A DNA stretch of 64,000 nucleotides from Encephalitozoon hellem ATCC 50504. Taxonomy: Eukaryota; Microsporidia; Unikaryonidae. The stretch is from contig NC_018473.1 in NCBI RefSeq assembly GCF_000277815.2, positions 62,001 to 126,000 of the forward strand, written 5' to 3'. A model generated the notes under the pieces. The model worked only from the letters and a program-made list of their open reading frames with translations. It was not told the DNA's origin and ran no database searches. The translations under genes and the position numbers were made by a program. This document shows, piece by piece, positions 1 to 64,000 of the stretch (position 1 is its first letter; each line of letters opens with the position of its first letter).

Positions 1-57
1 TAATTGACTGGAGTATAGCTTCTAAAGGTTTTTGGAATGCATCTTATCCTTGGTGTT

Positions 58-2001
58 TTATTTGAATAGGCTTCTACTATTTGCAAATCTTGAAAATGCG
101 TTCGGGGTTGATTGATCAGGTGTCTCTTCCTTCTTCAATGGAACTTGAGGAATAGTGGGAGCATTGCTTGTTATGGATTGAAAAATATTGGATGGTGAGG
201 TGCCGCTAAACAATCCTTCGAACTGTATAGAGTTACTTTGAGGCATCGGCTGCCCAAAGATGTTAGCAGGCTGTGCATTAGAAATTGGACGATGTGCTGC
301 TTCTTCCCTTTGTAGCACATTTCCGCCAAAACAACTTCTATCTGGCTTGCTTTCTATTTTCTCTGGACGAACTTCCTTTTGCTGGCTCTCCAGCTTCTCC
401 TCGGGCACAGCATCTGTAGGCCCTTGGTTAAGATTAAAATGCTGTGTAAAGTTGTCTCCCAGATCATCGTTGTCTATCTTTTTTTCTACATAACCCACCT
501 CTGTCAAGGTATTTTGAACACTTCCAAGATTCACATCCAACCCTTGGCTGATTCTTCCCACCTTTCCAATTCCATAGAACAATGGCTTCGTATAGTGTAC
601 AATCCTTCTCCTTCGTTTCTTAGAAATACTTTCTATTGCACTGTCAATGTACCTTACTGCATTTCTTATGTTTTCCTCATCAATCCCTCTGTAGACTTCA
701 AGATTGTTAAGCATTAGCGAAAGCTGTTCCGCCATTTCATCCCCCATCGATCTGTGGTTCTCGAGCCTTGTGACATTCATATATACCTGCTCAACAGACA
801 ATGACAAATCGTTTGCATTGTATTTGTACATCCGAAAGGTCTTTTTCTCAACTTTTATTTCCTTAAAGTCCTTGGTAATCTTATCTATCTGGGAACCAAT
901 TCTCTCAATCAATTCGTCCACTCTAGAATCCCCTGTCACTTTCCTAGGTACATCTTCGTCCTTAGGAGGCTTGCTGTCCTCCACTTCTACAGAAGTGCGG
1001 CTCTCCTTGATAGAATCCAGTAGATTGTTCAATGATGAAAGTGGCTTGTCCTTTCCAGCTCCTGTGGCATAATCCTCCCCATCCACTTTCTTCAGTCCCT
1101 CTTCTTTCGAAATCACATATCTCTCCTCTACAAAATCAATGTCTTCCTTCAACTCTCTTTCGTTTTCTATCCCACAGGCCTCAAACTTGCTCACAACCCC
1201 GTCTTCATCAACGAGGTACACATACTCTCCAGAGTAGTCCATACCCACTAGATATCTGACGTTGAACTTCTCATCTGTTCTTAAGCTCAGAAGCTTTATT
1301 TCTTCTTCTAGATCCAACTCATAAAGGCCATCTCCAAGGAATAGGAACTTGGAAGAGTTGCTAGACGCTAACAGATTCACACCGTGGAAATCGCAATGAT
1401 AGTAGCAGGGCGTTGCATCTCTGTCGTAGTCCACATCCCCAGTATGAAGTATGTTTTCAACCTCAACGTCTCCAAGGGCCAGCTTCTCATCAGTCACAAC
1501 TATGATCCCCTCCCCTCTACTATTTCGAAAAAGCCTCTTCACATTCTCATGGCTCATAAACTTCTCATCCATGCCAACAACAAAATCAGGAAGAAGAAAG
1601 TCCTTTACACCCTCCCTTTCATACACGAACTTCCCATCCTTGAATACCTCCAGACGTCCGTCCTCATCCAGAATGCCTAGGTACTCATTCCATACCTCTC
1701 CTCTTCTTATTCGGGCCTTTGCACCAATCCTCTTGATGGTAGAAGAGAAGAAATCTAGAACAACCACCTCATTGTGCTTTGCCATAACAATCCTTGTCTC
1801 GTCCTTGCTTAGATAAATAATGTCCTCCTCAAACTTCCTTTCATCGAGAAATAATGTGGTGCCAAATAGAACAGCTCTGTGGCCCTTGACTACGAGGATC
1901 CTCGAACATTCTCCTGGGCATAACTCACCAGATCCAGCATCTCTTTCCCTCAACACAAAACTGGCCTTCTTCTCTATTTCTTTAACATCGACTCTTTTCA
2001 T
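58..2001 (-). CDS. FG-type nucleoporin, possibly Nup159/Nup214-like
   Basis: 647-residue protein in three parts. Residues 1-300 are rich in short beta-strand-like segments, as in an N-terminal beta-propeller. Residues about 360-480 are charged and helical (DELIERIGSQIDKITKDF and following), consistent with coiled coil. The last 100 residues are low in complexity, rich in N, P, Q and S, with FG motifs (CFGGN, NIFGQP) and related LFSG and IFQS motifs. Propeller, FG and coiled-coil parts are known in Nup159/Nup214, which acts in mRNA export on the cytoplasmic face of the pore, though here the FG part lies last. The start is an ATG at 1999-2001. The FG tail is seen; the specific subunit is inferred. 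Antisense ORFs over it look like shadows. Confidence 0.55.
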   Translation of the reverse strand: MKRVDVKEIEKKASFVLRERDAGSGELCPGECSRILVVKGHRAVLFGTTLFLDERKFEEDIIYLSKDETRIVMAKHNEVVVLDFFSSTIKRIGAKARIRRGEVWNEYLGILDEDGRLEVFKDGKFVYEREGVKDFLLPDFVVGMDEKFMSHENVKRLFRNSRGEGIIVVTDEKLALGDVEVENILHTGDVDYDRDATPCYYHCDFHGVNLLASSNSSKFLFLGDGLYELDLEEEIKLLSLRTDEKFNVRYLVGMDYSGEYVYLVDEDGVVSKFEACGIENERELKEDIDFVEERYVISKEEGLKKVDGEDYATGAGKDKPLSSLNNLLDSIKESRTSVEVEDSKPPKDEDVPRKVTGDSRVDELIERIGSQIDKITKDFKEIKVEKKTFRMYKYNANDLSLSVEQVYMNVTRLENHRSMGDEMAEQLSLMLNNLEVYRGIDEENIRNAVRYIDSAIESISKKRRRRIVHYTKPLFYGIGKVGRISQGLDVNLGSVQNTLTEVGYVEKKIDNDDLGDNFTQHFNLNQGPTDAVPEEKLESQQKEVRPEKIESKPDRSCFGGNVLQREEAAHRPISNAQPANIFGQPMPQSNSIQFEGLFSGTSPSNIFQSITSNAPTIPQVPLKKEETPDQSTPNAFSRFANSRSLFK

Positions 2002-2105
2002 TCAATACAATTCAGGCGTCTGCTCAGAAATATATTTTATCCACCGAAAATGGCCTTATCAAAGAATATTTATTCTTACTTACAATCTACATCCAACCTC
2101 AGGCA

Positions 2106-2921
2106 TTAGTCACACCCAACCTTGTAGTCCAGCGCTGCAAGCGCTATTGCAAAGGCTTGCACTCCAGACCAGGGATATGTGTAGTCGAGAATGTACTTGA
2201 ACCTCGAAACCTTCCCGAACGTCAGTGTCACATACGTGGGCTCGAGAGGATGTATAAGCTGGAAATTCTTTACAGAAGGTGTAGTCACTCGCCCATTGAA
2301 ATTTAGAGAGTAGCTGTTGGTTTCTACATTGTAATAGGGCTCCTTGTTCTTCATTACAACAGGCTCGTCCAGGGAGGACCCTAGTATCCCCATGAACATC
2401 ACAGAAAATGACCTTGGGCCTCTTCTCTTAAATATGGATGTTGCGTACTTGATCTCTAAGACTGCCTTTTCCCCTTGATAAAAAATGTATTTTGTTCCGA
2501 ACAAATTCGACTTCAGATACCCTATCTTTTCTTCATTACCTTGTCCAAGTAGATATATCTCAAATCCGCACATCACTCTATATGCCTTTAGGAGCTTGTT
2601 GGCCCCGTACTCGTGGCTCTCGTACAGATACTCATTGAAAAACCCATGGCTGACGTCTACCTTCCCCCTCGAGATCCTGCCAATAGGATATGGGTCGAGC
2701 ATCGCAGATACCCTTTCCTCTATGTTGTGCTCACGATCTGCAGCAATGCGCAGCTCTTCTACATCGCTATCAGACATGTTGTCCAAGTATTCGATGACCC
2801 GATTTTCACTTGGAGAGTATGAAAACTCATAGACTAGTGGAGATAAGGTACATTGCTCTCCATCTCCAACGTCATGTGCATGCTCGGTGGAGGTTGCCAC
2901 ATATCCGTTTTCTCTCTCCAT
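2106..2921 (-). CDS. Tubby-like protein
   Basis: 271 residues. The second half (about 105-271) matches the Tubby C-terminal domain, ending with the family's hallmark order: NKEPYYNVETNSYSLNFNG, then GRVTTPSVKNFQLI, then VTLTFGKVSRFKYILDYTYP and a final QAFAIALAALDYK helix. In animals and plants this domain binds phosphoinositides at the plasma membrane. The N-terminal 100 residues are acidic and unassigned. The start is an ATG at 2919-2921 with a GGG run just upstream on the coding strand. The family call is firm; the role in this organism is unknown. Confidence 0.87.
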   Translation of the reverse strand: MERENGYVATSTEHAHDVGDGEQCTLSPLVYEFSYSPSENRVIEYLDNMSDSDVEELRIAADREHNIEERVSAMLDPYPIGRISRGKVDVSHGFFNEYLYESHEYGANKLLKAYRVMCGFEIYLLGQGNEEKIGYLKSNLFGTKYIFYQGEKAVLEIKYATSIFKRRGPRSFSVMFMGILGSSLDEPVVMKNKEPYYNVETNSYSLNFNGRVTTPSVKNFQLIHPLEPTYVTLTFGKVSRFKYILDYTYPWSGVQAFAIALAALDYKVGCD

Positions 2922-3325
2922 CAGAAAACACCCAGCTCTTGCTTATATCCCTAGCTTCTCCTGTCGTTTCAAAACTTAAAACCAATCATCTCTCGTTGAA
3001 GAAAACATGATGCATGCAGCCTTTGTGTCTGAAACAGCCTGGAATGGACAGCGCTATATGATGGGTGGTAGGTCTAATGCACGTCACATTGATGCAGCTT
3101 CTGAGGATAAGAGAACATCCGGCGGCCATTTCCATAGGCCATGCACATCTTGCAGCAAGAGATAAATGCACTTATACTGGGCTTGGCAGAGATGATGCAA
3201 TTTCCGAAAATGGCCTTGGAAGTTGATTGGATGCCTGGAGGACAAATTAGTCAAAGTAGGGGGAAAGATGTTCGATTAGTGCGCTGGATACATCTTAAGA
3301 CACTCACCATGGATGTTCCCACGCC
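2922..3325. other. 404-bp gene-free stretch
   Basis: This is the longest gap in the window, between the divergent Tubby-like and SEL1-repeat genes. It holds only short ORFs (about 60 codons on either strand) with no recognisable composition or start signal. I looked for tRNA B boxes, C/D snoRNA box pairs and strong hairpins and found only imperfect matches. It probably holds both promoters; an unrecognised RNA gene is possible. Confidence 0.5.
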
Positions 3326-4492
3326 ATGAACTCGTTGTTTGGAAGACTGAACAAGACGCTGAAGATGGAGCTCAAAAAAGCTCTTCAATCTGGGTCCAGC
3401 AATGAAATGTTCAGTTTTCTTAACGAATATATGAAATTTGTTGAAGATGATAATGATTCCTATAGACATCTGTTTCTGGTTGGTGAGAATCCCTTGGTAA
3501 CGCTAGAGGAGAGCCGTGAGGATATGAGGGAGTTCAACAAAAAGTGCCTTGAGTTCCTTTCCAAGACGATAAACAGTAGCAAGCGGTCACATCCCTACGA
3601 TTCTACTCTGTCTGAGGCAGAGACATACATGGGCCTTGGATACGAGTTTGGGCTGTTTGGGCTTCGAAGGGATGGAAGGCTGGCAATAAGCTATTATTCT
3701 TCTGCAGCCAGGCAAAACCACCCGGTGGGAACGTTCAGGATGGGGCAATGCCTTGAAAAGGGTGTTGGAAAGCCCAGGAACCACAAACATGCTCTAAATT
3801 TCTACAGATGCTCCGCCAAGCTGGGCTTTATTGTTGGGATGCATGCATACGGCTCTGTTCTCATCAATGGAGACATAGGAAGTAAGAAGGACTTCCAAAG
3901 CGGCCTGTTCTACCTGAAGCTTGCTGTCAGAAAGGCTAGTAAAGAGTATCCATATCCATACTACGACCTTGCACAGATATATGAGTCTGCTACAGCACCC
4001 AGCGAGGTCCAGGCAGACGATGAGTATGCATTCAAGCTGTACTTGAAGGGTGCTGAGCTTGATTGCCCAAACTGCCAATACAGAGTGGCAAGATGCTGTG
4101 AGCTCGGCGAGCTGAAACAAGAAAAGAACCTTCCTCTGGCAGTTGATTGGTACAGGAGGGCCTCTGCTCTTGGGCAGATAGATGCTCAAGTAATATACTC
4201 AAGAATCTTATTTACAGGAATTGAGGGTGCAGTCCAGTCAAATCTGAAGGAATCGTTTTTCTGGGCACTGAAAGCAGCGGTGAGGGGCCACTCGCAAGCT
4301 GCGTTCTCTGTTGCAGAGTTTATCGAAACCGGATGCGGAATGCCGAAAAATACATTCTTGGCACTGTGGTGGTATACGATCTCCTATGAGACAGGGAATA
4401 CCCAGGCAAAGTCTAGACTGATAGAGCTTCAGCGCCAGATAGAAATGAAGAACGAGGGGACTAGAGAGTCGAGATGCTGTGGATGCTTCTAG
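3326..4492 (+). CDS. SEL1-repeat protein, Chs4/Skt5-like chitin synthase activator candidate
   Basis: 388 residues. From about residue 95 to 370 it carries tandem SEL1-type repeats, for example AISYYSSAARQNHPVGTFRM, ALNFYRCSAKLGFIVGMHAY and AVDWYRRASALGQIDAQVIY. SEL1 repeats form superhelical adaptor surfaces. In fungi, Chs4/Skt5 proteins of this type recruit and activate chitin synthase and end in a CaaX prenylation box. This protein ends in CGCF, preceded by another Cys, which fits a lipidated C terminus. Microsporidian spore walls contain chitin, so a chitin synthase regulator is a sensible inference; Hrd3-type ERAD adaptors are the main alternative. The start is the ATG at 3326, with a CCC run 10 nt upstream. 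Confidence 0.75.
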   Translation: MNSLFGRLNKTLKMELKKALQSGSSNEMFSFLNEYMKFVEDDNDSYRHLFLVGENPLVTLEESREDMREFNKKCLEFLSKTINSSKRSHPYDSTLSEAETYMGLGYEFGLFGLRRDGRLAISYYSSAARQNHPVGTFRMGQCLEKGVGKPRNHKHALNFYRCSAKLGFIVGMHAYGSVLINGDIGSKKDFQSGLFYLKLAVRKASKEYPYPYYDLAQIYESATAPSEVQADDEYAFKLYLKGAELDCPNCQYRVARCCELGELKQEKNLPLAVDWYRRASALGQIDAQVIYSRILFTGIEGAVQSNLKESFFWALKAAVRGHSQAAFSVAEFIETGCGMPKNTFLALWWYTISYETGNTQAKSRLIELQRQIEMKNEGTRESRCCGCF

Positions 4493-4619
4493 CAGCACTT
4501 CTCCTTTGTATGTTTTCTTTATCTATCAGAGAGACAGAACAAAAGCTCTCAATAATAACAAACTTTACTAATTAAAATTTTTTGTCAATGAGATTTCTGT
4601 TTTCTTTCGACATCTTCCA

Positions 4620-5102
4620 TTAGCCGTAGTGCTCGCCTCTCTTAATTCCTTCTATTTCGTAAAGAAGTACGTACTCCTCTTCTTTGTAGCTGCTTGGAAT
4701 GAAGCTAAACTTGAAGCTATAGTTGCAGGTAAACAAGTCATTGTTGACTTTCTCTATCTCCTTGTGAAGCTTCAGAAATTCGCTATACTTTACATATATC
4801 TTCAGCTTCTTGAATCTGTGATAGTCCAAAATCTTTCTGATGTAGTGTGCTAGATTCTCCAGGTCATGAGAAATCTCGATCCTTAGGACCTCGTTGTCTT
4901 CAGGCTCGTGCCCACTCGACTTCGTGTAACACAGACGGTATTTGATTTGCTTATCAAGTACTGTTGGATGGGATACATACACAACTTTCTTATACTCTTC
5001 TCGGCATCCAGAAGGAAGTGTGCTTGTCTGGTTCTGCGAAAATCTCTTCATCCCTACCGAATGGGTGTTTTCAGATCCATCGCACATCGGGGTGCAGCCC
5101 AT
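4620..5102 (-). CDS. hypothetical protein
   Basis: 160 residues with no family I recognise. The N-terminal 40 residues are polar. The rest alternates helix-like and strand-like segments (LENLAHYIRKILDYHRFKKL; YSFKFSFIPSSY) and suggests a small folded domain. There is no signal peptide or membrane segment. The longest ATG start is at 5102, but the second ATG at 5087 lies directly behind a CCCC run, the usual start signal in this window, so a 155-residue product is just as likely. It is flanked by intergenic A/T-rich DNA on both sides. Confidence 0.55.
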   Translation of the reverse strand: MGCTPMCDGSENTHSVGMKRFSQNQTSTLPSGCREEYKKVVYVSHPTVLDKQIKYRLCYTKSSGHEPEDNEVLRIEISHDLENLAHYIRKILDYHRFKKLKIYVKYSEFLKLHKEIEKVNNDLFTCNYSFKFSFIPSSYKEEEYVLLYEIEGIKRGEHYG

Positions 5103-5392
5103 AAGCGAATCACTTAAATAATTATAGCCAATTTATTTTCTTTATCAACATATAGCCTTTTGAGGCCTTGCCGCAAGACTCGCACCAATACACCCGCATT
5201 AGTAGTGCTCTGGACACAGCTTATTAAGGTCCTTACAGTTTAGAAGAAAATGTCCAAGGCGTCTGACACATCGTTCCAATCAGGAGCAATGCTCTTACCG
5301 CCTTGAATGTTATAGGGAAAATGACTCGTAAAAGCCCAACAAGACTTCTACTTAAGATTTTCCGGGGTTTTGTGTAAAGGCAAATTTTATAT
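5103..5392. other. 290-bp A/T-rich gap
   Basis: This gap lies upstream of the 4620-5102 gene and downstream of the 5393-6130 gene, both on the minus strand. It contains one short minus-strand ORF (5233-5439) that overlaps the next gene and has no protein-like character. I found no tRNA, snoRNA box set or repeat. Confidence 0.4.
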
Positions 5393-6130
5393 TTACTTCT
5401 TTTGCTCTCTTGAAAGTCTGAGGATTGCAGAGTAATCAACCCTCACAGTCTTATCTTTGCTTGGAGGCCTCGGATCCGGCAAATGTTGCTCTGCAGCACT
5501 TTCAACCTCCTCGTGCTGCTCCTCTGTGTGATCTACATCCTTGGCGTCCGCCTCATCTTCAGCCTCATCTTTAGTAGAAGACATTTCCTGGCTATTTTTA
5601 ACAACAACTGCTATGCTAGTAGGTTTCTTCTTGGGCGTCGAGCCCTCTACATCTGGAGAGGCCCCGGTCTCGCTCCTTCTCTTCATAGCTTTACTAGAAG
5701 ATATGCTTATTTTCCTGCTTAGATCTTCGCTCAGCATCCCGTCCCTGTACAAGTTCTTGTAGAGCCTGTCCAGAATGCTGAGCTTCGATAGTAGCTTGAA
5801 CTCATAGTCCTTTAGAAGTAGTACCAGCTCTTTTCCAACTTCAAGATCCCTCCCGTTCTTGATCACATGGGATCCGCAGAGCTCCCCAACCAAAACATCA
5901 AAGTAAAACCTCTCGTTCATATAGTAGATCTCCTTGATCTGCAGCCAGTTGATCTCGTCCTGGTTAAGCGGCGTGTTTTTCAGGAAGTAAGTGTCAAGAA
6001 TTTCCGGATACCTTGAATATAGCATTTCGCTTGTCATCCCATCTAATTCACTTGTACTTGCTATTGCATCGAAATCAGACCCATATATGCTCAAAAGCTC
6101 AATAAATCTCTTTTTCATGCTCGAGTCCAT
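5393..6130 (-). CDS. hypothetical protein with acidic linker, possibly nuclear
   Basis: 245 residues from the ATG at 6128-6130; the open frame continues upstream to 6139 only through a TTG. Residues 1-130 are helical and compact. The first 40 (KKRFIELLSIYGSDFDAIAS) vaguely resemble a SANT/Myb helix pair, but the tryptophans are missing. Residues about 145-225 are a disordered linker with a basic patch (AMKRRSE, TPKKKP) and then a long acidic run rich in E, D and A. The C terminus is basic. That pattern suggests a chromatin or nuclear protein; no family is assigned. Confidence 0.6.
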   Translation of the reverse strand: MDSSMKKRFIELLSIYGSDFDAIASTSELDGMTSEMLYSRYPEILDTYFLKNTPLNQDEINWLQIKEIYYMNERFYFDVLVGELCGSHVIKNGRDLEVGKELVLLLKDYEFKLLSKLSILDRLYKNLYRDGMLSEDLSRKISISSSKAMKRRSETGASPDVEGSTPKKKPTSIAVVVKNSQEMSSTKDEAEDEADAKDVDHTEEQHEEVESAAEQHLPDPRPPSKDKTVRVDYSAILRLSREQKK

Positions 6131-6290
6131 AACCCTCAACCTTGAATAATTTTATTACCCTAATAAGTGCCCTGGCATCTTAGACTTGTGTCCACGTCAG
6201 GTTTCGTGCCAGATTTATTTGAAACTCTCCATTATCAGAATTGTAAGGTGATCTAAACATTCTATTTATTTTCATGTCTTTCGAACCACA

Positions 6291-7091
6291 ATGAAGCTGG
6301 TCGCTCTTGCTGCTACTATCCCAAAGATCCTGTCTTGGTACGAGCCTGCAATCGGAGTGGACAAGGCCCCAAGAGACAACATGATCGTGAAGCTCCAGGA
6401 AAGTGAAAGCACGAACGATAGAGAGTACAGCCCAGGTGGATCCGGAAAAGAAGTGCACGATCCCTCGCCAGATCAAGATGCAAGCCTGAGTGACATCGAC
6501 GAGAAAATCAACGAGTATCCTCCAAGGGAAGTATCGCCTACGCAAAACAGATCAATCCCAGTCGCTGATGACGTAAAGGCAAAAGTGGACAAAGTTGACG
6601 AACTGACAAGGGCATTCAATAAAAAGATAGGGACTACAAAGGTGTCCGGGATTCATGACAAAGAGGCATGGAACAAGCTCTACGAATACTTAAAGCTGAA
6701 CTTTAAGGACTTCCTTATAGACGGACACCTCTCCATAGAGCTGCACATCAGATATGTTCTGTGCTGCTATGTCGTTGCATTCATTCCGAGCCAGTTTGCA
6801 TTTCTCTTCCCTGCATTCTACAAGGTGCTCATTCCGAAAAGGGCAATGAAGGTTCCCATCCTTAGTGATGCTTTGAAAGGAATAGACAGGTTCCTAACGT
6901 TTGTCAGCGACCAGAGTACAAAAACCTTCATCATAACATTCTATGTGGGGCGCCAGAATTCTCTTGTAGAGGATATAGAGTTCATAAAAAAGGTTCCAGA
7001 CCTTATCTTTACAGACCCCATGGCAATACTCAGAGAGATTCTAAAGTTTGAAATAAGAGCTGAGGGGTATGACAACAAGAAAGAGCTATGA
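6291..7091 (+). CDS. hypothetical protein, secreted or membrane-linked
   Basis: 266 residues with a hydrophobic N terminus (MKLVALAATIPKILSWYEPA) that could be a short signal peptide. A polar, probably disordered stretch (about 25-100, rich in P, S, D, E) follows, then a helical domain with one strongly hydrophobic segment at about 153-183 (YVLCCYVVAFIPSQFAFLFP). I recognise no family. It starts a run of four plus-strand genes (6291-8890) that all look secreted or membrane-bound. The start ATG at 6291 is the first in frame. Confidence 0.6.
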   Translation: MKLVALAATIPKILSWYEPAIGVDKAPRDNMIVKLQESESTNDREYSPGGSGKEVHDPSPDQDASLSDIDEKINEYPPREVSPTQNRSIPVADDVKAKVDKVDELTRAFNKKIGTTKVSGIHDKEAWNKLYEYLKLNFKDFLIDGHLSIELHIRYVLCCYVVAFIPSQFAFLFPAFYKVLIPKRAMKVPILSDALKGIDRFLTFVSDQSTKTFIITFYVGRQNSLVEDIEFIKKVPDLIFTDPMAILREILKFEIRAEGYDNKKEL

Positions 7092-7326
7092 AATCGCATT
7101 CTCCTAGGAGTCAAGGGAAGAGCCCAAATTTATAGGAGCTACTAATCCTAATTGTCCTAAAGCTATAAATATAATCGCTTGAGACGTATGTTCCCAAAAT
7201 AAACTATGCATTGATTCAATTATTCTTGATGATGAGAAACTCTAAGGCAAAAAATGCCTTCCAATTGGAAAACGTTGAAACAGGTGTTTTGCGCAAAATA
7301 TTTAACGGAAAAAGCATCAAGACTTA

Positions 7327-7575
7327 ATGAAATTCATAGTTGGAATAGTCTCATTGTTTGCAGCATCTGTTTTCTCCTCTTCAGCAAGTAGCCTAGGTAG
7401 TAGCAGCAGATATTATTCAAGGTCAGTTTCTAGTACTTCTGCTGGTTCAGGTTATCCATTCTACAGTCCGTACCTTTTCTATCGGAGTCATGGCGCCTTT
7501 GGACCTTACTCAACGGATGCTAGCAAAGATTCTTCATTGGCAGGCACAACAGCAGCATCGCCCCTTCATTACTAA
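7327..7575 (+). CDS. small Ser-rich secreted protein candidate
   Basis: 82 residues: a classic short signal peptide (MKFIVGIVSLFAASVFSSSA, cleavage plausible around residue 18-22) followed by a serine- and tyrosine-rich mature part of about 60 residues with no cysteines. The upstream 235 bp are A/T-rich and contain no other gene. Small secreted low-complexity proteins are typical of microsporidian spore wall or host-interface genes, but no family can be named. The ORF is short, so chance is possible; the signal peptide is the main support. Confidence 0.5.
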   Translation: MKFIVGIVSLFAASVFSSSASSLGSSSRYYSRSVSSTSAGSGYPFYSPYLFYRSHGAFGPYSTDASKDSSLAGTTAASPLHY

Positions 7576-7762
7576 GTGATTGGACGACTTTGGCGTACAT
7601 CAATAAAGCGTAATGCACAATTTGTTTTCTCTATTCCTTTTCTCATTTTCAATAGGTACATTGCCTGTCACATCAGTATCTGATAATGCACATAATTCGT
7701 TAGAAAAGTTAAAGAAAGAACCAATTATCTGAGTTCAAAACAGACAGAAAAGTATAAAACAA

Positions 7763-8542
7763 ATGCAGAAGCTCTTGAAAAAGATGAAACTAAGTGTTCT
7801 CATTCCCTTTATCTCACTAGTTCTCTGTGAAGCTGCAAAGAGCAACGCCCCAGCATCGGATTCACCTGCTACATCAGCTGACGGAACAGGGTCTTTGGCA
7901 TTTGCCGTTCCCTCATATGCAACATCAGGAAGCTCCGCGGCAGTCAACATCATTTACTCAATTGTACTGCTGGTGGCCATAGCTTTTATGAACATCCCAC
8001 GAAAGTCGTTGGAGCAGTCACAGTACTCTACTACTGCAGTGCTGGGTGGATACTTCGCCGTGTCGCACATTCTCCAGTCCTTGGGAATAACATTCGAAAT
8101 GCACATGATTGCAGCAGCAGTGGTTGGTGTCATTGCAGCCGTCATGTCCTATAAAAAGGAGCTCAGAGACCTGCTCTTCAGCTTAATCTCGGCCTATGGA
8201 ACGACATACTTCATTGTTTTGATCACGAGGTTGGAATCGCTTCTCTATGCAAGCATCTTGGGTGTGGTTCTCTTCTTTGTATATGTCATCTATGGAAAGA
8301 TGAGAGGAGACGAAAGGCTTCTAGTCGCAATGTCGAAGGCCGATGTGTCCAGTCTTGGGTTTGCAGCCTTTGTAAATGTCTGGGGTGTTCTTGACCTGTT
8401 CGGGGGAATGCATGGGATAAATGCAAGCGAAGGGCTGTTCTCTGGATTCCTTATCGGTGGTATCACAATTCTCCTGGTTTTCGTCATTGTATTTGTGATG
8501 AACTATTTCCAGGAGTGGACTGAGGAAAAGATAAACGGCTAG
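7763..8542 (+). CDS. polytopic membrane protein with signal peptide
   Basis: 259 residues from the first ATG. A second in-frame ATG at 7784 gives a cleaner signal peptide (MKLSVLIPFISLVLCEAA) and may be the true start. A short S/A/T-rich ectodomain (about 25-55) follows, then about six hydrophobic helices: IIYSIVLLVAIAFMNI, AAAVVGVIAAVMS, LLFSLISAYGTTYFIVLIT, ILGVVLFFVYVIYG, FAAFVNVWGVLDLFGG and GGITILLVFVIVFVMNYF. A short charged tail ends the protein. A small channel or transporter-like fold is possible; I recognise no family. Its neighbours are also secretory-route genes. Confidence 0.68.
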   Translation: MQKLLKKMKLSVLIPFISLVLCEAAKSNAPASDSPATSADGTGSLAFAVPSYATSGSSAAVNIIYSIVLLVAIAFMNIPRKSLEQSQYSTTAVLGGYFAVSHILQSLGITFEMHMIAAAVVGVIAAVMSYKKELRDLLFSLISAYGTTYFIVLITRLESLLYASILGVVLFFVYVIYGKMRGDERLLVAMSKADVSSLGFAAFVNVWGVLDLFGGMHGINASEGLFSGFLIGGITILLVFVIVFVMNYFQEWTEEKING

Positions 8543-8623
8543 ACGATGTCTTTCCCGTGTGGATAAAAATAAACTCTTTCCTGTGATTCTTAGTATTTGA
8601 TGTGAAGTGGGCTGCAGGCCCTG

Positions 8624-8890
8624 ATGTTGGAGCCAAAGGTCGAGTGTGTGTACCACCCGTCATTCAAGAAGTCCGTTCTAAGGACGATGGGGGCGTCGTT
8701 CATGTGTGGATATGCCGTGGGTGCCTCCTTCCGGTGGATTTCAGGCAGTAGATGCAACTATGGCCAGTATCTCGGAAACAAGCTGTGTGTTGCTGGGATG
8801 TGTTTCCAGCTTGGGAGGAGAGGAATTGGTGCCATGGCGGAAGGAATGAAAAATAATTTTATCCCTTGGCGGTTTTCTCCCTGGAAATGA
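8624..8890 (+). CDS. small Gly-rich membrane protein, Romo1/Mgr2-like candidate
   Basis: 88 residues. The core (about 15-75) has two short Gly/Ala-rich helices with spaced small residues (MGASFMCGYAVGASF; GNKLCVAGMCFQLGRRGIGAM). That layout resembles the two-helix Romo1/Mgr2 family, which works with the TIM23 translocase in the mitochondrial inner membrane; a reduced Tim17-type protein is an alternative. If right, it would act in the mitosome. The stop codon overlaps the next gene's ATG as ATGA (8887-8890). Assignment is by pattern only. Confidence 0.42.
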   Translation: MLEPKVECVYHPSFKKSVLRTMGASFMCGYAVGASFRWISGSRCNYGQYLGNKLCVAGMCFQLGRRGIGAMAEGMKNNFIPWRFSPWK

Positions 8891-10635
8891 AGCTATTTGG
8901 GCAGGAGTCGACGTATCTGTATGGAAGGATACTGAACAGAAAGTTTATCGCTCCTTCTGGATCTTATGAGATTGAGCCGTTGAACATGGCCAGCGGGATG
9001 CATCCTGTTAGATACAACGGGAAGATAGAAGTGTTCTATGTGTCTCCGATATTCAACAGCTATCTTGTTTCCCGTGAGGAAAATGTCAATGTGCTGTTTT
9101 CTGTCGACGGGAAGGTGACCATCACGAACGACGAGGTTGACAAGGATGTGCTGTACACTTTCCGGGTTGTTAGGGAGACCGATGACCTCAGGGTGGCGGA
9201 GATATACAAGTTTGACACGTTTTACCCTGGGTTTAAGACAACTGGCGAGGTCAAGTGGAAGAAAGACAATGATGGGCGTATGGTTTATAATGTAGAGACT
9301 CGATATGGGTCTGGGACTCTGCTATTACAGAACAACGATGTGAAGGGTGTTGTGAGTGTTGTTCTATACAAGAAGGACAAGCAGCTTCACTTTGTGCAAG
9401 TTGACGATCCAGTGAGTGGTGTTCTAAAGATGACCGTTGTTTCTGCGGTGTCTGGAAATAGCTATGGGGTTAGAAATGGAAATATCAGGGGGTTTCTTGT
9501 TGCAAGTAACGGATACAAAGCTGGAGACACTGTGGAATGCGTGGTCAGGAGGGTTGGCTTGGGAAACTATATGTTTGCAGAATATGCTGAACTAAAAATT
9601 GGGTCTACCATTGAGGCTAGGGTCAAGGATTATGGGAGAGACAGGATATACCTTGAGTATGAGGGCCACGAAGGATACATGATGATGTCTGAGTCGGCGA
9701 GAAAAAGATACGGAGAGTATGTGAGAGGTGTTTTGTATGATATCAAAGATGGCGTGTTTTTGATGAGTACTAAAAGAACGTCCGGGTTGAAAGAAGCTGA
9801 AGAGGGTGTGAATTTATCTGTTCCATTTGACATCTCGGATGTGGAGGATGAGTCTAGTAGCACTGTGGAGGAGGACGAGGGGAGTGTGAGCAAATCCTTG
9901 AATGCAGAAAGGAAAAGAAGTAAGGCTGTAACGGAAGAGGACATCCTAATGGACATTAGGGCACACCCTGGGGAAGCCATGCCTGTGATAAAGTACATAC
10001 AGTATAAGATAGAGATAGGAGAGGAGGGGGGACCTGGAAAGGTGTTCTACGAGTTTCTTCCTAAGATTGAGGGAGAAGAAAAAGACAAACTTTGCATTTC
10101 ATTTGTGAATTACCTTATGTTTGTCAAGGACACTGAGTGTCTAAAAACAATAAGAAGGCTGGCAAAGATATGCTCGCCGAGGTTTCTAGATGTTGTTGCG
10201 TCGAACACTGACGACATCCAAGTCCTTAAGTTCTATTTTGAAAAGACTAATACAAAGAAGTCGTTCAGAATGTACCTGGATGTTCTGTTCAAGGCAGACA
10301 AAGAAGAGGCGATGCGTCTTGTCGAGAAACACAAGGAATTCCTTTCTATATCGATTGGAATGATATACAAGTACTGCGATAGTCCAAGGGCATGGGTAGA
10401 GAAGCTCTTGGTTGACAAGAAAGATGTGTGGATTTCATACATCAGAAATGAAAAGGGAGCATATCTCCGAAGTCTTTACAGAAGAGTTGTTGACAAGAAG
10501 TGGAAGGTGAGCGATATGAAAGAGTTTTACAAGATGTGGCTGGAGTATGAGAAAGAAAACAACGGAAATGTTGAAGAGGTGAAGTTGAGAGCCAAGGAGT
10601 ATGTCGAGAGTGTCAAGAACAAATCCCATCCATAG
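8887..10635 (+). CDS. RRP5: rRNA biogenesis protein Rrp5-like (S1 repeats plus HAT/TPR C terminus)
   Basis: 582 residues from the ATG at 8887; the frame extends to 8866 only through TTG. The first half holds S1-like beta domains (GDTVECVVRRVGLGNYMFAEY; GSTIEARVKDYGRDRIYLEY). An acidic, serine-rich linker (about 310-345) follows, then a helical-repeat C terminus ending MKEFYKMWLEYEKENNG...VKLRAKEYV, which closely mirrors the last HAT repeats of Rrp5. Yeast Rrp5 has twelve S1 domains and about 1,730 residues, so this is a strongly shortened form. Rrp5 is needed for early pre-rRNA cleavages in both subunits. A CCC run precedes the start. Confidence 0.75.
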   Translation: MKLFGQESTYLYGRILNRKFIAPSGSYEIEPLNMASGMHPVRYNGKIEVFYVSPIFNSYLVSREENVNVLFSVDGKVTITNDEVDKDVLYTFRVVRETDDLRVAEIYKFDTFYPGFKTTGEVKWKKDNDGRMVYNVETRYGSGTLLLQNNDVKGVVSVVLYKKDKQLHFVQVDDPVSGVLKMTVVSAVSGNSYGVRNGNIRGFLVASNGYKAGDTVECVVRRVGLGNYMFAEYAELKIGSTIEARVKDYGRDRIYLEYEGHEGYMMMSESARKRYGEYVRGVLYDIKDGVFLMSTKRTSGLKEAEEGVNLSVPFDISDVEDESSSTVEEDEGSVSKSLNAERKRSKAVTEEDILMDIRAHPGEAMPVIKYIQYKIEIGEEGGPGKVFYEFLPKIEGEEKDKLCISFVNYLMFVKDTECLKTIRRLAKICSPRFLDVVASNTDDIQVLKFYFEKTNTKKSFRMYLDVLFKADKEEAMRLVEKHKEFLSISIGMIYKYCDSPRAWVEKLLVDKKDVWISYIRNEKGAYLRSLYRRVVDKKWKVSDMKEFYKMWLEYEKENNGNVEEVKLRAKEYVESVKNKSHP

Positions 10636-10667
10636 AAATAAGAAAATAAAGGTTATTGAGCACCATT

Positions 10668-11390
10668 TTAATCCATCGTTTCTGTTGCAGATGCCAGCCC
10701 TGCTATCTTCTCCTTGAGTATCCTTAGTCCTTCCAAGACAACAGCAAGCGGCCCGGCACCTCCCTCAACAACCTCCACACACATGTGAATCTTGTCTACT
10801 TTCTGCATCGGATTTGCCTCTCCCTGCTTTACCCCGGGCCACTCCTCTTCTATGGACTCCTCAAACCAGTAGTCAGTCTCTCTCCTGATGTTGTCCTTGT
10901 CGTACTCGAAGCTGATTGCAGATACCGGAGACCATTTCGAATGAGTCTTTCCTATCCCCTTTCTCCCAATGCACCGGGCCTTTAGGCCTTGGTCTCTTGC
11001 TAGTTTTGTGATGATAGGCCCGCTTTTGATGACCACGTCCTCCTCATCACAGATGATGTCTCTTGTGCTCACAGCCCTCAGCGTGTCTTCCGTGTGTACC
11101 ACGTCTATCTCAAACACAACAGAGCATTCGGAGCAGAATCCAGAGCACCCGCACTCCTCCTTGTACTTAAGACTTCTTTTCGAATATATAGGAACGAGCC
11201 CAAGCCTATGTGCAAGCACTTCGTCAGGAAGCACTGTGTTGTTTCTTTCTATCTCCACCATGTCAATTGCAATCGTGGGCACCTCGGAAATCAGTATCCT
11301 TCTCAGAGCATTTGCATATCCCACCGTCGTGTTTGAAAGCGTAAACTTTATGTGCCCTGCTGTTAGTTCCTCCACAGTCAGGCCTATCAT
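10668..11390 (-). CDS. RPB3: RNA polymerase II subunit Rpb3
   Basis: 240 residues of the alpha-like family. The N-terminal dimerisation domain has [21 protein letters not shown] zinc site follows with ligands C80, C82, C86 and C89 in [10 protein letters not shown], then the conserved CSVVFEIDV. That zinc motif favours Rpb3 over the Pol I/III paralogue Rpc40. Rpb3 pairs with Rpb11 to start polymerase assembly. It is somewhat shorter than yeast Rpb3 (318), lacking part of the C-terminal tail. The ATG at 11390 follows a GGG run on the coding strand. It is convergent with RRP5, only 32 bp away. Confidence 0.93.
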
Positions 11391-11454
11391 CCCTAGGGCC
11401 TCAAGAATTTTTGAAAAGTGATACTTGTAGCAAGCGAAATGACCCTACCCTCAG

Positions 11455-11739
11455 ATGCACATTTCCTGGCTGAGCCATTATTCAAGGGCAGTGAGCATGC
11501 TATCTTTTGTTTTTGTGACCATCCTCACGCTGATCTCCATCTTCAGCACTCACTCTGAGATGCCCAGAGCGTTCAAAGCGGCTTCAGTCGCACTGCTATT
11601 TCTGTCCGGATGTCTCATTCGGTGCATAGCAACAACACTTTACACAAAGGGATGCATATGCATGGTATACACGCTTATTCTCCACGGGATCTTGCTTTTT
11701 GTACTTATTCTCGGTGCAAGAATGGGCTCTCACAAGTAG
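11455..11739 (+). CDS. small polytopic membrane protein
   Basis: 94 residues with about three hydrophobic helices: SMLSFVFVTILTLISIFS, ASVALLFLSGCLIRCIA and MVYTLILHGILLFVLILGA. No family is recognised. The ATG at 11455 is preceded by CCCTACCC, the start signal seen at many genes here, which supports it as real. It ends two bases before the ATG of the Mtq2-type methyltransferase, so one transcript may cover both. Small ER proteins of similar shape exist, but I cannot tell which, if any, this matches. Confidence 0.5.
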   Translation: MHISWLSHYSRAVSMLSFVFVTILTLISIFSTHSEMPRAFKAASVALLFLSGCLIRCIATTLYTKGCICMVYTLILHGILLFVLILGARMGSHK

Positions 11740-11741
11740 GG

Positions 11742-12272
11742 ATGATGCTCTTGAGGGCCTGCTCTTCCAAGCCCCCTATGGACTGGTACGATCCCGGTGA
11801 AGACACATACACGCTAATGGATGTAATCGAGAAGGAAGAATTGGAGATGAGGGTTGTCTTGGACCTAGGAACATCCACAGGCGTGCTAACAGATCTTTTG
11901 AAGAGAAGGAACACTGTTGTGTCGACCGACCTTAATATCAAGGCTCTTCAAAACCACAGCGGAGGAAATCTGGTGAGGGCCGATCTATTAGACAGCATCA
12001 ACCAACAGTCTTTGGATGTTATTGTGTTCAATCCGCCATATGTACCCGACACGGACGACCCTATTATAGGCGGAGGGTATCTGGGAAGAAGGATCATCGA
12101 CAGATTTGTTAGCCTTGTCAGTGTCAGGGTTGTGTATCTCCTTGTGATAGAAGCGAACAGGCCAAAGGAGGTAATTTTGTTACTTAATGGGAGAGGATAC
12201 AGAACCAAGATCCTTAACGTGAGGAAAATTCTTGGAGAAACAATTTATATCATCAAGGGCGAAAAGGAATAG
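11742..12272 (+). CDS. MTQ2: Mtq2/N6AMT1-type eRF1 glutamine methyltransferase
   Basis: 176 residues from the ATG at 11742. The frame stays open upstream, but that part overlaps the preceding gene in another frame. It is a Rossmann SAM-dependent methyltransferase with the HemK-family signature: DWYDPGEDTYTLMD near the N terminus, the SAM-binding loop VLDLGTSTGVLTDLL, and the catalytic NPPY motif in FNPPYVPD that binds the target amide. The compact size without a HemK N-terminal domain fits Mtq2, which with Trm112 methylates the glutamine of the GGQ motif in release factor eRF1. Confidence 0.87.
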   Translation: MMLLRACSSKPPMDWYDPGEDTYTLMDVIEKEELEMRVVLDLGTSTGVLTDLLKRRNTVVSTDLNIKALQNHSGGNLVRADLLDSINQQSLDVIVFNPPYVPDTDDPIIGGGYLGRRIIDRFVSLVSVRVVYLLVIEANRPKEVILLLNGRGYRTKILNVRKILGETIYIIKGEKE

Positions 12273-12362
12273 ACATCCCGGCCGCTCATTCTTTCTTACT
12301 TTGGCAATGCTTTCGACATAGGAGGACTATAGATGTTGTGGCCAGAAGTAAACATGATTGCT

Positions 12363-13706
12363 TCACCTGTCTTGCAAAATAGCAGATATCTGACTTCTCA
12401 TCGACTCTAGTTTCCCAAGTAAATGGCCTACCATCTCTTCCATCTTAATGATCTCTTTTTTCTTTGTAATGGTATCGACCACCTGTATCGAGTTTGCAGC
12501 CATTTCAGATTCTCCTATCACAACAATAAACGGAATCCTCTTTCCTACAGCATACTTGTGCTGGGTTTCAAATGAGGATCTCCTGGTATAGAAGGTCTCG
12601 CTGGGAATTCCTCCATCTTGCAAGGCCTTAAGAATCGTCAACCTCTCTTCGAGAAATAGCCCTCCAGATGCCCCGACATAAACCATTGTGGACGATTCCT
12701 TCTCATATCCTTCATACAAAAGTGAGAATATCCTAGAAACACCTACAGAGAACCCCACACAGGGCGTCGATACACACCTCTCTCCCAGATTCTCAGTCAG
12801 GTTATCATATCTGCCTCCTCCAATCACGGACCCTACATGCTTTCCAAGATACTCCGCCTCAAGAATCATCCCTGTGTAGTAGTCCAATCCTCGTGCTAAG
12901 GAAACATCCATCACCAGGCTCCCCTCGCATCCAAGGATCCTGCAGAACTTGAAAAGTTCCTCCATGTCTTGAACTCCCTCCTTGCATCTTTCTATCTCAT
13001 AAACAGGGTCTTTCTTGAGAAGCTCCAGAACCTTCTCTTTCCCAGTCATTTCCATGTATCCTTTGATCATCCTCACCTGGCCCTCGTTCAATCCCTTTTG
13101 AATAAACTCTTTTGAGATATCCTCCCAACTCATCTTTTCGATCTTATCGATGGTGGAGCATATCGTCCCATGACTCCCACTGGGGACTCCAACAACTTCC
13201 AGAATCGATGTCAGGATCCTTCTGTCATTCACCTTTATCTTGAATTCACCAATTGCAAACCCCCTTAGTATCCTATCCACACAGCTGATCACTTCTGCAT
13301 CAGCCATCATCCTTATGCACTCCCCAGCAATGTCAAAGTCTGCCTGCACAAACTCCCGTAGCCTTCCTTTGGCAATCGAGGGTTGGTCTCTTCTGTACAC
13401 TCTTCCAATCTGGTATCTCTTTATCCTCCTTATCTTGTTCGACGCCAGATATCTTGCAAATGGAACTGTGAGGTCGTATCTTAGCGCACATATCTCTCCT
13501 CCCTGGTCCTTCAGATCGTATATCAGCTTGGTGTCCTCCCCGTACTTGTTCGTAAGAATGCTCTTCATTTCAAACGTCGGTGTAGAAATGGGAACTGCCC
13601 CATAGAGAACAAACACACTCCTGATCTTTTCTATAATCTCCTCGTACAGAAAGCATTGCTTTGGAGATTCATCCGCCGTGCCTTTCGGTGTTTTCAAACT
13701 CACCAT
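12363..13706 (-). CDS. HTS1: histidyl-tRNA synthetase
   Basis: 447 residues, class II synthetase. Motif 2 is RVYRRDQP (102-109), the HisRS-specific loop is ARGLDYYTG, and motif 3 is GFSVGVSRI. The N terminus begins directly with the catalytic domain (LKTPKGTADE), without the WHEP extension or mitochondrial leader of many eukaryotic forms, and the C-terminal anticodon-binding domain is present (about 345-440). It charges tRNA-His in the cytosol. The ATG at 13706 has a CCC run just upstream on the coding strand. It is divergent from the next gene, whose open frame overlaps its 5' end. Confidence 0.97.
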   Translation of the reverse strand: MVSLKTPKGTADESPKQCFLYEEIIEKIRSVFVLYGAVPISTPTFEMKSILTNKYGEDTKLIYDLKDQGGEICALRYDLTVPFARYLASNKIRRIKRYQIGRVYRRDQPSIAKGRLREFVQADFDIAGECIRMMADAEVISCVDRILRGFAIGEFKIKVNDRRILTSILEVVGVPSGSHGTICSTIDKIEKMSWEDISKEFIQKGLNEGQVRMIKGYMEMTGKEKVLELLKKDPVYEIERCKEGVQDMEELFKFCRILGCEGSLVMDVSLARGLDYYTGMILEAEYLGKHVGSVIGGGRYDNLTENLGERCVSTPCVGFSVGVSRIFSLLYEGYEKESSTMVYVGASGGLFLEERLTILKALQDGGIPSETFYTRRSSFETQHKYAVGKRIPFIVVIGESEMAANSIQVVDTITKKKEIIKMEEMVGHLLGKLESMRSQISAILQDR

Positions 13707-13792
13707 TTCAGGGTCCTTTGATTTGTTTTACAGATTTCCCTGTTTCTCTGTGTTTCATGATCCCGTTAAATCTGCTTTACAAAAATACTCGA

Positions 13793-16378
13793 ATGCTTGA
13801 CAGAGAACATATTGTCCCCACACCCATTGTGGAAAATCACCAGCCGCTGGACATCCTGATAGAAAACCTGGCCATATCGCAAGGAAAAGAGCTGTCTCAG
13901 GGACTGGATAGCATTCTGTGTGTATCTCGGCAGTTCACTGCCGAACAGATGTCCAGAATGGATAGGATTGTTGCAGACCTCCACAACAACAATAGAGAAG
14001 AGTGGTTCTATCAGAGGATATTTGAGCTAGCACTGAAGATGTATGGCTTTGGCAACGACTGGAGGAACAGGCTTCGGATGTGCAAGCTCCATGAGAAGCA
14101 TAGATTCAGAATCCACAGCAACATCCACGAGTTTTCTTACACAGGCGGGATAAGCGAAATACCTAGGATATGCAAGGCGTTTATGCAAAGAAGAAAGGTT
14201 GTCTATGACAGGGTGAATGTCCTTGGGTATTGTGTGCTTGAGATTTCCGGGATGAATGGAGAGGCTGGATATGAGGGAGAAGACGACATCTTCTATCTTA
14301 TAGAATATGTCTACAGAAGGGACTTGAAGACACTCCTTAGATGGGCCAAGAACGTAAGGGTGATGAACGACTGGTCGCTGCTATATCTGACAAACTACCC
14401 GGACTTCCTGTACACGGAAATGAGATACCAGAGCAATCCGATGATAATCAAGGAGATAGTAATACAGCAAAAGTCACACAGGCTCTACAACTTTCTCTTT
14501 GTAAAGCTGTCGATGCTATTTCCAAAGGAAGAGATGGCCAATATCCTGATCAAGAGCTACAAGGCGCCTGGAACAGAGCATACAACCCACATATTCCATA
14601 AGCTGTTTGAAGATGACGAAGCTTGGGGAGAGAAGATGCTCAAGAGATTCATTAGAAGCACAGGAGCCAAAGAACTCGGCGAGATGTTCTTTGAGAGGTG
14701 CAAGCAGGTCGATGGAGATTATGCCGAGGTGCTGTGTATCTGCATAGAGAAGGCACATCTTATCAAAGACGACTGTCTTGAACGACTCATGAACTCCCAT
14801 TACTGGCCGCACGTCACGCATAGATACGAGGACTTTTCTATTCTTATGAAGCTTTTGATTGAAAGAGACCTTTCTCCCCAGAAGGAGTATGACTTCCTAG
14901 AAAGCGGCGCGGATGCCACCTTGGAGAACCTCAGAAAGATTCTGTTTATGGCGCGAGAGATGCCTTTGAGGCGGGAGGATGTAAGGAATGCTGTGGTTGA
15001 GACTATCCGGAGGATGTTTAAGAAAAGGATGGCCTGCGAAAGATGCAGAGAGAAGAAGATAGAGAAGAGCTTGAGGCTGTGCCCTGTAAGGTCCCTCATC
15101 AAGAGGGAGTCTGGGATGGAGGAGGACAAGGGGCTTCTGATTATGTATGAGATACTAGAGACGCTCAGGGGGCTTGACATTCCAAAGAGGACTCTTTACA
15201 TGCTTTCGCTGATGAATTCCGATCTGTTCTGCAGGACGGTGATCAACGACACAAGATACGATTGCTTCTTCATCAAGTGCATGAACATTATTTTGAGAGA
15301 TCTCGAGGGAAGGTTTCGGCATATGATCAATGATGTAGTAAGGATGAGGATATTTGACTCTGACGGGTATTGGGAGCAAAGTGTCAGAAAGTGTTTGAAG
15401 CTAAGAAGCCTGTGGAAGGCAGTGATTTCCTTCGGTGACCTACAAGGGAAAGGATCTGGATGCGGAGAGCATAAGAAGAACGGGCTCTACTCTCTGAGAA
15501 ACATTGTGATACACTCTGACTCGAGTTTTCTGGTTGAGAACGAGTGTTCCTCGGAGACTGTTGAGAGGAACGGATGGAGCCTACTAGAGGACAAGAGGAA
15601 TCTACGATACATGAAAATACTTGATGACAAGACTAGGCTGAAATATCTTATCAAGGAGCTAGAAGGAAGAAGGGATCCGGAAAGCTTAGGGATGGTGACC
15701 AGCCTTCTGAAGGAGTCGTGCAGTGTTGCCGATGGAATGGTTTTCAAGGATTCATCGATTTTGTTCAAGGCCCCATCCAAGGCATTTACCCTGCACCTCT
15801 CCTTTGGGCAGTATGATGAGATGGGGGAGCAGGTCTTTGTTCAGCTGGAGGGGAAGGAAGAGGTGTTGAAGATAGGAAGAACGAATGGAAAGCTGTTTAT
15901 GAAGAAGGTGGGTGGGATGGGCATCCTGGATGTTCTCTTGAGCGAGGACAGCAGGCCTAAGATGGATGAGGTTTTCAGGTCTTCGTACAAGTCCTCGAAG
16001 TTCTCGTTTTGCTTGAATGGAAGGATGTACAGCTCGAAGATTGGAAATGTAGAGAAAATAAGGATAGGTGTTGGATTTAGAGGAGTAGTTGAGAAGATAT
16101 TTTTATGTGAGTCCAATCTCCCGAGGAAGTATGTGCTTGGGAGTGGTCGGCAGTCGTCTATGTATGTTGACGAGCTGTCCAAGATAGAGAGGTTTCTGGA
16201 GTATAAGAGTCTGTGTGGGGTGTATATGGACAGCACTACGCCGTACTTCATTAGTGGAAAGCTTTATGTCAAGGTAAGCAATGTGATAGACAACAGAAAT
16301 GTTTATTGGATGTGCAACAGAAAGGTGGAGAGCCTATTGAGGGATGGCAAGGTGAAGTTACCTGGATTGAGGGCATGA
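13793..16378 (+). CDS. large hypothetical protein with C-terminal lectin-like (ConA/LamG) fold
   Basis: 861 residues from the ATG at 13793; another ATG at 13757 adds 12, and the frame runs further back over the HisRS gene. Most of it (1-620) is helical and rich in charged pairs, like HEAT-type or scaffold proteins. From about 670 to 800 it changes to beta strands (KAFTLHLSFGQYDEMGEQVF; KSSKFSFCLNGRMYSSKIG) that look like a concanavalin A/laminin-G sandwich, as found in BEACH-family trafficking proteins. No BEACH or WD40 domain is present, so I leave it unassigned. Confidence 0.68.
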   Translation: MLDREHIVPTPIVENHQPLDILIENLAISQGKELSQGLDSILCVSRQFTAEQMSRMDRIVADLHNNNREEWFYQRIFELALKMYGFGNDWRNRLRMCKLHEKHRFRIHSNIHEFSYTGGISEIPRICKAFMQRRKVVYDRVNVLGYCVLEISGMNGEAGYEGEDDIFYLIEYVYRRDLKTLLRWAKNVRVMNDWSLLYLTNYPDFLYTEMRYQSNPMIIKEIVIQQKSHRLYNFLFVKLSMLFPKEEMANILIKSYKAPGTEHTTHIFHKLFEDDEAWGEKMLKRFIRSTGAKELGEMFFERCKQVDGDYAEVLCICIEKAHLIKDDCLERLMNSHYWPHVTHRYEDFSILMKLLIERDLSPQKEYDFLESGADATLENLRKILFMAREMPLRREDVRNAVVETIRRMFKKRMACERCREKKIEKSLRLCPVRSLIKRESGMEEDKGLLIMYEILETLRGLDIPKRTLYMLSLMNSDLFCRTVINDTRYDCFFIKCMNIILRDLEGRFRHMINDVVRMRIFDSDGYWEQSVRKCLKLRSLWKAVISFGDLQGKGSGCGEHKKNGLYSLRNIVIHSDSSFLVENECSSETVERNGWSLLEDKRNLRYMKILDDKTRLKYLIKELEGRRDPESLGMVTSLLKESCSVADGMVFKDSSILFKAPSKAFTLHLSFGQYDEMGEQVFVQLEGKEEVLKIGRTNGKLFMKKVGGMGILDVLLSEDSRPKMDEVFRSSYKSSKFSFCLNGRMYSSKIGNVEKIRIGVGFRGVVEKIFLCESNLPRKYVLGSGRQSSMYVDELSKIERFLEYKSLCGVYMDSTTPYFISGKLYVKVSNVIDNRNVYWMCNRKVESLLRDGKVKLPGLRA

Positions 16379-16611
16379 TGGGTAGGGCCCAAGGGATCTC
16401 CTTTTTGAAAGAACCTGAGGATTGAGGCCATCTGACCAATGAAAGCCGGGTGTGGTTTTTGGATAGGCTTGGGGAAAAATGACCAGTTATTTTGGAGTAA
16501 TATTAAGGGGCTTGGGGATATCCTTGGATGCTATGAAGAGGATGCGAGTTGTTATGGGAAGAGTTTTTATTGGCATTGAAAAATATAAATAATCTGATGA
16601 ATCTAGCTTCA

Positions 16612-17034
16612 ATGAAGTTTTCTACTGTGATGTTTGTTGCTCTATCTTCTATTGTTTCTGCCAACCTTTTCTGGGGAAACTCAGGTGAAAGCACATCAAG
16701 CTCAGGCTTCCTTGGATTAGGGGAGGGTAGTAGTGGAAGCACAGGCTCAGGCACCTCCAATTCGAGCTCACTTGGCGAAAGCACGGGGGGCGGCAATGGT
16801 TCTGGAAGTGATGGTGTGCAAAAGGCAAAGGAAGAAGTTGCTGGGTTCATGGGTAAGAATGATGACACATCGGGGTTCTTTGGTAGCAGTAGTGATACCT
16901 CCGCCTCTGGTAAAAGTGGCCTAGCAGAGTCTGAGTCATCATGCGATGAAGGTGAATGTTCTGGAGGAAGCTCAAACCCTCCTAGTGGCAGTAGTGCTAA
17001 CTTCTGGGGTGGTAAAGGTGATAAAGATGAATGA
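16612..17034 (+). CDS. secreted Ser/Gly-rich low-complexity protein
   Basis: 140 residues from the ATG at 16612, chosen because it opens a clean signal peptide (MKFSTVMFVALSSIVSANLF); upstream in-frame ATGs at 16549 and 16597 give no better signal. The mature part is nearly all S, G, T, N and D, with the motif NLFWG near the start echoed by NFWGG near the end, and one cysteine pair (SSCDEGECSGG). The composition fits a spore wall or other extracellular structural protein, and Ser/Thr density makes it a possible O-mannosylation substrate for the PMT at 62090. No family is named. Confidence 0.6.
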   Translation: MKFSTVMFVALSSIVSANLFWGNSGESTSSSGFLGLGEGSSGSTGSGTSNSSSLGESTGGGNGSGSDGVQKAKEEVAGFMGKNDDTSGFFGSSSDTSASGKSGLAESESSCDEGECSGGSSNPPSGSSANFWGGKGDKDE

Positions 17035-17165
17035 TCGCTGTGCCAAGGTATTTCCTACACTTTTGAGCATGTAAGAGTGAAGAGAAAATAAAACCTATTG
17101 TATTTATTATTGCCAGTTTTTATTCGTTGCCTATGCGGTATATTTTTGAAGGACAGGAAACCCCA

Positions 17166-17722
17166 ATGAAGTACTCAAGAGTGATTATGATGGGGCCACC
17201 TGGATGTGGAAAGGGGACCCAGTCTGGATTTATATCTGGGAGATATGGGATCCCTCATGTGAGTTCTGGAGACATTATCCGAGAGGAGATGAAGAAGAGT
17301 AAGTTTGATTTATAATTTTAGACACGAAGGAGGCGGAGATTATTCGGGAGGTGGTTAATTCTGGAAGACTGGCATCTGACGAGCTTGTTAACAAGCTAGT
17401 ATTGAAGAAGGTTGAAAGTATGGAGAAGTACATTCTTGATGGATATCCTAGAAGGGTTGATCAAGCCAAGATGCTAGGGGATAGTGTTGATCTGGTGATA
17501 TTTATTGATGTTGGGGAGGAAACGTCTGTTCGCAGGATATGTGGGCGAAAGCAGGGAAGAGACGATGATGTCGAGGATGTTGCAAGGAAGAGGCATGAGG
17601 TGTATCTCGAAGAGACAGCGCCTGTTGTTGAGTTCTATCGAGAGCAAGGGAAGCTTGTCACGGTCAATGGGGAAGCTACTCCTGAGACGATTTTCTCTGA
17701 GATATGCAGGTTAATTGGATGA
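17166..17722 (+). CDS. adenylate kinase (short form), one intron
   Basis: 177 residues after removing the 17299-17321 intron. It has the P-loop GPPGCGKGTQ, the NMP-binding segment (VSSGDIIREEM, then across the splice NTKEAEIIREVVNSGRLASDEL), LDGYPRR, and a short lid around GRKQGRDDDVEDVARKR. The short lid is typical of the cytosolic AK1/UMP-CMP kinase group, which interconverts nucleoside mono-, di- and triphosphates. Without splicing the frame stops at 17313-17315. The chosen ATG at 17166 directly follows CCCC; ATG 17133 is the alternative. AK versus UMP/CMP kinase is not settled by eye. Confidence 0.9.
17299..17321 (+). other. 23-nt spliceosomal intron in adenylate kinase
   Basis: The sequence starts GTAAGT and ends TTTTAG, with an A-rich branch-like TTATAAT just before the acceptor. 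Removal joins Lys-Lys-Asn-Thr-Lys-Glu in frame and restores an uninterrupted adenylate kinase. Unspliced, the frame hits TAA within the intron. The length is close to the shortest introns known in any eukaryote and is normal for this group. Confidence 0.88.
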
Positions 17723-17854
17723 TGGTTTATTAAATGGCGCTTGATATAACATCTTTGAGTAGTTGTTGTGTTCTTCGGTGAATGATGTGAAAGCAAACTC
17801 CTTAAAAAAAGGAGCATATAAAAGTGAAAACAAGCCCTCAAGGCGGAAGCAAAG

Positions 17855-20029
17855 ATGAGGAAGGGGGGATATGCTGAAGGACTTGGGTTTGAAAGGTATA
17901 TGGACAGTATCCTCTCTGTTCCAAGTATTCTGAGGAAGGCTGATGGGAAAGGATCGTTTGTGCTCTGCTATAAGGGCAGTCTTGAGGACGAGCCTGAGAT
18001 GGCGAGCGATAAGATGTTTACTGCAGTGGTGAAGCGAAGGATCAACCAAGTTATTGGTCTTAGGGTTGTTGATGTGAGGAGGGGAGCCCCTATCAATGAT
18101 AATGTTGAGATGAACGAGATCAAGACGAATGAGGAAGGGAGGAAGCATGGAAGCGAAGGAATTGGGATGGTTGACGTGGATGAGGATTTTTATGACACTG
18201 TGAGGAACGAAATGCCGGTGACTGGAACAAGGGATGATAGCTTTCTGTATGTCAGAAGAAGAATAAGTGGATTTGAAAGCCAAGCAGAGTTCCTGTTTAG
18301 AAAGAGCTTGGAGGCTGTGGAGAGTAGAGGAACATTTCTGTTTACTGAGTTGTATGATGCGGCAAGGAAGGATGTGTTTCTAGGCATTGTGATGGTGGAA
18401 GGAAAGCCCATAGTCCTGAGTAAGGGCTGTAAGGAGGTGAATGTTGGGATCCGGAACAGGAGTGCCGGGATTATAGGAAACGATGTTCGGGGCACATTTA
18501 CGATTAGTGTTGACGGGCTAGACGGGTCTGGAGAAGAGATCCAAAGTGTGAAGCTAGCATGTGGATATCGGGAAAGCGACTTCTGTGTGCGGTTTGGCTA
18601 TCACAGGATGCATAAGATGATATCCACGGAGGAGCTGACAAACTATTACCTGGATAACAAGGCCATTTCGCTTGTAAAGCTTTTTGATGGGATTGTCTGT
18701 GTTTCGCAACCTGGGAATTTAAGGGAGAACTGCCTAAAGTTCATAGAGCTGAAGACGAGCCTGTTTTTTGGGGAGGCGCAGATATCTCCATACGATATAG
18801 GAAGCTCGCTGTTGTTCTTCTTCAGGATGTTTGGTGGAAGAGGAATGACCCAGATAACAAACAAGATCATAGAGTATGTTGAGTATGCTCTCTGCGAATT
18901 GGATGTTTGCAAAGACTCTGCCAAGGATCTGCTATTTCTGCACGAGACATGCATATTCATAAACAGGATTGCTTCTTTAGAGCTGCGGGATGCAGAAGGA
19001 GGTACTCAAGTGATTGATGGAAAGGCCGGCTGCGATGATTTTGATCCAAAAGGAGTGTGCACCGTTTCTGCGTACTACAAAGGCCAGTGCACCTGGGGGA
19101 ATGTCATGTTCAGCTTAAGAAGAATGGAACATCAAGAAAGGGCATACAGAGGAAGCCAGGATCCTATTGTCAGGAACACTATTGGGGACTTTCTACTTGA
19201 AGGCCTTGCCATTTCTGGGCCTCAGTACAATAGAGGGCAGTCTCCAGGGCTCAGTAAGCTCTTGGAGGTGTACAGGAGGCTTGTCATAATTTCTAGGAAG
19301 GGCCTGACCAGGTTTGTAAATGGAGAAAGGGCCAGCACCCTGATTGTTTCTATTCTTGAAGAGAACATTGTGGAAGATAAGGAAACCCTTCTCCTCTACA
19401 CCATTGTCAAGGACATCTCCAAGATTCTTCCTGTAAGGGTATCTGTTCTTGACAAGGCGCTTGTTAAGTGTGTAGGCGAGGTTGTTTCGATGCTGAAAAG
19501 AAGGATAAGAAAACTTCTGAAAAAGGGAGAAGGAGATGTTGAAGAGGTGTTTGGGCCGATAAGGCGGTTCTATGCAAGGCTCCGGTACCTGGACTCGAGC
19601 ATACACGAGGAGATATTCAAGAGCGATTTACACCACTCGGTAGAGGAGGAGTGTTTCTACAGGCTGCGGAAGATGCCGCCGGACACAAAGACAGGTCTAA
19701 AGCGCCTTGCGCTTTGCAGAAAGGTGCATGAGGAGTATCTTCGGGTTTTGGGTTCGGTGAACCGTGAGATGGAGCTCAGCTACTGCCTGGAGGAGAAGAA
19801 GGCCTTTATGAGGCTCTATGATGTCAGGAAGATAAAGAAGATCCTCAGGAGGCCCGAGGAGCTCGAAAAGGAGATCCTTAAGATGATTGGAGAGGGGTTG
19901 AATGTGAATGACGATATACGCAACAGGTACAAGCTATATCTGTACGAATGCATCAAGGAAAATGCAAGGATGCTTTTTGGAGATAAGTATGACGAGACGA
20001 TGATGTCTGTAAATAAATGCTTCATATAA
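17855..20029 (+). CDS. large hypothetical protein
   Basis: 724 residues, mostly helical in the second half, with no signal peptide or membrane segment. The N-terminal 300 residues mix strands and loops; the middle has a Gly/Cys patch (YYKGQCTWGNVMFSL); the C-terminal 250 residues are helical and charged. The overall shape recalls large tethering or spindle-pole scaffold proteins, but I find no diagnostic motif and name no family. The ATG at 17855 is the first in frame, 10 nt after a CCC run and near a TATA-like CATATAAAAG at about 17814. Confidence 0.68.
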   Translation: MRKGGYAEGLGFERYMDSILSVPSILRKADGKGSFVLCYKGSLEDEPEMASDKMFTAVVKRRINQVIGLRVVDVRRGAPINDNVEMNEIKTNEEGRKHGSEGIGMVDVDEDFYDTVRNEMPVTGTRDDSFLYVRRRISGFESQAEFLFRKSLEAVESRGTFLFTELYDAARKDVFLGIVMVEGKPIVLSKGCKEVNVGIRNRSAGIIGNDVRGTFTISVDGLDGSGEEIQSVKLACGYRESDFCVRFGYHRMHKMISTEELTNYYLDNKAISLVKLFDGIVCVSQPGNLRENCLKFIELKTSLFFGEAQISPYDIGSSLLFFFRMFGGRGMTQITNKIIEYVEYALCELDVCKDSAKDLLFLHETCIFINRIASLELRDAEGGTQVIDGKAGCDDFDPKGVCTVSAYYKGQCTWGNVMFSLRRMEHQERAYRGSQDPIVRNTIGDFLLEGLAISGPQYNRGQSPGLSKLLEVYRRLVIISRKGLTRFVNGERASTLIVSILEENIVEDKETLLLYTIVKDISKILPVRVSVLDKALVKCVGEVVSMLKRRIRKLLKKGEGDVEEVFGPIRRFYARLRYLDSSIHEEIFKSDLHHSVEEECFYRLRKMPPDTKTGLKRLALCRKVHEEYLRVLGSVNREMELSYCLEEKKAFMRLYDVRKIKKILRRPEELEKEILKMIGEGLNVNDDIRNRYKLYLYECIKENARMLFGDKYDETMMSVNKCFI

Positions 20030-20200
20030 ATTTATATTAATGTAGACTCTGTGTCAATATGACGGGCTAGTTGGTGGAGAAGCAGGGACCAATGAAAATG
20101 AAAACAAAAGAAGATAAAGAAAACTGAGGGATTCTATTTGTTACGCGAAACAGAAAGGGGAAGCAGATGTTTATAAAGAGATGGGATAGGGTGGAAACAG

Positions 20201-21109
20201 ATGGAGGACAAGGACACGAAAAGAAAAAAGAAGAACATTATAATAATCAATGATAAGGGAGAAATGTTGAGTGTTACGAAGAAGACATTGGACGGGAAGA
20301 AGGAAGATGACGACACAACAGGGCCTGAAGAGGTTAGTGAAGTGAGTAGAGAGGAGGATGCAGAGAAGGACGTGAAGAAAGACACAGAAAGTGCAGAGAA
20401 GAAAGACACAGAAAGTGCAGAGAGGAAAGACACAGAAAGTGCAGAGAGGAAAGACACAGAAAGTGCAGAGAAGGATGCAGAAAAAAAAATGGAAACTGCA
20501 GAAAAGGCAAGAGAGGACGAAGGATCTAACAAGAAGTGTTGCGAAAAATGCTCTGAGACTAAGGAATGCAGTGATAAGCCCGAGGACGGAAAAGAAGCAT
20601 CCGCTGGAGATAGCAGCAAGAATGATCCTAAAGAGGAATTCACCCCGTTGGACTCCAAAGAGACTGAGGAAAAAGCAGAAAACACAAAATCTTTCTCCAA
20701 AGAGAATGCAAATGTTTTTATTCCTCCAATACTCGACACAGAAGCAGAGAATGCCAACAAGGAGATATTTGAAGAAAGGGAAAAAGGAAACATACTGGCA
20801 GAGGGATGGATGTGGAAGAAAAGGAGGATTTTCAGCTGTTTCTGGCACCAGAAGTACTTTGTCCTCACAAAAGATGGAATTCTGAAGTATTACAAGGCAA
20901 ATGGGAAGAGACATGCCAAGGGGAACTGGGATATGAAGAAGTCGATTGAAATCAGGAACTACAATCTCTCCAGTGAGGAAAACAACCATCCATGCAGAAT
21001 AATGGTGTTTTTCCCCGACTACTCATTCCTCCTGGCATTCGATGAAAGGAAGACTAAAGACTATTGGGTAGACAAGCTTAATAGGGCGATTGAAATGCCG
21101 AGAAAATAG
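20201..21109 (+). CDS. PH-domain protein with tandem repeats
   Basis: 302 residues. The C-terminal 100 form a pleckstrin homology domain: AEGWMWKKRR, then FWHQKYFVLTKDGILKYYK, with the conserved C-terminal helix tryptophan in DYWVDKLNRAIE. The first 200 residues are extremely rich in K, E, D and S and include four 8-residue repeats around DTESAE (nt 20377-20472). PH domains usually bind phosphoinositides, so membrane recruitment is likely, with the acidic region acting as a flexible tether. The target lipid and role are unknown. Confidence 0.82.
   Translation: MEDKDTKRKKKNIIIINDKGEMLSVTKKTLDGKKEDDDTTGPEEVSEVSREEDAEKDVKKDTESAEKKDTESAERKDTESAERKDTESAEKDAEKKMETAEKAREDEGSNKKCCEKCSETKECSDKPEDGKEASAGDSSKNDPKEEFTPLDSKETEEKAENTKSFSKENANVFIPPILDTEAENANKEIFEEREKGNILAEGWMWKKRRIFSCFWHQKYFVLTKDGILKYYKANGKRHAKGNWDMKKSIEIRNYNLSSEENNHPCRIMVFFPDYSFLLAFDERKTKDYWVDKLNRAIEMPRK
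20377..20472 (+). repeat. four 24-bp tandem repeats in the PH-protein gene
   Basis: Four near-identical in-frame 24-bp units encode K/R-K-D-T-E-S-A-E. Copies differ by one or two bases, mainly at the AAG/AGG codon. The near-identity suggests recent expansion or unequal exchange, so copy number probably varies between isolates. Confidence 0.85.
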
Positions 21110-21162
21110 GAAGCCATTTCTGGGAATTAAACATTGATTTTTATTAACAAAATCTATGAGGT

Positions 21163-21678
21163 TCAGCTCTTCTTTGTAATGACTGCCTCCATCACCTTAA
21201 AAAAGAAGGTCTTTATCTGGCACTCGTCAAATGTTATCTCCTCACTCAGAAAGTCTGGAAGCTCGACGTTTCTGGACTCAACAAGTTTGTAGATGTACGA
21301 ACTGTCCTCTGGCGTCAAGATGAACTTGATGAACTTGGTGATATTGTTCGATACAATCTCATGGGTTACTTCGTAGCACCCGTTGTTCTCAACTATGTCA
21401 AACCCAACAAACTTCTTGTAGAGCAGGGCATCCGTCTTCAGAGACCTCAGATACTCGTTCTCCTTCTTGTAGCTCTCTATCAAGTCCTCCTCCTTCATCT
21501 TCATCTCAACAAGAATTTGTTTGTATCTGGATGCAGAGTCAGGGCTCTTCTGCTCCTCTTTACTCTCTATCTTCGGGGTCTTGTTCTCCTTGCTGTCAGA
21601 GACATACCCGTCCTTTACAGGCGTCTTGGTGCCTTTTCTCGGCGTCTTGAACGTTATTTTCTTCCTGGGCGTTCTCAT
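21163..21678 (-). CDS. Csm1/Pcs1-like kinetochore protein candidate
   Basis: 171 residues in the layout of the monopolin subunit Csm1: a basic disordered N terminus with TPRK/TP motifs (possible CDK sites), a coiled coil at about 50-85 (RYKQILVEMKMKEEDLIESY), and a small globular domain at about 90-168. The domain ends LPDFLSEEITFDECQIKTFFFKV, close to the Csm1 signature of LP-x-x-L, then ITF, then a final helix. Csm1 clamps kinetochore microtubule attachments or condensin at rDNA. Other RWD-like kinetochore subunits (Spc24/Spc25) are alternatives. Confidence 0.5.
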   Translation of the reverse strand: MRTPRKKITFKTPRKGTKTPVKDGYVSDSKENKTPKIESKEEQKSPDSASRYKQILVEMKMKEEDLIESYKKENEYLRSLKTDALLYKKFVGFDIVENNGCYEVTHEIVSNNITKFIKFILTPEDSSYIYKLVESRNVELPDFLSEEITFDECQIKTFFFKVMEAVITKKS

Positions 21679-21751
21679 TTGTATATTCTTGTTCTGGGGA
21701 TCGTCTTAACAATTTTTTACAGGCTTACAAGCCACAACAACAGATACCACT

Positions 21752-23071
21752 TCAAGGTGCTTTATTACCATTCTTCTTTCTTCTGCTAATCCTCCGCCTC
21801 TTGGAGTGCTTCCCTCCACAGTACTCCTCCTTTGAGGCTCTTCCGCTCTTCATCGACTCCACCCTTTCCTCCTTGCTTGCCTTCCGCCGGATAAATTCGA
21901 GATTCCTTCCACAGTACTTCCTGTGGCTCATTACATTAATAACAGAGGTGTATGCATAGAAAATCCCTTTGTTCTTAGATCCTTTGAAACACTCTATGTA
22001 CTTTCCAATCCTCTCCCTCATCTGCCCCACAATCCCATCCTCCTTGTTCTCCTTGCCCTCGCATCCTTCATCATCCCCTCCATCAGAGGCCAGGACAGAG
22101 GCGCTTTCTTCCATGTCCTCCTCCCCCTTAAGCATCAATGCCTTCGGATCAAACTTGCAGTAAATCTCCCTTAGCATGTTCAGCCCATACACAACAAAGT
22201 CGTCGTCCTTGAACTCAGAGCACAGCGCATTCCCCACAACATCAATAACACGAAGAACATCAGGCCTCCCCACCTCCTCAACAATAATCTCCATCAGATC
22301 CTTGATGTCGCTCTTCTCAGGGTTCAGCATCTCCATCGCCATCCGCACAACAGATGCTTTCAGATTGTATCTGTTCCTGAACAGCACATATATCTTCATT
22401 TTCGTAATCTTCTCCTCCCTCTCCATCCTGCCCTCCTGGAGGCTCTTGAACAGCATCTTCCCAAACCTTGCACCCTCAGCACTGAGAAGCTCCATGGCCT
22501 TTTCTCCTTCCTCCTCGAAGTCTATCTGGTCCAGAAAGTACATCCTGCAGATCTTCCCAACCTTCCCATCTGCAAACAACCCCCCACACACCTCCTTCTC
22601 AAGACTGCTGCATCCCTTCGTAAATAGATACACAATCAAATAGTAGCAGAAGCTCCTTTGCTTGTCAGTCCCCTTTCCATAGTACTCGAGAATCCACGGA
22701 ATGGCCTCAGAAGAGACCAAGGCCTTCGCCCTCCTCAGGATCGACTTTGGATCGGGATGGTGCTCCAGAAGATTCTTGAATAGCTGCCCAGCATCTATCA
22801 GCCCCTTCCTTCGAAGCCTGAAGAGACTCTCAACCACAATCCTCCTTATCTTGTGGCATTTGATGGTTCCTATGCTTGCAATAAGAATCTCCGGAAGTCT
22901 TTTGTCGACATTTGGAAATGCAAGAAGAAACGAGAGGGTCTGGCGGATAGTCTTCCCAGGCTGCTTGGGAAGCTTTACAAGGGAGTTGAACAGCTCGAGT
23001 TGCCTCCCATACTCCTCGGTATAGTTTTCCGGACATTTCTCCAGCCCCACAAGCACTTGGTACATATCCAT
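21752..23071 (-). CDS. SDA1: Sda1-like 60S biogenesis protein
   Basis: 439 residues from the ATG at 23071. The N-terminal half has the Sda1 helical repeats (TIRQTLSFLLAFPNVDKRLP; IVVESLFRLRRKGLIDAGQL). The C-terminal part has VYGLNMLREIYCKFDPKAL and GSKNKGIFYAYTSVINVM, matching conserved Sda1 blocks, before a basic tail with nuclear-localisation character (KRRRISRRKKN). Sda1 acts in late 60S assembly and export. An AAATTTT and a CCC run sit just upstream of the chosen ATG. The frame is open further upstream to about 23195 and looks protein-like, but has no ATG. Confidence 0.8.
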   Translation of the reverse strand: MDMYQVLVGLEKCPENYTEEYGRQLELFNSLVKLPKQPGKTIRQTLSFLLAFPNVDKRLPEILIASIGTIKCHKIRRIVVESLFRLRRKGLIDAGQLFKNLLEHHPDPKSILRRAKALVSSEAIPWILEYYGKGTDKQRSFCYYLIVYLFTKGCSSLEKEVCGGLFADGKVGKICRMYFLDQIDFEEEGEKAMELLSAEGARFGKMLFKSLQEGRMEREEKITKMKIYVLFRNRYNLKASVVRMAMEMLNPEKSDIKDLMEIIVEEVGRPDVLRVIDVVGNALCSEFKDDDFVVYGLNMLREIYCKFDPKALMLKGEEDMEESASVLASDGGDDEGCEGKENKEDGIVGQMRERIGKYIECFKGSKNKGIFYAYTSVINVMSHRKYCGRNLEFIRRKASKEERVESMKSGRASKEEYCGGKHSKRRRISRRKKNGNKAP

Positions 23072-23207
23072 ATTATCGGGTAAAAAATTTTGGTGCTTAA
23101 GCCTGTATGCCCAGGCCTCCAGAGCCTTCAACTCGGCCTCGCCCTCTCCATCCTCCTCTTCTGAAACATTAAATAAAAGCCGATCAAAACACTGGAACTA
23201 ACAAGAA

Positions 23208-24470
23208 ATGCCCTTGGTAGACTTCATTTCATCCTTCTACAAGAAGCACGACTCTCTCTACAATACCTTTGTAAGTGCATGTCTCGAGCTCAGGGAGTGC
23301 AGAGACATTAAAAACAGCCTTGGGCAGATATATAAATGCCTCAGACACGAGCAGACAAGACAGATAAGCTTCAGGTGTCTTGAATACTTCATGGACAACG
23401 AGATGGCCAGCTTCATATATAAACTAGGGAGCATTGAAGAGAAGAAAGTGGTGATGGACTTCCTTGTCGACCTGATATCAATCCTTCCTGCCAAATGCTT
23501 TTCAAGACTCAGCAGCTTCTTTGACTCTGTGTTTGAATCCAGGGGCACAGATGAGCTGGGGCTGGCTCTTGCATACTCAGAAAGAATCATTGTCCTTGGA
23601 TGCAGTATCAGGACGGCCCTTGTTGATTACTCCCTCAGGTTCTTTTTTGAGGAGGGCCTTGAGGGAGAATACTCCAGGGCATGCTTGGTGTATCTCATAT
23701 GCTCCAGAAGGGCCCTTGACCATCTTAAGTCGATGAGGTTCGCCCAGGCAGTCATAGTGCGGACCAACAGAATGTACCTTAATCTGGAAGAGAAGATGCC
23801 ACTCTATCTGTCTCTTCTGCAGTTTATTTCGTACTATGCAAGAAAGGAGGCAGATCTGTGCAAGGTCGGCAGCACACCTAGTGGCCGAAAAGGCCACTCC
23901 CCAAGGATCAGGGGGCCGGGACTACATCCAGCAAGGAGTCCCCTGCTTTTGGTGGATGAAGGAGATTCTGCAGAGCCTCATTCCATCCTTGATCTCCTCG
24001 AGTTCCCCCACGTGCACACCACAAGAACGTACATAAAGATACTTGAAAGCACAGGGTCATCTAACATAAGGGCCTCTCTAATCGACTCTGTTCTCACAGT
24101 TATAGAAAACATCGACGATCCAGCAGGGTTTGTGAGATTCTGCATTGAGAATCATCCGAAGCTTGTGGCACCGTATCTCATCAAAAACGGTGGAGAAGAC
24201 TGGTCTCCCACAGGTGTATTTCAAGAAGTTGCAAGGATGAAGGGAGGAAGATCCTCCATCGAAATTCCCTATGCATGCCATGTGGAGCGCCACAGAATCT
24301 CCATAGTAGACTTTCTTATTGAAAACAGCATATGCGATGATCTCGTGTTCCTGTTCATCTGGGTCGTGTCAAAAGAGACGTTTTACACACACTTCGGAAG
24401 GATTCAGAAGATGTTCAAGAGCCACAAGACATTCTGGGGAGACCTGTGGCACCTGATTCTTACCCCCTAG
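23208..24470 (+). CDS. hypothetical helical-repeat protein, possible frame disturbance
   Basis: 420 residues, mostly amphipathic helices suggestive of a HEAT/ARM array (IRTALVDYSLRFFFEEGLEG; FLIENSICDDLVFLFIWVV). I recognise no family. Residues about 220-260 are different: rich in P, R, G and S with no helical character, while the +1 frame over the same bases (about 23860-23990) reads a hydrophobic, helix-like peptide. This may reflect two compensating indels (see findings). The ATG at 23208 is the first in frame. Confidence 0.6.
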   Translation: MPLVDFISSFYKKHDSLYNTFVSACLELRECRDIKNSLGQIYKCLRHEQTRQISFRCLEYFMDNEMASFIYKLGSIEEKKVVMDFLVDLISILPAKCFSRLSSFFDSVFESRGTDELGLALAYSERIIVLGCSIRTALVDYSLRFFFEEGLEGEYSRACLVYLICSRRALDHLKSMRFAQAVIVRTNRMYLNLEEKMPLYLSLLQFISYYARKEADLCKVGSTPSGRKGHSPRIRGPGLHPARSPLLLVDEGDSAEPHSILDLLEFPHVHTTRTYIKILESTGSSNIRASLIDSVLTVIENIDDPAGFVRFCIENHPKLVAPYLIKNGGEDWSPTGVFQEVARMKGGRSSIEIPYACHVERHRISIVDFLIENSICDDLVFLFIWVVSKETFYTHFGRIQKMFKSHKTFWGDLWHLILTP

Positions 24471-24506
24471 CATGGCGGCTAACTTCACCAAAGCAATAGA
24501 CCCCAA

Positions 24507-25238
24507 ATGAAAGATGGCACCGACTTCACCGAGACCGGAGCATATGCAAGGATATACAACTTCATCCTGATGGTTGATGACTCGATAAAGAGCTCGGAGC
24601 AAAAGAAGAGCAAGCTGCACACAGACCTCCTTGTAGGGATAGCTAAAGTTGTAAGGGGCACAGAGAAGGATCAATCTACGCAAAGATATGCAAACGTTGC
24701 TGCGAAGGTCGTGTTCAAGAGGATACGTGATGAGTATGATGACGAGTACTTGAAAAACTCATTTGGAAACGAGATAAGATTAGATTATGGCACCGGGCAC
24801 GAGCTAAACTTCCTATGCTACCTTTACACTCAGTACTGCAAGGGGACAATCGCCATAGACTGTGTGTTCACCACCCTTATGGAGTACTTCAATGTCGTTA
24901 GGCTCTTTGTAACAAAGTTCAATCTGGAGCCTGCCGGAAGCCATGGAATATGGGGGCTGGATGATTATCAATTCCTTCCCTTTCTGTTTGGATCCTCAGA
25001 ACTTTGCCACACAAACCTCAGGTTCGACGAACTAGATGATACCAAGTGCTACTTCGTTGCCGTGAAGAAGAAGCTGGGTGGTTCCTCACAGATCCTCAAA
25101 AGCATCATGGATAAAGACTGGCCGGCAATCAACAGAGGAATGATCAGGATGTACGACGACTATGTCTTGAGGAAGCACGTCGTGACACAGCACTTCATTT
25201 ATGGAGAGTACCTGAGAAGAGACAAAGACAGTGTCTAA
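24507..25238 (+). CDS. PP2A phosphatase activator PTPA
   Basis: 243 residues covering the PTPA fold almost end to end: TGAYARIYNFILMVDDSI at the N terminus, the conserved RLDYGTGHELNFLCYL core, and LEPAGSHGIWGLDDYQFLPF. The last two blocks hold the ATP- and PP2A-contacting residues of the family. PTPA is a peptidyl-prolyl isomerase that helps activate the PP2A catalytic subunit and load its metals (Rrd1/Rrd2 in yeast). It is shorter than yeast Rrd1 (393), close to the bare domain. The ATG at 24507 directly follows CCCC. Confidence 0.95.
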   Translation: MKDGTDFTETGAYARIYNFILMVDDSIKSSEQKKSKLHTDLLVGIAKVVRGTEKDQSTQRYANVAAKVVFKRIRDEYDDEYLKNSFGNEIRLDYGTGHELNFLCYLYTQYCKGTIAIDCVFTTLMEYFNVVRLFVTKFNLEPAGSHGIWGLDDYQFLPFLFGSSELCHTNLRFDELDDTKCYFVAVKKKLGGSSQILKSIMDKDWPAINRGMIRMYDDYVLRKHVVTQHFIYGEYLRRDKDSV

Positions 25239-25279
25239 ACACCACAGAAGCACTCACAAACAGGCCTTTAATTAAAACA

Positions 25280-26254
25280 TCAAAAATCTACGTCTATCCT
25301 AAAGGAATCGTTTCCATTCTCAATTCCCACAAATGCCTTTTGGTATTGGGATTCCCTCTTGTCGAAGAAGTTTGTCTTTCCAACCAGGGAAATGTTCTCC
25401 ATAAAGTCAAACGGATTTGCAGTGTGGTATATCTTCTCCTCCCCAAGATTCTCCAGCAACGTATCAGCTACAAACTCTATATACTTGCACATGAGATCGC
25501 AGTTCATCCCTATGAGCTTCACAGGCAAGCTGTTGCTCAGGAAATCCTTCTCAATCCTCACGGCATCCATCACAATCTCCTTTGTTCTTGTACACTTGTT
25601 TCTCAGGTGATACCTGTGGAGGTGGCATGCAAACTCGCAGTGTAGCCCCTCATCCCTACTTATCAACTCGTTCGAAAACGTCAGCCCAGGCATCAGCCCC
25701 CTCTTCTTCAGCCAGAATATCGATGCAAACGCTCCAGAAAAGAATATCCCCTCCACACAGGCAAATGCTACAAGCCTGGTTGCAAAGCTCGAGTCCTTGT
25801 CCTCAATCCATCTTATTGCCCAGTCAGCCTTGTCCCCCACAGACGGGATGTTCTTGATCGCATTGAACAAAAAGTCCTTCTCGGCTGCATCCTTTATGTA
25901 TGTATCAATGAGCAAGCTATACATCTCACTATGAATGTTCTCAATCGCCATTTGGAATCCATAGAAGAACTTCGCCTCAAGTATCTTGACCTCGTTCGAA
26001 AACCTCTCGAGCAGGTTGAGATTGACAATCCCGTCAGAGGCTGCAAAAAAGGCAAGGACATGCGAGATAAAGTGCTTCTCACCCGCATTCAGCTTTCCCC
26101 AATCCTCAATGTCCTTGTCAAGCGTAACCTCTTCCACAGTCCAGAAGGAGCTCTCGGCCTTCTTGTACAGCTTCCATATGTCTATGTATTTTATAGGAAA
26201 CAGCACAAATCTCTCCTCCTCCGGATTCAGCAATGGCTCAACTTCATGGCTCAT
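25280..26254 (-). CDS. RNR2: ribonucleoside-diphosphate reductase small subunit (R2)
   Basis: 324 residues, class Ia R2. The di-iron ligands are visible in [20 protein letters not shown] (with the radical tyrosine in the same helix), FACVEGIFF and [13 protein letters not shown]. The C terminus FRIDVDF matches the tail that docks on the large subunit (FTLDADF in animals). It makes deoxyribonucleotides for DNA synthesis. The start at 26254 is a clear ATG, with a TATATA element about 22 bp upstream flanked by repeated sites (see 26263-26317). It is convergent with PTPA. Confidence 0.97.
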
Positions 26255-26262
26255 GAGCTGTC

Positions 26263-26317
26263 GGGTGATTTCCCTTATATACTTTTTTTTGGAGGGAAAT
26301 CGCCCTTGGAATCACCC
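26263..26317 (-). promoter_or_regulatory. R2 gene promoter with TATA and three repeated sites
   Basis: Three copies of GGG(T/C)GATT(T)CC lie within 55 bp upstream of the R2 ATG: 26263-26274 on the plus strand, and 26294-26305 and 26308-26317 on the minus strand. The first two form a 12-bp inverted repeat with one mismatch around TTATATAC (26275-26282). In other fungi, reductase genes are under cell-cycle control through repeated upstream sites. These could be binding sites for a regulator; the repetition is directly visible, the function is inferred. Confidence 0.45.
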
Positions 26318-26535
26318 GCCAAATTACATCCCCATACCTACACCAACTAGTTTAGCCCGGCAATTTCAACTCTTCCATTTCATCAATTCCGGTTAAGCAC
26401 CCAGGATACAACTAGGGATCGGCTTGAAAACAGGGTCGCTGACCTTTTTGTTCTGCTTTAGATAAATGTACGTAAAAACAAATGGTTTGAAAACCGTCTG
26501 GTTTCGAACATTGTTAAATTTATTAAAGCCCTTTT

Positions 26536-26805
26536 ATGTCAGTTATTTCTGAATTAGAAAAGCTGCAAAGAATACTAAAAAATCATTTAGTAAAAATGGG
26601 TCATTTTAGGTCGATTGAAGAAGTTGAGCAAGAACTACTAAAGAATGAATACCAATTGTTGGCTTCAAATATTTTTAAATCATCAAAAGTTTCAGACCAT
26701 TACAAAAATTTTGTTGATTCACTTAAAAAAATCGAAAAGCCAAACCTTGAGGTTGAAGATGTCAATCTAGTTGAAAAGTTCAAAAATCTTACAAACTATA
26801 TATAA
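26536..26805 (+). CDS. small A/T-rich coiled-coil ORF
   Basis: 89 residues, all helical in character (SELEKLQRILKNHLVKMGHF; VSDHYKNFVDSLKKIEK), no signal peptide, no family. Codon third positions are mostly A or T, unlike neighbouring genes. A CCC run and short T tract (AGCCCTTTT) directly precede the ATG, which supports a real gene. Size and coiled-coil nature would fit a fast-evolving complex subunit, for example at the kinetochore, but that is only a guess. Confidence 0.5.
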   Translation: MSVISELEKLQRILKNHLVKMGHFRSIEEVEQELLKNEYQLLASNIFKSSKVSDHYKNFVDSLKKIEKPNLEVEDVNLVEKFKNLTNYI

Positions 26806-26898
26806 ATCTATTTATATTATCCATTTACTACAAGAGCTAATGTCCAAACAACAGTTGCTTATTATTCTGCTTATATAAAATTTTTAAACCTATCCCAT

Positions 26899-27012
26899 CT
26901 TCTCATTAGTTGCGCCTTGAACATTCAAGGTGTAGATTCCCGAGAAGTATAACAATCCTGGAGGTAAGGGTGGGACTGAAGCTTCATGATCTCAAAATAC
27001 CTCCAGACATTT
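26899..27012 (+). ncRNA. candidate H/ACA box snoRNA
   Basis: This gene-free stretch folds in the hairpin-H-hairpin-ACA order. Hairpin 1: lower stem 26899-26904 with 26942-26947 (6 perfect pairs), an internal loop of 7 and 8 nt, and upper stem 26912-26921 with 26924-26933. An H box (ATAACA, fits ANANNA) follows at 26949-26954, 15 nt after the upper stem, as the H/ACA rule demands. Hairpin 2: lower stem 26958-26966 with 26998-27006 (9 perfect pairs), directly followed by ACA at 27007-27009. The upper part of hairpin 2 is weaker. Hairpin 1's pocket would guide a pseudouridine. Confidence 0.55.
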
Positions 27013-27071
27013 TCACCTAACATCTTCACCTTATTTTGTCACAAGAAAAGCATCTTAAAAAGCCAAAAAGT

Positions 27072-29732
27072 TTAATGAGCAAATACCCTTGACACATACA
27101 CGGGCCCAAATATCTTTCCTATGGACAGATCCTCTCTGGATATCCTACTCACCGCCTCAGCAGCCTTATCCTCGTACTTCAGGTCTACCACCCCCCTCAA
27201 ATACTTGTTCCATATACTGGCGCTGTAGATCTCGAAGTTCTTCTTCTTCTCCTTGAAAAACGAAACAACGCCGTTCTTGAACTCCTTGAACTGGCTCTCA
27301 CTCATCTCCCTGAAGTACTTGTCCAGGTCCTCAACAAACTTCCTTATTCTCTTTTCCAGGAATTCAACGTCCTTCTCGCTTTGCACAAGGAATGTTATAT
27401 ACTGCTCGTCGTCGAGATGTATGACCCTTGAAAATACTACATATCCAAGCTCCTCCTTGGTTCGGAGGTCATCGAAGAACATGGACATGCACGACTGATG
27501 CACAAAGTGTGTCATTGCTGCATCTGCATGGTTCCCATACTTCCCACAATAATAGCTTAGGGCACATGCGTTATTCACCTTATCGCTTGTATTTACATCG
27601 CATCTGTACTTCCCATCAAGAAGCTCTTTTTTCTTGTAATCGTACACCTCCTCCTGCTTAGATAGTACATGGTTAAATATCTTTTCTGCATCAGAGAACC
27701 TCATGTTTCCAATTGCAAACATCTCGAGGAAGAACTTTCGGCTCATCTTGTACCCGGTGTCCACAGAACCCAGTCTCTCCATAGTCTCCTCTGCAAGCAT
27801 ATTCTCCGGAATCCTCATCTGCTTCATTCCTTCCATGCATCGTCTGAAAGGCCTATTGTTTCTCATCATCTCAAGCTCCTTCCGAATATTCTCCTTGATC
27901 AAGTGCTTGCGAGACCCTTCAGGCTCCCCAAACAGCACGTCAAAAAACTTCTGGGATACCTCCACACTCATGTGGTTGAAACACTCGATGCAGATTTCAA
28001 TCCCATAGTGTTCTATCTGCACAGTAATGTCTACCCCCGTTCCATGGAGATATCCATCGTATCTTCTGAAGAACTGGCTCTTTGCATTCTCAATCAAAAA
28101 CATCGTGTTGACCTTATCGCCCTTGCTCATATTTTCTGTTCTTACCAAGTACCCAATAAACACCTTCGGAACCTTATAGGTGTCATCGAACAAGAAGTTG
28201 ATCTTCCCTCCGGGAAACTCTCTTGAGAGAATGCCAGTGCCACCTTCCGAGCTCTCCAGCTTCCCCTCCTTCCATTCTGCAACTTCTCCTTCTTCCAGAG
28301 GATTTGCATCAATATCCTTTTCCTCAAGTATCCTATCTCCGACCCCATACCTCACTTTGTATATCTCCTCGCACATATCAAATGCCCCTGCATCCTTTGC
28401 AACGTAGAATACAAGCCACTCAGAAAAGTTTCCCATCCTCTTGATTATTCTCTCCATCTCGCTGCTGTCAAACCTCTCAAAGCAATGATCTTTATCGAGG
28501 ACATTCTCGACGGGATAGAACTGCATGTTTTTTGCAATCTTTTGTGTTTGGTACATAGGCTTGTCGCCCTCCTTATACCTGAAGACATACTCGGACCTCT
28601 TCTTGAGCTCTGCATACTCTCTCGGTGTGATCTTCATCCCTCGGATGTAATTTACAAGCTCCAAGACAACGTCCCGAGTCCTCTTGCTTCCTGCCTCAGA
28701 TAGATGTATGGTTACAATGATCAATGAATAGTCTGTGTAGTCGTCAACCTCACACTCGACATCTAATGCAAGTCCCTTGTCCTTCACCCTGCAAGCAAAC
28801 CCCTTCGGATCTTCTCTAAGAATCATCTCGGTAATACACTCGTATGGATTGTTCTTGAATACTTTATACCCAGACTCGGCAGTCATACTGACAACAACAG
28901 ACCTTGTGTCTGCAATCGGCTCTACCCTTATCCACCTGTTTGTGTATTCGGGGTCAAATATATCCAATCTACCCTCGAGGTCCTGCTTTGTGCCTTCTCC
29001 AGGACACTTCTTCTCTTCACGTCCTTTTGGAACTCCTTCAAACTTCTTTAGCAGCTCCTTTAGCTCTTCAGGGCTCTTGTTTCCATAGATCACAACACAC
29101 ATCTTGTCACAGGAATACTTCGTCCTCCAGAACTCCTTCATCTCCTCCCATATCCCTTCTCTTCTCAGAGTGTCGTAGTTCCCAGTACTAAACTTCGACA
29201 TGGGAACATCTTTCTTACAGCACCTTCCTATCATTCTCCATATCCTCCAGTCGTCGGAGCCGAGCCCGTTGCAGAACTCAGAATGGACTGCAGACACTTC
29301 TCTCTCAACAGAGTCTTGCTTCAGCAGTGGTGTTTTGAAGAAGTCTGCAAGTCTGTCGACTCCTTCTTCAAAAGCCTCCGGTGCAATATCAAAGTAGTAT
29401 ATGGTCGTCTCTCCATAGGTCGTTGCATTATAACCACCGTTGTTTTTCGAGAGGAATCCGGTGAATTCCTCTTCGTCAGGGTATTTCTCAGTACCCATAA
29501 ACAGCATGTGCTCCAGGAAGTGTGCAAGCCCCTGTGCAGACTCAGGGTTGTCGAGCGAGCCGACCTTTACTGAGACTGCACAGCTGCACTTGTCCAGCCC
29601 GGGATCAGATATAATCAATCCATTGATCCCATTGGGCATCTCAACATGCTCATACTCCATGGTATCAGCAAGGCTTTTGCGGACAGCCCTAGAACTTTTA
29701 GGTAGTTTCGACGAAGTATTAGAAGAAACCAT
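27072..29732 (-). CDS. insulysin-type M16 metalloprotease
   Basis: 886 residues from the ATG at 29732. The inverted zinc motif HFLEH (H71, E74, H75) is followed by LFMGTEKYPDEEEF, the NNGGYNATT segment, and the third ligand glutamate in VSAVHSEF. The family has four M16 domains, and the length matches the insulin-degrading enzyme/Ste23 class without the mitochondrial leader. The C-terminal half has LRTKEELGYVVFSRV. It degrades small peptides in a closed chamber. The ATG at 29732 has CCCC and a TATAAATA-like element upstream; a longer form from 29825 would overlap the divergent gene's start. Confidence 0.93.
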   Translation of the reverse strand: MVSSNTSSKLPKSSRAVRKSLADTMEYEHVEMPNGINGLIISDPGLDKCSCAVSVKVGSLDNPESAQGLAHFLEHMLFMGTEKYPDEEEFTGFLSKNNGGYNATTYGETTIYYFDIAPEAFEEGVDRLADFFKTPLLKQDSVEREVSAVHSEFCNGLGSDDWRIWRMIGRCCKKDVPMSKFSTGNYDTLRREGIWEEMKEFWRTKYSCDKMCVVIYGNKSPEELKELLKKFEGVPKGREEKKCPGEGTKQDLEGRLDIFDPEYTNRWIRVEPIADTRSVVVSMTAESGYKVFKNNPYECITEMILREDPKGFACRVKDKGLALDVECEVDDYTDYSLIIVTIHLSEAGSKRTRDVVLELVNYIRGMKITPREYAELKKRSEYVFRYKEGDKPMYQTQKIAKNMQFYPVENVLDKDHCFERFDSSEMERIIKRMGNFSEWLVFYVAKDAGAFDMCEEIYKVRYGVGDRILEEKDIDANPLEEGEVAEWKEGKLESSEGGTGILSREFPGGKINFLFDDTYKVPKVFIGYLVRTENMSKGDKVNTMFLIENAKSQFFRRYDGYLHGTGVDITVQIEHYGIEICIECFNHMSVEVSQKFFDVLFGEPEGSRKHLIKENIRKELEMMRNNRPFRRCMEGMKQMRIPENMLAEETMERLGSVDTGYKMSRKFFLEMFAIGNMRFSDAEKIFNHVLSKQEEVYDYKKKELLDGKYRCDVNTSDKVNNACALSYYCGKYGNHADAAMTHFVHQSCMSMFFDDLRTKEELGYVVFSRVIHLDDEQYITFLVQSEKDVEFLEKRIRKFVEDLDKYFREMSESQFKEFKNGVVSFFKEKKKNFEIYSASIWNKYLRGVVDLKYEDKAAEAVSRISREDLSIGKIFGPVYVSRVFAH

Positions 29733-29823
29733 AGGGGTCTTACCTGAGCCTTTATTTATAGTTAAAATTTTGCCTGTGTTGTTACCAGAAATAGGTGTAA
29801 CTTCCTGGTAATGACCCCGAAAC

Positions 29824-31143
29824 ATGATGGGTGGTATAAAGGAAATAAGAAGGCATAAAGCAGTTGGATACACACTCACAGGGATTGAGGCAATGCTTCT
29901 GGTTGTTGTGATCGGACAGATCGTTAGGAATCCACTAGGAATTCTTCTGAATCCACCGCAGGGGCTTCTTCGAAACCTATGCTCTGTCCGTACCATGATG
30001 CTGTGGATCGGAATATGGCTCTATCTTGCAGGAAAGATTGGTCTTGAGGCGGGGAGAGCACAGGCCACTGTTCTCTTCTATTACTTCGTTTCGCAGACTC
30101 TGTTTCTTGGATATTTTGCCACGCAATCTCCAGGCGGAGGCAGTTCAGTGCCAGTTATTCCGACGAGTATGTGCTCCGTATACAACATAATTCTCTGTAT
30201 GTCCTTATCGGCTCTTCAAACATATGGAGAAAGTACTCTGTGGACAAAACCGAGGTATACACGTGTCAGAGGATTACTCAACTACATGCGGAAAAGCGTG
30301 GGGGCTGTGGTTCAAGACATGTTTTGTCTTTACACGGGCAGTACGGTCATGGCGATGGCAGGGCTGGGAGTGTACCTTACTGTATCGAAGACTCTATTTC
30401 CCTGGATACGGTTTGGCACTGCTTTCCAGCAGTTAAGTGAGGCACCGTGGAAGGCGTCCAAGGAGGTCTTCATTACAAACATATCCATTGGAACCTACCT
30501 CTTTCTGGTGAGCGTTGTGGATAGGCTGTTGGCATATAACATGTCTATCATGAACCTGAGCCTGGCAAACTATTGTTACAGGGAAGAAGAGGACATGGAG
30601 ACCCTGAGGCTTCGGTTTTTCCAGGTGTCTGGGCTTTCGATGAAATATCCAGAGGTTCTGAGAAAGATTGTGAGATCTAGCAGAAGCATGACGTCTCTTG
30701 GGCTGTATATCCGTAGAGAGGAAAGCGAGATTCTAAAGACAATAGAGATGATGAAGAAAGAAAAGGAGATGCTCGAGTCGAAGATGTGGTTTTCTGTTCC
30801 TCAGATCAGCCAGCCCTTGGATAAGCCCAAAGCACTGGTGATGCAAAGGAGAGTGCAGTTTGTAAAGAGGATAAGGTCGTACAATTTTGTTGAGATTTTT
30901 GGGTCCCGGGCTGGATACCTCTGCAAGACCCTATTTCTGATTAATAGATACAGGAGCACCAGGAGGTCTTTCCTGCTGGTGAAGAATTTCATGAAGTTCC
31001 TGGAAAAATACAGGGACGACTACCTACTTGTTAAGGATCTCGAGGAGGCTTTTGAAGCGGTGATGAAGCGCCTGCATAATGAGGTGTCTGAGGCCGAGGA
31101 GGTGATTGGGAGGAGTCTGGAGTCTGACTTGTTCTGTAAGTAA
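29824..31143 (+). CDS. polytopic membrane protein, Ndc1-like possibility
   Basis: 439 residues. The N-terminal 240 hold about six hydrophobic helices (AMLLVVVIGQIV, TMMLWIGIWLYLAG, VLFYYFVSQTLFLGYF, and others to TYLFLVSVVDRLLA). The C-terminal 190 are soluble and helical, with a charged coiled segment (ILKTIEMMKKEKEMLESKM). Six helices plus a soluble C-terminal half is the layout of the nuclear pore membrane protein Ndc1, and the length is plausible for a reduced form, but I see no conserved motif that proves it. The ATG at 29824 follows CCCCGAAAC. Confidence 0.6.
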   Translation: MMGGIKEIRRHKAVGYTLTGIEAMLLVVVIGQIVRNPLGILLNPPQGLLRNLCSVRTMMLWIGIWLYLAGKIGLEAGRAQATVLFYYFVSQTLFLGYFATQSPGGGSSVPVIPTSMCSVYNIILCMSLSALQTYGESTLWTKPRYTRVRGLLNYMRKSVGAVVQDMFCLYTGSTVMAMAGLGVYLTVSKTLFPWIRFGTAFQQLSEAPWKASKEVFITNISIGTYLFLVSVVDRLLAYNMSIMNLSLANYCYREEEDMETLRLRFFQVSGLSMKYPEVLRKIVRSSRSMTSLGLYIRREESEILKTIEMMKKEKEMLESKMWFSVPQISQPLDKPKALVMQRRVQFVKRIRSYNFVEIFGSRAGYLCKTLFLINRYRSTRRSFLLVKNFMKFLEKYRDDYLLVKDLEEAFEAVMKRLHNEVSEAEEVIGRSLESDLFCK

Positions 31144-31232
31144 CCTTGAAACTATTAATAAAGCTTTGGGTCTTTTTGGAATGCTGTGAAGTTTCACAAG
31201 AGTGATAATTGAGGCATGAAGGTAAACAAACA

Positions 31233-33572
31233 ATGGGAATCAAGGATGCGTTTGGGATGGATGGGATAAGAAGGCTCTTTGAAGACGACTCCTTTATGGT
31301 TGATCCTCAGGACAAAGCATCGATTGTGAAGTATATTTCATCGCCGGACCTCAAGAAGCAGGTGCAGGCAGCAAAAAGCTTGATATGCAGGATGCAGTGT
31401 GGAGAGGATCTTTCGAAGCTCTGCAACAGCGTCATAAGGGCAATAGACACGAGGGATCCTGATCTCAAGAGAATGCTGAACTTATACCTTGTAAGATACA
31501 TACAGGAATGGCCTGCCAAGCAACTAATATGCATCAACACGATGCTGAAGGACTTTGGAGACGAAAACTGCGAGATGAGGCACTGTGCAATCCAGGATAG
31601 TGGGCTTCTGGGAGACGGCGTTGTGATAAAAAACTATGTCAATCCTCTCAAGGAGCATGGGAGAAGCCCATTGCCTGAAACACGAAGGAAGGTGGCCGAT
31701 GCATTACGGAACTACTTCCGAAGAGATTCAGAGCTGTTCTATGGCTCTGGTCTCTGCGACCTACTGAAGGATCTGGTGTTTGACGAGGATCCTGGGGTGT
31801 GTGCATCTGCGCTGAACAGTGTCCGAGTCATTGAGGAGGAGACTCGGATCTTGTTTACAGAGGACATCCATAAGCTTCTCAGAAGAAGCATGGAGCTTGG
31901 GAGCATGGAAGTTCTTGGAAGTCTTTTGGAAGTAATGAGGAACAGGGCAGAGGATTTTTCTGATCCATCTCCATTGGCCAGCCTACTGGCTGCAAGCAAT
32001 CCTCGAATATTCTATCTAGCATCCTCCCTGGTTATTTCGATTGATCCCTCTTACAAGCAGACGGTGTTTGATCATCTGAAGGGGTTTTTTTCATGTGATG
32101 ATGAGGAGCTGTATCTTATGCTTGACTATGCTGAGTCTCTCCTCAAAGACGTAAGCTATGACAATTCCTGCTTTGCAATCTATCACAGCGATAAGAAGTA
32201 CAATAAGATAAAGAAGCTTAGGCTACTATTCAAGAGGCTAGATGCCATTTCCGTGAGGGAAATAGAAAACCAATGCAGAGATGAAGAGCTTCTTGGCGTG
32301 ATTCTGAAGGAGTCGCTTGATGCAGATTATCTGATAGAAGAGCCGTTCAGGTGCATCCACAGGGCTGATGAGATGATTCGAGTGCTTTACGAGGCGGACC
32401 AAGTTTCTGAAAGGTGGGAGGAGCTGATAAGAACATTTTTAATGGGTGTGGGGGAGGTACAGGAAAGGCAGAAGTACATTTATCTTTGCGGAAGATATGT
32501 CCTCGAGGTTCCTCCCGGGGTCGTGAATATCCAGAACTTGAGCATTCCCTCCCTCACGAACGAGGTCATTAGATTTTATCTCAATCTTCACAGAAGAGGG
32601 GTGCTAGACTTGGAAGAAACCCTGGTATATCTGCGCATGCTGCAGAAGGGCTCGAGGGATAGAGTTAGGATGGTGATCAGCGAGCTAAAGGCACGGGGGG
32701 TCGGAGTATTTAAAACATTCTGTGACATCAAGAGAAGAGACCTTGGCAGTCCTGACTCGAACAGAGCTGCTTCTGTAAAGCCTAGGGAAAAGTCCAGCTC
32801 GATACTCGATGTAAAGCCGTATTACGGGCTCGAGGAGAATAGGCTTATTGCCAACGATTCTGAAAAGATCTCCGAGGAGTTTCCTGGTGGAGAGAGGCCC
32901 GTACCTGAAAGAAGCCTCTCCTCTGAAAAGTGTTCGGGGAGTGTTGATAGCCATTCGAGCACGGCTGAAGAGAGCAGCACACTTCCCCCTAGTTACACAC
33001 ACCATCCAGCCCTGTTCCTGAGCAAGCATGACGATGAAAATGTCTGGCTGAGGTTTGCAGAGAGTAGTGGTAAAATAAGCGGAAAAAAGGTGGGAGAAGA
33101 GGAATCGACGAGACTGATAGACACAAACGGATTAAAGGGGATTCTTAGCGTCTCCGATGGAAAGGTTGTCCTTCAGGTTGACATACTGGAAAGCCCACTA
33201 GTTATTTATTACAAGTGCAAGGGCAGACTCAACAGCACCAAGGTTGATGGGGAAGGGACGTTTTCCCTCTTCACAATAAACCTCTCGGTCGTCAACTCGA
33301 AGTTCAGTCTGACAATAGGAAAGTCCACATATGGAATCTACCTAGGGATCAGAAGCCTGATGATTCCACACAGATGTTCAAAGGAGGAGTTTGAGAAGGG
33401 ATTCCAAGAACTCAAGGACTACGTCCTTCTAGACGGGCTCGACATCGAAAGGACGCATCCGGTGGACAGCTACTCGTTCTCATTCACTGTTCTTGGATCA
33501 AGGTTTTACGGGAAGCACCTGGATAACCAAGTAATCCTGAAGGGTTCAAAAAAGCTGCTAGGACTCTTTTAA
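31233..33572 (+). CDS. beta-adaptin (AP complex large subunit)
   Basis: 779 residues from the ATG at 31233; the frame begins at 31209 only through TTG. The N-terminal 500 are the adaptin alpha-solenoid: AAKSLICRMQCGEDLSKLCN, LKRMLNLYLVRYIQEWPAKQ, then ICINTMLKDFGDENCEMRHC, matching the block shared by AP-1, AP-2 and AP-3 beta subunits. A polar hinge (about 510-600) and a beta-rich C-terminal region follow. It would link cargo sorting to vesicle coats at Golgi or endosome membranes. LYLVRY leans to AP-3 and the next segment to AP-1/2, so the complex is undecided. Confidence 0.85.
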   Translation: MGIKDAFGMDGIRRLFEDDSFMVDPQDKASIVKYISSPDLKKQVQAAKSLICRMQCGEDLSKLCNSVIRAIDTRDPDLKRMLNLYLVRYIQEWPAKQLICINTMLKDFGDENCEMRHCAIQDSGLLGDGVVIKNYVNPLKEHGRSPLPETRRKVADALRNYFRRDSELFYGSGLCDLLKDLVFDEDPGVCASALNSVRVIEEETRILFTEDIHKLLRRSMELGSMEVLGSLLEVMRNRAEDFSDPSPLASLLAASNPRIFYLASSLVISIDPSYKQTVFDHLKGFFSCDDEELYLMLDYAESLLKDVSYDNSCFAIYHSDKKYNKIKKLRLLFKRLDAISVREIENQCRDEELLGVILKESLDADYLIEEPFRCIHRADEMIRVLYEADQVSERWEELIRTFLMGVGEVQERQKYIYLCGRYVLEVPPGVVNIQNLSIPSLTNEVIRFYLNLHRRGVLDLEETLVYLRMLQKGSRDRVRMVISELKARGVGVFKTFCDIKRRDLGSPDSNRAASVKPREKSSSILDVKPYYGLEENRLIANDSEKISEEFPGGERPVPERSLSSEKCSGSVDSHSSTAEESSTLPPSYTHHPALFLSKHDDENVWLRFAESSGKISGKKVGEEESTRLIDTNGLKGILSVSDGKVVLQVDILESPLVIYYKCKGRLNSTKVDGEGTFSLFTINLSVVNSKFSLTIGKSTYGIYLGIRSLMIPHRCSKEEFEKGFQELKDYVLLDGLDIERTHPVDSYSFSFTVLGSRFYGKHLDNQVILKGSKKLLGLF

Positions 33573-33696
33573 GTATACCAATAAACAGATAAAGAGGCAA
33601 AGGGTTTATTTATAACTAGCAGGCATGCTCCATCTTAGTGGCACAAAGGGCCCTTCCACCTGACACCACGTGGAGGTGTGGAGCTACATCAGGTTG

Positions 33697-33759
33697 CGAA
33701 GTCAGATCTTGCTTTGTCATCAGCTCTCAGTCTGGGGCGGCAAATATCATCACTCTTCG
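33697..33759 (-). ncRNA. C/D box snoRNA
   Basis: Read on the minus strand, in order: terminal stem CGAAG (33755-33759), box C GTGATGA (33747-33753), a 16-nt guide (33731-33746), box D' CTGA (33727-33730), box C' CTGATGA (33717-33723), an 11-nt guide (33706-33716), box D CTGA (33702-33705), and CTTCG (33697-33701) closing a perfect 5-bp terminal stem. All four boxes are exact. The D' guide is complementary to CTGGGGCGG, a conserved segment of large-subunit rRNA domain V, so it should direct a 2'-O-methyl G there. It lies in a 219-bp gap between convergent genes. Confidence 0.8.
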
Positions 33760-33791
33760 GGGGTAAGGAACCAAAAAATATTTTATGACAA

Positions 33792-35570
33792 TTATTTATT
33801 ACCAAACTTGCTCAGCACAGACCTCAGTGCAGAGTCGTGGCGCTTTCCAGACGCCTCCTTCCTCAAATACTCACGGCACAGACTTCTAAGCCCCTTGCTC
33901 TTCCCTAGAGCCTTAGACATCGCATCAGGGTCCAGATACATAACAATGTCAACCGCTGCAGGCCCAACTATCTCAAAGCACCTTACAACACCCTCCACCA
34001 TCTCCTCCTGCTTCCATATGTTCCTTCTGGCCAACCTCGACAGAAATGAGACAACAAAGTTCTTCAGGTTTGGAAACTTCAGCAGGGTTTGGATCAACGT
34101 CCGAACAATCAGGAGAGGCAGCTCCTTCTCCAGGGTGGTTAGCGTAAACAGAAAGTCGCTCTCGCTGAATCTTGGCGATTTGAAGCAGAGATCGAGAATC
34201 CGTATGGCCTTCGAGACGTCCGGAATCTTGTGTGCAAAAATCAGAAGCTCGGAACATTCTATAACCTTCAGAAACGTATTCAATGACTCGGCGTCAACAA
34301 CATAGTCGGGAATGTATTTGTATACATCGGACTTCTCCAAATACGGTAGAAAATCATATATAAATCGGTCATCGTCCGAGTAGTTGTCCAGTAGGTAGAC
34401 TCTGAGCTGGCCCTTGACAACCCTCCTCCTAAGGATCGTCTGTATGAGGGCCTCCTTTCTTTGGTCTTCTCCCATAGACTTGATGAGGTTGATCACAGCG
34501 CTGTCCTCCTTTTCTTTCAATAGATCGACAAAGCTGTTCATGCTCTCTTGCGTGTCAACAGCGTCCAATGCAAGAGGCAGGGCATCGTCATTCGATTTCG
34601 AAACCTCGATCAGTTCCTGGTCGCTCAGCTTAAAGTAGGATGCATATTCGCCAAGAGTCTCGTAGTTCTCCTTGAAAACTTCCAGAACATTTTCTCTAGA
34701 GACATTCACTCTTCCCTCGGAAATCATCTCCACAATCTCCTTAACATGTGCCCTCCTTTCCTTGACCATATGGCCCAATATCTCCACAGTCTCATCTGTT
34801 ATCTTCTCCAGAACCTTCTCTATGTCGAGCGAAACAAGATGCTTAACAATGTCAACCCTGAAGTACTGCCTGCTCTCAAGAATCAGGTCGACCATGGCGT
34901 CGTAAACATCCCGGTTCAACAGGTATGCATACATAAAGAATGAATGGCTGTACCTCTCGTTCTTGCTCATAAACACTAGTGCATCCAACGAGTCTCGGGG
35001 ATCAAGCATCCTCACAATCCTCGAAATCCCTACGTCTATTGCACCCGCCTCCTTGATCCTTCCAAGCAGATTAAAGGCTTCGGTAACAGGGCCTGGACGC
35101 TCCTCCTCCTGCTTCTCATGGAAGTATGTCTGGATGGTGTTCTCAATCTCAATGTTGCTGCTTTTGACAAGCGTCTCAAAAACAAGGTCGATAAGAAGGC
35201 TGAAGGGATCAAGCTCCCTCTTTACCTCTTCTCCCACTTTCCTTCCCCGCACCTCCGTAAAGTCAAAGAGCTTCATCTCAGAAGCAAAGCGCCCAAGAAT
35301 GCTCGGAATCTTTTTTGCTATTCTTTTGTTCAGCATGTGCACATGGTAGTTGACAGACCTCTGTGCATACCTCGGACACGCCATCCCCTTGCTATGTGCA
35401 TGCCTGAGGTATGCAAGGAGTGCCACAGCACTGTCTCTATCCAGTACCTTCAATGCAGTACAGAAGAAGTACACCGTTTCTATTGGACTCATGTTCCTGA
35501 GGTAAAAGATAAGAAAGGTCAGGCCCTCTTCAGAATACCTCTCGACTAGGTGGTATCTTATCTTTTCCAT
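33792..35570 (-). CDS. PTA1: symplekin/Pta1-like mRNA 3'-end processing scaffold
   Basis: 592 residues, all helical repeats. The C-terminal block LPLLIVRTLIQTLLKFPNLK, then FVVSFLSRLARRNIWKQEEM and VVRCFEIVGPAAVDIVMYLD closely follows the symplekin C-terminal domain. Symplekin/Pta1 is the scaffold of the cleavage and polyadenylation factor and binds the CTD phosphatase Ssu72, whose gene is also in this window (42720-43301). It is shorter than yeast Pta1 (785) and human symplekin (about 1,270). The ATG at 35570 is the first in frame. Confidence 0.82.
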   Translation of the reverse strand: MEKIRYHLVERYSEEGLTFLIFYLRNMSPIETVYFFCTALKVLDRDSAVALLAYLRHAHSKGMACPRYAQRSVNYHVHMLNKRIAKKIPSILGRFASEMKLFDFTEVRGRKVGEEVKRELDPFSLLIDLVFETLVKSSNIEIENTIQTYFHEKQEEERPGPVTEAFNLLGRIKEAGAIDVGISRIVRMLDPRDSLDALVFMSKNERYSHSFFMYAYLLNRDVYDAMVDLILESRQYFRVDIVKHLVSLDIEKVLEKITDETVEILGHMVKERRAHVKEIVEMISEGRVNVSRENVLEVFKENYETLGEYASYFKLSDQELIEVSKSNDDALPLALDAVDTQESMNSFVDLLKEKEDSAVINLIKSMGEDQRKEALIQTILRRRVVKGQLRVYLLDNYSDDDRFIYDFLPYLEKSDVYKYIPDYVVDAESLNTFLKVIECSELLIFAHKIPDVSKAIRILDLCFKSPRFSESDFLFTLTTLEKELPLLIVRTLIQTLLKFPNLKNFVVSFLSRLARRNIWKQEEMVEGVVRCFEIVGPAAVDIVMYLDPDAMSKALGKSKGLRSLCREYLRKEASGKRHDSALRSVLSKFGNK

Positions 35571-35652
35571 TCGTGAGGCCTTTGCAAACCATTCTTAAAA
35601 GGCTTCTCTGCAATGTACGAAAACTAAAAAGAATAGCCATGGGTACTTTTAT

Positions 35653-37074
35653 TTAAGGATAGAGTCTGTTGGGATCTCTAGGAAACAGCGAAAAGCACCT
35701 TATATCCCCCATTCCAAAGTATGCCTTCATTAGCCTCTCAAGTCCAATCCCACATCCCCCGTGCGGAGGAGCGCCATACTTAAACGACTCCAGGTATCCT
35801 CCAAGAGAGGACGGAGTTATCCCGCGCTCCTCAACATATCTGACCAGATCCTTGTAAACATTGACTCTTTGTGCACCAGACAGGATCTCTTCTCCCCGGA
35901 GAATAAAGTCATACGACCTTGTCACTCCCCTTTCCTCATCTCTGTATGTATAGAAAGGCCTCGTGCATACAGGATAGTCCTTTATCACAAAGATGTCAAC
36001 ACCATGCATCCTCTTCACTATAGATCCTAGCTTCTTCTCGTTTTCACTATTGAAATCGTCCTCATACCCCATCTCAACTCCCTCCTTCAAAAGAAGATCC
36101 ACACATTCCCTGTGCGTCAGGACAACTGGCTGGGTGTTGTACTTAATGTCCTCGAAACAGTGGAAAGTCCTGATCGTCTCCAGCTCATCCTTGTACTCCT
36201 TCTTCAGGCCATCGAAAATGCTTACAAGCATCGAGTGGATGAATGTAATCACATCGTTGTAGTCCGTCGATATCTCCATCTCCATATCAAGCCCCACAAA
36301 CTCGCTAAGATACCTGTTGATGTTAGACTCTTCTGCGCGATAGACATGCCCTATCTCACACACTCTCTTCAGCCCTCCCACAATCGCCATCTGCTTATAC
36401 AGCTGGGGACTCTGCGCCATAAACGCCTTTCTCTTAAAGTAGTCTACACTGAAGAGATTGGCTCCTCCCTCGCTGGAGCTCTCAATCAGCTTCGATGTCT
36501 TTATCTCCACAAACCCATTCCTCCTGAGATAGTCTCGGAAGAAAAACATCACCCCGTCTATCACACGGAAGGTAGCCCTCGCCTGCGGAGTCCGAAGATC
36601 CATTGCCCTGTTGTCGAGCCTGATGTGGTATGCAACATTCTGAAGCGTTGGATTTTTTTCTCTCTCCTCAATCGTTGCAGAGGCATCCTTCATTATGAAC
36701 GGCAGGTTCTTGTCGGCAGCACTCAGAATATCGAACCCGAGAATGCGGACTTCTATGTCCTTCTTGGTGCATCCAGATATCTCCGTCTCCTGCCGAATCA
36801 CCCTCCCCCTTACCTCAATAAAGGACTCGTGCGTCACCTTCTTAAGCAAGTTGAATTCCTGCGGTGTTACATCTCCCTTTCCATCAATGGGCTTTTCACA
36901 CATGCATTGAATCGTACATCCGTTGTCTCGCAGGACTATAAATACATACTTTCCTGTGCACGAAACCTTGAGAGCAAACCCCCGTACCCTCACACACTTC
37001 CCGTCAAGGCTTCCATCCAGGTCTCTTATTTCAGTTATCCCGCTTAAACAAATCTTAGAAAGCTGCGTCTCCAT
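35653..37074 (-). CDS. DPS1: aspartyl-tRNA synthetase, cytosolic type
   Basis: 473 residues from the ATG at 37074; codons back to 37086 begin with TTG. An N-terminal OB fold (VRVRGFALKVSCTGKYVFIV) precedes the class II core. Motif 2 is YRAEESNINRYLSEF, and motif 3 is GCGIGLERLMKAYFGMGDIR ending FPRDPNRLYP. The eukaryotic/archaeal AspRS layout is complete, lacking the basic N-terminal extension of the yeast enzyme. CCCC stands just upstream of the chosen ATG on the coding strand. Confidence 0.97.
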   Translation of the reverse strand: METQLSKICLSGITEIRDLDGSLDGKCVRVRGFALKVSCTGKYVFIVLRDNGCTIQCMCEKPIDGKGDVTPQEFNLLKKVTHESFIEVRGRVIRQETEISGCTKKDIEVRILGFDILSAADKNLPFIMKDASATIEEREKNPTLQNVAYHIRLDNRAMDLRTPQARATFRVIDGVMFFFRDYLRRNGFVEIKTSKLIESSSEGGANLFSVDYFKRKAFMAQSPQLYKQMAIVGGLKRVCEIGHVYRAEESNINRYLSEFVGLDMEMEISTDYNDVITFIHSMLVSIFDGLKKEYKDELETIRTFHCFEDIKYNTQPVVLTHRECVDLLLKEGVEMGYEDDFNSENEKKLGSIVKRMHGVDIFVIKDYPVCTRPFYTYRDEERGVTRSYDFILRGEEILSGAQRVNVYKDLVRYVEERGITPSSLGGYLESFKYGAPPHGGCGIGLERLMKAYFGMGDIRCFSLFPRDPNRLYP

Positions 37075-37232
37075 ACAGGGGCTCAAAATCTTTCTCTTGT
37101 CACCTCTTCACACTCCCATCACCTTGCTTCCTTGGGTTGGACATAAAAAGATTGATTCCATATATGGATTATTGGAAAAGCTAAAGTCCTGTTGAGCCAT
37201 CAAGGAGACAGAAAGGAGAAGAAAACATAAAT

Positions 37233-38030
37233 ATGGAAAAGATGAATTCGGGAATGGAAGAGAACAGTAACCCGGAGAAAAAAAATAGATCCAGGATTTC
37301 TTTTGACCTGGCTATAAGCGCCTTCAACCTTCTTGTTGCAGCTGCACAGATAGGGTATCATCATCTGACTTCTGGAAACCCAAACGACCGCATTGTAGAC
37401 ATTTCAAAATTTGCAACTTCTGCCGTCCTCTTGGTTTCAGTCCTCAAGGTTCTTTACCAACTACGCAGATTTACAGGTGATCATGGTGCAAGAAAGATGA
37501 ACAGAATTAAGATTCTTTTGATGGTTATGTATCTACTGTCCTTTATTATTGGCGCCGGACTGCTCTTTACTAAGTCTGATAAGCTGAGTGATCTGAAGAT
37601 AGAGGACCATGCCACCATTGTGTCTATGGCGTCGTTGCTGGGAATGGTCGTCTCTTCCGGGCTCCTAGACTTCAAGCACCTTCCAAAGGGCAACTACGTC
37701 GACTACCTCATCATATTCTCCTCCCTTGTTCTAATTCTAAAGCTTGCAACCTTCTTTCCTCCTCTTAGTAAGCACACCGGGATACCAGATGCAGCCAAGT
37801 GGGGATGCATAGTCGTGGGACTCGTTGTCCCCCTCATCCAAAACCTTCTTTCTCCAGGGAGCATCTCAGAGCCGGTCTCCCACGAGGACTTTGCTATGTT
37901 TAATGTTTTGAGCCTACTCATTCTTGTTCTTGGAATTGCCATAGTGTCATCTCCACACATTCGCAAATGGTGGCAAAGCGACAAAGTGAAGCCAAAAATA
38001 GTGACACCAAAAGTAGAAGAGACAGTCTAA
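37233..38030 (+). CDS. polytopic membrane protein
   Basis: 265 residues with a basic, polar N terminus (about 1-25) and about six hydrophobic segments: ISAFNLLVAAAQIGY, FATSAVLLVSVLKVLY, ILLMVMYLLSFIIGAGLLF, IVSMASLLGMVVSSGLL, YLIIFSSLVLILKLATFF and VLSLLILVLGIAIVSS, ending in a lysine-rich tail. There is no signal peptide and no recognised family. A lysine-rich cytosolic tail could hold it in the ER, but the KKxx signal is not exact. The ATG at 37233 is the first in frame. Confidence 0.65.
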   Translation: MEKMNSGMEENSNPEKKNRSRISFDLAISAFNLLVAAAQIGYHHLTSGNPNDRIVDISKFATSAVLLVSVLKVLYQLRRFTGDHGARKMNRIKILLMVMYLLSFIIGAGLLFTKSDKLSDLKIEDHATIVSMASLLGMVVSSGLLDFKHLPKGNYVDYLIIFSSLVLILKLATFFPPLSKHTGIPDAAKWGCIVVGLVVPLIQNLLSPGSISEPVSHEDFAMFNVLSLLILVLGIAIVSSPHIRKWWQSDKVKPKIVTPKVEETV

Positions 38031-38059
38031 ACGGTTGGAATTTTAATAAAAAACATAAA

Positions 38060-38410
38060 CTACTCAATCTCTGCAAACATTTCATCAATATCATCGGTAT
38101 CTTCAATGCATTCAATGCCGCCCACCAAATAGTGAATCCTAGAGCACAGACCCAAAACAATAAGTGTGTAGCTGATGAGATGTCCCTCCGGAATGTTTGA
38201 TGTTGCCAGGACATACAACTCCTCGCTCACTCTGCGGATTTCTTCCCTTTTGCTCTTCACCCTATTGAGCAGAAAGGACTGGGAAAGCCTCTTCAAGTGA
38301 ACAAGCTTCCTAAACAGCTTTGACCCTCGATGCCCGTTCTTTGACTTATAAATAACCAGCCTTAGTATTTCTAGCTCCTCCTTCAGAGAGCTCTGTGCTT
38401 CGAAGGCCAT
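38060..38410 (-). CDS. Rmp1/NEPRO-like protein, possible RNase MRP subunit
   Basis: 116 residues. The segment LRLVIYKSKNGHRGSKLFRKLVHLKRLSQSF follows the pattern of the Rmp1/NEPRO family (hydrophobic turn, then K-N-x-H-R, then aromatic and Leu/Arg repeats). A second hydrophobic helix (SYTLIVLGLCSRIHYLVGGI) and an acidic tail follow. Rmp1 is the RNase MRP-specific protein in yeast; MRP cuts pre-rRNA, in keeping with the snoRNAs in this window. The match is short and by eye. The ATG at 38410 follows CCC on the coding strand. Confidence 0.5.
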   Translation of the reverse strand: MAFEAQSSLKEELEILRLVIYKSKNGHRGSKLFRKLVHLKRLSQSFLLNRVKSKREEIRRVSEELYVLATSNIPEGHLISYTLIVLGLCSRIHYLVGGIECIEDTDDIDEMFAEIE

Positions 38411-38465
38411 GGGTTAGGGGATCCCTGCTCCAATCCTCATCACTCATTCTTCTTCAAGAATAAAG

Positions 38466-40145
38466 TCAGTTACACTTTTTGATGTTGAGCTGGTATAGGG
38501 TTTTCTGCCCACTGGATTGGGAGGATACTCCCACATTCTTCAATTGGTTACTTCCTATTCCCAGAGACTCAAGAACATTCAGCTTCGACAGAAGCTTGGG
38601 CCATACATACTCGTCAATAGTCCCTCTTGCAACCAGGTATATAATGTCGACACTGCCTTTCTGCCCTATCCTGTGTATCCTGTCCTCCGCCTGAAGAAGA
38701 ACACCGGGATTCCAGTACAGCTCTGCAAACACTACAGCCCTCCCCGCAGTGAGTGTAAGCCCCGTGCTGCATGCCGTTATGCTCAGTAGTGCAACCCTTA
38801 TCTCGTCGTTTTCTTGGAAGTCTCTGACCAGAGGATGTCTGTTTCCGCTGGGCACAGACCCGTCAATCCTGATCATTGGAACCCTCCTTTCTACAAAAAA
38901 CTCCTCAATCCCATCCATCATCTCAGAGTGGTGGCAGAAAACCACAAATTTCATGCTCTTCTCCAGCATCGTTGCCAGGTATTGCTTCACAGGCCCCATC
39001 TTCAGTTTTACAGCCTCCTTGTACTGTACAACAACATTTGCATCGACGCTTTCTCCCACAACTTCTTTTCTAGGATCGCTTTGCTTTCCTTCACACTGCA
39101 AAATAACCTGTCTCCTGAACTTCGGGGGTAGCTGGCTTAAGACCTCATCCTTTGTTCTCCTGATCATGAGACACTTCTTCAGGACATAGTGGAGCTCCTC
39201 TGCATTGCTGCATCCCTTGTAGTCATACCACAAGCCTACCTTCCTTCCGTTGCAATACCTAGCCCCATACTCTGCAAAGCGCGGAAATATCGTTCTGTCG
39301 ATAGATGCTATTATGGGATACAGCTCAAGCGGCCTGCTCACTGCAGGTGTTCCAGAAAGCAGAATGGCTCTGGGAACCTTCTGGAGTAGTGGGACTATTG
39401 CCTTTGTTCTTTTAGTGTTCAGGCTTTTGAGGTAATGGCACTCATCAACAATGACTACGCCCGCCTTGTGTTCAAGCAATCCAGACACATTGCTGGAGGC
39501 CACCTCGTAACTCACAACCCCGATCGTTTGTCCAAAGTCCCCCTTTCTTCTCATCACCATAGCTTCTTCCCCTAGAAATCTTTTGCATGCATCGGCCCAG
39601 TCATCAAGCAGAGATGCAGGCGCAATGATCAGCAGAGGCCACTCAGACCTGTAGTAATACGAGACAGCAAGCGCCTGGATGGTCTTTCCTAACCCCATAT
39701 CGTCTGCAATGATTATCCTTCCTCTCCTACTCAACGCATACCGCACACCCTCCCTCTGGAACGGAAGCAGCATGTCATATATGTCCCCAGCAAGCTCAAA
39801 CTCCTCCTCATCCATCTCCTTCCCTGCAATCCTTAGCGTCCCCTTTGGAATCTCGTCAAACACAAGCTTGTTCCTCCTCAGCTCTCCTCTCACAGATATG
39901 TAGTCCCTCACGCTTATCCTCCACTCGTTGCTTTTGATGTCATACATGCTTTCCTCCAGCTTGCTCAGCTCAGTAGAAAGTCTCTTGTTGGACGGTTTTA
40001 GAACAACTCTTCCATCCTCGCCAACATAGACCTTTATCTTTATCGAATTCACTTCCTCCTTCAAGTCAGGACTCTTGCCCATTGGATCTTCCTTGGGCCG
40101 GCTCAGTCTGGCCTCAATCGCCCTTTCCCTGCTTTCCTTTCCCAT
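38466..40145 (-). CDS. SNF2-family helicase, SMARCAL1/ZRANB3-like
   Basis: 559 residues from the ATG at 40145 (GGG upstream). The frame runs to 40166 through TTG. Helicase motif I is DDMGLGKT, motif II is DECH, motif VI QAEDRIHRIGQ, and LLPFQREGVRYALSRRGRI opens the domain in the form typical of SMARCAL1. Residues about 35-120 may be one HARP-like domain, which gives SMARCAL1 its annealing activity. These enzymes rewind RPA-coated DNA and remodel stalled forks. It is close to the minimal size for the family. Confidence 0.9.
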   Translation of the reverse strand: MGKESRERAIEARLSRPKEDPMGKSPDLKEEVNSIKIKVYVGEDGRVVLKPSNKRLSTELSKLEESMYDIKSNEWRISVRDYISVRGELRRNKLVFDEIPKGTLRIAGKEMDEEEFELAGDIYDMLLPFQREGVRYALSRRGRIIIADDMGLGKTIQALAVSYYYRSEWPLLIIAPASLLDDWADACKRFLGEEAMVMRRKGDFGQTIGVVSYEVASSNVSGLLEHKAGVVIVDECHYLKSLNTKRTKAIVPLLQKVPRAILLSGTPAVSRPLELYPIIASIDRTIFPRFAEYGARYCNGRKVGLWYDYKGCSNAEELHYVLKKCLMIRRTKDEVLSQLPPKFRRQVILQCEGKQSDPRKEVVGESVDANVVVQYKEAVKLKMGPVKQYLATMLEKSMKFVVFCHHSEMMDGIEEFFVERRVPMIRIDGSVPSGNRHPLVRDFQENDEIRVALLSITACSTGLTLTAGRAVVFAELYWNPGVLLQAEDRIHRIGQKGSVDIIYLVARGTIDEYVWPKLLSKLNVLESLGIGSNQLKNVGVSSQSSGQKTLYQLNIKKCN

Positions 40146-40202
40146 CCCTTCGGCACCGCGGTTCAAAAAAATAAATAGTCAAGGCTCCGCTTTATTAACA
40201 TA

Positions 40203-42629
40203 TCACTCCTCATCAATATTCACAATCCTTCTTTCAATCAAGTAGTTTTCATCCAGAAGCTTTTTGTAGAAGCCCTTTTCACTCTGGATACACTGCCCAA
40301 TCTTCTTCGATACAAAAATTATATATCCGGCAGCAACACTCAGGATAATAAACTCCATGTTGTCCAGCCCGAGCAGTAAGGTCACTGCATTGTATATATA
40401 CCATATCCCAAACACAACAGAAATAAATGCATTGATTTTGCACAGCTCCCTGACAAGCGCTCGAAAGGTGTAGTGCTCAGGAGACGAACTCAAAATCGTC
40501 TCCACAATCGAGGTAGAACTGAAGAAAAACAGAAACAGCCTTAGGGGGCGTACTCCGTTGACACCAATCCCATCGCTGGACAGCATAATAACCATCAGGC
40601 TCCCAAACAGGGGATAGACCGTGTTTATGTACACGTTCACAATCCCATGCTTGCATAGATCCCCAACCGTTTGTAGAGTATCTTTCTCTCCTCTTACACT
40701 GCTAACCACCACATGGATCATTATCCATGACAAGCGAAAGAGACTAGACAATACAAGATAGAATAGTATGTCTTCAGAGTCCCTTACATATCTTGCCATG
40801 TTGATTCTTCTAACAATACAGCTGGCAATAAAGGCATATCCGGCATAAAGGCAATACAAGGACAAAACAACAGACAGCCCTATCAGGCCGCACCTGAGAA
40901 CAAACAGCCTTGGGATGTAGAAGATTGCAAAGTCAGAAGAAATCTGCGTGTTGAAGTACTTGTGAATCTCTCTTTCTGTCGGCCTTCTTCTTTCCCTTGC
41001 CTTGACATGCTGCCTCTTGAAGATCTTGTTCCTATTAGCACACCATCTCAGCATCTGCTTGTTGTACCGTCTTATTCGTGTATTGTAAAGAAAGTTTTCC
41101 ATCCCAAGTAGCCTGGCCTCCAGCCTTACAACCTTGTCGAGTCCTTTCACCACATAGTCGCAGAGTATCTTGTTCGAGTACAGGACCATTGTAAAGGTTT
41201 TGTAGCTGAGTGCTAGCTTTAGAAAGCTTTTTATGGAAAACTTCACACCTACCTCCCCACAGGCCAGTCTGATCGTTGTGAGCCCCACTCCGTAGAACAG
41301 GGTGAAGAACGTTAAGTACATTGCAGCACGAAAAAGTATCCGAAGAACCCCCACCTTCGAAGCCTCGTATAGCTCGTCCATCCGGGAGTCGTCGTCATCA
41401 GGTACAAAGTGGAAAACACCCGGCCGGAAGCACCTCTTGAATCTGAGGAACATGTTTCTTATTACAATGCTGAAGGTGTATCCAATTGACATGTGGAATA
41501 CCAGAGACATGAATGCCTTTAGAATGGGCCCATACTCGTCGTTGAGGTCTAAGACATGCATTCCTCTATTCAGTATCCTTCCAAATACATAGTGAAGGAC
41601 TAGTCCAAACGTTAGATTCATGAAGAATATATTCATCATGATTATAAGATATATCTTCATAAAGACATGCACATACTTCATTCTACTAGCTCTACATCTT
41701 CTCCATATATGCCCGGCACATTCCATAGCCATCCAAAAGACAATCCCAAACCCAACCAGCCTGGAATACAGCCCTTTCAGCCCCATGTCAGAAAGAAACT
41801 GCCCAAAGGCCCCAGGAACACCAGGGATATAAACAAGTCTCCCAACCCCATAGATCACAGATATAAATGATACCGGAAGCGTCATCTCAACAGCTCCAGA
41901 TATAATTGGTTTGAACTGGAAGTCTCTCATGGGATCATTCTGCCTCCTAGCTCGCTCCCTTCGGGTATCGGCAGTTTCACTAGTTCCTTCAGAAGTAACA
42001 GCACGGGAGCCTGGAGGTAGATTGTCATCCAATTCGTGAGCAAGCACCCTCCTAGATGTTCGGGTAGACTCCTCATCCTGTAAAAGCTCTCTATTCAGGG
42101 ATTCAAGTATTGTACTTGGATTTACCATCCTCCTTCTTCTTGTGGCACCCCCAAATCTCTCTTTGATCTGGTTAAACAGGCATCGGTTTATCTGTGCTAG
42201 CCAAGCCAATGGAATCCCAACTGCTATCAGTAGCATACTGCCTTTTAAGTCAGGCCTGGAACTGAAATCATAAAGTCCTACCGACGTCATAAAGAGGTAT
42301 CCATTGAAATAAAAAACACCCAGCCACCTGATCATCTGCAGAATGCACCACGTAAGAGCAATTGCCACCTTCCACCCCATGCCACATATCCCCTTGATAA
42401 GTATAGACAAAGGAAGCATTTGGGGCGTGTCCGGCTTGTAAATATCTCTGAATCTATACTCATAGTGGCATATGTCACATCTTTTGATTTTGGAGCACTC
42501 AATCCACGACATCAAACACTCGCGATGAATGTATTTTATCGTTCCAGAGCACCTGCACGGGTTGCATAAATCATCTCCCCCTACATCTCCCATGTGACAG
42601 ATTTTGCAATACCTTTTCCCCTCACTCAT
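40203..42629 (-). CDS. SSM4: Doa10/MARCH6-type ER membrane ubiquitin ligase
   Basis: 808 residues from the ATG at 42629, which follows CCCC. It opens with a RING-variant (C4HC3) finger: CKICHMG, CNPCRCSG, then HRECLMSWIECS and CDICH (about residues 7-57). At least ten hydrophobic helices follow through to the C terminus, for example ALTWCILQMIRWLGVFYFNG and LSVVLSLYCLYAGYAFIAS. That order is diagnostic of Doa10 (Ssm4), which ubiquitinates misfolded proteins at the ER and inner nuclear membrane. It is smaller than yeast Doa10 (1,319). Confidence 0.9.
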   Translation of the reverse strand: MSEGKRYCKICHMGDVGGDDLCNPCRCSGTIKYIHRECLMSWIECSKIKRCDICHYEYRFRDIYKPDTPQMLPLSILIKGICGMGWKVAIALTWCILQMIRWLGVFYFNGYLFMTSVGLYDFSSRPDLKGSMLLIAVGIPLAWLAQINRCLFNQIKERFGGATRRRRMVNPSTILESLNRELLQDEESTRTSRRVLAHELDDNLPPGSRAVTSEGTSETADTRRERARRQNDPMRDFQFKPIISGAVEMTLPVSFISVIYGVGRLVYIPGVPGAFGQFLSDMGLKGLYSRLVGFGIVFWMAMECAGHIWRRCRASRMKYVHVFMKIYLIIMMNIFFMNLTFGLVLHYVFGRILNRGMHVLDLNDEYGPILKAFMSLVFHMSIGYTFSIVIRNMFLRFKRCFRPGVFHFVPDDDDSRMDELYEASKVGVLRILFRAAMYLTFFTLFYGVGLTTIRLACGEVGVKFSIKSFLKLALSYKTFTMVLYSNKILCDYVVKGLDKVVRLEARLLGMENFLYNTRIRRYNKQMLRWCANRNKIFKRQHVKARERRRPTEREIHKYFNTQISSDFAIFYIPRLFVLRCGLIGLSVVLSLYCLYAGYAFIASCIVRRINMARYVRDSEDILFYLVLSSLFRLSWIMIHVVVSSVRGEKDTLQTVGDLCKHGIVNVYINTVYPLFGSLMVIMLSSDGIGVNGVRPLRLFLFFFSSTSIVETILSSSPEHYTFRALVRELCKINAFISVVFGIWYIYNAVTLLLGLDNMEFIILSVAAGYIIFVSKKIGQCIQSEKGFYKKLLDENYLIERRIVNIDEE

Positions 42630-42719
42630 AGGGGTACTCTGTTTCAATAGAATCAAGCCGATGCATATCTATATACTCCAAGAAAAATATCAATAAATGG
42701 CGGAGCTTTATTACTAGGT

Positions 42720-43301
42720 CTATAAATTCACAACAGTAAACAGAAGCATGGCTCCTTTTCTCTCAAAGTATCTCCTCAGTGCAGCATCCACGGCATACTC
42801 CAGCCCCTCTTCCTCCAGAGAAAGAACATCCTCCACAAACTCAAGTATCTCCTGGGCCCCAGTGATTGCATCCGATGGCGTATCCTTGATGTCAAAATTC
42901 ACCATGAAGAAAAACCTTGTGCAAGAAGGACTGTCGACATAATGCTCAAATATGCTGGTAAACACTCTTTCCTCGCAAGTTATCACTAGATCGAAGTCTT
43001 CGTCTCTCTGGAAGAAGTTCTCCGGCTTCTCCTTCACCCTCATATTCCTCTCTAGCAAGTAAAGAATCCCAGACTCTCTATAATAATCTTCGTTCTTCAT
43101 GCACAGATCGTCGTAGATTTGCTGGTATGTGTTGTCAAAGCTGTACACATTCGGCCTCTCCACAGTTTCTCCTGGGAGCTTTATGACAGGGTTTGTGCCA
43201 AAAGACTTGATCGGGATTCCCTTCTTCATAAATAGATCGTGTGTCTGCATGCTTCTATTTTGATTCATTGCACAGCTGACTGCCAGTTTCATTAAGGGCA
43301 T
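42720..43301 (-). CDS. SSU72: RNA polymerase II CTD phosphatase Ssu72
   Basis: 193 residues. The catalytic CX5RS loop is CAMNQNRS (C10, R16), followed by the conserved helix MQTHDLFMKKGI and then SFGTNPVIKLPG. It removes phosphate from Ser5 (and Ser7) of the polymerase II tail during 3'-end processing and binds symplekin/Pta1, encoded at 33792-35570. The length is normal. A second ATG at 43292, with CCC just upstream of it, would shorten the product by three residues. Confidence 0.93.
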   Translation of the reverse strand: MPLMKLAVSCAMNQNRSMQTHDLFMKKGIPIKSFGTNPVIKLPGETVERPNVYSFDNTYQQIYDDLCMKNEDYYRESGILYLLERNMRVKEKPENFFQRDEDFDLVITCEERVFTSIFEHYVDSPSCTRFFFMVNFDIKDTPSDAITGAQEILEFVEDVLSLEEEGLEYAVDAALRRYFERKGAMLLFTVVNL

Positions 43302-43345
43302 TCGTTCTCACAAGGTAAAGCAGGAGCAGTGCACGGTTCTCCAAG

Positions 43346-43777
43346 CTACAGGCCCTGGCTTTCTGCAGAACTTTCGCCCTCAGAGTCATTCAGAAAGCTT
43401 ACCATGGGTAAAGAAGGAAACGGCGGAAGATACAGGCTGGTGTTTTCATATCCCGGAGGATGCGATCTGTTCCTCCCTACAACTCCGGAATGTGACACCA
43501 ATCCCTCAAGGTCGGCATCAAACTCCTCCCCTCTCTCCAGCTTCTCCATCGTCTTGACACGCTCTTCAATCTGCAAGATTTCGTCATACATCCTTCTCTT
43601 CATCCCGAGTGCCTCAAGAGATTTCTTCTCGATAATTTCGTCCCATTTGTGGCTATCAAATGCAAGAGCCTCTCTGGTGGAAAGCCTTTTCAGCTCAGAA
43701 TACGAAATCTCATCGTTGATGTACCTCCTGAGCCCCGATAAAAACTCCTCGCTGACATCCTTGTACAGCCTGTCCAT
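43346..43777 (-). CDS. hypothetical protein
   Basis: 143 residues: a helical first 95 (VSEEFLSGLRRYINDEISY; MKRRMYDEILQIEERVKTME), then a polar segment ending in a proline-rich LYLPPFPSLP and an acidic serine tail. No family is recognised. The layout would suit a small nuclear complex subunit. The ATG at 43777 follows CCC on the coding strand, and the gene sits 44 bp downstream of SSU72's stop in tandem arrangement. Confidence 0.6.
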   Translation of the reverse strand: MDRLYKDVSEEFLSGLRRYINDEISYSELKRLSTREALAFDSHKWDEIIEKKSLEALGMKRRMYDEILQIEERVKTMEKLERGEEFDADLEGLVSHSGVVGRNRSHPPGYENTSLYLPPFPSLPMVSFLNDSEGESSAESQGL

Positions 43778-43806
43778 AAGGGATAAAAAGACTAACCATT
43801 AAAACT

Positions 43807-45024
43807 TTATTCTTCATCCTTACTGCCTTTCCTCGACTCTCCATCCTTTGCTTTCTCCTCACTCTTCTTCCCTCCTTTTCTTCTTTTGCTTGTCTCCCCA
43901 GCCGGTGCACGCTTCTTACCTCTAATAGAGGCCTTCCTAGGCGCCTTTACTCCACTCGCCTCTCCATCATCCTGCGGTAGAAGCTTCATTGCACTCGATC
44001 TTCTTCTTCGCCCTCCGGACTTCTCATCTGCTCCTTCGTTCTCCTTCGGCTCCTCCTCTTCTTTTACTTTATCGTCTTTCTCCTTCTCTTCCTCAGGATC
44101 AGGCTTCTCCCCCTCAATCCGGCTTATCACATCGGTGGCAATGGCGTTCTTCATGTCGCTCGATAGCAAGACCTCCTTGACCTCATCCCTGATGTCTTCT
44201 TTCACATCCTCCATAAAATCTCTCTTCAGATCCTCCTTCAGCTCCTCCTTGATGTTGTCCTTGACATTCTGCTTCAGCTCATCAAGGCTCTCATCTATTG
44301 CCTCATGCTCCTCCCTCATCTTCTCCTCAACAACCTTCTCAGCGCTGTCGAGAATCTCCTTCTTTATCATCACCTCCCCAAGATCCCGAGAATTCTTCCG
44401 GCCCAGAGACGGGAGGACAGGCGTGTCAACCACAGACATCTCAATCGACTCCTTGATCTCCTTCTTAAGTGCTTCCTTCTGCTCCTCAATCACCTGCTTC
44501 ACAGAACATACATTCTCGGCCTCCTCTTTGCTCAGTGAAACACTCACCCCAGTAACCTTGTTCAATGCAATCGAAACAACCGCATCACTCCTCTCCTCCC
44601 CTCTATCCGAAATCTTTATCTTCTTCCTGCATCCAGCCGCATCCTTCCCCTCCCCTTCCTGGTTCAGATAGCTCAACTCCATCGTCGGCCTTCTAATAAT
44701 CTTGTCCTCATCAACAAAGTCTCCAGGTTCGGTCAGAGAAAACACAAACCTGTACTTGTTTATCCTCAGCACTTCCCCAAACTGGAACCCATACATCGCC
44801 TCCTTCTCAAGTGCCTCCTCGTTCAGAAACACATTGCCTCCAAACACTCGGATCTTCATCTGGTCAAAGTACACAACCACATGCCTTTCCTCAACCGACG
44901 GCTGCTGTAGCCTCACATCGGCGTCAAGGCCGCTTCCAATAGTTATCTCAGATTCATTGGTAAATGCAACACTTCGAACCTTATCATCGCTTCCTAATGA
45001 CGATAGTTTATATTTCTCGCCCAT
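43807..45024 (-). CDS. FHA-domain nuclear protein with Lys/Glu-rich tail
   Basis: 405 residues from the ATG at 45024 (CCC upstream). Residues about 15-95 form an FHA domain: SEITIGSGLDADVRLQQPSV, then EERHVVVYF, matching the GR-x-x-D-x-x-L and S-x-x-H blocks with substitutions. The phosphothreonine-binding Arg and Ser are not clearly conserved, so binding may be altered. Residues 190-290 are a coiled, acidic run; the last 110 are basic with nuclear-localisation runs (GGRRRRSSAMK, SKRRKGGKK). FHA plus a basic tail suggests a chromatin or nucleolar protein. Confidence 0.8.
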   Translation of the reverse strand: MGEKYKLSSLGSDDKVRSVAFTNESEITIGSGLDADVRLQQPSVEERHVVVYFDQMKIRVFGGNVFLNEEALEKEAMYGFQFGEVLRINKYRFVFSLTEPGDFVDEDKIIRRPTMELSYLNQEGEGKDAAGCRKKIKISDRGEERSDAVVSIALNKVTGVSVSLSKEEAENVCSVKQVIEEQKEALKKEIKESIEMSVVDTPVLPSLGRKNSRDLGEVMIKKEILDSAEKVVEEKMREEHEAIDESLDELKQNVKDNIKEELKEDLKRDFMEDVKEDIRDEVKEVLLSSDMKNAIATDVISRIEGEKPDPEEEKEKDDKVKEEEEPKENEGADEKSGGRRRRSSAMKLLPQDDGEASGVKAPRKASIRGKKRAPAGETSKRRKGGKKSEEKAKDGESRKGSKDEE

Positions 45025-45099
45025 CAATTAAGGGTTCCAATCCCCTCCACATATCCTTGCCTCAAACAACCTATACACCACAACAAAAACACTAGGGAT

Positions 45100-46755
45100 T
45101 TATTCAACCTTGATCACAATGCTCTTCTCCACATTTCTATTCATGTACTCCCCACACCCCACAAACACTTTACATTCGCACATCTTCCGAACCTCTCCAA
45201 CATCCACACTGAACCTGATGCTTGTCCTCTTCTCAAAGTCATCTATAACCTTTATCTTTCCATAGATGACATTGTCTACAGTCAGCATCACAATCCACTT
45301 GACAAAAAACGACTCCCTCATAAAGGGTGCATGCACTATCATCTCTCCCTTGCCACAGCCATCAACTTTGCATTCTCTATCAAGGACAACATTGATTGTT
45401 GCAATGCTCCCCCCAGGAATAACATATACAGCTTGCTCTCTTGCACTCTTCGCCTTCTCTTCAGAATCGTTCTTGGTGACTAGATTCTCAGATGAAGAGG
45501 GCTCGTCGTCCTCCTCGTCTTTAACAACCCCAGTCTCAATCACAGATGCACTGAACTCCGCTATCCTAACAAGAGGAATGCTGTTGCATACATTCAGTGC
45601 AGACTCCCTCTTCTCCCCCGAAAGTGCCGTTCCTATGTATCCCTCTGCAGATATCTTTTCCTTGCAATTCTCTTGTATAAATATGTCCTCAAACCTTACA
45701 AAGGGAATCTGAAGCATCGAGTACTTCATATCAAACACAGCCTGGATAATCATCGACTCAAGAATCACAAGGCTCTTCACAACATTGCCATACCTCTTCG
45801 CTATTCCAATCGCTTTCATACCCTCAACCAACCTCAGAGAAGCCCTTTGCACATACTCAACATCACTTCTTTCTGCTTGCCCAATTCGGAAAAGATGGTC
45901 CATCAACACAAGGTATCCCTTGCTCTCCTTCCCGCAGTCTTTCAGCGGAAATGCAAACCCGCTTTCAATCTTGCCTCGAAGGCCCTCAACATCGCTCTTC
46001 CACCTGTACTCACTAAACTCAACAGACCTCATCATAATCATAATCAGCTTCGTCACCGCCTCAGAAGGGCATTTCGTCTGATTCACCCCAGCATCAATCT
46101 TCTCGTAGAACATCTCCATAGTCCGGAAGTTCACCCCAACCCTGTTAAGGTCCCGGATCTCCCTCCATTTCCGGTAAGCCCATCTTGGAAGAAACACTCC
46201 GAGAAGCAGGGAGTACAGGGCAAACGCATACATCCCCCTCTTAATAACAATCTTGGGAATCGCAACTATCTCCCCAGTCTTCGATTCGCTGTTCAGCCAT
46301 GCCTCATACCTCTTCTTGTCGCTCACAAGCCCATACGCCTTGTTGATAATCTTCTGCTTCTCCTCGTACTCCTTCCGAAGATCCTCAGGCGCCTTGCTGA
46401 GGTTGTACTTCATCAGAAGCCTCCGAAGCCTCTTCTTAATCTCCTTCTCCCCCGTCCCCTCATCAATCCCAAGCACCTCCAAGGGATCAAACCCTTTGTT
46501 ATACTCAATCTTCAAGGTCCTTATATTGCTGATCAAATACGATATGACAATCCATATAATCGTCGTAAACACCTTCCTCTTTGTTTTTCTGTTCACATCC
46601 TTGTTCTTGCATCCAGAACAGGAACATCGCACCCTCCTGATGGGAGAACTATCAACCAGGTCATAGGTCATATACAAGGCCACAGGAACCAGCATCGATA
46701 GTAGCAGATAGCTCGAGGCAAGGCCAGACTCATCATATTCATAGTCATATGCCAT
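45100..46755 (-). CDS. SEC63: Sec63 translocon subunit with degenerate J domain
   Basis: 551 residues from the ATG at 46755. The order is that of Sec63: helix 1 (about 15-31), helix 2 (62-78), a lumenal J domain (90-153), helix 3 (174-189), then the Brl-type cytosolic region with an acidic patch (EDDEEP-like, about 410). Sec63 recruits the lumenal Hsp70 to the Sec61 channel through the HPD tripeptide. Here the HPD position reads NLS (residues 118-120). The rest of the J domain aligns well (FDPLEVLGIDEGTGEKEIKK; KKRYEAW), so it is a true J-like domain without its key motif. Confidence 0.88.
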   Translation of the reverse strand: MAYDYEYDESGLASSYLLLSMLVPVALYMTYDLVDSSPIRRVRCSCSGCKNKDVNRKTKRKVFTTIIWIVISYLISNIRTLKIEYNKGFDPLEVLGIDEGTGEKEIKKRLRRLLMKYNLSKAPEDLRKEYEEKQKIINKAYGLVSDKKRYEAWLNSESKTGEIVAIPKIVIKRGMYAFALYSLLLGVFLPRWAYRKWREIRDLNRVGVNFRTMEMFYEKIDAGVNQTKCPSEAVTKLIMIMMRSVEFSEYRWKSDVEGLRGKIESGFAFPLKDCGKESKGYLVLMDHLFRIGQAERSDVEYVQRASLRLVEGMKAIGIAKRYGNVVKSLVILESMIIQAVFDMKYSMLQIPFVRFEDIFIQENCKEKISAEGYIGTALSGEKRESALNVCNSIPLVRIAEFSASVIETGVVKDEEDDEPSSSENLVTKNDSEEKAKSAREQAVYVIPGGSIATINVVLDRECKVDGCGKGEMIVHAPFMRESFFVKWIVMLTVDNVIYGKIKVIDDFEKRTSIRFSVDVGEVRKMCECKVFVGCGEYMNRNVEKSIVIKVE

Positions 46756-46824
46756 CAAGGGTCTTTGTTGATTTCCAAAAAAACAAAAATTTAATCTCTA
46801 TTCACTACACCCATCTGTCTCTTC

Positions 46825-48873
46825 TCAGGGAATGTACTCAAGATAGTCTCCGCAAACCTTGCAGTAATCCTTCTCATCCAGCCTGCAAATCGCCTCCATA
46901 ACACTCTTCTCGTCATCTCCAAATTCATCTCCAATCATTTTGATCATTCGAGATATCTCAACCCTCTTTCTTCTTTTTAACATCCGCATGACTCTGGCCT
47001 CTACAATCGCCCCAAGAGGCCCCACTGCCTCAATCTCCTTCTTCGCCATGACCTTTGAAAACTCAATCTCAAACAGATCCACAATCTCCTCTGCCTCCTT
47101 CATGCCCTCCTCAGCCCCCTCAAAGGCCAGGTTGTGGTCAGAGTCCATAAGATAAACTCTATCTCTGTACTTGTTTCTTATGTAGGCATACTCCTTGTGC
47201 GAAAACATTCTGTTGAGCGATATAATCCCATCCGTGCATACAATAAACCCATGCGATAGAAGATACTCGAGATTCCCCTCAAATCCAGACCCCCCAACAC
47301 ATCTCTTCAGGTCGGGTGTCTCTCTATCGACACTCAGCCATAGCATTATTAGCAGCTTGTCAGTCCCCATCCGGAAGTTGAACCCGTTCATCGAAAATAT
47401 CATTGGCGATAGGCTATGGCAGCATGCCAGCTCCCCCCTTGGGTACTTCACCATCTTTGGCTGCGACACAATCCTCCATATATCTTTCAAAGGCTGCGGA
47501 AGATTCTCTCCGCTTGCATTCAGCTCATAGAACCCCTTTGTTAGAAACCTTGTCTCCGTAATCAGCTCGGAACTCTGCCCTGCTATATTGAATCCATTTC
47601 TTACGTAGTTCACCTGGTTCTCATACATGATGCTCATGCTCCTGTTAATGGCCCCTCCAAAATGCTTTTCCATCAGCGAAACCAACATCCCTTCCCTTTC
47701 AAACCCTCCGCTGCATCCTAGCATCCGTTTCCGTGCATCCTGTGTTATCCTTTCTGCAACCACCTCCTTGTTCGACATCAAGCTTGCAAAGACAACAAGA
47801 ACCTCCATTTCCCCAGAGACCTCCTCTCCCTTTCTTACAGCCCTGTCAATATGTCTGTGGACCTCGTCCTCAAATCCGAGTCTTCCAGAAATATGCAGGT
47901 GCTTCCTTATCTCTTCGTTTAGATACAAAACCATCTCCTCATCATCCATCAGATTCTCCTTCATCTGCTTGCAAATCCGGAGGTACTCCCGAGTCAGGTC
48001 CCCGAGACCTCCAGCACAAAGTATCTTCTTCCGAATAATCTCCCTGTACTTCTCCCCAACCCTTCCCATGTACTCAGGCTCCATAAAGTGGACAATCTTC
48101 ACATATAACTTAAACTTCTCAAACCTCTCCATCTTCCACCCAAGGAGCCTTAGGACATCATCGAACCTGTCCCGCACCCTGGATGCAATCTCCTTGTACA
48201 ATCTGTTGTTGTCAGGCTCAAAGACCTTCGAGGCTATGTATATCTCCAAGTACACTCTTTTCAAAACCTTGCTAATGTCCCCGCTAAAGTCCATCGACCT
48301 GTGGAATCCATCAAGATATCCCTGCACAATATCCTCATACACAGAGGACTCGTCGCAGTAGAATAGCATCCTCTTGAGGAGCCGCACAGCCTCCCCAAGC
48401 CTCTGGAAGTTGTAGTCCTTGCTACTCCTCGAAACCCCAATCTCAAAGAAGATTATCTCCCTTGCCTGGCCCATAATCCTCTCCATATATCTCCTATAGA
48501 ACACACTGTGCCCCAGTGTTCGAATGTCTTGAATGTGTCCGTCCCTTCTCTCCATGCTGATCTTGATAAAGTATCTTCCCAAGTACGAGTAGGCCTTGGA
48601 TACGAGGTCTAAGGCATTTGAAAACTCAGCCAGCTGCCCGTGAAGAGTCTTGAGAGACGTAAAGCATCTCAAACGGTCCACATGCGACAAAAGAACCCTC
48701 TCAAGACACTCATACACCTTCGCCCCCTTCGTCTCAAACGTTGCCGTCACCTCTGTACAGTGGTTGTAGATGATGTCATACACCTCCACAAAGTCCTTGG
48801 AAGAGAACGTCCTGCAGCTCCAAAGAAGAGACGCGGTTAAACTCTCCAGTCTTTCAAATTCTTGAATCTCCAT
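46825..48873 (-). CDS. cullin
   Basis: 682 residues from the ATG at 48873, which follows CCCAGGG; the frame is open to 48954 with further ATGs at 48951 and 48942. It has the N-terminal cullin repeats, a cullin-homology region (SIMYENQVNYVRNGFNIAGQ and beyond), and a C-terminal winged helix, VEARVMRMLKRRKRVEISRM. The lysine in that segment (about residue 633) is at the Nedd8 site. Cullins scaffold RING ubiquitin ligases. Whether it is Cul1-, Cul3- or Cul4-like is not clear by eye. Confidence 0.86.
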   Translation of the reverse strand: MEIQEFERLESLTASLLWSCRTFSSKDFVEVYDIIYNHCTEVTATFETKGAKVYECLERVLLSHVDRLRCFTSLKTLHGQLAEFSNALDLVSKAYSYLGRYFIKISMERRDGHIQDIRTLGHSVFYRRYMERIMGQAREIIFFEIGVSRSSKDYNFQRLGEAVRLLKRMLFYCDESSVYEDIVQGYLDGFHRSMDFSGDISKVLKRVYLEIYIASKVFEPDNNRLYKEIASRVRDRFDDVLRLLGWKMERFEKFKLYVKIVHFMEPEYMGRVGEKYREIIRKKILCAGGLGDLTREYLRICKQMKENLMDDEEMVLYLNEEIRKHLHISGRLGFEDEVHRHIDRAVRKGEEVSGEMEVLVVFASLMSNKEVVAERITQDARKRMLGCSGGFEREGMLVSLMEKHFGGAINRSMSIMYENQVNYVRNGFNIAGQSSELITETRFLTKGFYELNASGENLPQPLKDIWRIVSQPKMVKYPRGELACCHSLSPMIFSMNGFNFRMGTDKLLIMLWLSVDRETPDLKRCVGGSGFEGNLEYLLSHGFIVCTDGIISLNRMFSHKEYAYIRNKYRDRVYLMDSDHNLAFEGAEEGMKEAEEIVDLFEIEFSKVMAKKEIEAVGPLGAIVEARVMRMLKRRKRVEISRMIKMIGDEFGDDEKSVMEAICRLDEKDYCKVCGDYLEYIP

Positions 48874-48967
48874 CCCTGGGTGATCCCAATAAACATAAAT
48901 GCCTCCTCGGCCTATGAAATTGTTGCACAGAGCCAGGCTCATCCCAAACATCAAGACAAAGCACGCA

Positions 48968-49546
48968 TTACATCGAGTTTATTTTCTCCTTCACAATGTC
49001 CAGAAGATCGTCCGGACGAAGTACGTGGAAGTTCTTCATCTTGGACTGTATGAACAGATTATAAAGATCGTTGTATTCACTTAGAAAATACGTCAGTATG
49101 CCCTCCTTGTTTTCATTTCTTCTTCCCTGCTTGATTATCAGGGAACTTTCCAAATACAGATAATGAAACTTCACGTTGAATAGGACCAGCCTAAGAAATG
49201 CAGAGATGTCCTCCTCCTTCTGCGACCTTGCGGTCTCTCCAATGTACTTTCCAAGGCTCTTCCATCCCCGAATGATGTCGACCGTCTTGTGCCTGCCACC
49301 CTCCTCTATGTATCCCCTTATGTACATCATAATTGTCTCCATGACCATCTTTGCTCCCTTGTGGCCAGGCTCCTTCATTGCAGCATCGGCCCTGGACTTC
49401 AGGTCTCTGGCCTTTTGGATGAACAGATTTGAGTCTGCAGCCGGTTGCTTCAGGAAGGATCCATACCCAAGCTTGTCTATCTCTGGGTTCTTGAAGAAAC
49501 CCGATTTGGCCAGCTTTTTTATCCTGGAGAATATAGAGTCGTCCAT
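48968..49546 (-). CDS. hypothetical protein
   Basis: 192 residues, largely helical (MVMETIMMYIRGYIEEGG; LRLVLFNVKFHYLYLESSL), no signal peptide or membrane segment. No family is recognised. The ATG at 49546 directly follows CCCCC on the coding strand. It is divergent from the L5 gene, with 109 bp between start codons, so the two promoters must overlap. Confidence 0.62.
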   Translation of the reverse strand: MDDSIFSRIKKLAKSGFFKNPEIDKLGYGSFLKQPAADSNLFIQKARDLKSRADAAMKEPGHKGAKMVMETIMMYIRGYIEEGGRHKTVDIIRGWKSLGKYIGETARSQKEEDISAFLRLVLFNVKFHYLYLESSLIIKQGRRNENKEGILTYFLSEYNDLYNLFIQSKMKNFHVLRPDDLLDIVKEKINSM

Positions 49547-49655
49547 GGGGGATCAAAAATGGAACTGAATGGAGATTATCTTATAGGGCATAGAGAGGAG
49601 CCTAGGATTGGAGCCATTCTGGATGATATGTTGAAAAATTTTGAGCCCCGGCAAA

Positions 49656-50544
49656 ATGGTAAGTGGCTACGATTAATTTCAAGACCAATGCAAAGGGGAC
49701 TAGGAACTACCACAAGAACTTCCAGGTGAAGAGAAGAAGGAGACGCGAGGGAAAGACGGACTACAAGCACCGAACGAACATGATCAGGCAGGACTCGAAT
49801 TCGTATGGGTCTGTGAAGCATAGGCTTGTTGTGCGAATAACGAACAGCAGGGTTATATGCCAGATTGTGGGTGCGTACATGGAAGGAGACAGGGTCATGG
49901 TGTATGCAGATTCTAGCGAGCTTCCTAAGTATGGGATCAACTTTGGGCTGACGAACTACTCTGCAGCATATGCCACAGGGTTCCTTATTGGGAGAAGAGC
50001 ACTTACAGCCTTGTCTCTTGATGGGGTGTATGGGCCAAAGAAGATTGACGGGTCTTATAGTATTACGGAGGATGTTGATGGAGAGAAGAAGGCGCCCAAG
50101 GTGTTTTTGGACATAGGGCTTGCAAGGTCTACAAAAGGGGCAAAAGTGTTTGGGGCGATGAAGGGAGCATCTGATGCGGGGCTGAACATTCCCCACAGCG
50201 AAGTGAAGTTCTATGGATACAAGGAGGACGGAAGCTTTGATGCACAAGAGCTGCACGACAGGATATTTGGGCACAACATCTCTGAGTACATGCAGGAGCT
50301 TAGGGAGAGCAACCCGGAGAAGTATGAGGTGCAGTTTTCTGATTATATCAAGAAGGGCATCCAGCCGGAAGACATTCCGCAGATTTACAAGAACGCCTTT
50401 GACAAGATTGCAGAGGACCCAATAAAAGAGAAGAGGGAGATAAAGGACTACTCTGGATTCAAGAAGTACAAGCAGCCAAGACTTACATACGAGGAGAGGA
50501 GGCAACGGGTACAGGCGAAACTTTCTGCAGCCGAGGAGGAATAA
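49656..50544 (+). CDS. RPL5: 60S ribosomal protein L5 (uL18), one intron
   Basis: 287 residues after splicing. The ATG at 49656-49658 is its own first exon; the 49659-49683 intron follows directly, and exon 2 starts TNAKGTRNYHKNFQVKRRRR. Conserved blocks: REGKTDYKHR, SVKHRLVVRITN, GLTNYSAAYATGFLIGRR and LDIGLARSTKGAKVFGAMKG. L5 carries 5S rRNA into the 60S subunit. An AAATTTT and a CCCC run lie upstream of the ATG. Confidence 0.96.
49659..49683 (+). other. 25-nt intron directly after the L5 start codon
   Basis: It starts GTAAGT and ends TTTCAAG, with ATTAAT before the acceptor. Its position right behind the ATG is typical of intron-bearing ribosomal protein genes in Encephalitozoon. Splicing gives Met-Thr-Asn-Ala-Lys; without it the only in-frame upstream codons begin with GTG at 49663. 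Confidence 0.87.
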
Positions 50545-50649
50545 ATTCTTTTTATTTGAACAGCTATTTATTTGTGAGTGGTAGGCGAGTGGCTACTTCT
50601 TACACGTGCCGACCTGACGAAAAGAGAAAGCACCATGGGGTGCAGCCTA

Positions 50650-50721
50650 GACGGTGTGGCACAATGGCAGCGCGTCGGATTCCAGTCCCGAAGGTTCTAG
50701 GTTCAAATCCTAGCTCCGTCA
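50650..50721 (+). tRNA. tRNA-Trp (CCA)
   Basis: A 72-nt cloverleaf with discriminator A at 50721. Anticodon CCA is at 50682-50684. The A box (TGGCACAATGG, 50657-50667) and B box (GGTTCAAATCC, 50700-50710) are both good. The T stem is perfect (5 bp). Three other stems carry one mismatch each: U-U in the acceptor (50655/50715), A-C in the D stem (50661/50711 is not involved; the pair is 50661/50671), and A-C at the anticodon stem top (50679/50687). A T4 tract (50727-50730) follows as the Pol III stop. Confidence 0.9.
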
Positions 50722-50817
50722 TTTCCTTTTCCGCTCGAGGCTTGATTGTGCTTTTTTATCCTCCAATGCCTGCATCACTCCAAGCCATAGTAAATCCAAA
50801 CAAAACAATCCCCTATC

Positions 50818-52974
50818 ATGGCGGACGGGCACAAGGGCCAAAGCTCCAGCTCAGATCCAAGGCAGCAGGAATACGCCATCTCTTCTATTTTTGCTAAAGC
50901 CCAAAAGAAATTCGGCAGGGCACTTATAGGTGGCAAGGTATCTGGGGCCAGAATCTATTTTGTTCCAGAGGACACCTGGAAGACGATGAAGGAGAGTTCA
51001 GTCACGGAATACAGAGAGGGCGACGGGCCAGAAACAAGGGGCGATGGAAGGGCGGTCTTCGTTGTCTTTATGATTGATGAGCTTGTTCCAAACACAGTCA
51101 CCCCCGAGGCAGGCAAGAGTGTGATTGTCAGGGTCGGATGGATCTACTCGATACTCAAGTCTCTTGCCAACATCAGTGACTTTAGTCCCAGCGAACAACC
51201 TAGCTATGGCAACGGGATGAAGAGATCAAGGAAGATTGTAAATGTCCTTGCCGATCCTTCGGACAAGCTGTTTGATATAGTACTGCACCTCATGGACTTC
51301 CGGCTTGATCTGGAAGGGTTCATGAGAAACTACAGGGTCCTAGCATCCAACGGCAGGGTGATTCACCCCCTTGCGGTTCTGGGCGAGCTTTCTGATGGGG
51401 ACGTGCTAAGGATCTCAAAAATCATAAGAATGGGGGACGGAAGAGCTCTATCTGTTGACGAGCACATGAGGAATGCTATCCGAGGGCTCAAGAACCAAGG
51501 AAACACGTGCTTTATGAACAGTGGGCTTCAATGCCTGATGAACTGTTGGAAGCTTACCGAGTACTTCATCAGTAGAGAATATGAAAGCCACTTGGAAAAG
51601 CACAAGCCTGACCATGTGTCCTTGGCTAATGCATATTATGATCTTGTTGCACAAGTACATGACGGAGGGACACACCCCATCACGCCAGCAGGAATCAAAA
51701 GAAGCTTGGGATCGATATACGAGGAATACAAGGGAAGTGATGAGCAGGACACAGTGGAGTTTATCACGAAGATGCTGGACACACTGCACGAGGGCCTCTC
51801 AACCAAAATAGAATGCCAAAAGAAAAAGGAAGGAAGGGGATGGTGGGACTACAGCAAGTCGATTGTCACTGATCTGTTTTTCTTCTGTCTGAGATCTACG
51901 CTGTCATGCAGGGCTTGCGGAAGGAGCAAAGCCTCTGTGGAGCCTGCGATGTGCCTTTCTCTGCCTGTCCCGCATCCCATGGAGCACAAGAACGACATTG
52001 TGCTGTTCTACGAGTCGAGCAGAAAGCAGCCCATAAAAATATACACGGACAGCTCCATCTGTATCAAGGAACTCAAGAAGTTACTAGGGACCAAGTATGG
52101 AGTTTTGGGAAGGATTGCATGTATATGGTATGATGGCAGCAGAAATATGGTTGAGGCACCAAACGATGCCATTCTAAGAAATATCCCGCAGGCCCTATTC
52201 TGCTACGAGTATTTTGAGGGCATAGAGTACTGTTGGATTCATCTGAAGATTAAGAAGCTATTTATAGATAGGTCGCTTCAGTTCAATATACTGATCAAAG
52301 CGTTTGCCTATAGCGAGCCACTAATGCTTTTAGAAGTTCGGAGGGCACTCATTTACCTTGTCCAGAAAGAGTCACAAGATCTCCTGGAAGATGAAGATAT
52401 ATCTCCCTATGTTAAGCTGGAGTTGCCTGGTCGGGCATCTAAGGAGGCTGCAAGAGACTTTCCTGTTGTGATAGGAGTAAGCAGGGCACATGGGGGAAGG
52501 AAGCTCCTCAACCCCCTGTGCGATCCCTTAGATATGATACAGGCCATAAGGCCGCCGATGCCTACACTTAATTACTGCATAGACAAGTTTCTGGAGAAGG
52601 AAGACCTCCATCCATCCGAGCTTCTGTACTGTGAAGGATGTGGTGAAAAGAAAATGTTTAGCAAGAAGATTGATCTAGAGAGCCTCCCAACATACCTCAT
52701 AATCCAGCTGAAAAGATTCCAGTATGTCAATTCTTTTCCCATGAAGATCTCGACCCTAGTTGAGTATCCTCTTGATGAGTTTCGCATTGGGGATGCAGAA
52801 TACAGAGTCATAGGAGTATGTAACCATGACTCTGAGACGGTTACATCGAGCGGGCATTATGTAAGCTACCTGTGGAAGGACGGGTGGTATCTCTGCAATG
52901 ACCAGAAGATTGAGAGGGTTGACAAGATTAAGAAGGAGCACACATATGTTCTCTTCCTTGAGAGATGTGGCTAG
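50818..52974 (+). CDS. ubiquitin-specific protease, USP4/15/Ubp12-like
   Basis: 718 residues. The Cys box is GNTCFMNSGLQCL (nucleophile near residue 230), the acidic block is DEQDTVEFI, zinc pairs are CRACG and CEGCG, and the His box is SGHYVSYLWKDGWYLCND (near 679). An N-terminal region with AKAQKKFGRALIGGKVSGAR resembles a DUSP domain, as in USP4/11/15 and yeast Ubp12. It removes ubiquitin from substrates. The ATG at 50818 closely follows CCCC. It is in tandem with tRNA-Trp upstream. Confidence 0.93.
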   Translation: MADGHKGQSSSSDPRQQEYAISSIFAKAQKKFGRALIGGKVSGARIYFVPEDTWKTMKESSVTEYREGDGPETRGDGRAVFVVFMIDELVPNTVTPEAGKSVIVRVGWIYSILKSLANISDFSPSEQPSYGNGMKRSRKIVNVLADPSDKLFDIVLHLMDFRLDLEGFMRNYRVLASNGRVIHPLAVLGELSDGDVLRISKIIRMGDGRALSVDEHMRNAIRGLKNQGNTCFMNSGLQCLMNCWKLTEYFISREYESHLEKHKPDHVSLANAYYDLVAQVHDGGTHPITPAGIKRSLGSIYEEYKGSDEQDTVEFITKMLDTLHEGLSTKIECQKKKEGRGWWDYSKSIVTDLFFFCLRSTLSCRACGRSKASVEPAMCLSLPVPHPMEHKNDIVLFYESSRKQPIKIYTDSSICIKELKKLLGTKYGVLGRIACIWYDGSRNMVEAPNDAILRNIPQALFCYEYFEGIEYCWIHLKIKKLFIDRSLQFNILIKAFAYSEPLMLLEVRRALIYLVQKESQDLLEDEDISPYVKLELPGRASKEAARDFPVVIGVSRAHGGRKLLNPLCDPLDMIQAIRPPMPTLNYCIDKFLEKEDLHPSELLYCEGCGEKKMFSKKIDLESLPTYLIIQLKRFQYVNSFPMKISTLVEYPLDEFRIGDAEYRVIGVCNHDSETVTSSGHYVSYLWKDGWYLCNDQKIERVDKIKKEHTYVLFLERCG

Positions 52975-53032
52975 AGAATAATAAATATCTGTATTTAACT
53001 GGATTAGGGTTTACGGTCTGTCGTAAGTAAAA

Positions 53033-56000
53033 ATGGTGGGGAGGATAGTCCCTATGGGATTTGAAGGTGTTAGGTATGATGACTATTTTGAAGGGCTTAG
53101 GGCTTTGATGGAGACGGATGACGAGAGGATGATCGAAAGGGCCGTGGAAGTGCTGTGTGGAAGTAGAGCGGAGAAGCAGAGTGCTATTGAGGATGCCATT
53201 GGAAGAGGGATATCGAAAGAGGACTTTTCAAGGATGATGGATTTGACGGAGCGTTTTCTTTGTAAGGAGAGAAGAGAGATGAGTTTTGAGGATGTCGAGC
53301 TGTTCGATGTTCTGTTCACACGGAGGGAGAAGAGAAGTCTTCTTGAGATGATAAAGAATGGGGTGAATCTTGAGGAGGTGCTTCCTAGTGTTCTGTCTGG
53401 ACGAAAGATGTATTTTATGAGATACATGGCCGACAACAGCCGGGTGTTTGAATACTTTCTTACATACCAATTGTTTCCGGACAGGAGAGGGGAGGCTAGA
53501 AGAATGATCCACGAGGTCTCTGGGGGAGTGGGGTTTATCAGGTATATAGACAGTGATGGACTGAGCCTAATGAGGGGAAGCAAGGTGATTGATCTTGAGA
53601 AGACGTCTGAGATGAACAGCACACATGTTGTAAAAGGAGAGTATCCGCCGGAATCGAGCATGAGATACGAGGACGGGGTTAAGATTGTCTCTGTTCCTGG
53701 AAAGAGTGTAAGGGTTGATTTTGACGGGGAAGTACCGGACAATGTAAGAAGACTTTTTGGAAAGAGCTTTGTGTTTAATTATATCCAGAGTGTGGTGCAG
53801 GACTCGATACTGAAAAGAGATGGGAATGTTCTTGTGTGTGCGCCTACTGGAAGTGGAAAAACTGTTATAGGGATGATGTCGATTCTCAAGGAAGTTGAGA
53901 GGAAAGAGAGGATGCGGGTGGGGTATATTGTTCCCATGAAGGCTCTGGCCAGGGAGATATGCAAGACAATTAGCGAAGTGTTTTCTGGGGACGGGGTTGT
54001 TGTTGTGGAGCATACCTCTGATGTCTATTCTGGATATAAGCATCTGGAGAGGACGGGAGTGATTGTGTCCACACCGGAGAAGTTTGATGTCCTGACAAGA
54101 AACACGGATCTTCAGTTTGACCTGCTGATTATTGATGAGATCCACATGGTTGGGGACCCGCGAGGCTGGGTGATAGAAGCTATTGTGGCAAGAATGCTTA
54201 TGTGCGGGGGATGCAGGATTGTAGGCCTCAGTGCCACACTTCCGAACTACATGGATGTTGGCGAGTTTATTAGGTGCCGAGACTCTGACATCTTTTACTT
54301 TGGGCCTGAGTTCAGGAGAAGTGCAATAGACTACGAAGTTATCAATGTTGGGGTGAAAGAAAGAGAGATGAGCATGGCTGTTGAGAAAGTGTTGGAGAAT
54401 CTTGAGGCCAATGGGCCTGTGCTTGTGTTTGTCCATTCGCGAAATGAAACTCTTGATGTTGCAAATGAGGTTAAAAGGTATATGGAAAGGGTTGGCTGCG
54501 ATGAGATGGGAGTCATTCCAAGTGTTCAAGAGCTTCTAGCGTATAGGGTTGGGATTCATCATGCCGGGCTGGACAAAAGAACAAGAACGGTTGTTGAGGA
54601 CCTGTACAGAAACGGAAAGATAGATGTAATGGTGTCTACAGCCACGTTAGCGTGGGGGGTGAATCTACCTGGAAAGACGGTGATAATAAAGGGAACCGAG
54701 GTGTATGATGCTTCTTGTGGATGGAAGCCAGTTAAGCAGATTGAAATGACCCAAATGTTTGGAAGAGCAGGAAGATTTGGAGATGACAGATGCAAGGGGA
54801 TACTAATATCTAGCAAGGAGAGCGAGTTTCTTATTGAACGGAGCATAGATTCTAGGCTTCTTCCTAGCCTGTGTGATTGCCTTAATGCGGAGATAGTGAG
54901 GGGAACAAGAAGATTTGAGGAAATGATAGACTGGTTTAAGCACACCTTCTACTACACAAGGCTTGTGAAGCTGAACAGAGAGCCTGGAAAGATGGTGAAG
55001 GGTCTTGTGTATAGTGCTTTGAGGTTCTTGGAAGATGCAGGGCTTGCCACTCTAGAGCCGTCGATATGTCCTACAACAATAGGCGAGGTTTCTTCCAGAT
55101 ACTACATCCACTACAGAGATGCAAAAAGGCTGTTTGATGAGGTTTCACACAACATGATGGAATCGTCACTATTTGAGATTCTGGAGAAAACAAGGGAGTT
55201 TTCTGATGTGAGTGTGGATCAAAAGGAGATGGAGGCACTGAAGGGGCTTGTTCCCATTCCCACGGAGTCTTCTTTCGGGGTTCTGGTGCAATGCTACATA
55301 GCTAACAGGATGGAATCCAGCTCTCTTTCGCAGAACCTTTGCAGGATGTTTAGGGCATTACTCGAGGTTGGACTGAGAAAAAAGCTTGGGACCTCGAAAA
55401 TGATACTTGGGTGGTGCAAGGCTGCAGAACACAGGATATTTCCGTATCAGACGCCTCTGAGGCACTTTGCATGTGATAAGGATGCTCTTAGGGGTCTTGA
55501 GATGAAGGAGATTCCGTTTGGGATGATAGAGATATTGGGCAAGGAGGGGCTGAACGAAATAGGCATCTGTGGGAGCAGTATAGTTGAGTATTTGAAATAT
55601 GTTCCTAAGTTCAATATTCAGCTGAGTATCCGGGTTCCTGTGTCGGGGGACTATGTCGTAAGCATTGGAATTGAGAAAGATTTTGATGACAGTAAGATAT
55701 ACACAAATACATATTATCTTTTCATAACAGATCCTAGAGAGCAAGAGCTTATTGTTTACGATGTGATAACATTTGAGAACGGGTGTGAGTTCGTTAGCCA
55801 GAACTATGGACTGCACACTGTCTCTCCCTTTGTAAATGTCTGCCTACTGTCCAGCCATTACCTGTGTCCCACGGAGCCTATTACGTTTGACTTGAGGGGT
55901 GCTTCATTGTCGGCACCTTCGATATTTAGCTCTTTCTGGGAATCTTCAATGATGAGAAAAGCGTCTGGAATGGATAATTGCATCAAGCTGAGACTTTTCC

Positions 56001-57487
56001 ATGACGAGATTAGTACGGAAGTAGTTGTTGTGCCAAACTATGCTGAGAAAAGAAGGCTTATGCTCCTGGGTTACAAGCCATACACATACGAAGAGTTTAT
56101 TTCTTGGAAGATCTCTGCAGGGGCTGTCACCATTCTGGAGGCCCATGACATAATTTCAAACCATCTTATAGAAGCCTGCATGGTGCACTGTATCATGAGA
56201 AGCATCCCGATGGTTCTGGTGGGCCTTCCGTTTACTGTGGGAGGCGGAATTGAGCTTATTGGGGATGTTGAAAAGGACCTGAAGGAGCCTAAAGCCGAGG
56301 TATATGAGTCTTCAGCCCTTACATACCATGGGCTTCTCTCTGACTTCAAGGCCAGGTTGTCTCTGAATGTGCATGGGCTAGATGTAGAGAGCTGCCCATG
56401 CCTTATAGTCTGTTCGACGGAAAAGGTGGTTGGATACTTCAAAAGGTTTTTCGGAGACGCAAAGGTTGCCTTGGAATATACTGGGATCCAGAACGGAATG
56501 TACCTTGCCACAAAGAGGGTGGTGGACTCATGGGTAGATAGGAGATGGAGTCCCCAGGTTGATCAGATTCACATTGTAGGTACAGACTACTATGATCATG
56601 AGACTTTATCTTATGTTGATTACTCGCTTTCTGATGTCAAGAGATACTCTCTCATGGGCTCGAGAGTATTTCTTTATCTAAAGCAGAGCAAAAAAGCACT
56701 TTACTTCTGCGGCAAGGACATTCCCCTGTACTATTGCTCTTCTGGGAGGAAGGAGCTTTATGCGTATTCGTACTGGCTGGGACGTGTACCTGAGAAGAAA
56801 GTGGAGTGTCCTCTGTTCGTCAAGGAGCAGGGTCTGACTCGGTATGGAATGATCCTGTGCAAATACTGTATCGGGATGGACACAGTTGAAATGTTTGATG
56901 GAAGGATCAAGGACAAGATGGGGCTGAAGAGCATCCAGGCTCTTATATGCAGGGCCTCTGAAGCAGTGCTAGAGGTCAACTCTGATGAATTCAAAGTGCT
57001 GTCCAAAGCTGGAGTAGATCTTTCGGCAGGGAAGGTGTATGGGATACTTTCGTATGTACTAGGTAGGAGCAAAGGGGATGAGTTCATTTTGCAGCAATTC
57101 GAGGACAGAGTACTTCCCATAGTCCACAGGCTGTATTTGTGTTTTGTCGAGGTTTCATTGGAAAAGATGTGCTTGAAAACGGCCTTCAATGCGATGTTTG
57201 GACTACAGAATATGATGAGGGTGGTTTCGGAGATTAAGGACAGATTCTATCATGCAAAGCTTTGCGGAGGAATTGTGCTTATTGAGGTTGTATCGATACC
57301 TAGGAGTCCTATAGGATGTGCGGTGTTTTTTCTATTTGACGGGTCTAAGGAGTCGAGCATTATGTATGTCGACTGCCCGGGGACATATTCTATTTCTTGG
57401 AAGCACAGGAGCTGTTACGTGATGAGTGATGTCTACCCTGGGTTTGAGACAATTGAGGATGGAAGCACGGGAGGGCTTGGAGAATGA
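53033..57487 (+). CDS. BRR2: Brr2-type spliceosomal RNA helicase, shortened
   Basis: 1,484 residues. One full Ski2-like cassette is present: APTGSGKT (about 270), PMKALAREIC, DEIH (about 368), SAT, FVHSRNET, STATLAWGVNLP and QMFGRAGR. The DEIH box and STATLAWGVNLP wording are those of Brr2 and ASCC3. Yeast Brr2 (2,163) has two cassettes, each with a Sec63 module. Here the second half retains the outline (YNEEF-like start, SLNVHGLDVES) but no Walker A or DExH. Brr2 unwinds U4/U6. Brr2 is favoured over ASCC3 because the genome still splices. Confidence 0.88.
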   Translation: MVGRIVPMGFEGVRYDDYFEGLRALMETDDERMIERAVEVLCGSRAEKQSAIEDAIGRGISKEDFSRMMDLTERFLCKERREMSFEDVELFDVLFTRREKRSLLEMIKNGVNLEEVLPSVLSGRKMYFMRYMADNSRVFEYFLTYQLFPDRRGEARRMIHEVSGGVGFIRYIDSDGLSLMRGSKVIDLEKTSEMNSTHVVKGEYPPESSMRYEDGVKIVSVPGKSVRVDFDGEVPDNVRRLFGKSFVFNYIQSVVQDSILKRDGNVLVCAPTGSGKTVIGMMSILKEVERKERMRVGYIVPMKALAREICKTISEVFSGDGVVVVEHTSDVYSGYKHLERTGVIVSTPEKFDVLTRNTDLQFDLLIIDEIHMVGDPRGWVIEAIVARMLMCGGCRIVGLSATLPNYMDVGEFIRCRDSDIFYFGPEFRRSAIDYEVINVGVKEREMSMAVEKVLENLEANGPVLVFVHSRNETLDVANEVKRYMERVGCDEMGVIPSVQELLAYRVGIHHAGLDKRTRTVVEDLYRNGKIDVMVSTATLAWGVNLPGKTVIIKGTEVYDASCGWKPVKQIEMTQMFGRAGRFGDDRCKGILISSKESEFLIERSIDSRLLPSLCDCLNAEIVRGTRRFEEMIDWFKHTFYYTRLVKLNREPGKMVKGLVYSALRFLEDAGLATLEPSICPTTIGEVSSRYYIHYRDAKRLFDEVSHNMMESSLFEILEKTREFSDVSVDQKEMEALKGLVPIPTESSFGVLVQCYIANRMESSSLSQNLCRMFRALLEVGLRKKLGTSKMILGWCKAAEHRIFPYQTPLRHFACDKDALRGLEMKEIPFGMIEILGKEGLNEIGICGSSIVEYLKYVPKFNIQLSIRVPVSGDYVVSIGIEKDFDDSKIYTNTYYLFITDPREQELIVYDVITFENGCEFVSQNYGLHTVSPFVNVCLLSSHYLCPTEPITFDLRGASLSAPSIFSSFWESSMMRKASGMDNCIKLRLFHDEISTEVVVVPNYAEKRRLMLLGYKPYTYEEFISWKISAGAVTILEAHDIISNHLIEACMVHCIMRSIPMVLVGLPFTVGGGIELIGDVEKDLKEPKAEVYESSALTYHGLLSDFKARLSLNVHGLDVESCPCLIVCSTEKVVGYFKRFFGDAKVALEYTGIQNGMYLATKRVVDSWVDRRWSPQVDQIHIVGTDYYDHETLSYVDYSLSDVKRYSLMGSRVFLYLKQSKKALYFCGKDIPLYYCSSGRKELYAYSYWLGRVPEKKVECPLFVKEQGLTRYGMILCKYCIGMDTVEMFDGRIKDKMGLKSIQALICRASEAVLEVNSDEFKVLSKAGVDLSAGKVYGILSYVLGRSKGDEFILQQFEDRVLPIVHRLYLCFVEVSLEKMCLKTAFNAMFGLQNMMRVVSEIKDRFYHAKLCGGIVLIEVVSIPRSPIGCAVFFLFDGSKESSIMYVDCPGTYSISWKHRSCYVMSDVYPGFETIEDGSTGGLGE

Positions 57488-57532
57488 TCGCGACGCCTAA
57501 CTATTAAATCCGGGGGCCTAACCCATAGCACA

Positions 57533-60505
57533 ATGAACAGAAAGGAAAACAAAATAGTTACATCAAAGTACACAGCAATAACCTTTTTTCCATTGAATAT
57601 GTATCACCAACTGTCAAGGCCATCAAACCTGTTTTTTCTCCTGACTCTGATCCTTCTGTCTGTCCCGGCAATATCTCCCTTCAGCCCTTTTACCTATCTC
57701 CTGGCGTTTGTTGTTGTTGTCGGGGCGTCAATGATGAAGGATGGGGTTGAGGACTACAGAAGACACAAGCAGGACAAGATAATAAATGAGAAGCCCGCGA
57801 ATGTTGTGAGAAGAAACGGAGGGGACGTGTATGTGGAAGAGATTCATGTGGAGGACATTAGTGCTGGAGACCTTATATTTATGATGAAGGATCAGGAGGT
57901 GCCTGGAGACGTTGTTTTGTTGAACAGTAGAATGGAGACAAGGGATGGAACCAGATGCAAGAGTTACTGCTTTGTCGAGACAAGCAATCTAGACGGGGAA
58001 ACGAATTTGAAGAAGAAGACGTCACAGCATCAAATAAAGTGTAAAGGGGAACGAATGGAGATTGACTTCTGTGGAGAAAGACTGAATGTGTGCGACTGCG
58101 ATCGATATTACATGGACAACATATCTGAATTTAGTGTTGAGGATACGGGAGATCTATTTAACAAGTTTGAGTGCCAGGTGAGCATTGGGGGAGAAAACAT
58201 CCTGTGCAATGAAAAGAATGTTCTTCTAAGGGGATCAAGAATCAAGAACACGGAGTGTGTTCTTGCCTTGGTGGTGTGTGTGGGAAAGCAGACGAAGCTA
58301 GGCAAGAGCCACTTCAAGGCGAAGGTGAAGATATCGCTTTTTGAAAAAGGCATTGGAGACTTTATATTTGGGATATTCATGATATACCTGGGGATTCTGG
58401 CGTTGACCTCGATTCTTGGTGCCAGGTTTCTGAAGAAGAGCGATATTGAGTATCTGTACCTGAATGAATATCTGACAGCAGACTCGCTGAAGCAGACGGG
58501 AACAAACTACATTCTCTTCAGCTACTTGATTCCCCTGTCCCTATTCGTGACTCTCGAGGTTTCGAGAATGTTCCATTCGATGTTTATATCCTATGATGAC
58601 GAGATGACTATTGATGGTATCAAGTCTGTTTGTAGGAACTCGAACATAACAGAGGATGTGGGGATGATTGAATACATTTTGACGGACAAGACTGGAACAC
58701 TTACAAAGAACTCGATGGTTTTTAAGTATTGCCATGTGTACAACTCGGAAGGGCTTATTTCGAGAGAGGACCTGAAGGATCAGTGTCTTAGCATTGATCT
58801 TGTAAATGACCTCGGCGCGGCATCAAAGAAAGAAAGGTCACGGATGATGTTCATACTTGCGCTCTTGTGCTGCAATTCGATCGAGCCTCTTAACAACAAT
58901 TTTGAAGGGATTTCGCAGGATGAGCTATGCATTTTACGAGAGCTAAAGAACCAGGGGTATGTGCTTATAGAACGCGATGAGAAGTATGTTGTACTGGAGA
59001 TAAATGGAAAGAGAACCAAGATCGACATAGCGATTACCCTGGACTTCACCTCATCAAGACAAAGAATGTCTGTTGTGATGAAGGTGTTAGGCAATTACAT
59101 TCTGTTTTGCAAAGGCTCTGATCAGAAGCTCCTCGGAGACAAGAGAATGAGGTTTGAAGAAGGGGATATGGGGACTATTAAGGCGCTTATAAACAACAAC
59201 TCCGAGTACAGGTCTCTTGTTGTTGGATACAAGGAGCTAGACAGAAATGTTCTCGAAAAGATGAAGGACCAGTACAACAAGGTCTCTTTGAAAAACAAAT
59301 TCCTGGAGCAGGAAAGAATATTCGACTCGGTAGAGGAGGGAATGATTTATTTGGGAGCAACATTTATAGAGGACGAGCTCCAAGAGGATGTAAGGGGAAC
59401 GATAACTTCTCTCCGGGATGCAGGGATCAGCATATGGATGATTACAGGAGATAAAAAAGAGACTGCGATCAGCTGCTCGGAAGATTGTGGGATTATCCAG
59501 AAGAACCACGAGACTCAGTCTCTTGTAGTGGATGGCAAGGAGTTTCTGAACAGGCTTGCAGACCAAGACATCTTTGAGTACAGGTCAATTGTGATATACA
59601 GGGCGACGCCCTACCACAAGGGAAAGATAGCCGAGAAGATAGTCGAGCTTGGGAAGAACACGCTTTCTGTTGGAGACGGGAACAATGACGTTCCGATGCT
59701 CACGAGCTCTCATGTCGGGGTGGGGATTATGGGGAAGGAAGGCACGCAAGCAAGCCTGTCTGCGGACTTTGCGATTCCCGAGTTCCGACTCCTGAAGAAG
59801 CTCATACTTGTACATGGAAGATACAATCTCATAAGGTTCTCGAAGATAACACTTAATGCATTCTTCAAAAACATATTCTTCATCTCGATACAGTTCATGT
59901 ATAACTTCTTCAACGGATACTCTGGTAAGCCCATATACAACAACTTCTTCTTGAACTATTACAACGTTTTGTTCACATCCTTCATCCCATTATCCATAGG
60001 GCTCTTCGACAAGGATAAGCCAGAAAACTACCTTATGGCTCATCCCGAGGACTACAAGAATGCAAGGAAGTTCTTCAGTAGGCCTTCTTTTGTTTTTGGG
60101 TTTATATACACGATCTTGCTTGGAGTGGTTGTGTTTGTACTTTCTGTCGGCGTTGTATACATAAAGGACATGGTTAGCAAGGAGGGGCTGGTTGGGGGAT
60201 ACATACTCCTAACAAACTACTTCTCAATAGTTGTTTTCCTGGTTGTACTGTCCACACAGATCAGAGAGATCTCTTTCTTTGTTGTCTACTCGTGGATAGC
60301 GATTGCACTGAGCATTTTCCTCAACTTCATAACTCTTTTCTTCATTCAGGAGCTGGATGTTACGGCAAACAATGCGGCTTTCAATTTGTTTTCCTTGCCT
60401 GTGTTCTATCTTACCGCCCTGTTTGTGCTTTCTGGCACACTGCTTGTCGACTTTGTGATAATGAAGATGCTTACTGCTGTAAAGAAGAACAGGGGATTGC
60501 CTTAG
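57533..60505 (+). CDS. P4-ATPase phospholipid flippase
   Basis: 990 residues. The A-domain motif is NLDGETNLK, the phosphorylation site is DKTGTLTKN (about 385), TGDKKETA and GDGNNDVPM complete the P domain, and helix 4 has IPLSLFVTLE in place of the PISL motif, all P4-type. The N terminus (TSKYTAITFFPLNMYHQLSR) is the family's conserved opening. It moves aminophospholipids from the outer to the inner leaflet, usually with a Cdc50 partner. The ATG at 57533 follows CCC. It is shorter than yeast Drs2 (1,355), lacking long tails. Confidence 0.96.
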   Translation: MNRKENKIVTSKYTAITFFPLNMYHQLSRPSNLFFLLTLILLSVPAISPFSPFTYLLAFVVVVGASMMKDGVEDYRRHKQDKIINEKPANVVRRNGGDVYVEEIHVEDISAGDLIFMMKDQEVPGDVVLLNSRMETRDGTRCKSYCFVETSNLDGETNLKKKTSQHQIKCKGERMEIDFCGERLNVCDCDRYYMDNISEFSVEDTGDLFNKFECQVSIGGENILCNEKNVLLRGSRIKNTECVLALVVCVGKQTKLGKSHFKAKVKISLFEKGIGDFIFGIFMIYLGILALTSILGARFLKKSDIEYLYLNEYLTADSLKQTGTNYILFSYLIPLSLFVTLEVSRMFHSMFISYDDEMTIDGIKSVCRNSNITEDVGMIEYILTDKTGTLTKNSMVFKYCHVYNSEGLISREDLKDQCLSIDLVNDLGAASKKERSRMMFILALLCCNSIEPLNNNFEGISQDELCILRELKNQGYVLIERDEKYVVLEINGKRTKIDIAITLDFTSSRQRMSVVMKVLGNYILFCKGSDQKLLGDKRMRFEEGDMGTIKALINNNSEYRSLVVGYKELDRNVLEKMKDQYNKVSLKNKFLEQERIFDSVEEGMIYLGATFIEDELQEDVRGTITSLRDAGISIWMITGDKKETAISCSEDCGIIQKNHETQSLVVDGKEFLNRLADQDIFEYRSIVIYRATPYHKGKIAEKIVELGKNTLSVGDGNNDVPMLTSSHVGVGIMGKEGTQASLSADFAIPEFRLLKKLILVHGRYNLIRFSKITLNAFFKNIFFISIQFMYNFFNGYSGKPIYNNFFLNYYNVLFTSFIPLSIGLFDKDKPENYLMAHPEDYKNARKFFSRPSFVFGFIYTILLGVVVFVLSVGVVYIKDMVSKEGLVGGYILLTNYFSIVVFLVVLSTQIREISFFVVYSWIAIALSIFLNFITLFFIQELDVTANNAAFNLFSLPVFYLTALFVLSGTLLVDFVIMKMLTAVKKNRGLP

Positions 60506-60572
60506 AAGGGCTCCGAGCATGCACCTGCCCAAGAAAGCTTAGTAGTTAAACAAAATTTTGGCATCCCCTGCG

Positions 60573-60758
60573 ATGAAGGAGAGCGATAGACAGATATTTT
60601 TTGACATCAATGCCATCCACAGCTCTACAGAGACAGACGAGTGTGATGAAATATCTGATATGTTTGACGAAAAGATATTTGGAGACTCCTTTGGAGGGGG
60701 AGACTTCCTCAAACTTGAGGAGGAGTTGAAGAAAGTAAGAAACATCAAGAAACCGTGA
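60573..60758 (+). CDS. small acidic protein candidate
   Basis: 61 residues from the ATG at 60573, with CCCC five bases upstream and AAATTTT before that, the full start signature of this genome. It is acidic (STETDECDEISDMFDEKIF), ends basic (EELKKVRNIKKP), and has no signal peptide. No family is recognised. The frame extends to 60558 only through TTG. The upstream signals are the main reason to call it. Confidence 0.5.
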   Translation: MKESDRQIFFDINAIHSSTETDECDEISDMFDEKIFGDSFGGGDFLKLEEELKKVRNIKKP

Positions 60759-60835
60759 GGGTGTTTGCACTGTGCTGTTGCTACATTGTGAATAAAGAAA
60801 GCTTAAGTGTCCCTGAATGACCTTTTATTTTATGC

Positions 60836-61981
60836 CTAGTAGCATTTTTTAAATAATGCAGCTATTCCATATCCTGAGCCCACGCAAAGAGATGCAACTC
60901 CATACTCTCCCGATGACTCGTTCTCCATGACGTTCAGCAGCGTGCAGACGATCCTTGCACCAGAAGCCCCTAGAGGGTGTCCAAGGGCTATGGCACCCCC
61001 ATACTTGTTGACCTTGCTTCTATCAATCCCCAGCCTTTGGAGGCAGCAGAGAACCTGGGAAGCAAACGCCTCGTTTATTTCGAAGCATGAAATTTCATCT
61101 TTCTTGAGATTATTTCTTTCCAATAGCTTCTCAATGGCAGCAACAGGCCCTAACCCCATATCTCTAGGCTTGAGCCCCGTGACAACGAGGTCAACAAATT
61201 CTGCAATGACCGGCAGACCCAACTCATCGGCCTTTTTGCGTCTCATCAGAAGTATTGCAGATGCACCATCAGACAGCTGCGAGGAGTTCGCAGATGTGCA
61301 AATACCATCATCCCTAAATACAGGTTTCAGATTTCTGATCACCTCAAGAGATGTTTCTCTTATTCCTTCGTCGTCCTTGACGCTTTCGCCTCCAATCCTC
61401 ATTGGAATCACCTCCCTGGTAAAGCAGCCCCTCTTTGTGGCGTCGAGAGCTCTTTTTTGGCTCGTCAGCGCATATTCGTCAGACTCAATACGCGTTATAC
61501 CAAGAGACTTGCTTAGCATTTCAGAAACCTCCCCAAATGGAAGAAGGCAGTCCATTGCATCTTCACACAGCCCGTCTCTGCTCAGGTTGTACTCCTTAGG
61601 AAGTCCGTGGGATGACATGGATTCAAACCCCCCGGCTAATCCGATATCTATCTTCCCCGATCTAATCTTCTCCGCAATAAGCCCAATGGACTCCATTCCA
61701 GATGCACATAGTCTATTTACAGTCATGACTGGCGTCTCGACAGGCACCCCTGCTCTTAGAGCACCCATTCTTGCAGCTAGGCTTCCCTCCATTGAGGAAA
61801 GGCAGTGCCCAAGAATAACTTCTTCAATAGCATTCGGATTTATTCCAGTCTTCTCGATGACGCCCCGAATAGCAGCTGTAACAAGCTCATCGTTCTTGAG
61901 GTTCCTGAATTTACCCTTTCTCGCCTTTGCGATGGGTGTTCGGAGTGCACATACGATGACAACCTCTTCTCTTGATGTCAT
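60836..61981 (-). CDS. thiolase (acetyl-CoA/3-ketoacyl-CoA acyltransferase)
   Basis: 381 residues of the thiolase family: active Cys92 in VNRLCASGMES, NEAFASQV, GGAIALGHPLGASGAR with the catalytic His, and CVGSGYG with the second Cys. Features such as DCLLPFGEVSEMLSKSLGI and TSANSSQLSDGASA are closer to peroxisomal 3-ketoacyl-CoA thiolases than to cytosolic acetoacetyl-CoA thiolases. No PTS1 (ends KKCY) or PTS2 is visible. In an organism without beta-oxidation, the plausible job is acetoacetyl-CoA synthesis for the mevalonate route. Confidence 0.93.
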   Translation of the reverse strand: MTSREEVVIVCALRTPIAKARKGKFRNLKNDELVTAAIRGVIEKTGINPNAIEEVILGHCLSSMEGSLAARMGALRAGVPVETPVMTVNRLCASGMESIGLIAEKIRSGKIDIGLAGGFESMSSHGLPKEYNLSRDGLCEDAMDCLLPFGEVSEMLSKSLGITRIESDEYALTSQKRALDATKRGCFTREVIPMRIGGESVKDDEGIRETSLEVIRNLKPVFRDDGICTSANSSQLSDGASAILLMRRKKADELGLPVIAEFVDLVVTGLKPRDMGLGPVAAIEKLLERNNLKKDEISCFEINEAFASQVLCCLQRLGIDRSKVNKYGGAIALGHPLGASGARIVCTLLNVMENESSGEYGVASLCVGSGYGIAALFKKCY

Positions 61982-62089
61982 TGCCGCCAGGGTCCCACGT
62001 TGTGTCTTTTATCATCTAGGTAGCCTCTCAATCCAATATGGAGAAGGAATTGTTTACTGCATATAAACAACCAGATCAAAACAAACAAC

Positions 62090-63901
62090 ATGGCAAAGGC
62101 ATTGCAGACCAAAATAAAAAGCTCGTACTCAGGCCAGGCATTTGAAATTGTACTTATAGCAGCTTTGTCCGCCCTTTTATTCAATAAGAAGGCACCTGCA
62201 ACGAAAGACGAGGCAGAGTTCGTACGAAACTTCAGGTCTTATGCAGCCGGGAGATTTTATTTTTACAGAAGTCTTCCATTGCCGTCTTTGATATCCTATG
62301 GGCTGTATAGAGCCTCAACACACATGAATATGCCCCTACTGTCCCTAGTGTTAGAAAGCCCCAGACTAGTCAGTCTCGTTCTCTTTATAATAACTATGGT
62401 GCAAGTGTATTGGCTGGCCAGAGAGACGTACAACAGGATACTATCTTGGATGGTTGTGGCCGTTCACATAGTCGGACTACTGATCAACACTCAGATTGTG
62501 TTTCTCACAAACGAGGTGTTTTCAATATTCTTCTTTGTGTGTGCGATTGCACAGCTAAAGAGGCGCCGCACTGTCTTCTCTGGGTTCTTGATGGGCCTTT
62601 CAATGGCATCGAACTGGGCCTCCATATCGGTCCTGCCTCCTCTTATGGTATTCTATGGATTACATCTGTTTTCATTCGTTGTAAACCCTAAGAACAAGAT
62701 AAGAAAAGCTGCTCTGAAGCTTATCAAGGGAGTTGCAGCCTTTATCCTTCTCCCTGTCTTTATATATGTCCTGTCGTTCTTTATACACTACTCAATACAG
62801 CAGCAATACACAGACGATGCAGAGAAGTTTTCTATAGAGTTCCAGGCAACGTTGGTGGGAAGTGTCCAAGAGCCTGCCGACAAGTATCTTATGGACAGAA
62901 GCATAGTTACCATCTTGAACCAGAAGCACCTTGCATATTTAAATATGAAAGACGGCACTCCCTCATGCTCGAATCAGAAGACTGAGGACTCCATGTGGGT
63001 GATAATTAAGGTTCATCCGAGTGATTCCGCGAAAAACATAGAAGAGGAGGGTAGATACATAGGCCATGGAGATCTTGTGAAGTTAGTGGAGTTTGGGAGT
63101 AACATGTGCCTGAGGGTTTCCAATGAAGACAGCGAGGATAAGTTCAGGAAGGTCCTTGGATTTTCTCAGCAGGACAACGAGGCCGACGAAGAAGACATAT
63201 GGCAGATAATTGGAGATGGGCCGATTATCAGCAGAAGGTCATTAATAAAGTTCAGGCATTATAAGACCGCAATGGACTTGTGTGTCAGGAGCCTTCAGAA
63301 ATCTGAGGAGGGCGAAACCAGAGGAGGCGATGCAGAAAAGGTCGTAGAGGGGTCTTTGTACAGTGATAACAAATCAAGACTATTCTACATAAGCGATAAT
63401 AAGAACCATGACTTCTTCAAGAAGAACTTCGAGGATGGAAGGCCTAAAGAAACAGTCCTGCACTTTCCTCAGAAAAGCTTTATCCATAAGATGATCGAGC
63501 ATCACAAGAGGCTTGCAAGAAGTCCCAAATGGAAGTGGAACCCGGTGAAGAGGCACAGTGTATTGAGCCTCCAGAACGGCGGGACCCACTTGATGAAGCA
63601 TGATGTGCTTTTCAATACCCTTGCAGCAATATCTTCATTCTTACTCCCTATAACACTTCTACTGAACCATATTTCTTGGGAAAAGTACGGAAAAGGCCTC
63701 ATGACCAGAAAAGAAGACTTCTTTGTATGCACAGTGCACCTGTGTGCAGTTCTCATGGGACTCATGATTGAGATCGGTCAGGGGCTTACAGAGATCCTGA
63801 GGGTGTGGATGATGCTGACGCTAGCATTCCTTCCGGGTATCAAACCAGCCCTCCTTCTTTTCTCCCTCTTCTTGTCTTCTTCGATAAAGGTTCTGAGATA
63901 A
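62090..63901 (+). CDS. protein O-mannosyltransferase (PMT family)
   Basis: 603 residues. The catalytic acidic pair after helix 1 is D40-E41 in TKDEAEFVRNF, followed by RFYFYRSLPLPSL, matching the PMT FYFDVHPPLGK segment with changes. Several N-terminal helices (VLFIITMVQVYWLA; WMVVAVHIVGLLINTQIVF) precede a lumenal MIR-type region at about 280-410 (GRYIGHGDLVKLVEFGSNMC), and further helices close the protein. PMTs attach mannose from dolichol phosphate to Ser/Thr in the ER. It is shorter than yeast Pmt1 (817). The Ser-rich secreted proteins at 7327 and 16612 are natural substrate candidates. Confidence 0.82.
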   Translation: MAKALQTKIKSSYSGQAFEIVLIAALSALLFNKKAPATKDEAEFVRNFRSYAAGRFYFYRSLPLPSLISYGLYRASTHMNMPLLSLVLESPRLVSLVLFIITMVQVYWLARETYNRILSWMVVAVHIVGLLINTQIVFLTNEVFSIFFFVCAIAQLKRRRTVFSGFLMGLSMASNWASISVLPPLMVFYGLHLFSFVVNPKNKIRKAALKLIKGVAAFILLPVFIYVLSFFIHYSIQQQYTDDAEKFSIEFQATLVGSVQEPADKYLMDRSIVTILNQKHLAYLNMKDGTPSCSNQKTEDSMWVIIKVHPSDSAKNIEEEGRYIGHGDLVKLVEFGSNMCLRVSNEDSEDKFRKVLGFSQQDNEADEEDIWQIIGDGPIISRRSLIKFRHYKTAMDLCVRSLQKSEEGETRGGDAEKVVEGSLYSDNKSRLFYISDNKNHDFFKKNFEDGRPKETVLHFPQKSFIHKMIEHHKRLARSPKWKWNPVKRHSVLSLQNGGTHLMKHDVLFNTLAAISSFLLPITLLLNHISWEKYGKGLMTRKEDFFVCTVHLCAVLMGLMIEIGQGLTEILRVWMMLTLAFLPGIKPALLLFSLFLSSSIKVLR

Positions 63902-64000
63902 AGAGTGAAGATTAAAAAAGATATGTTGTTCTCATTTACAGGCTTTACTATTTATGAATACAAAAAAGGCATTTTCTTCTATTCCAAGGGCTCTCAGGCT
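63902..64000. other. window edge, next gene unclear
   Basis: Two readings remain open to the window end: a plus-strand frame from ATG 63923 (MLFSFTGFTIYEYKKG...) and the minus-strand C terminus of a gene whose stop lies near 63933 (ends ...AFFVFINSKACK). There is too little sequence to choose. Confidence 0.3.

Follow-up and report, generated by a model that had tools for sequence, protein, structure and literature searches.

The 64,000-nt stretch of DNA analyzed here (referred to as the window) corresponds to positions 62001-126000 of contig 6 of the Encephalitozoon hellem genome, which comprises 2,251,784 bases in 12 contigs. In this window, an adaptin-like gene on the plus strand (31233..33572; PF01602) and a gene on the minus strand whose homologues are named symplekin (33792..35570; PF12295) face each other, in agreement with a preliminary description that placed a small RNA between convergent genes. 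The symplekin gene product is 74% identical to its counterpart in E. cuniculi and 71% identical to that in E. intestinalis, and no relative was found in the viral collection. Downstream of the symplekin gene, 32 nt past the end of its stop codon, a box C/D snoRNA is encoded on the same strand (33697..33759); the gene's own AATAAA, at 33800, overlaps its final codons upstream of the snoRNA. A second minus-strand AATAAA (33605..33610) is located 15 nt 3' of a predicted ribozyme that follows the snoRNA. At the 5' end of the snoRNA, CCCCC (33759..33763, minus strand) follows an A+T-rich stretch and resembles the microsporidian CCC start signal, which has been reported to mark genes whose 5' leaders are very short (PMC2803860). 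Since CCC was also found 3-20 nt before 20 of the 39 ORF starts in the window (uncorrected ORFs), this signal is weak on its own. Transcribed intergenic regions that are free of ORFs and may represent non-coding RNAs have been described for the E. cuniculi transcriptome (PMC3629993).

The minus-strand stretch 33759-33697 is a genuine box C/D snoRNA with the layout CGAAG-A-GUGAUGA-(16)-CUGA-(3)-CUGAUGA-(11)-CUGA-CUUCG. The C box (GUGAUGA, 33753-33747), the D' box (CUGA, 33730-33727) and the D box (CUGA, 33705-33702) are exact, while the C' box (CUGAUGA, 33723-33717) agrees at 6 of 7 positions, with a C at the expected purine; the earlier statement that all four boxes are exact was therefore slightly overstated. 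The presence of all four box elements, the spacings given for them (guides of 16 and 11 nt and a D'-C' spacer of 3 nt) and the perfect 5-bp terminal stem (33759-33755 with 33701-33697, CGAAG/CUUCG) can be read in the letters as claimed. The window contains the C-D'-C'-D pattern a single time, against none in 400 dinucleotide-shuffled windows. Two Rfam families match this snoRNA, both under their gathering thresholds, namely SNORD31 (28.7 bits, gathering 40) and snoU31b (26.5 bits). At E<=10, it ranks first among six SNORD31 places in the genome (E 2.3e-4); such a threshold is permissive, and SNORD31 matches, all under the cut-off, were obtained in 13 of 14 control genomes as well. A strict scan that combined the C/D boxes with rRNA complementarity, covering 317 kb from 40 partly overlapping sources (about 14% of the genome), found this snoRNA as its sole place, scored twice because one source (L074) overlaps the window. 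Proteins of the C/D RNP are encoded as well, as a profile search of the genome placed fibrillarin at one place and the Nop domain at three places, all over the cut-offs.

The D' guide (UGCCGCCCCAG, 33732..33742, minus strand) forms 11 Watson-Crick pairs with the LSU rRNA of this species at CUGGGGCGGCA and is located 1 nt from the D' box, with the fifth base before D' opposite the second G of GGGG in the LSU. The check proposed earlier, an alignment of both guides to the species' own rRNA with a match of at least 10 nt as the mark, thus came out in favor of the D' guide at 11 bp; complementarity of at least 10 nt upstream of a D or D' box was found for this guide and not for the D guide. As 13 of 300 permutations of the C-rich D' guide also reach 11 pairs somewhere in the LSU and SSU, it is the site that gives the claim its strength. 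By the fifth-base rule and numbering, the paired G is presumably the exact counterpart of yeast Gm2619. Yeast snR67 has been reported to guide Gm2619 and Um2724 (PMC2806949), and Gm2619 is listed as the equivalent of E. coli Gm2251 (PMC11121408). It is well supported that the D' guide would serve the G site of snR67 and SNORD31, i.e., yeast Gm2619, and 2'-O-methylation is predicted at the second G of CUGGGGCGG, the base that had been proposed before. One exact 18-nt match to the guide was found in the viral collection, inside an ORF of a phage-like contig, and was taken as chance.

The D guide (33706..33716, minus strand) had been thought to resemble an LSU segment about 100 nt further along, but this part of the description did not hold and no target was found. 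With U2724 at the position that we take it to have in the Rfam LSU consensus, the D guide was compared with the Um2724 counterpart in the species' own LSU by means of the Rfam eukaryotic LSU alignment; no match was found there, as the homologous segment differs. Its best run in this LSU consists of 8 pairs, one of them G-U, on the opposite strand of the helix that carries the Um2724 site, and is equalled by 246 of 300 permutations; for these reasons, the D guide was rejected as a guide for the Um2724 counterpart. It may be a relic or may be directed at another target. The name snR67 is therefore half supported, by the Gm2619 site and not by the Um2724 site, and of the preliminary description, the observation was confirmed and the interpretation partly supported. 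The complement of the D guide, ATCTTGCTTTG, is closer to the LSU segment of other eukaryotes quoted in that description than to the LSU of this species. The rDNA is located at contig ends, with LSU and SSU both in L007; the LSU site word occurs at 7 of 24 contig ends (8 kb each; L007, L008, L009, L012, L013, L019 and L022), and the 270 nt surrounding the site are identical across all 7.

An HDV-like ribozyme beside the snoRNA was overlooked in the preliminary description. It is predicted at 33626..33694 on the minus strand, where cmscan found a full-length match to RF02682 (28.5 bits) on the same strand as the snoRNA that begins 2 nt past the snoRNA stem. The anatomy was read from the letters, and all elements of the nested double pseudoknot (P1, P1.1, P2, P3 and P4) are present. 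P1 consists of 7 bp (33694-33688/33664-33658, ACCUGAU/GUCAGGU) and P2 of 6 bp (33684-33679/33632-33627, GCUCCA/UGGAGC); an extra C (33678) separates P2 from P3 (33677-33675/33667-33665, ACC/GGU). The loop L3 (33674-33668) reads UCCACGU, and P1.1, which involves the GG at 33657-33656, comprises two G-C pairs (CC/GG) by inspection. P4 has 3 bp only (33652-33650/33642-33640, GGC/GCC). J4/2 (33638-33633) reads CUAAGA, that is, a C followed by N-A-A, and its first base, C33638, is the predicted catalytic C by the RF02682 alignment, a role that is ascribed to the J4/2 C in PMC10879173. HDV-like ribozymes cut at the base of P1 (PMC5640933), and the start of the RF02682 match predicts a cut between 33695 and 33694, 2 nt past the snoRNA stem. 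These features fit a putative complete HDV-like self-cleaving ribozyme at 33694-33626. With 61 of 81 candidates scored, no other place in the genome matches RF02682 at E<=10; the match (E 0.0024) scores below the gathering threshold of the family (28.5 versus 44 bits). This E threshold is loose, and 8 of the 14 control genomes also gave matches to the family, all of them under the cut-off. RF00094 had no match in the genome. RF01787 had three weak places, of which the ribozyme locus was second (E 0.9; 56 of 256 candidates scored), and cmscan of the two other loci found SRP RNA alone, in L006.

Several statistics bear on whether this ribozyme could be a chance fold. A loose topology descriptor matched 68 of 400 shuffled windows, with 79 matches in total, so the topology by itself is weak; none of these 79 matches carried the loop UCNNCGU when inspected by eye. 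The window has a single instance of the ribozyme core pattern, and 100 shuffles had none. With the core fixed, both helices were obtained in 352 of 2,000,000 shuffles, and all these chance statistics leave out the position and strand of the ribozyme beside the snoRNA. In nested minimum free energy (MFE) folding, the ribozyme lacks P1 and P3 and folds no better than shuffles (z -0.16), and the same is true of the whole snoRNA-ribozyme unit (z +1.35). The string CTAAGATGG alone is uninformative, since it occurs at 8 places versus 8 in a reversed control, and an 18-nt ribozyme string had no match in the viral collection.

Searches of large sequence collections with the core pattern returned 33 matches across 32 loci in genome_contigs and 3 matches in viral_contigs. 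Among the 37 core-pattern places, including the one in the window, P1 with 7 of 7 pairs, P2 with at least 5 pairs and P3 were found together at three, namely the window, Faecalibacterium longum (L039) and the first of two places in Eubacterium (L040); the second Eubacterium place and Blautia (L055) were partial only. Compared with F. longum, both sides are altered with pairing kept in 5 of the 7 base pairs of P1 and in 3 of the 6 of P2 in the window (8 double changes), while the letters of P3, most of L3 and J4/2 are unchanged; compared with the first Eubacterium place, P1 and P2 show 7 double changes, the homologues available for these comparisons being few and bacterial. The Faecalibacterium and Eubacterium ribozymes are located a few nucleotides 3' of short hairpin-like inverted repeats. 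In the window, the 3' strand of P1 also has a potential rival partner in the D-box segment AUCUGAC (-7.1 kcal/mol for this pairing, versus -8.4 kcal/mol for P1 proper); this register ties with P1 in pair count and was the one chosen for the window by the script that screened the 37 places. Such pairing may represent a switch or a coincidence of the common CUGA.

The 3' ends of other small RNAs in the genome provide a point of comparison. The U3 snoRNA (minus strand, contig C2 105956-106137; L079:1501-1682; 45.6 bits, over the cut-off) reaches TTTTT after 1 nt, suggesting an end of the Pol III type. A guide C/D snoRNA resembling snR38 (minus strand, C12 73602-73665; L083:1502-1565), which scored 41.4 bits with Rfam snoR38, just under the gathering threshold of 45, and whose D' guide GUUAUCCCUG is antisense to the LSU, reaches TTTTT after 2 nt. 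Directly 5' of this RNA lies GGGTCCCCC, just as CCCCC precedes the window snoRNA, both being CCC-like. TTTTT was also found 6 nt beyond the partial Rfam match of the SRP RNA. By comparison, the window snoRNA is followed by no run of at least 4 T for 143 nt downstream, to a point within the adaptin gene. Hence, a T-run ends both of the other C/D RNAs examined, whereas the window snoRNA meets the ribozyme instead. Genome-wide, the D'-C' pattern was found at 53 places versus 9 in a reversed control, and among 15 distinct places examined out of these 53, a C box, a D box and a stem were found at two, the window snoRNA and the snR38-like RNA; RF00016 gave two places, both weak.

The arrangement of these features suggests that the ribozyme probably makes the 3' end of the snoRNA within a compact minus-strand unit. 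A transcript would begin near the CCC signal, or would read through from symplekin. Within it, 63 nt would form the C/D snoRNA that directs 2'-O-methylation of the conserved LSU G (yeast Gm2619), and 69 nt that start 2 nt further on would fold as the HDV-like ribozyme. Self-cutting at the 5' edge of the ribozyme (33695|33694) would leave a snoRNA that ends 7 nt past the D box, which is within the range of mature C/D snoRNAs. The ribozyme would thereby substitute for the T-run 3' end of U3 and the snR38-like RNA, and the simplest order of such a unit would be the CCC start, the snoRNA, the ribozyme and, 15 nt later, the AATAAA. A more elaborate version, which we regard as rather a long shot, is a licensed switch in which AUCUGAC would hold the 3' strand of P1 and keep the ribozyme off until P1 is released by the C/D core proteins as they bind. 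Cleavage would then report correct snoRNP assembly and, because the unit sits just past symplekin, could at the same time control how much of its 3'-end machinery the cell contains.

The main sober alternative to a ribozyme-made snoRNA end is that the ribozyme-like stretch is a chance or dead fold and that the snoRNA 3' end arises by ordinary trimming of a longer transcript; it has this standing because the RF02682 score is under gathering and the helix comparison covered bacterial rather than sister genomes. Along with this score, the weak topology statistics (68 of 400) and the poor nested folding (z -0.16 and +1.35) would be expected of such a fold. We nevertheless consider it unlikely, given that the core pattern and all helices are present, that P1 and P2 show compensatory changes relative to F. 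longum, that, among the 61 of 81 candidates scored, RF02682 has a single place genome-wide at E<=10 and that the stretch is placed exactly beside the snoRNA on the same strand.

The ribozyme could, alternatively, chiefly serve the symplekin mRNA, in whose 3' flank it and the snoRNA would be situated, with the cut removing the poly(A) tail and thus regulating a factor of 3'-end processing. The shared strand, the distance of 32 nt from the symplekin stop codon to the snoRNA and the AATAAA 15 nt beyond the ribozyme are compatible with this role, as is the read-through past AATAAA that has been reported for E. cuniculi (PMC2803860). However, the AATAAA of symplekin itself (33800) precedes the snoRNA, the cut site matches the snoRNA end to 2 nt and CCCCC is located at the snoRNA 5' end, which makes this role for the ribozyme improbable. 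Least probable by far is a plain two-site counterpart of snR67 in an unremarkable neighborhood. The 11-bp guide at the G site and the two sites reported for the yeast RNA, Gm2619 and Um2724 (PMC2806949, PMC11121408), argue for such a counterpart, but no pairing of the D guide with the Um2724 counterpart was found and the ribozyme match would be left without an explanation.

If the ribozyme does make the 3' end of this snoRNA, it would represent a new role for HDV-like ribozymes and a eukaryotic parallel to the tRNA-linked theta ribozymes of phages. To our knowledge, few natural cellular roles of HDV-like ribozymes have been established. It would also mean that, in a genome that ranks among the smallest of eukaryotes, an RNA does the job of a protein, with a guide RNA freed without protein. 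No report of a natural ribozyme that processes a snoRNA was found in the titles, abstract starts and passages listed in searches of the open-licence literature for ribozyme with snoRNA, microsporidia with ribozyme, and Encephalitozoon with HDV. Because of the adjoining ribozyme, the locus far exceeds a routine snoRNA annotation, and 3'-end formation of microsporidian snoRNAs becomes directly testable.

Among known systems, yeast snR67, human SNORD31 and plant snoU31b share with the window snoRNA the C/D boxes and a D' guide directed at the same G of the LSU; unlike these RNAs, the window snoRNA has a D guide that misfits the Um2724 counterpart, a score below Rfam gathering and a ribozyme at its end. 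A snoRNA and a ribozyme are combined in one RNA in the snorbozyme, an artificial U3-hammerhead hybrid (PMC8002509), but this is described as a man-made hammerhead that cuts other U3 molecules and not as a processing device. The passages on ribozymes in PMC10948791 and PMC10622555 concern other uses. The fungal HDV variants described in PMC5640933 carry an extra nucleotide between P2 and P3, mostly a C, like C33678 in the window; in contrast to what is described for these variants, the first pair in the window is A-U rather than C-G, and loop E was not seen by eye in P4. P3, most of L3, J4/2 (CUAAGAUG) and the extra C that separates P2 from P3 are common to the window ribozyme and HDV-F-prausnitzii (RF02682); the window ribozyme differs from this family in P1 and P2 letters by paired changes, in a score under gathering and in its genomic setting. 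The gut-phage theta ribozymes (PMC10879173) are likewise HDV-like, with a cut site immediately adjacent to the 3' terminus of a stable RNA; they have been reported to cut within 5 nt of phage tRNA 3' ends and proposed to mature these tRNAs. They are described as minimal ribozymes without P4 at phage tRNAs, whereas the window ribozyme has a 3-bp P4 and adjoins a eukaryotic snoRNA, and it thus falls outside the theta class as delimited by the absence of P4 and a phage tRNA neighbor. The theta ribozymes are the functional precedent for a snoRNA 3' end made by a ribozyme.
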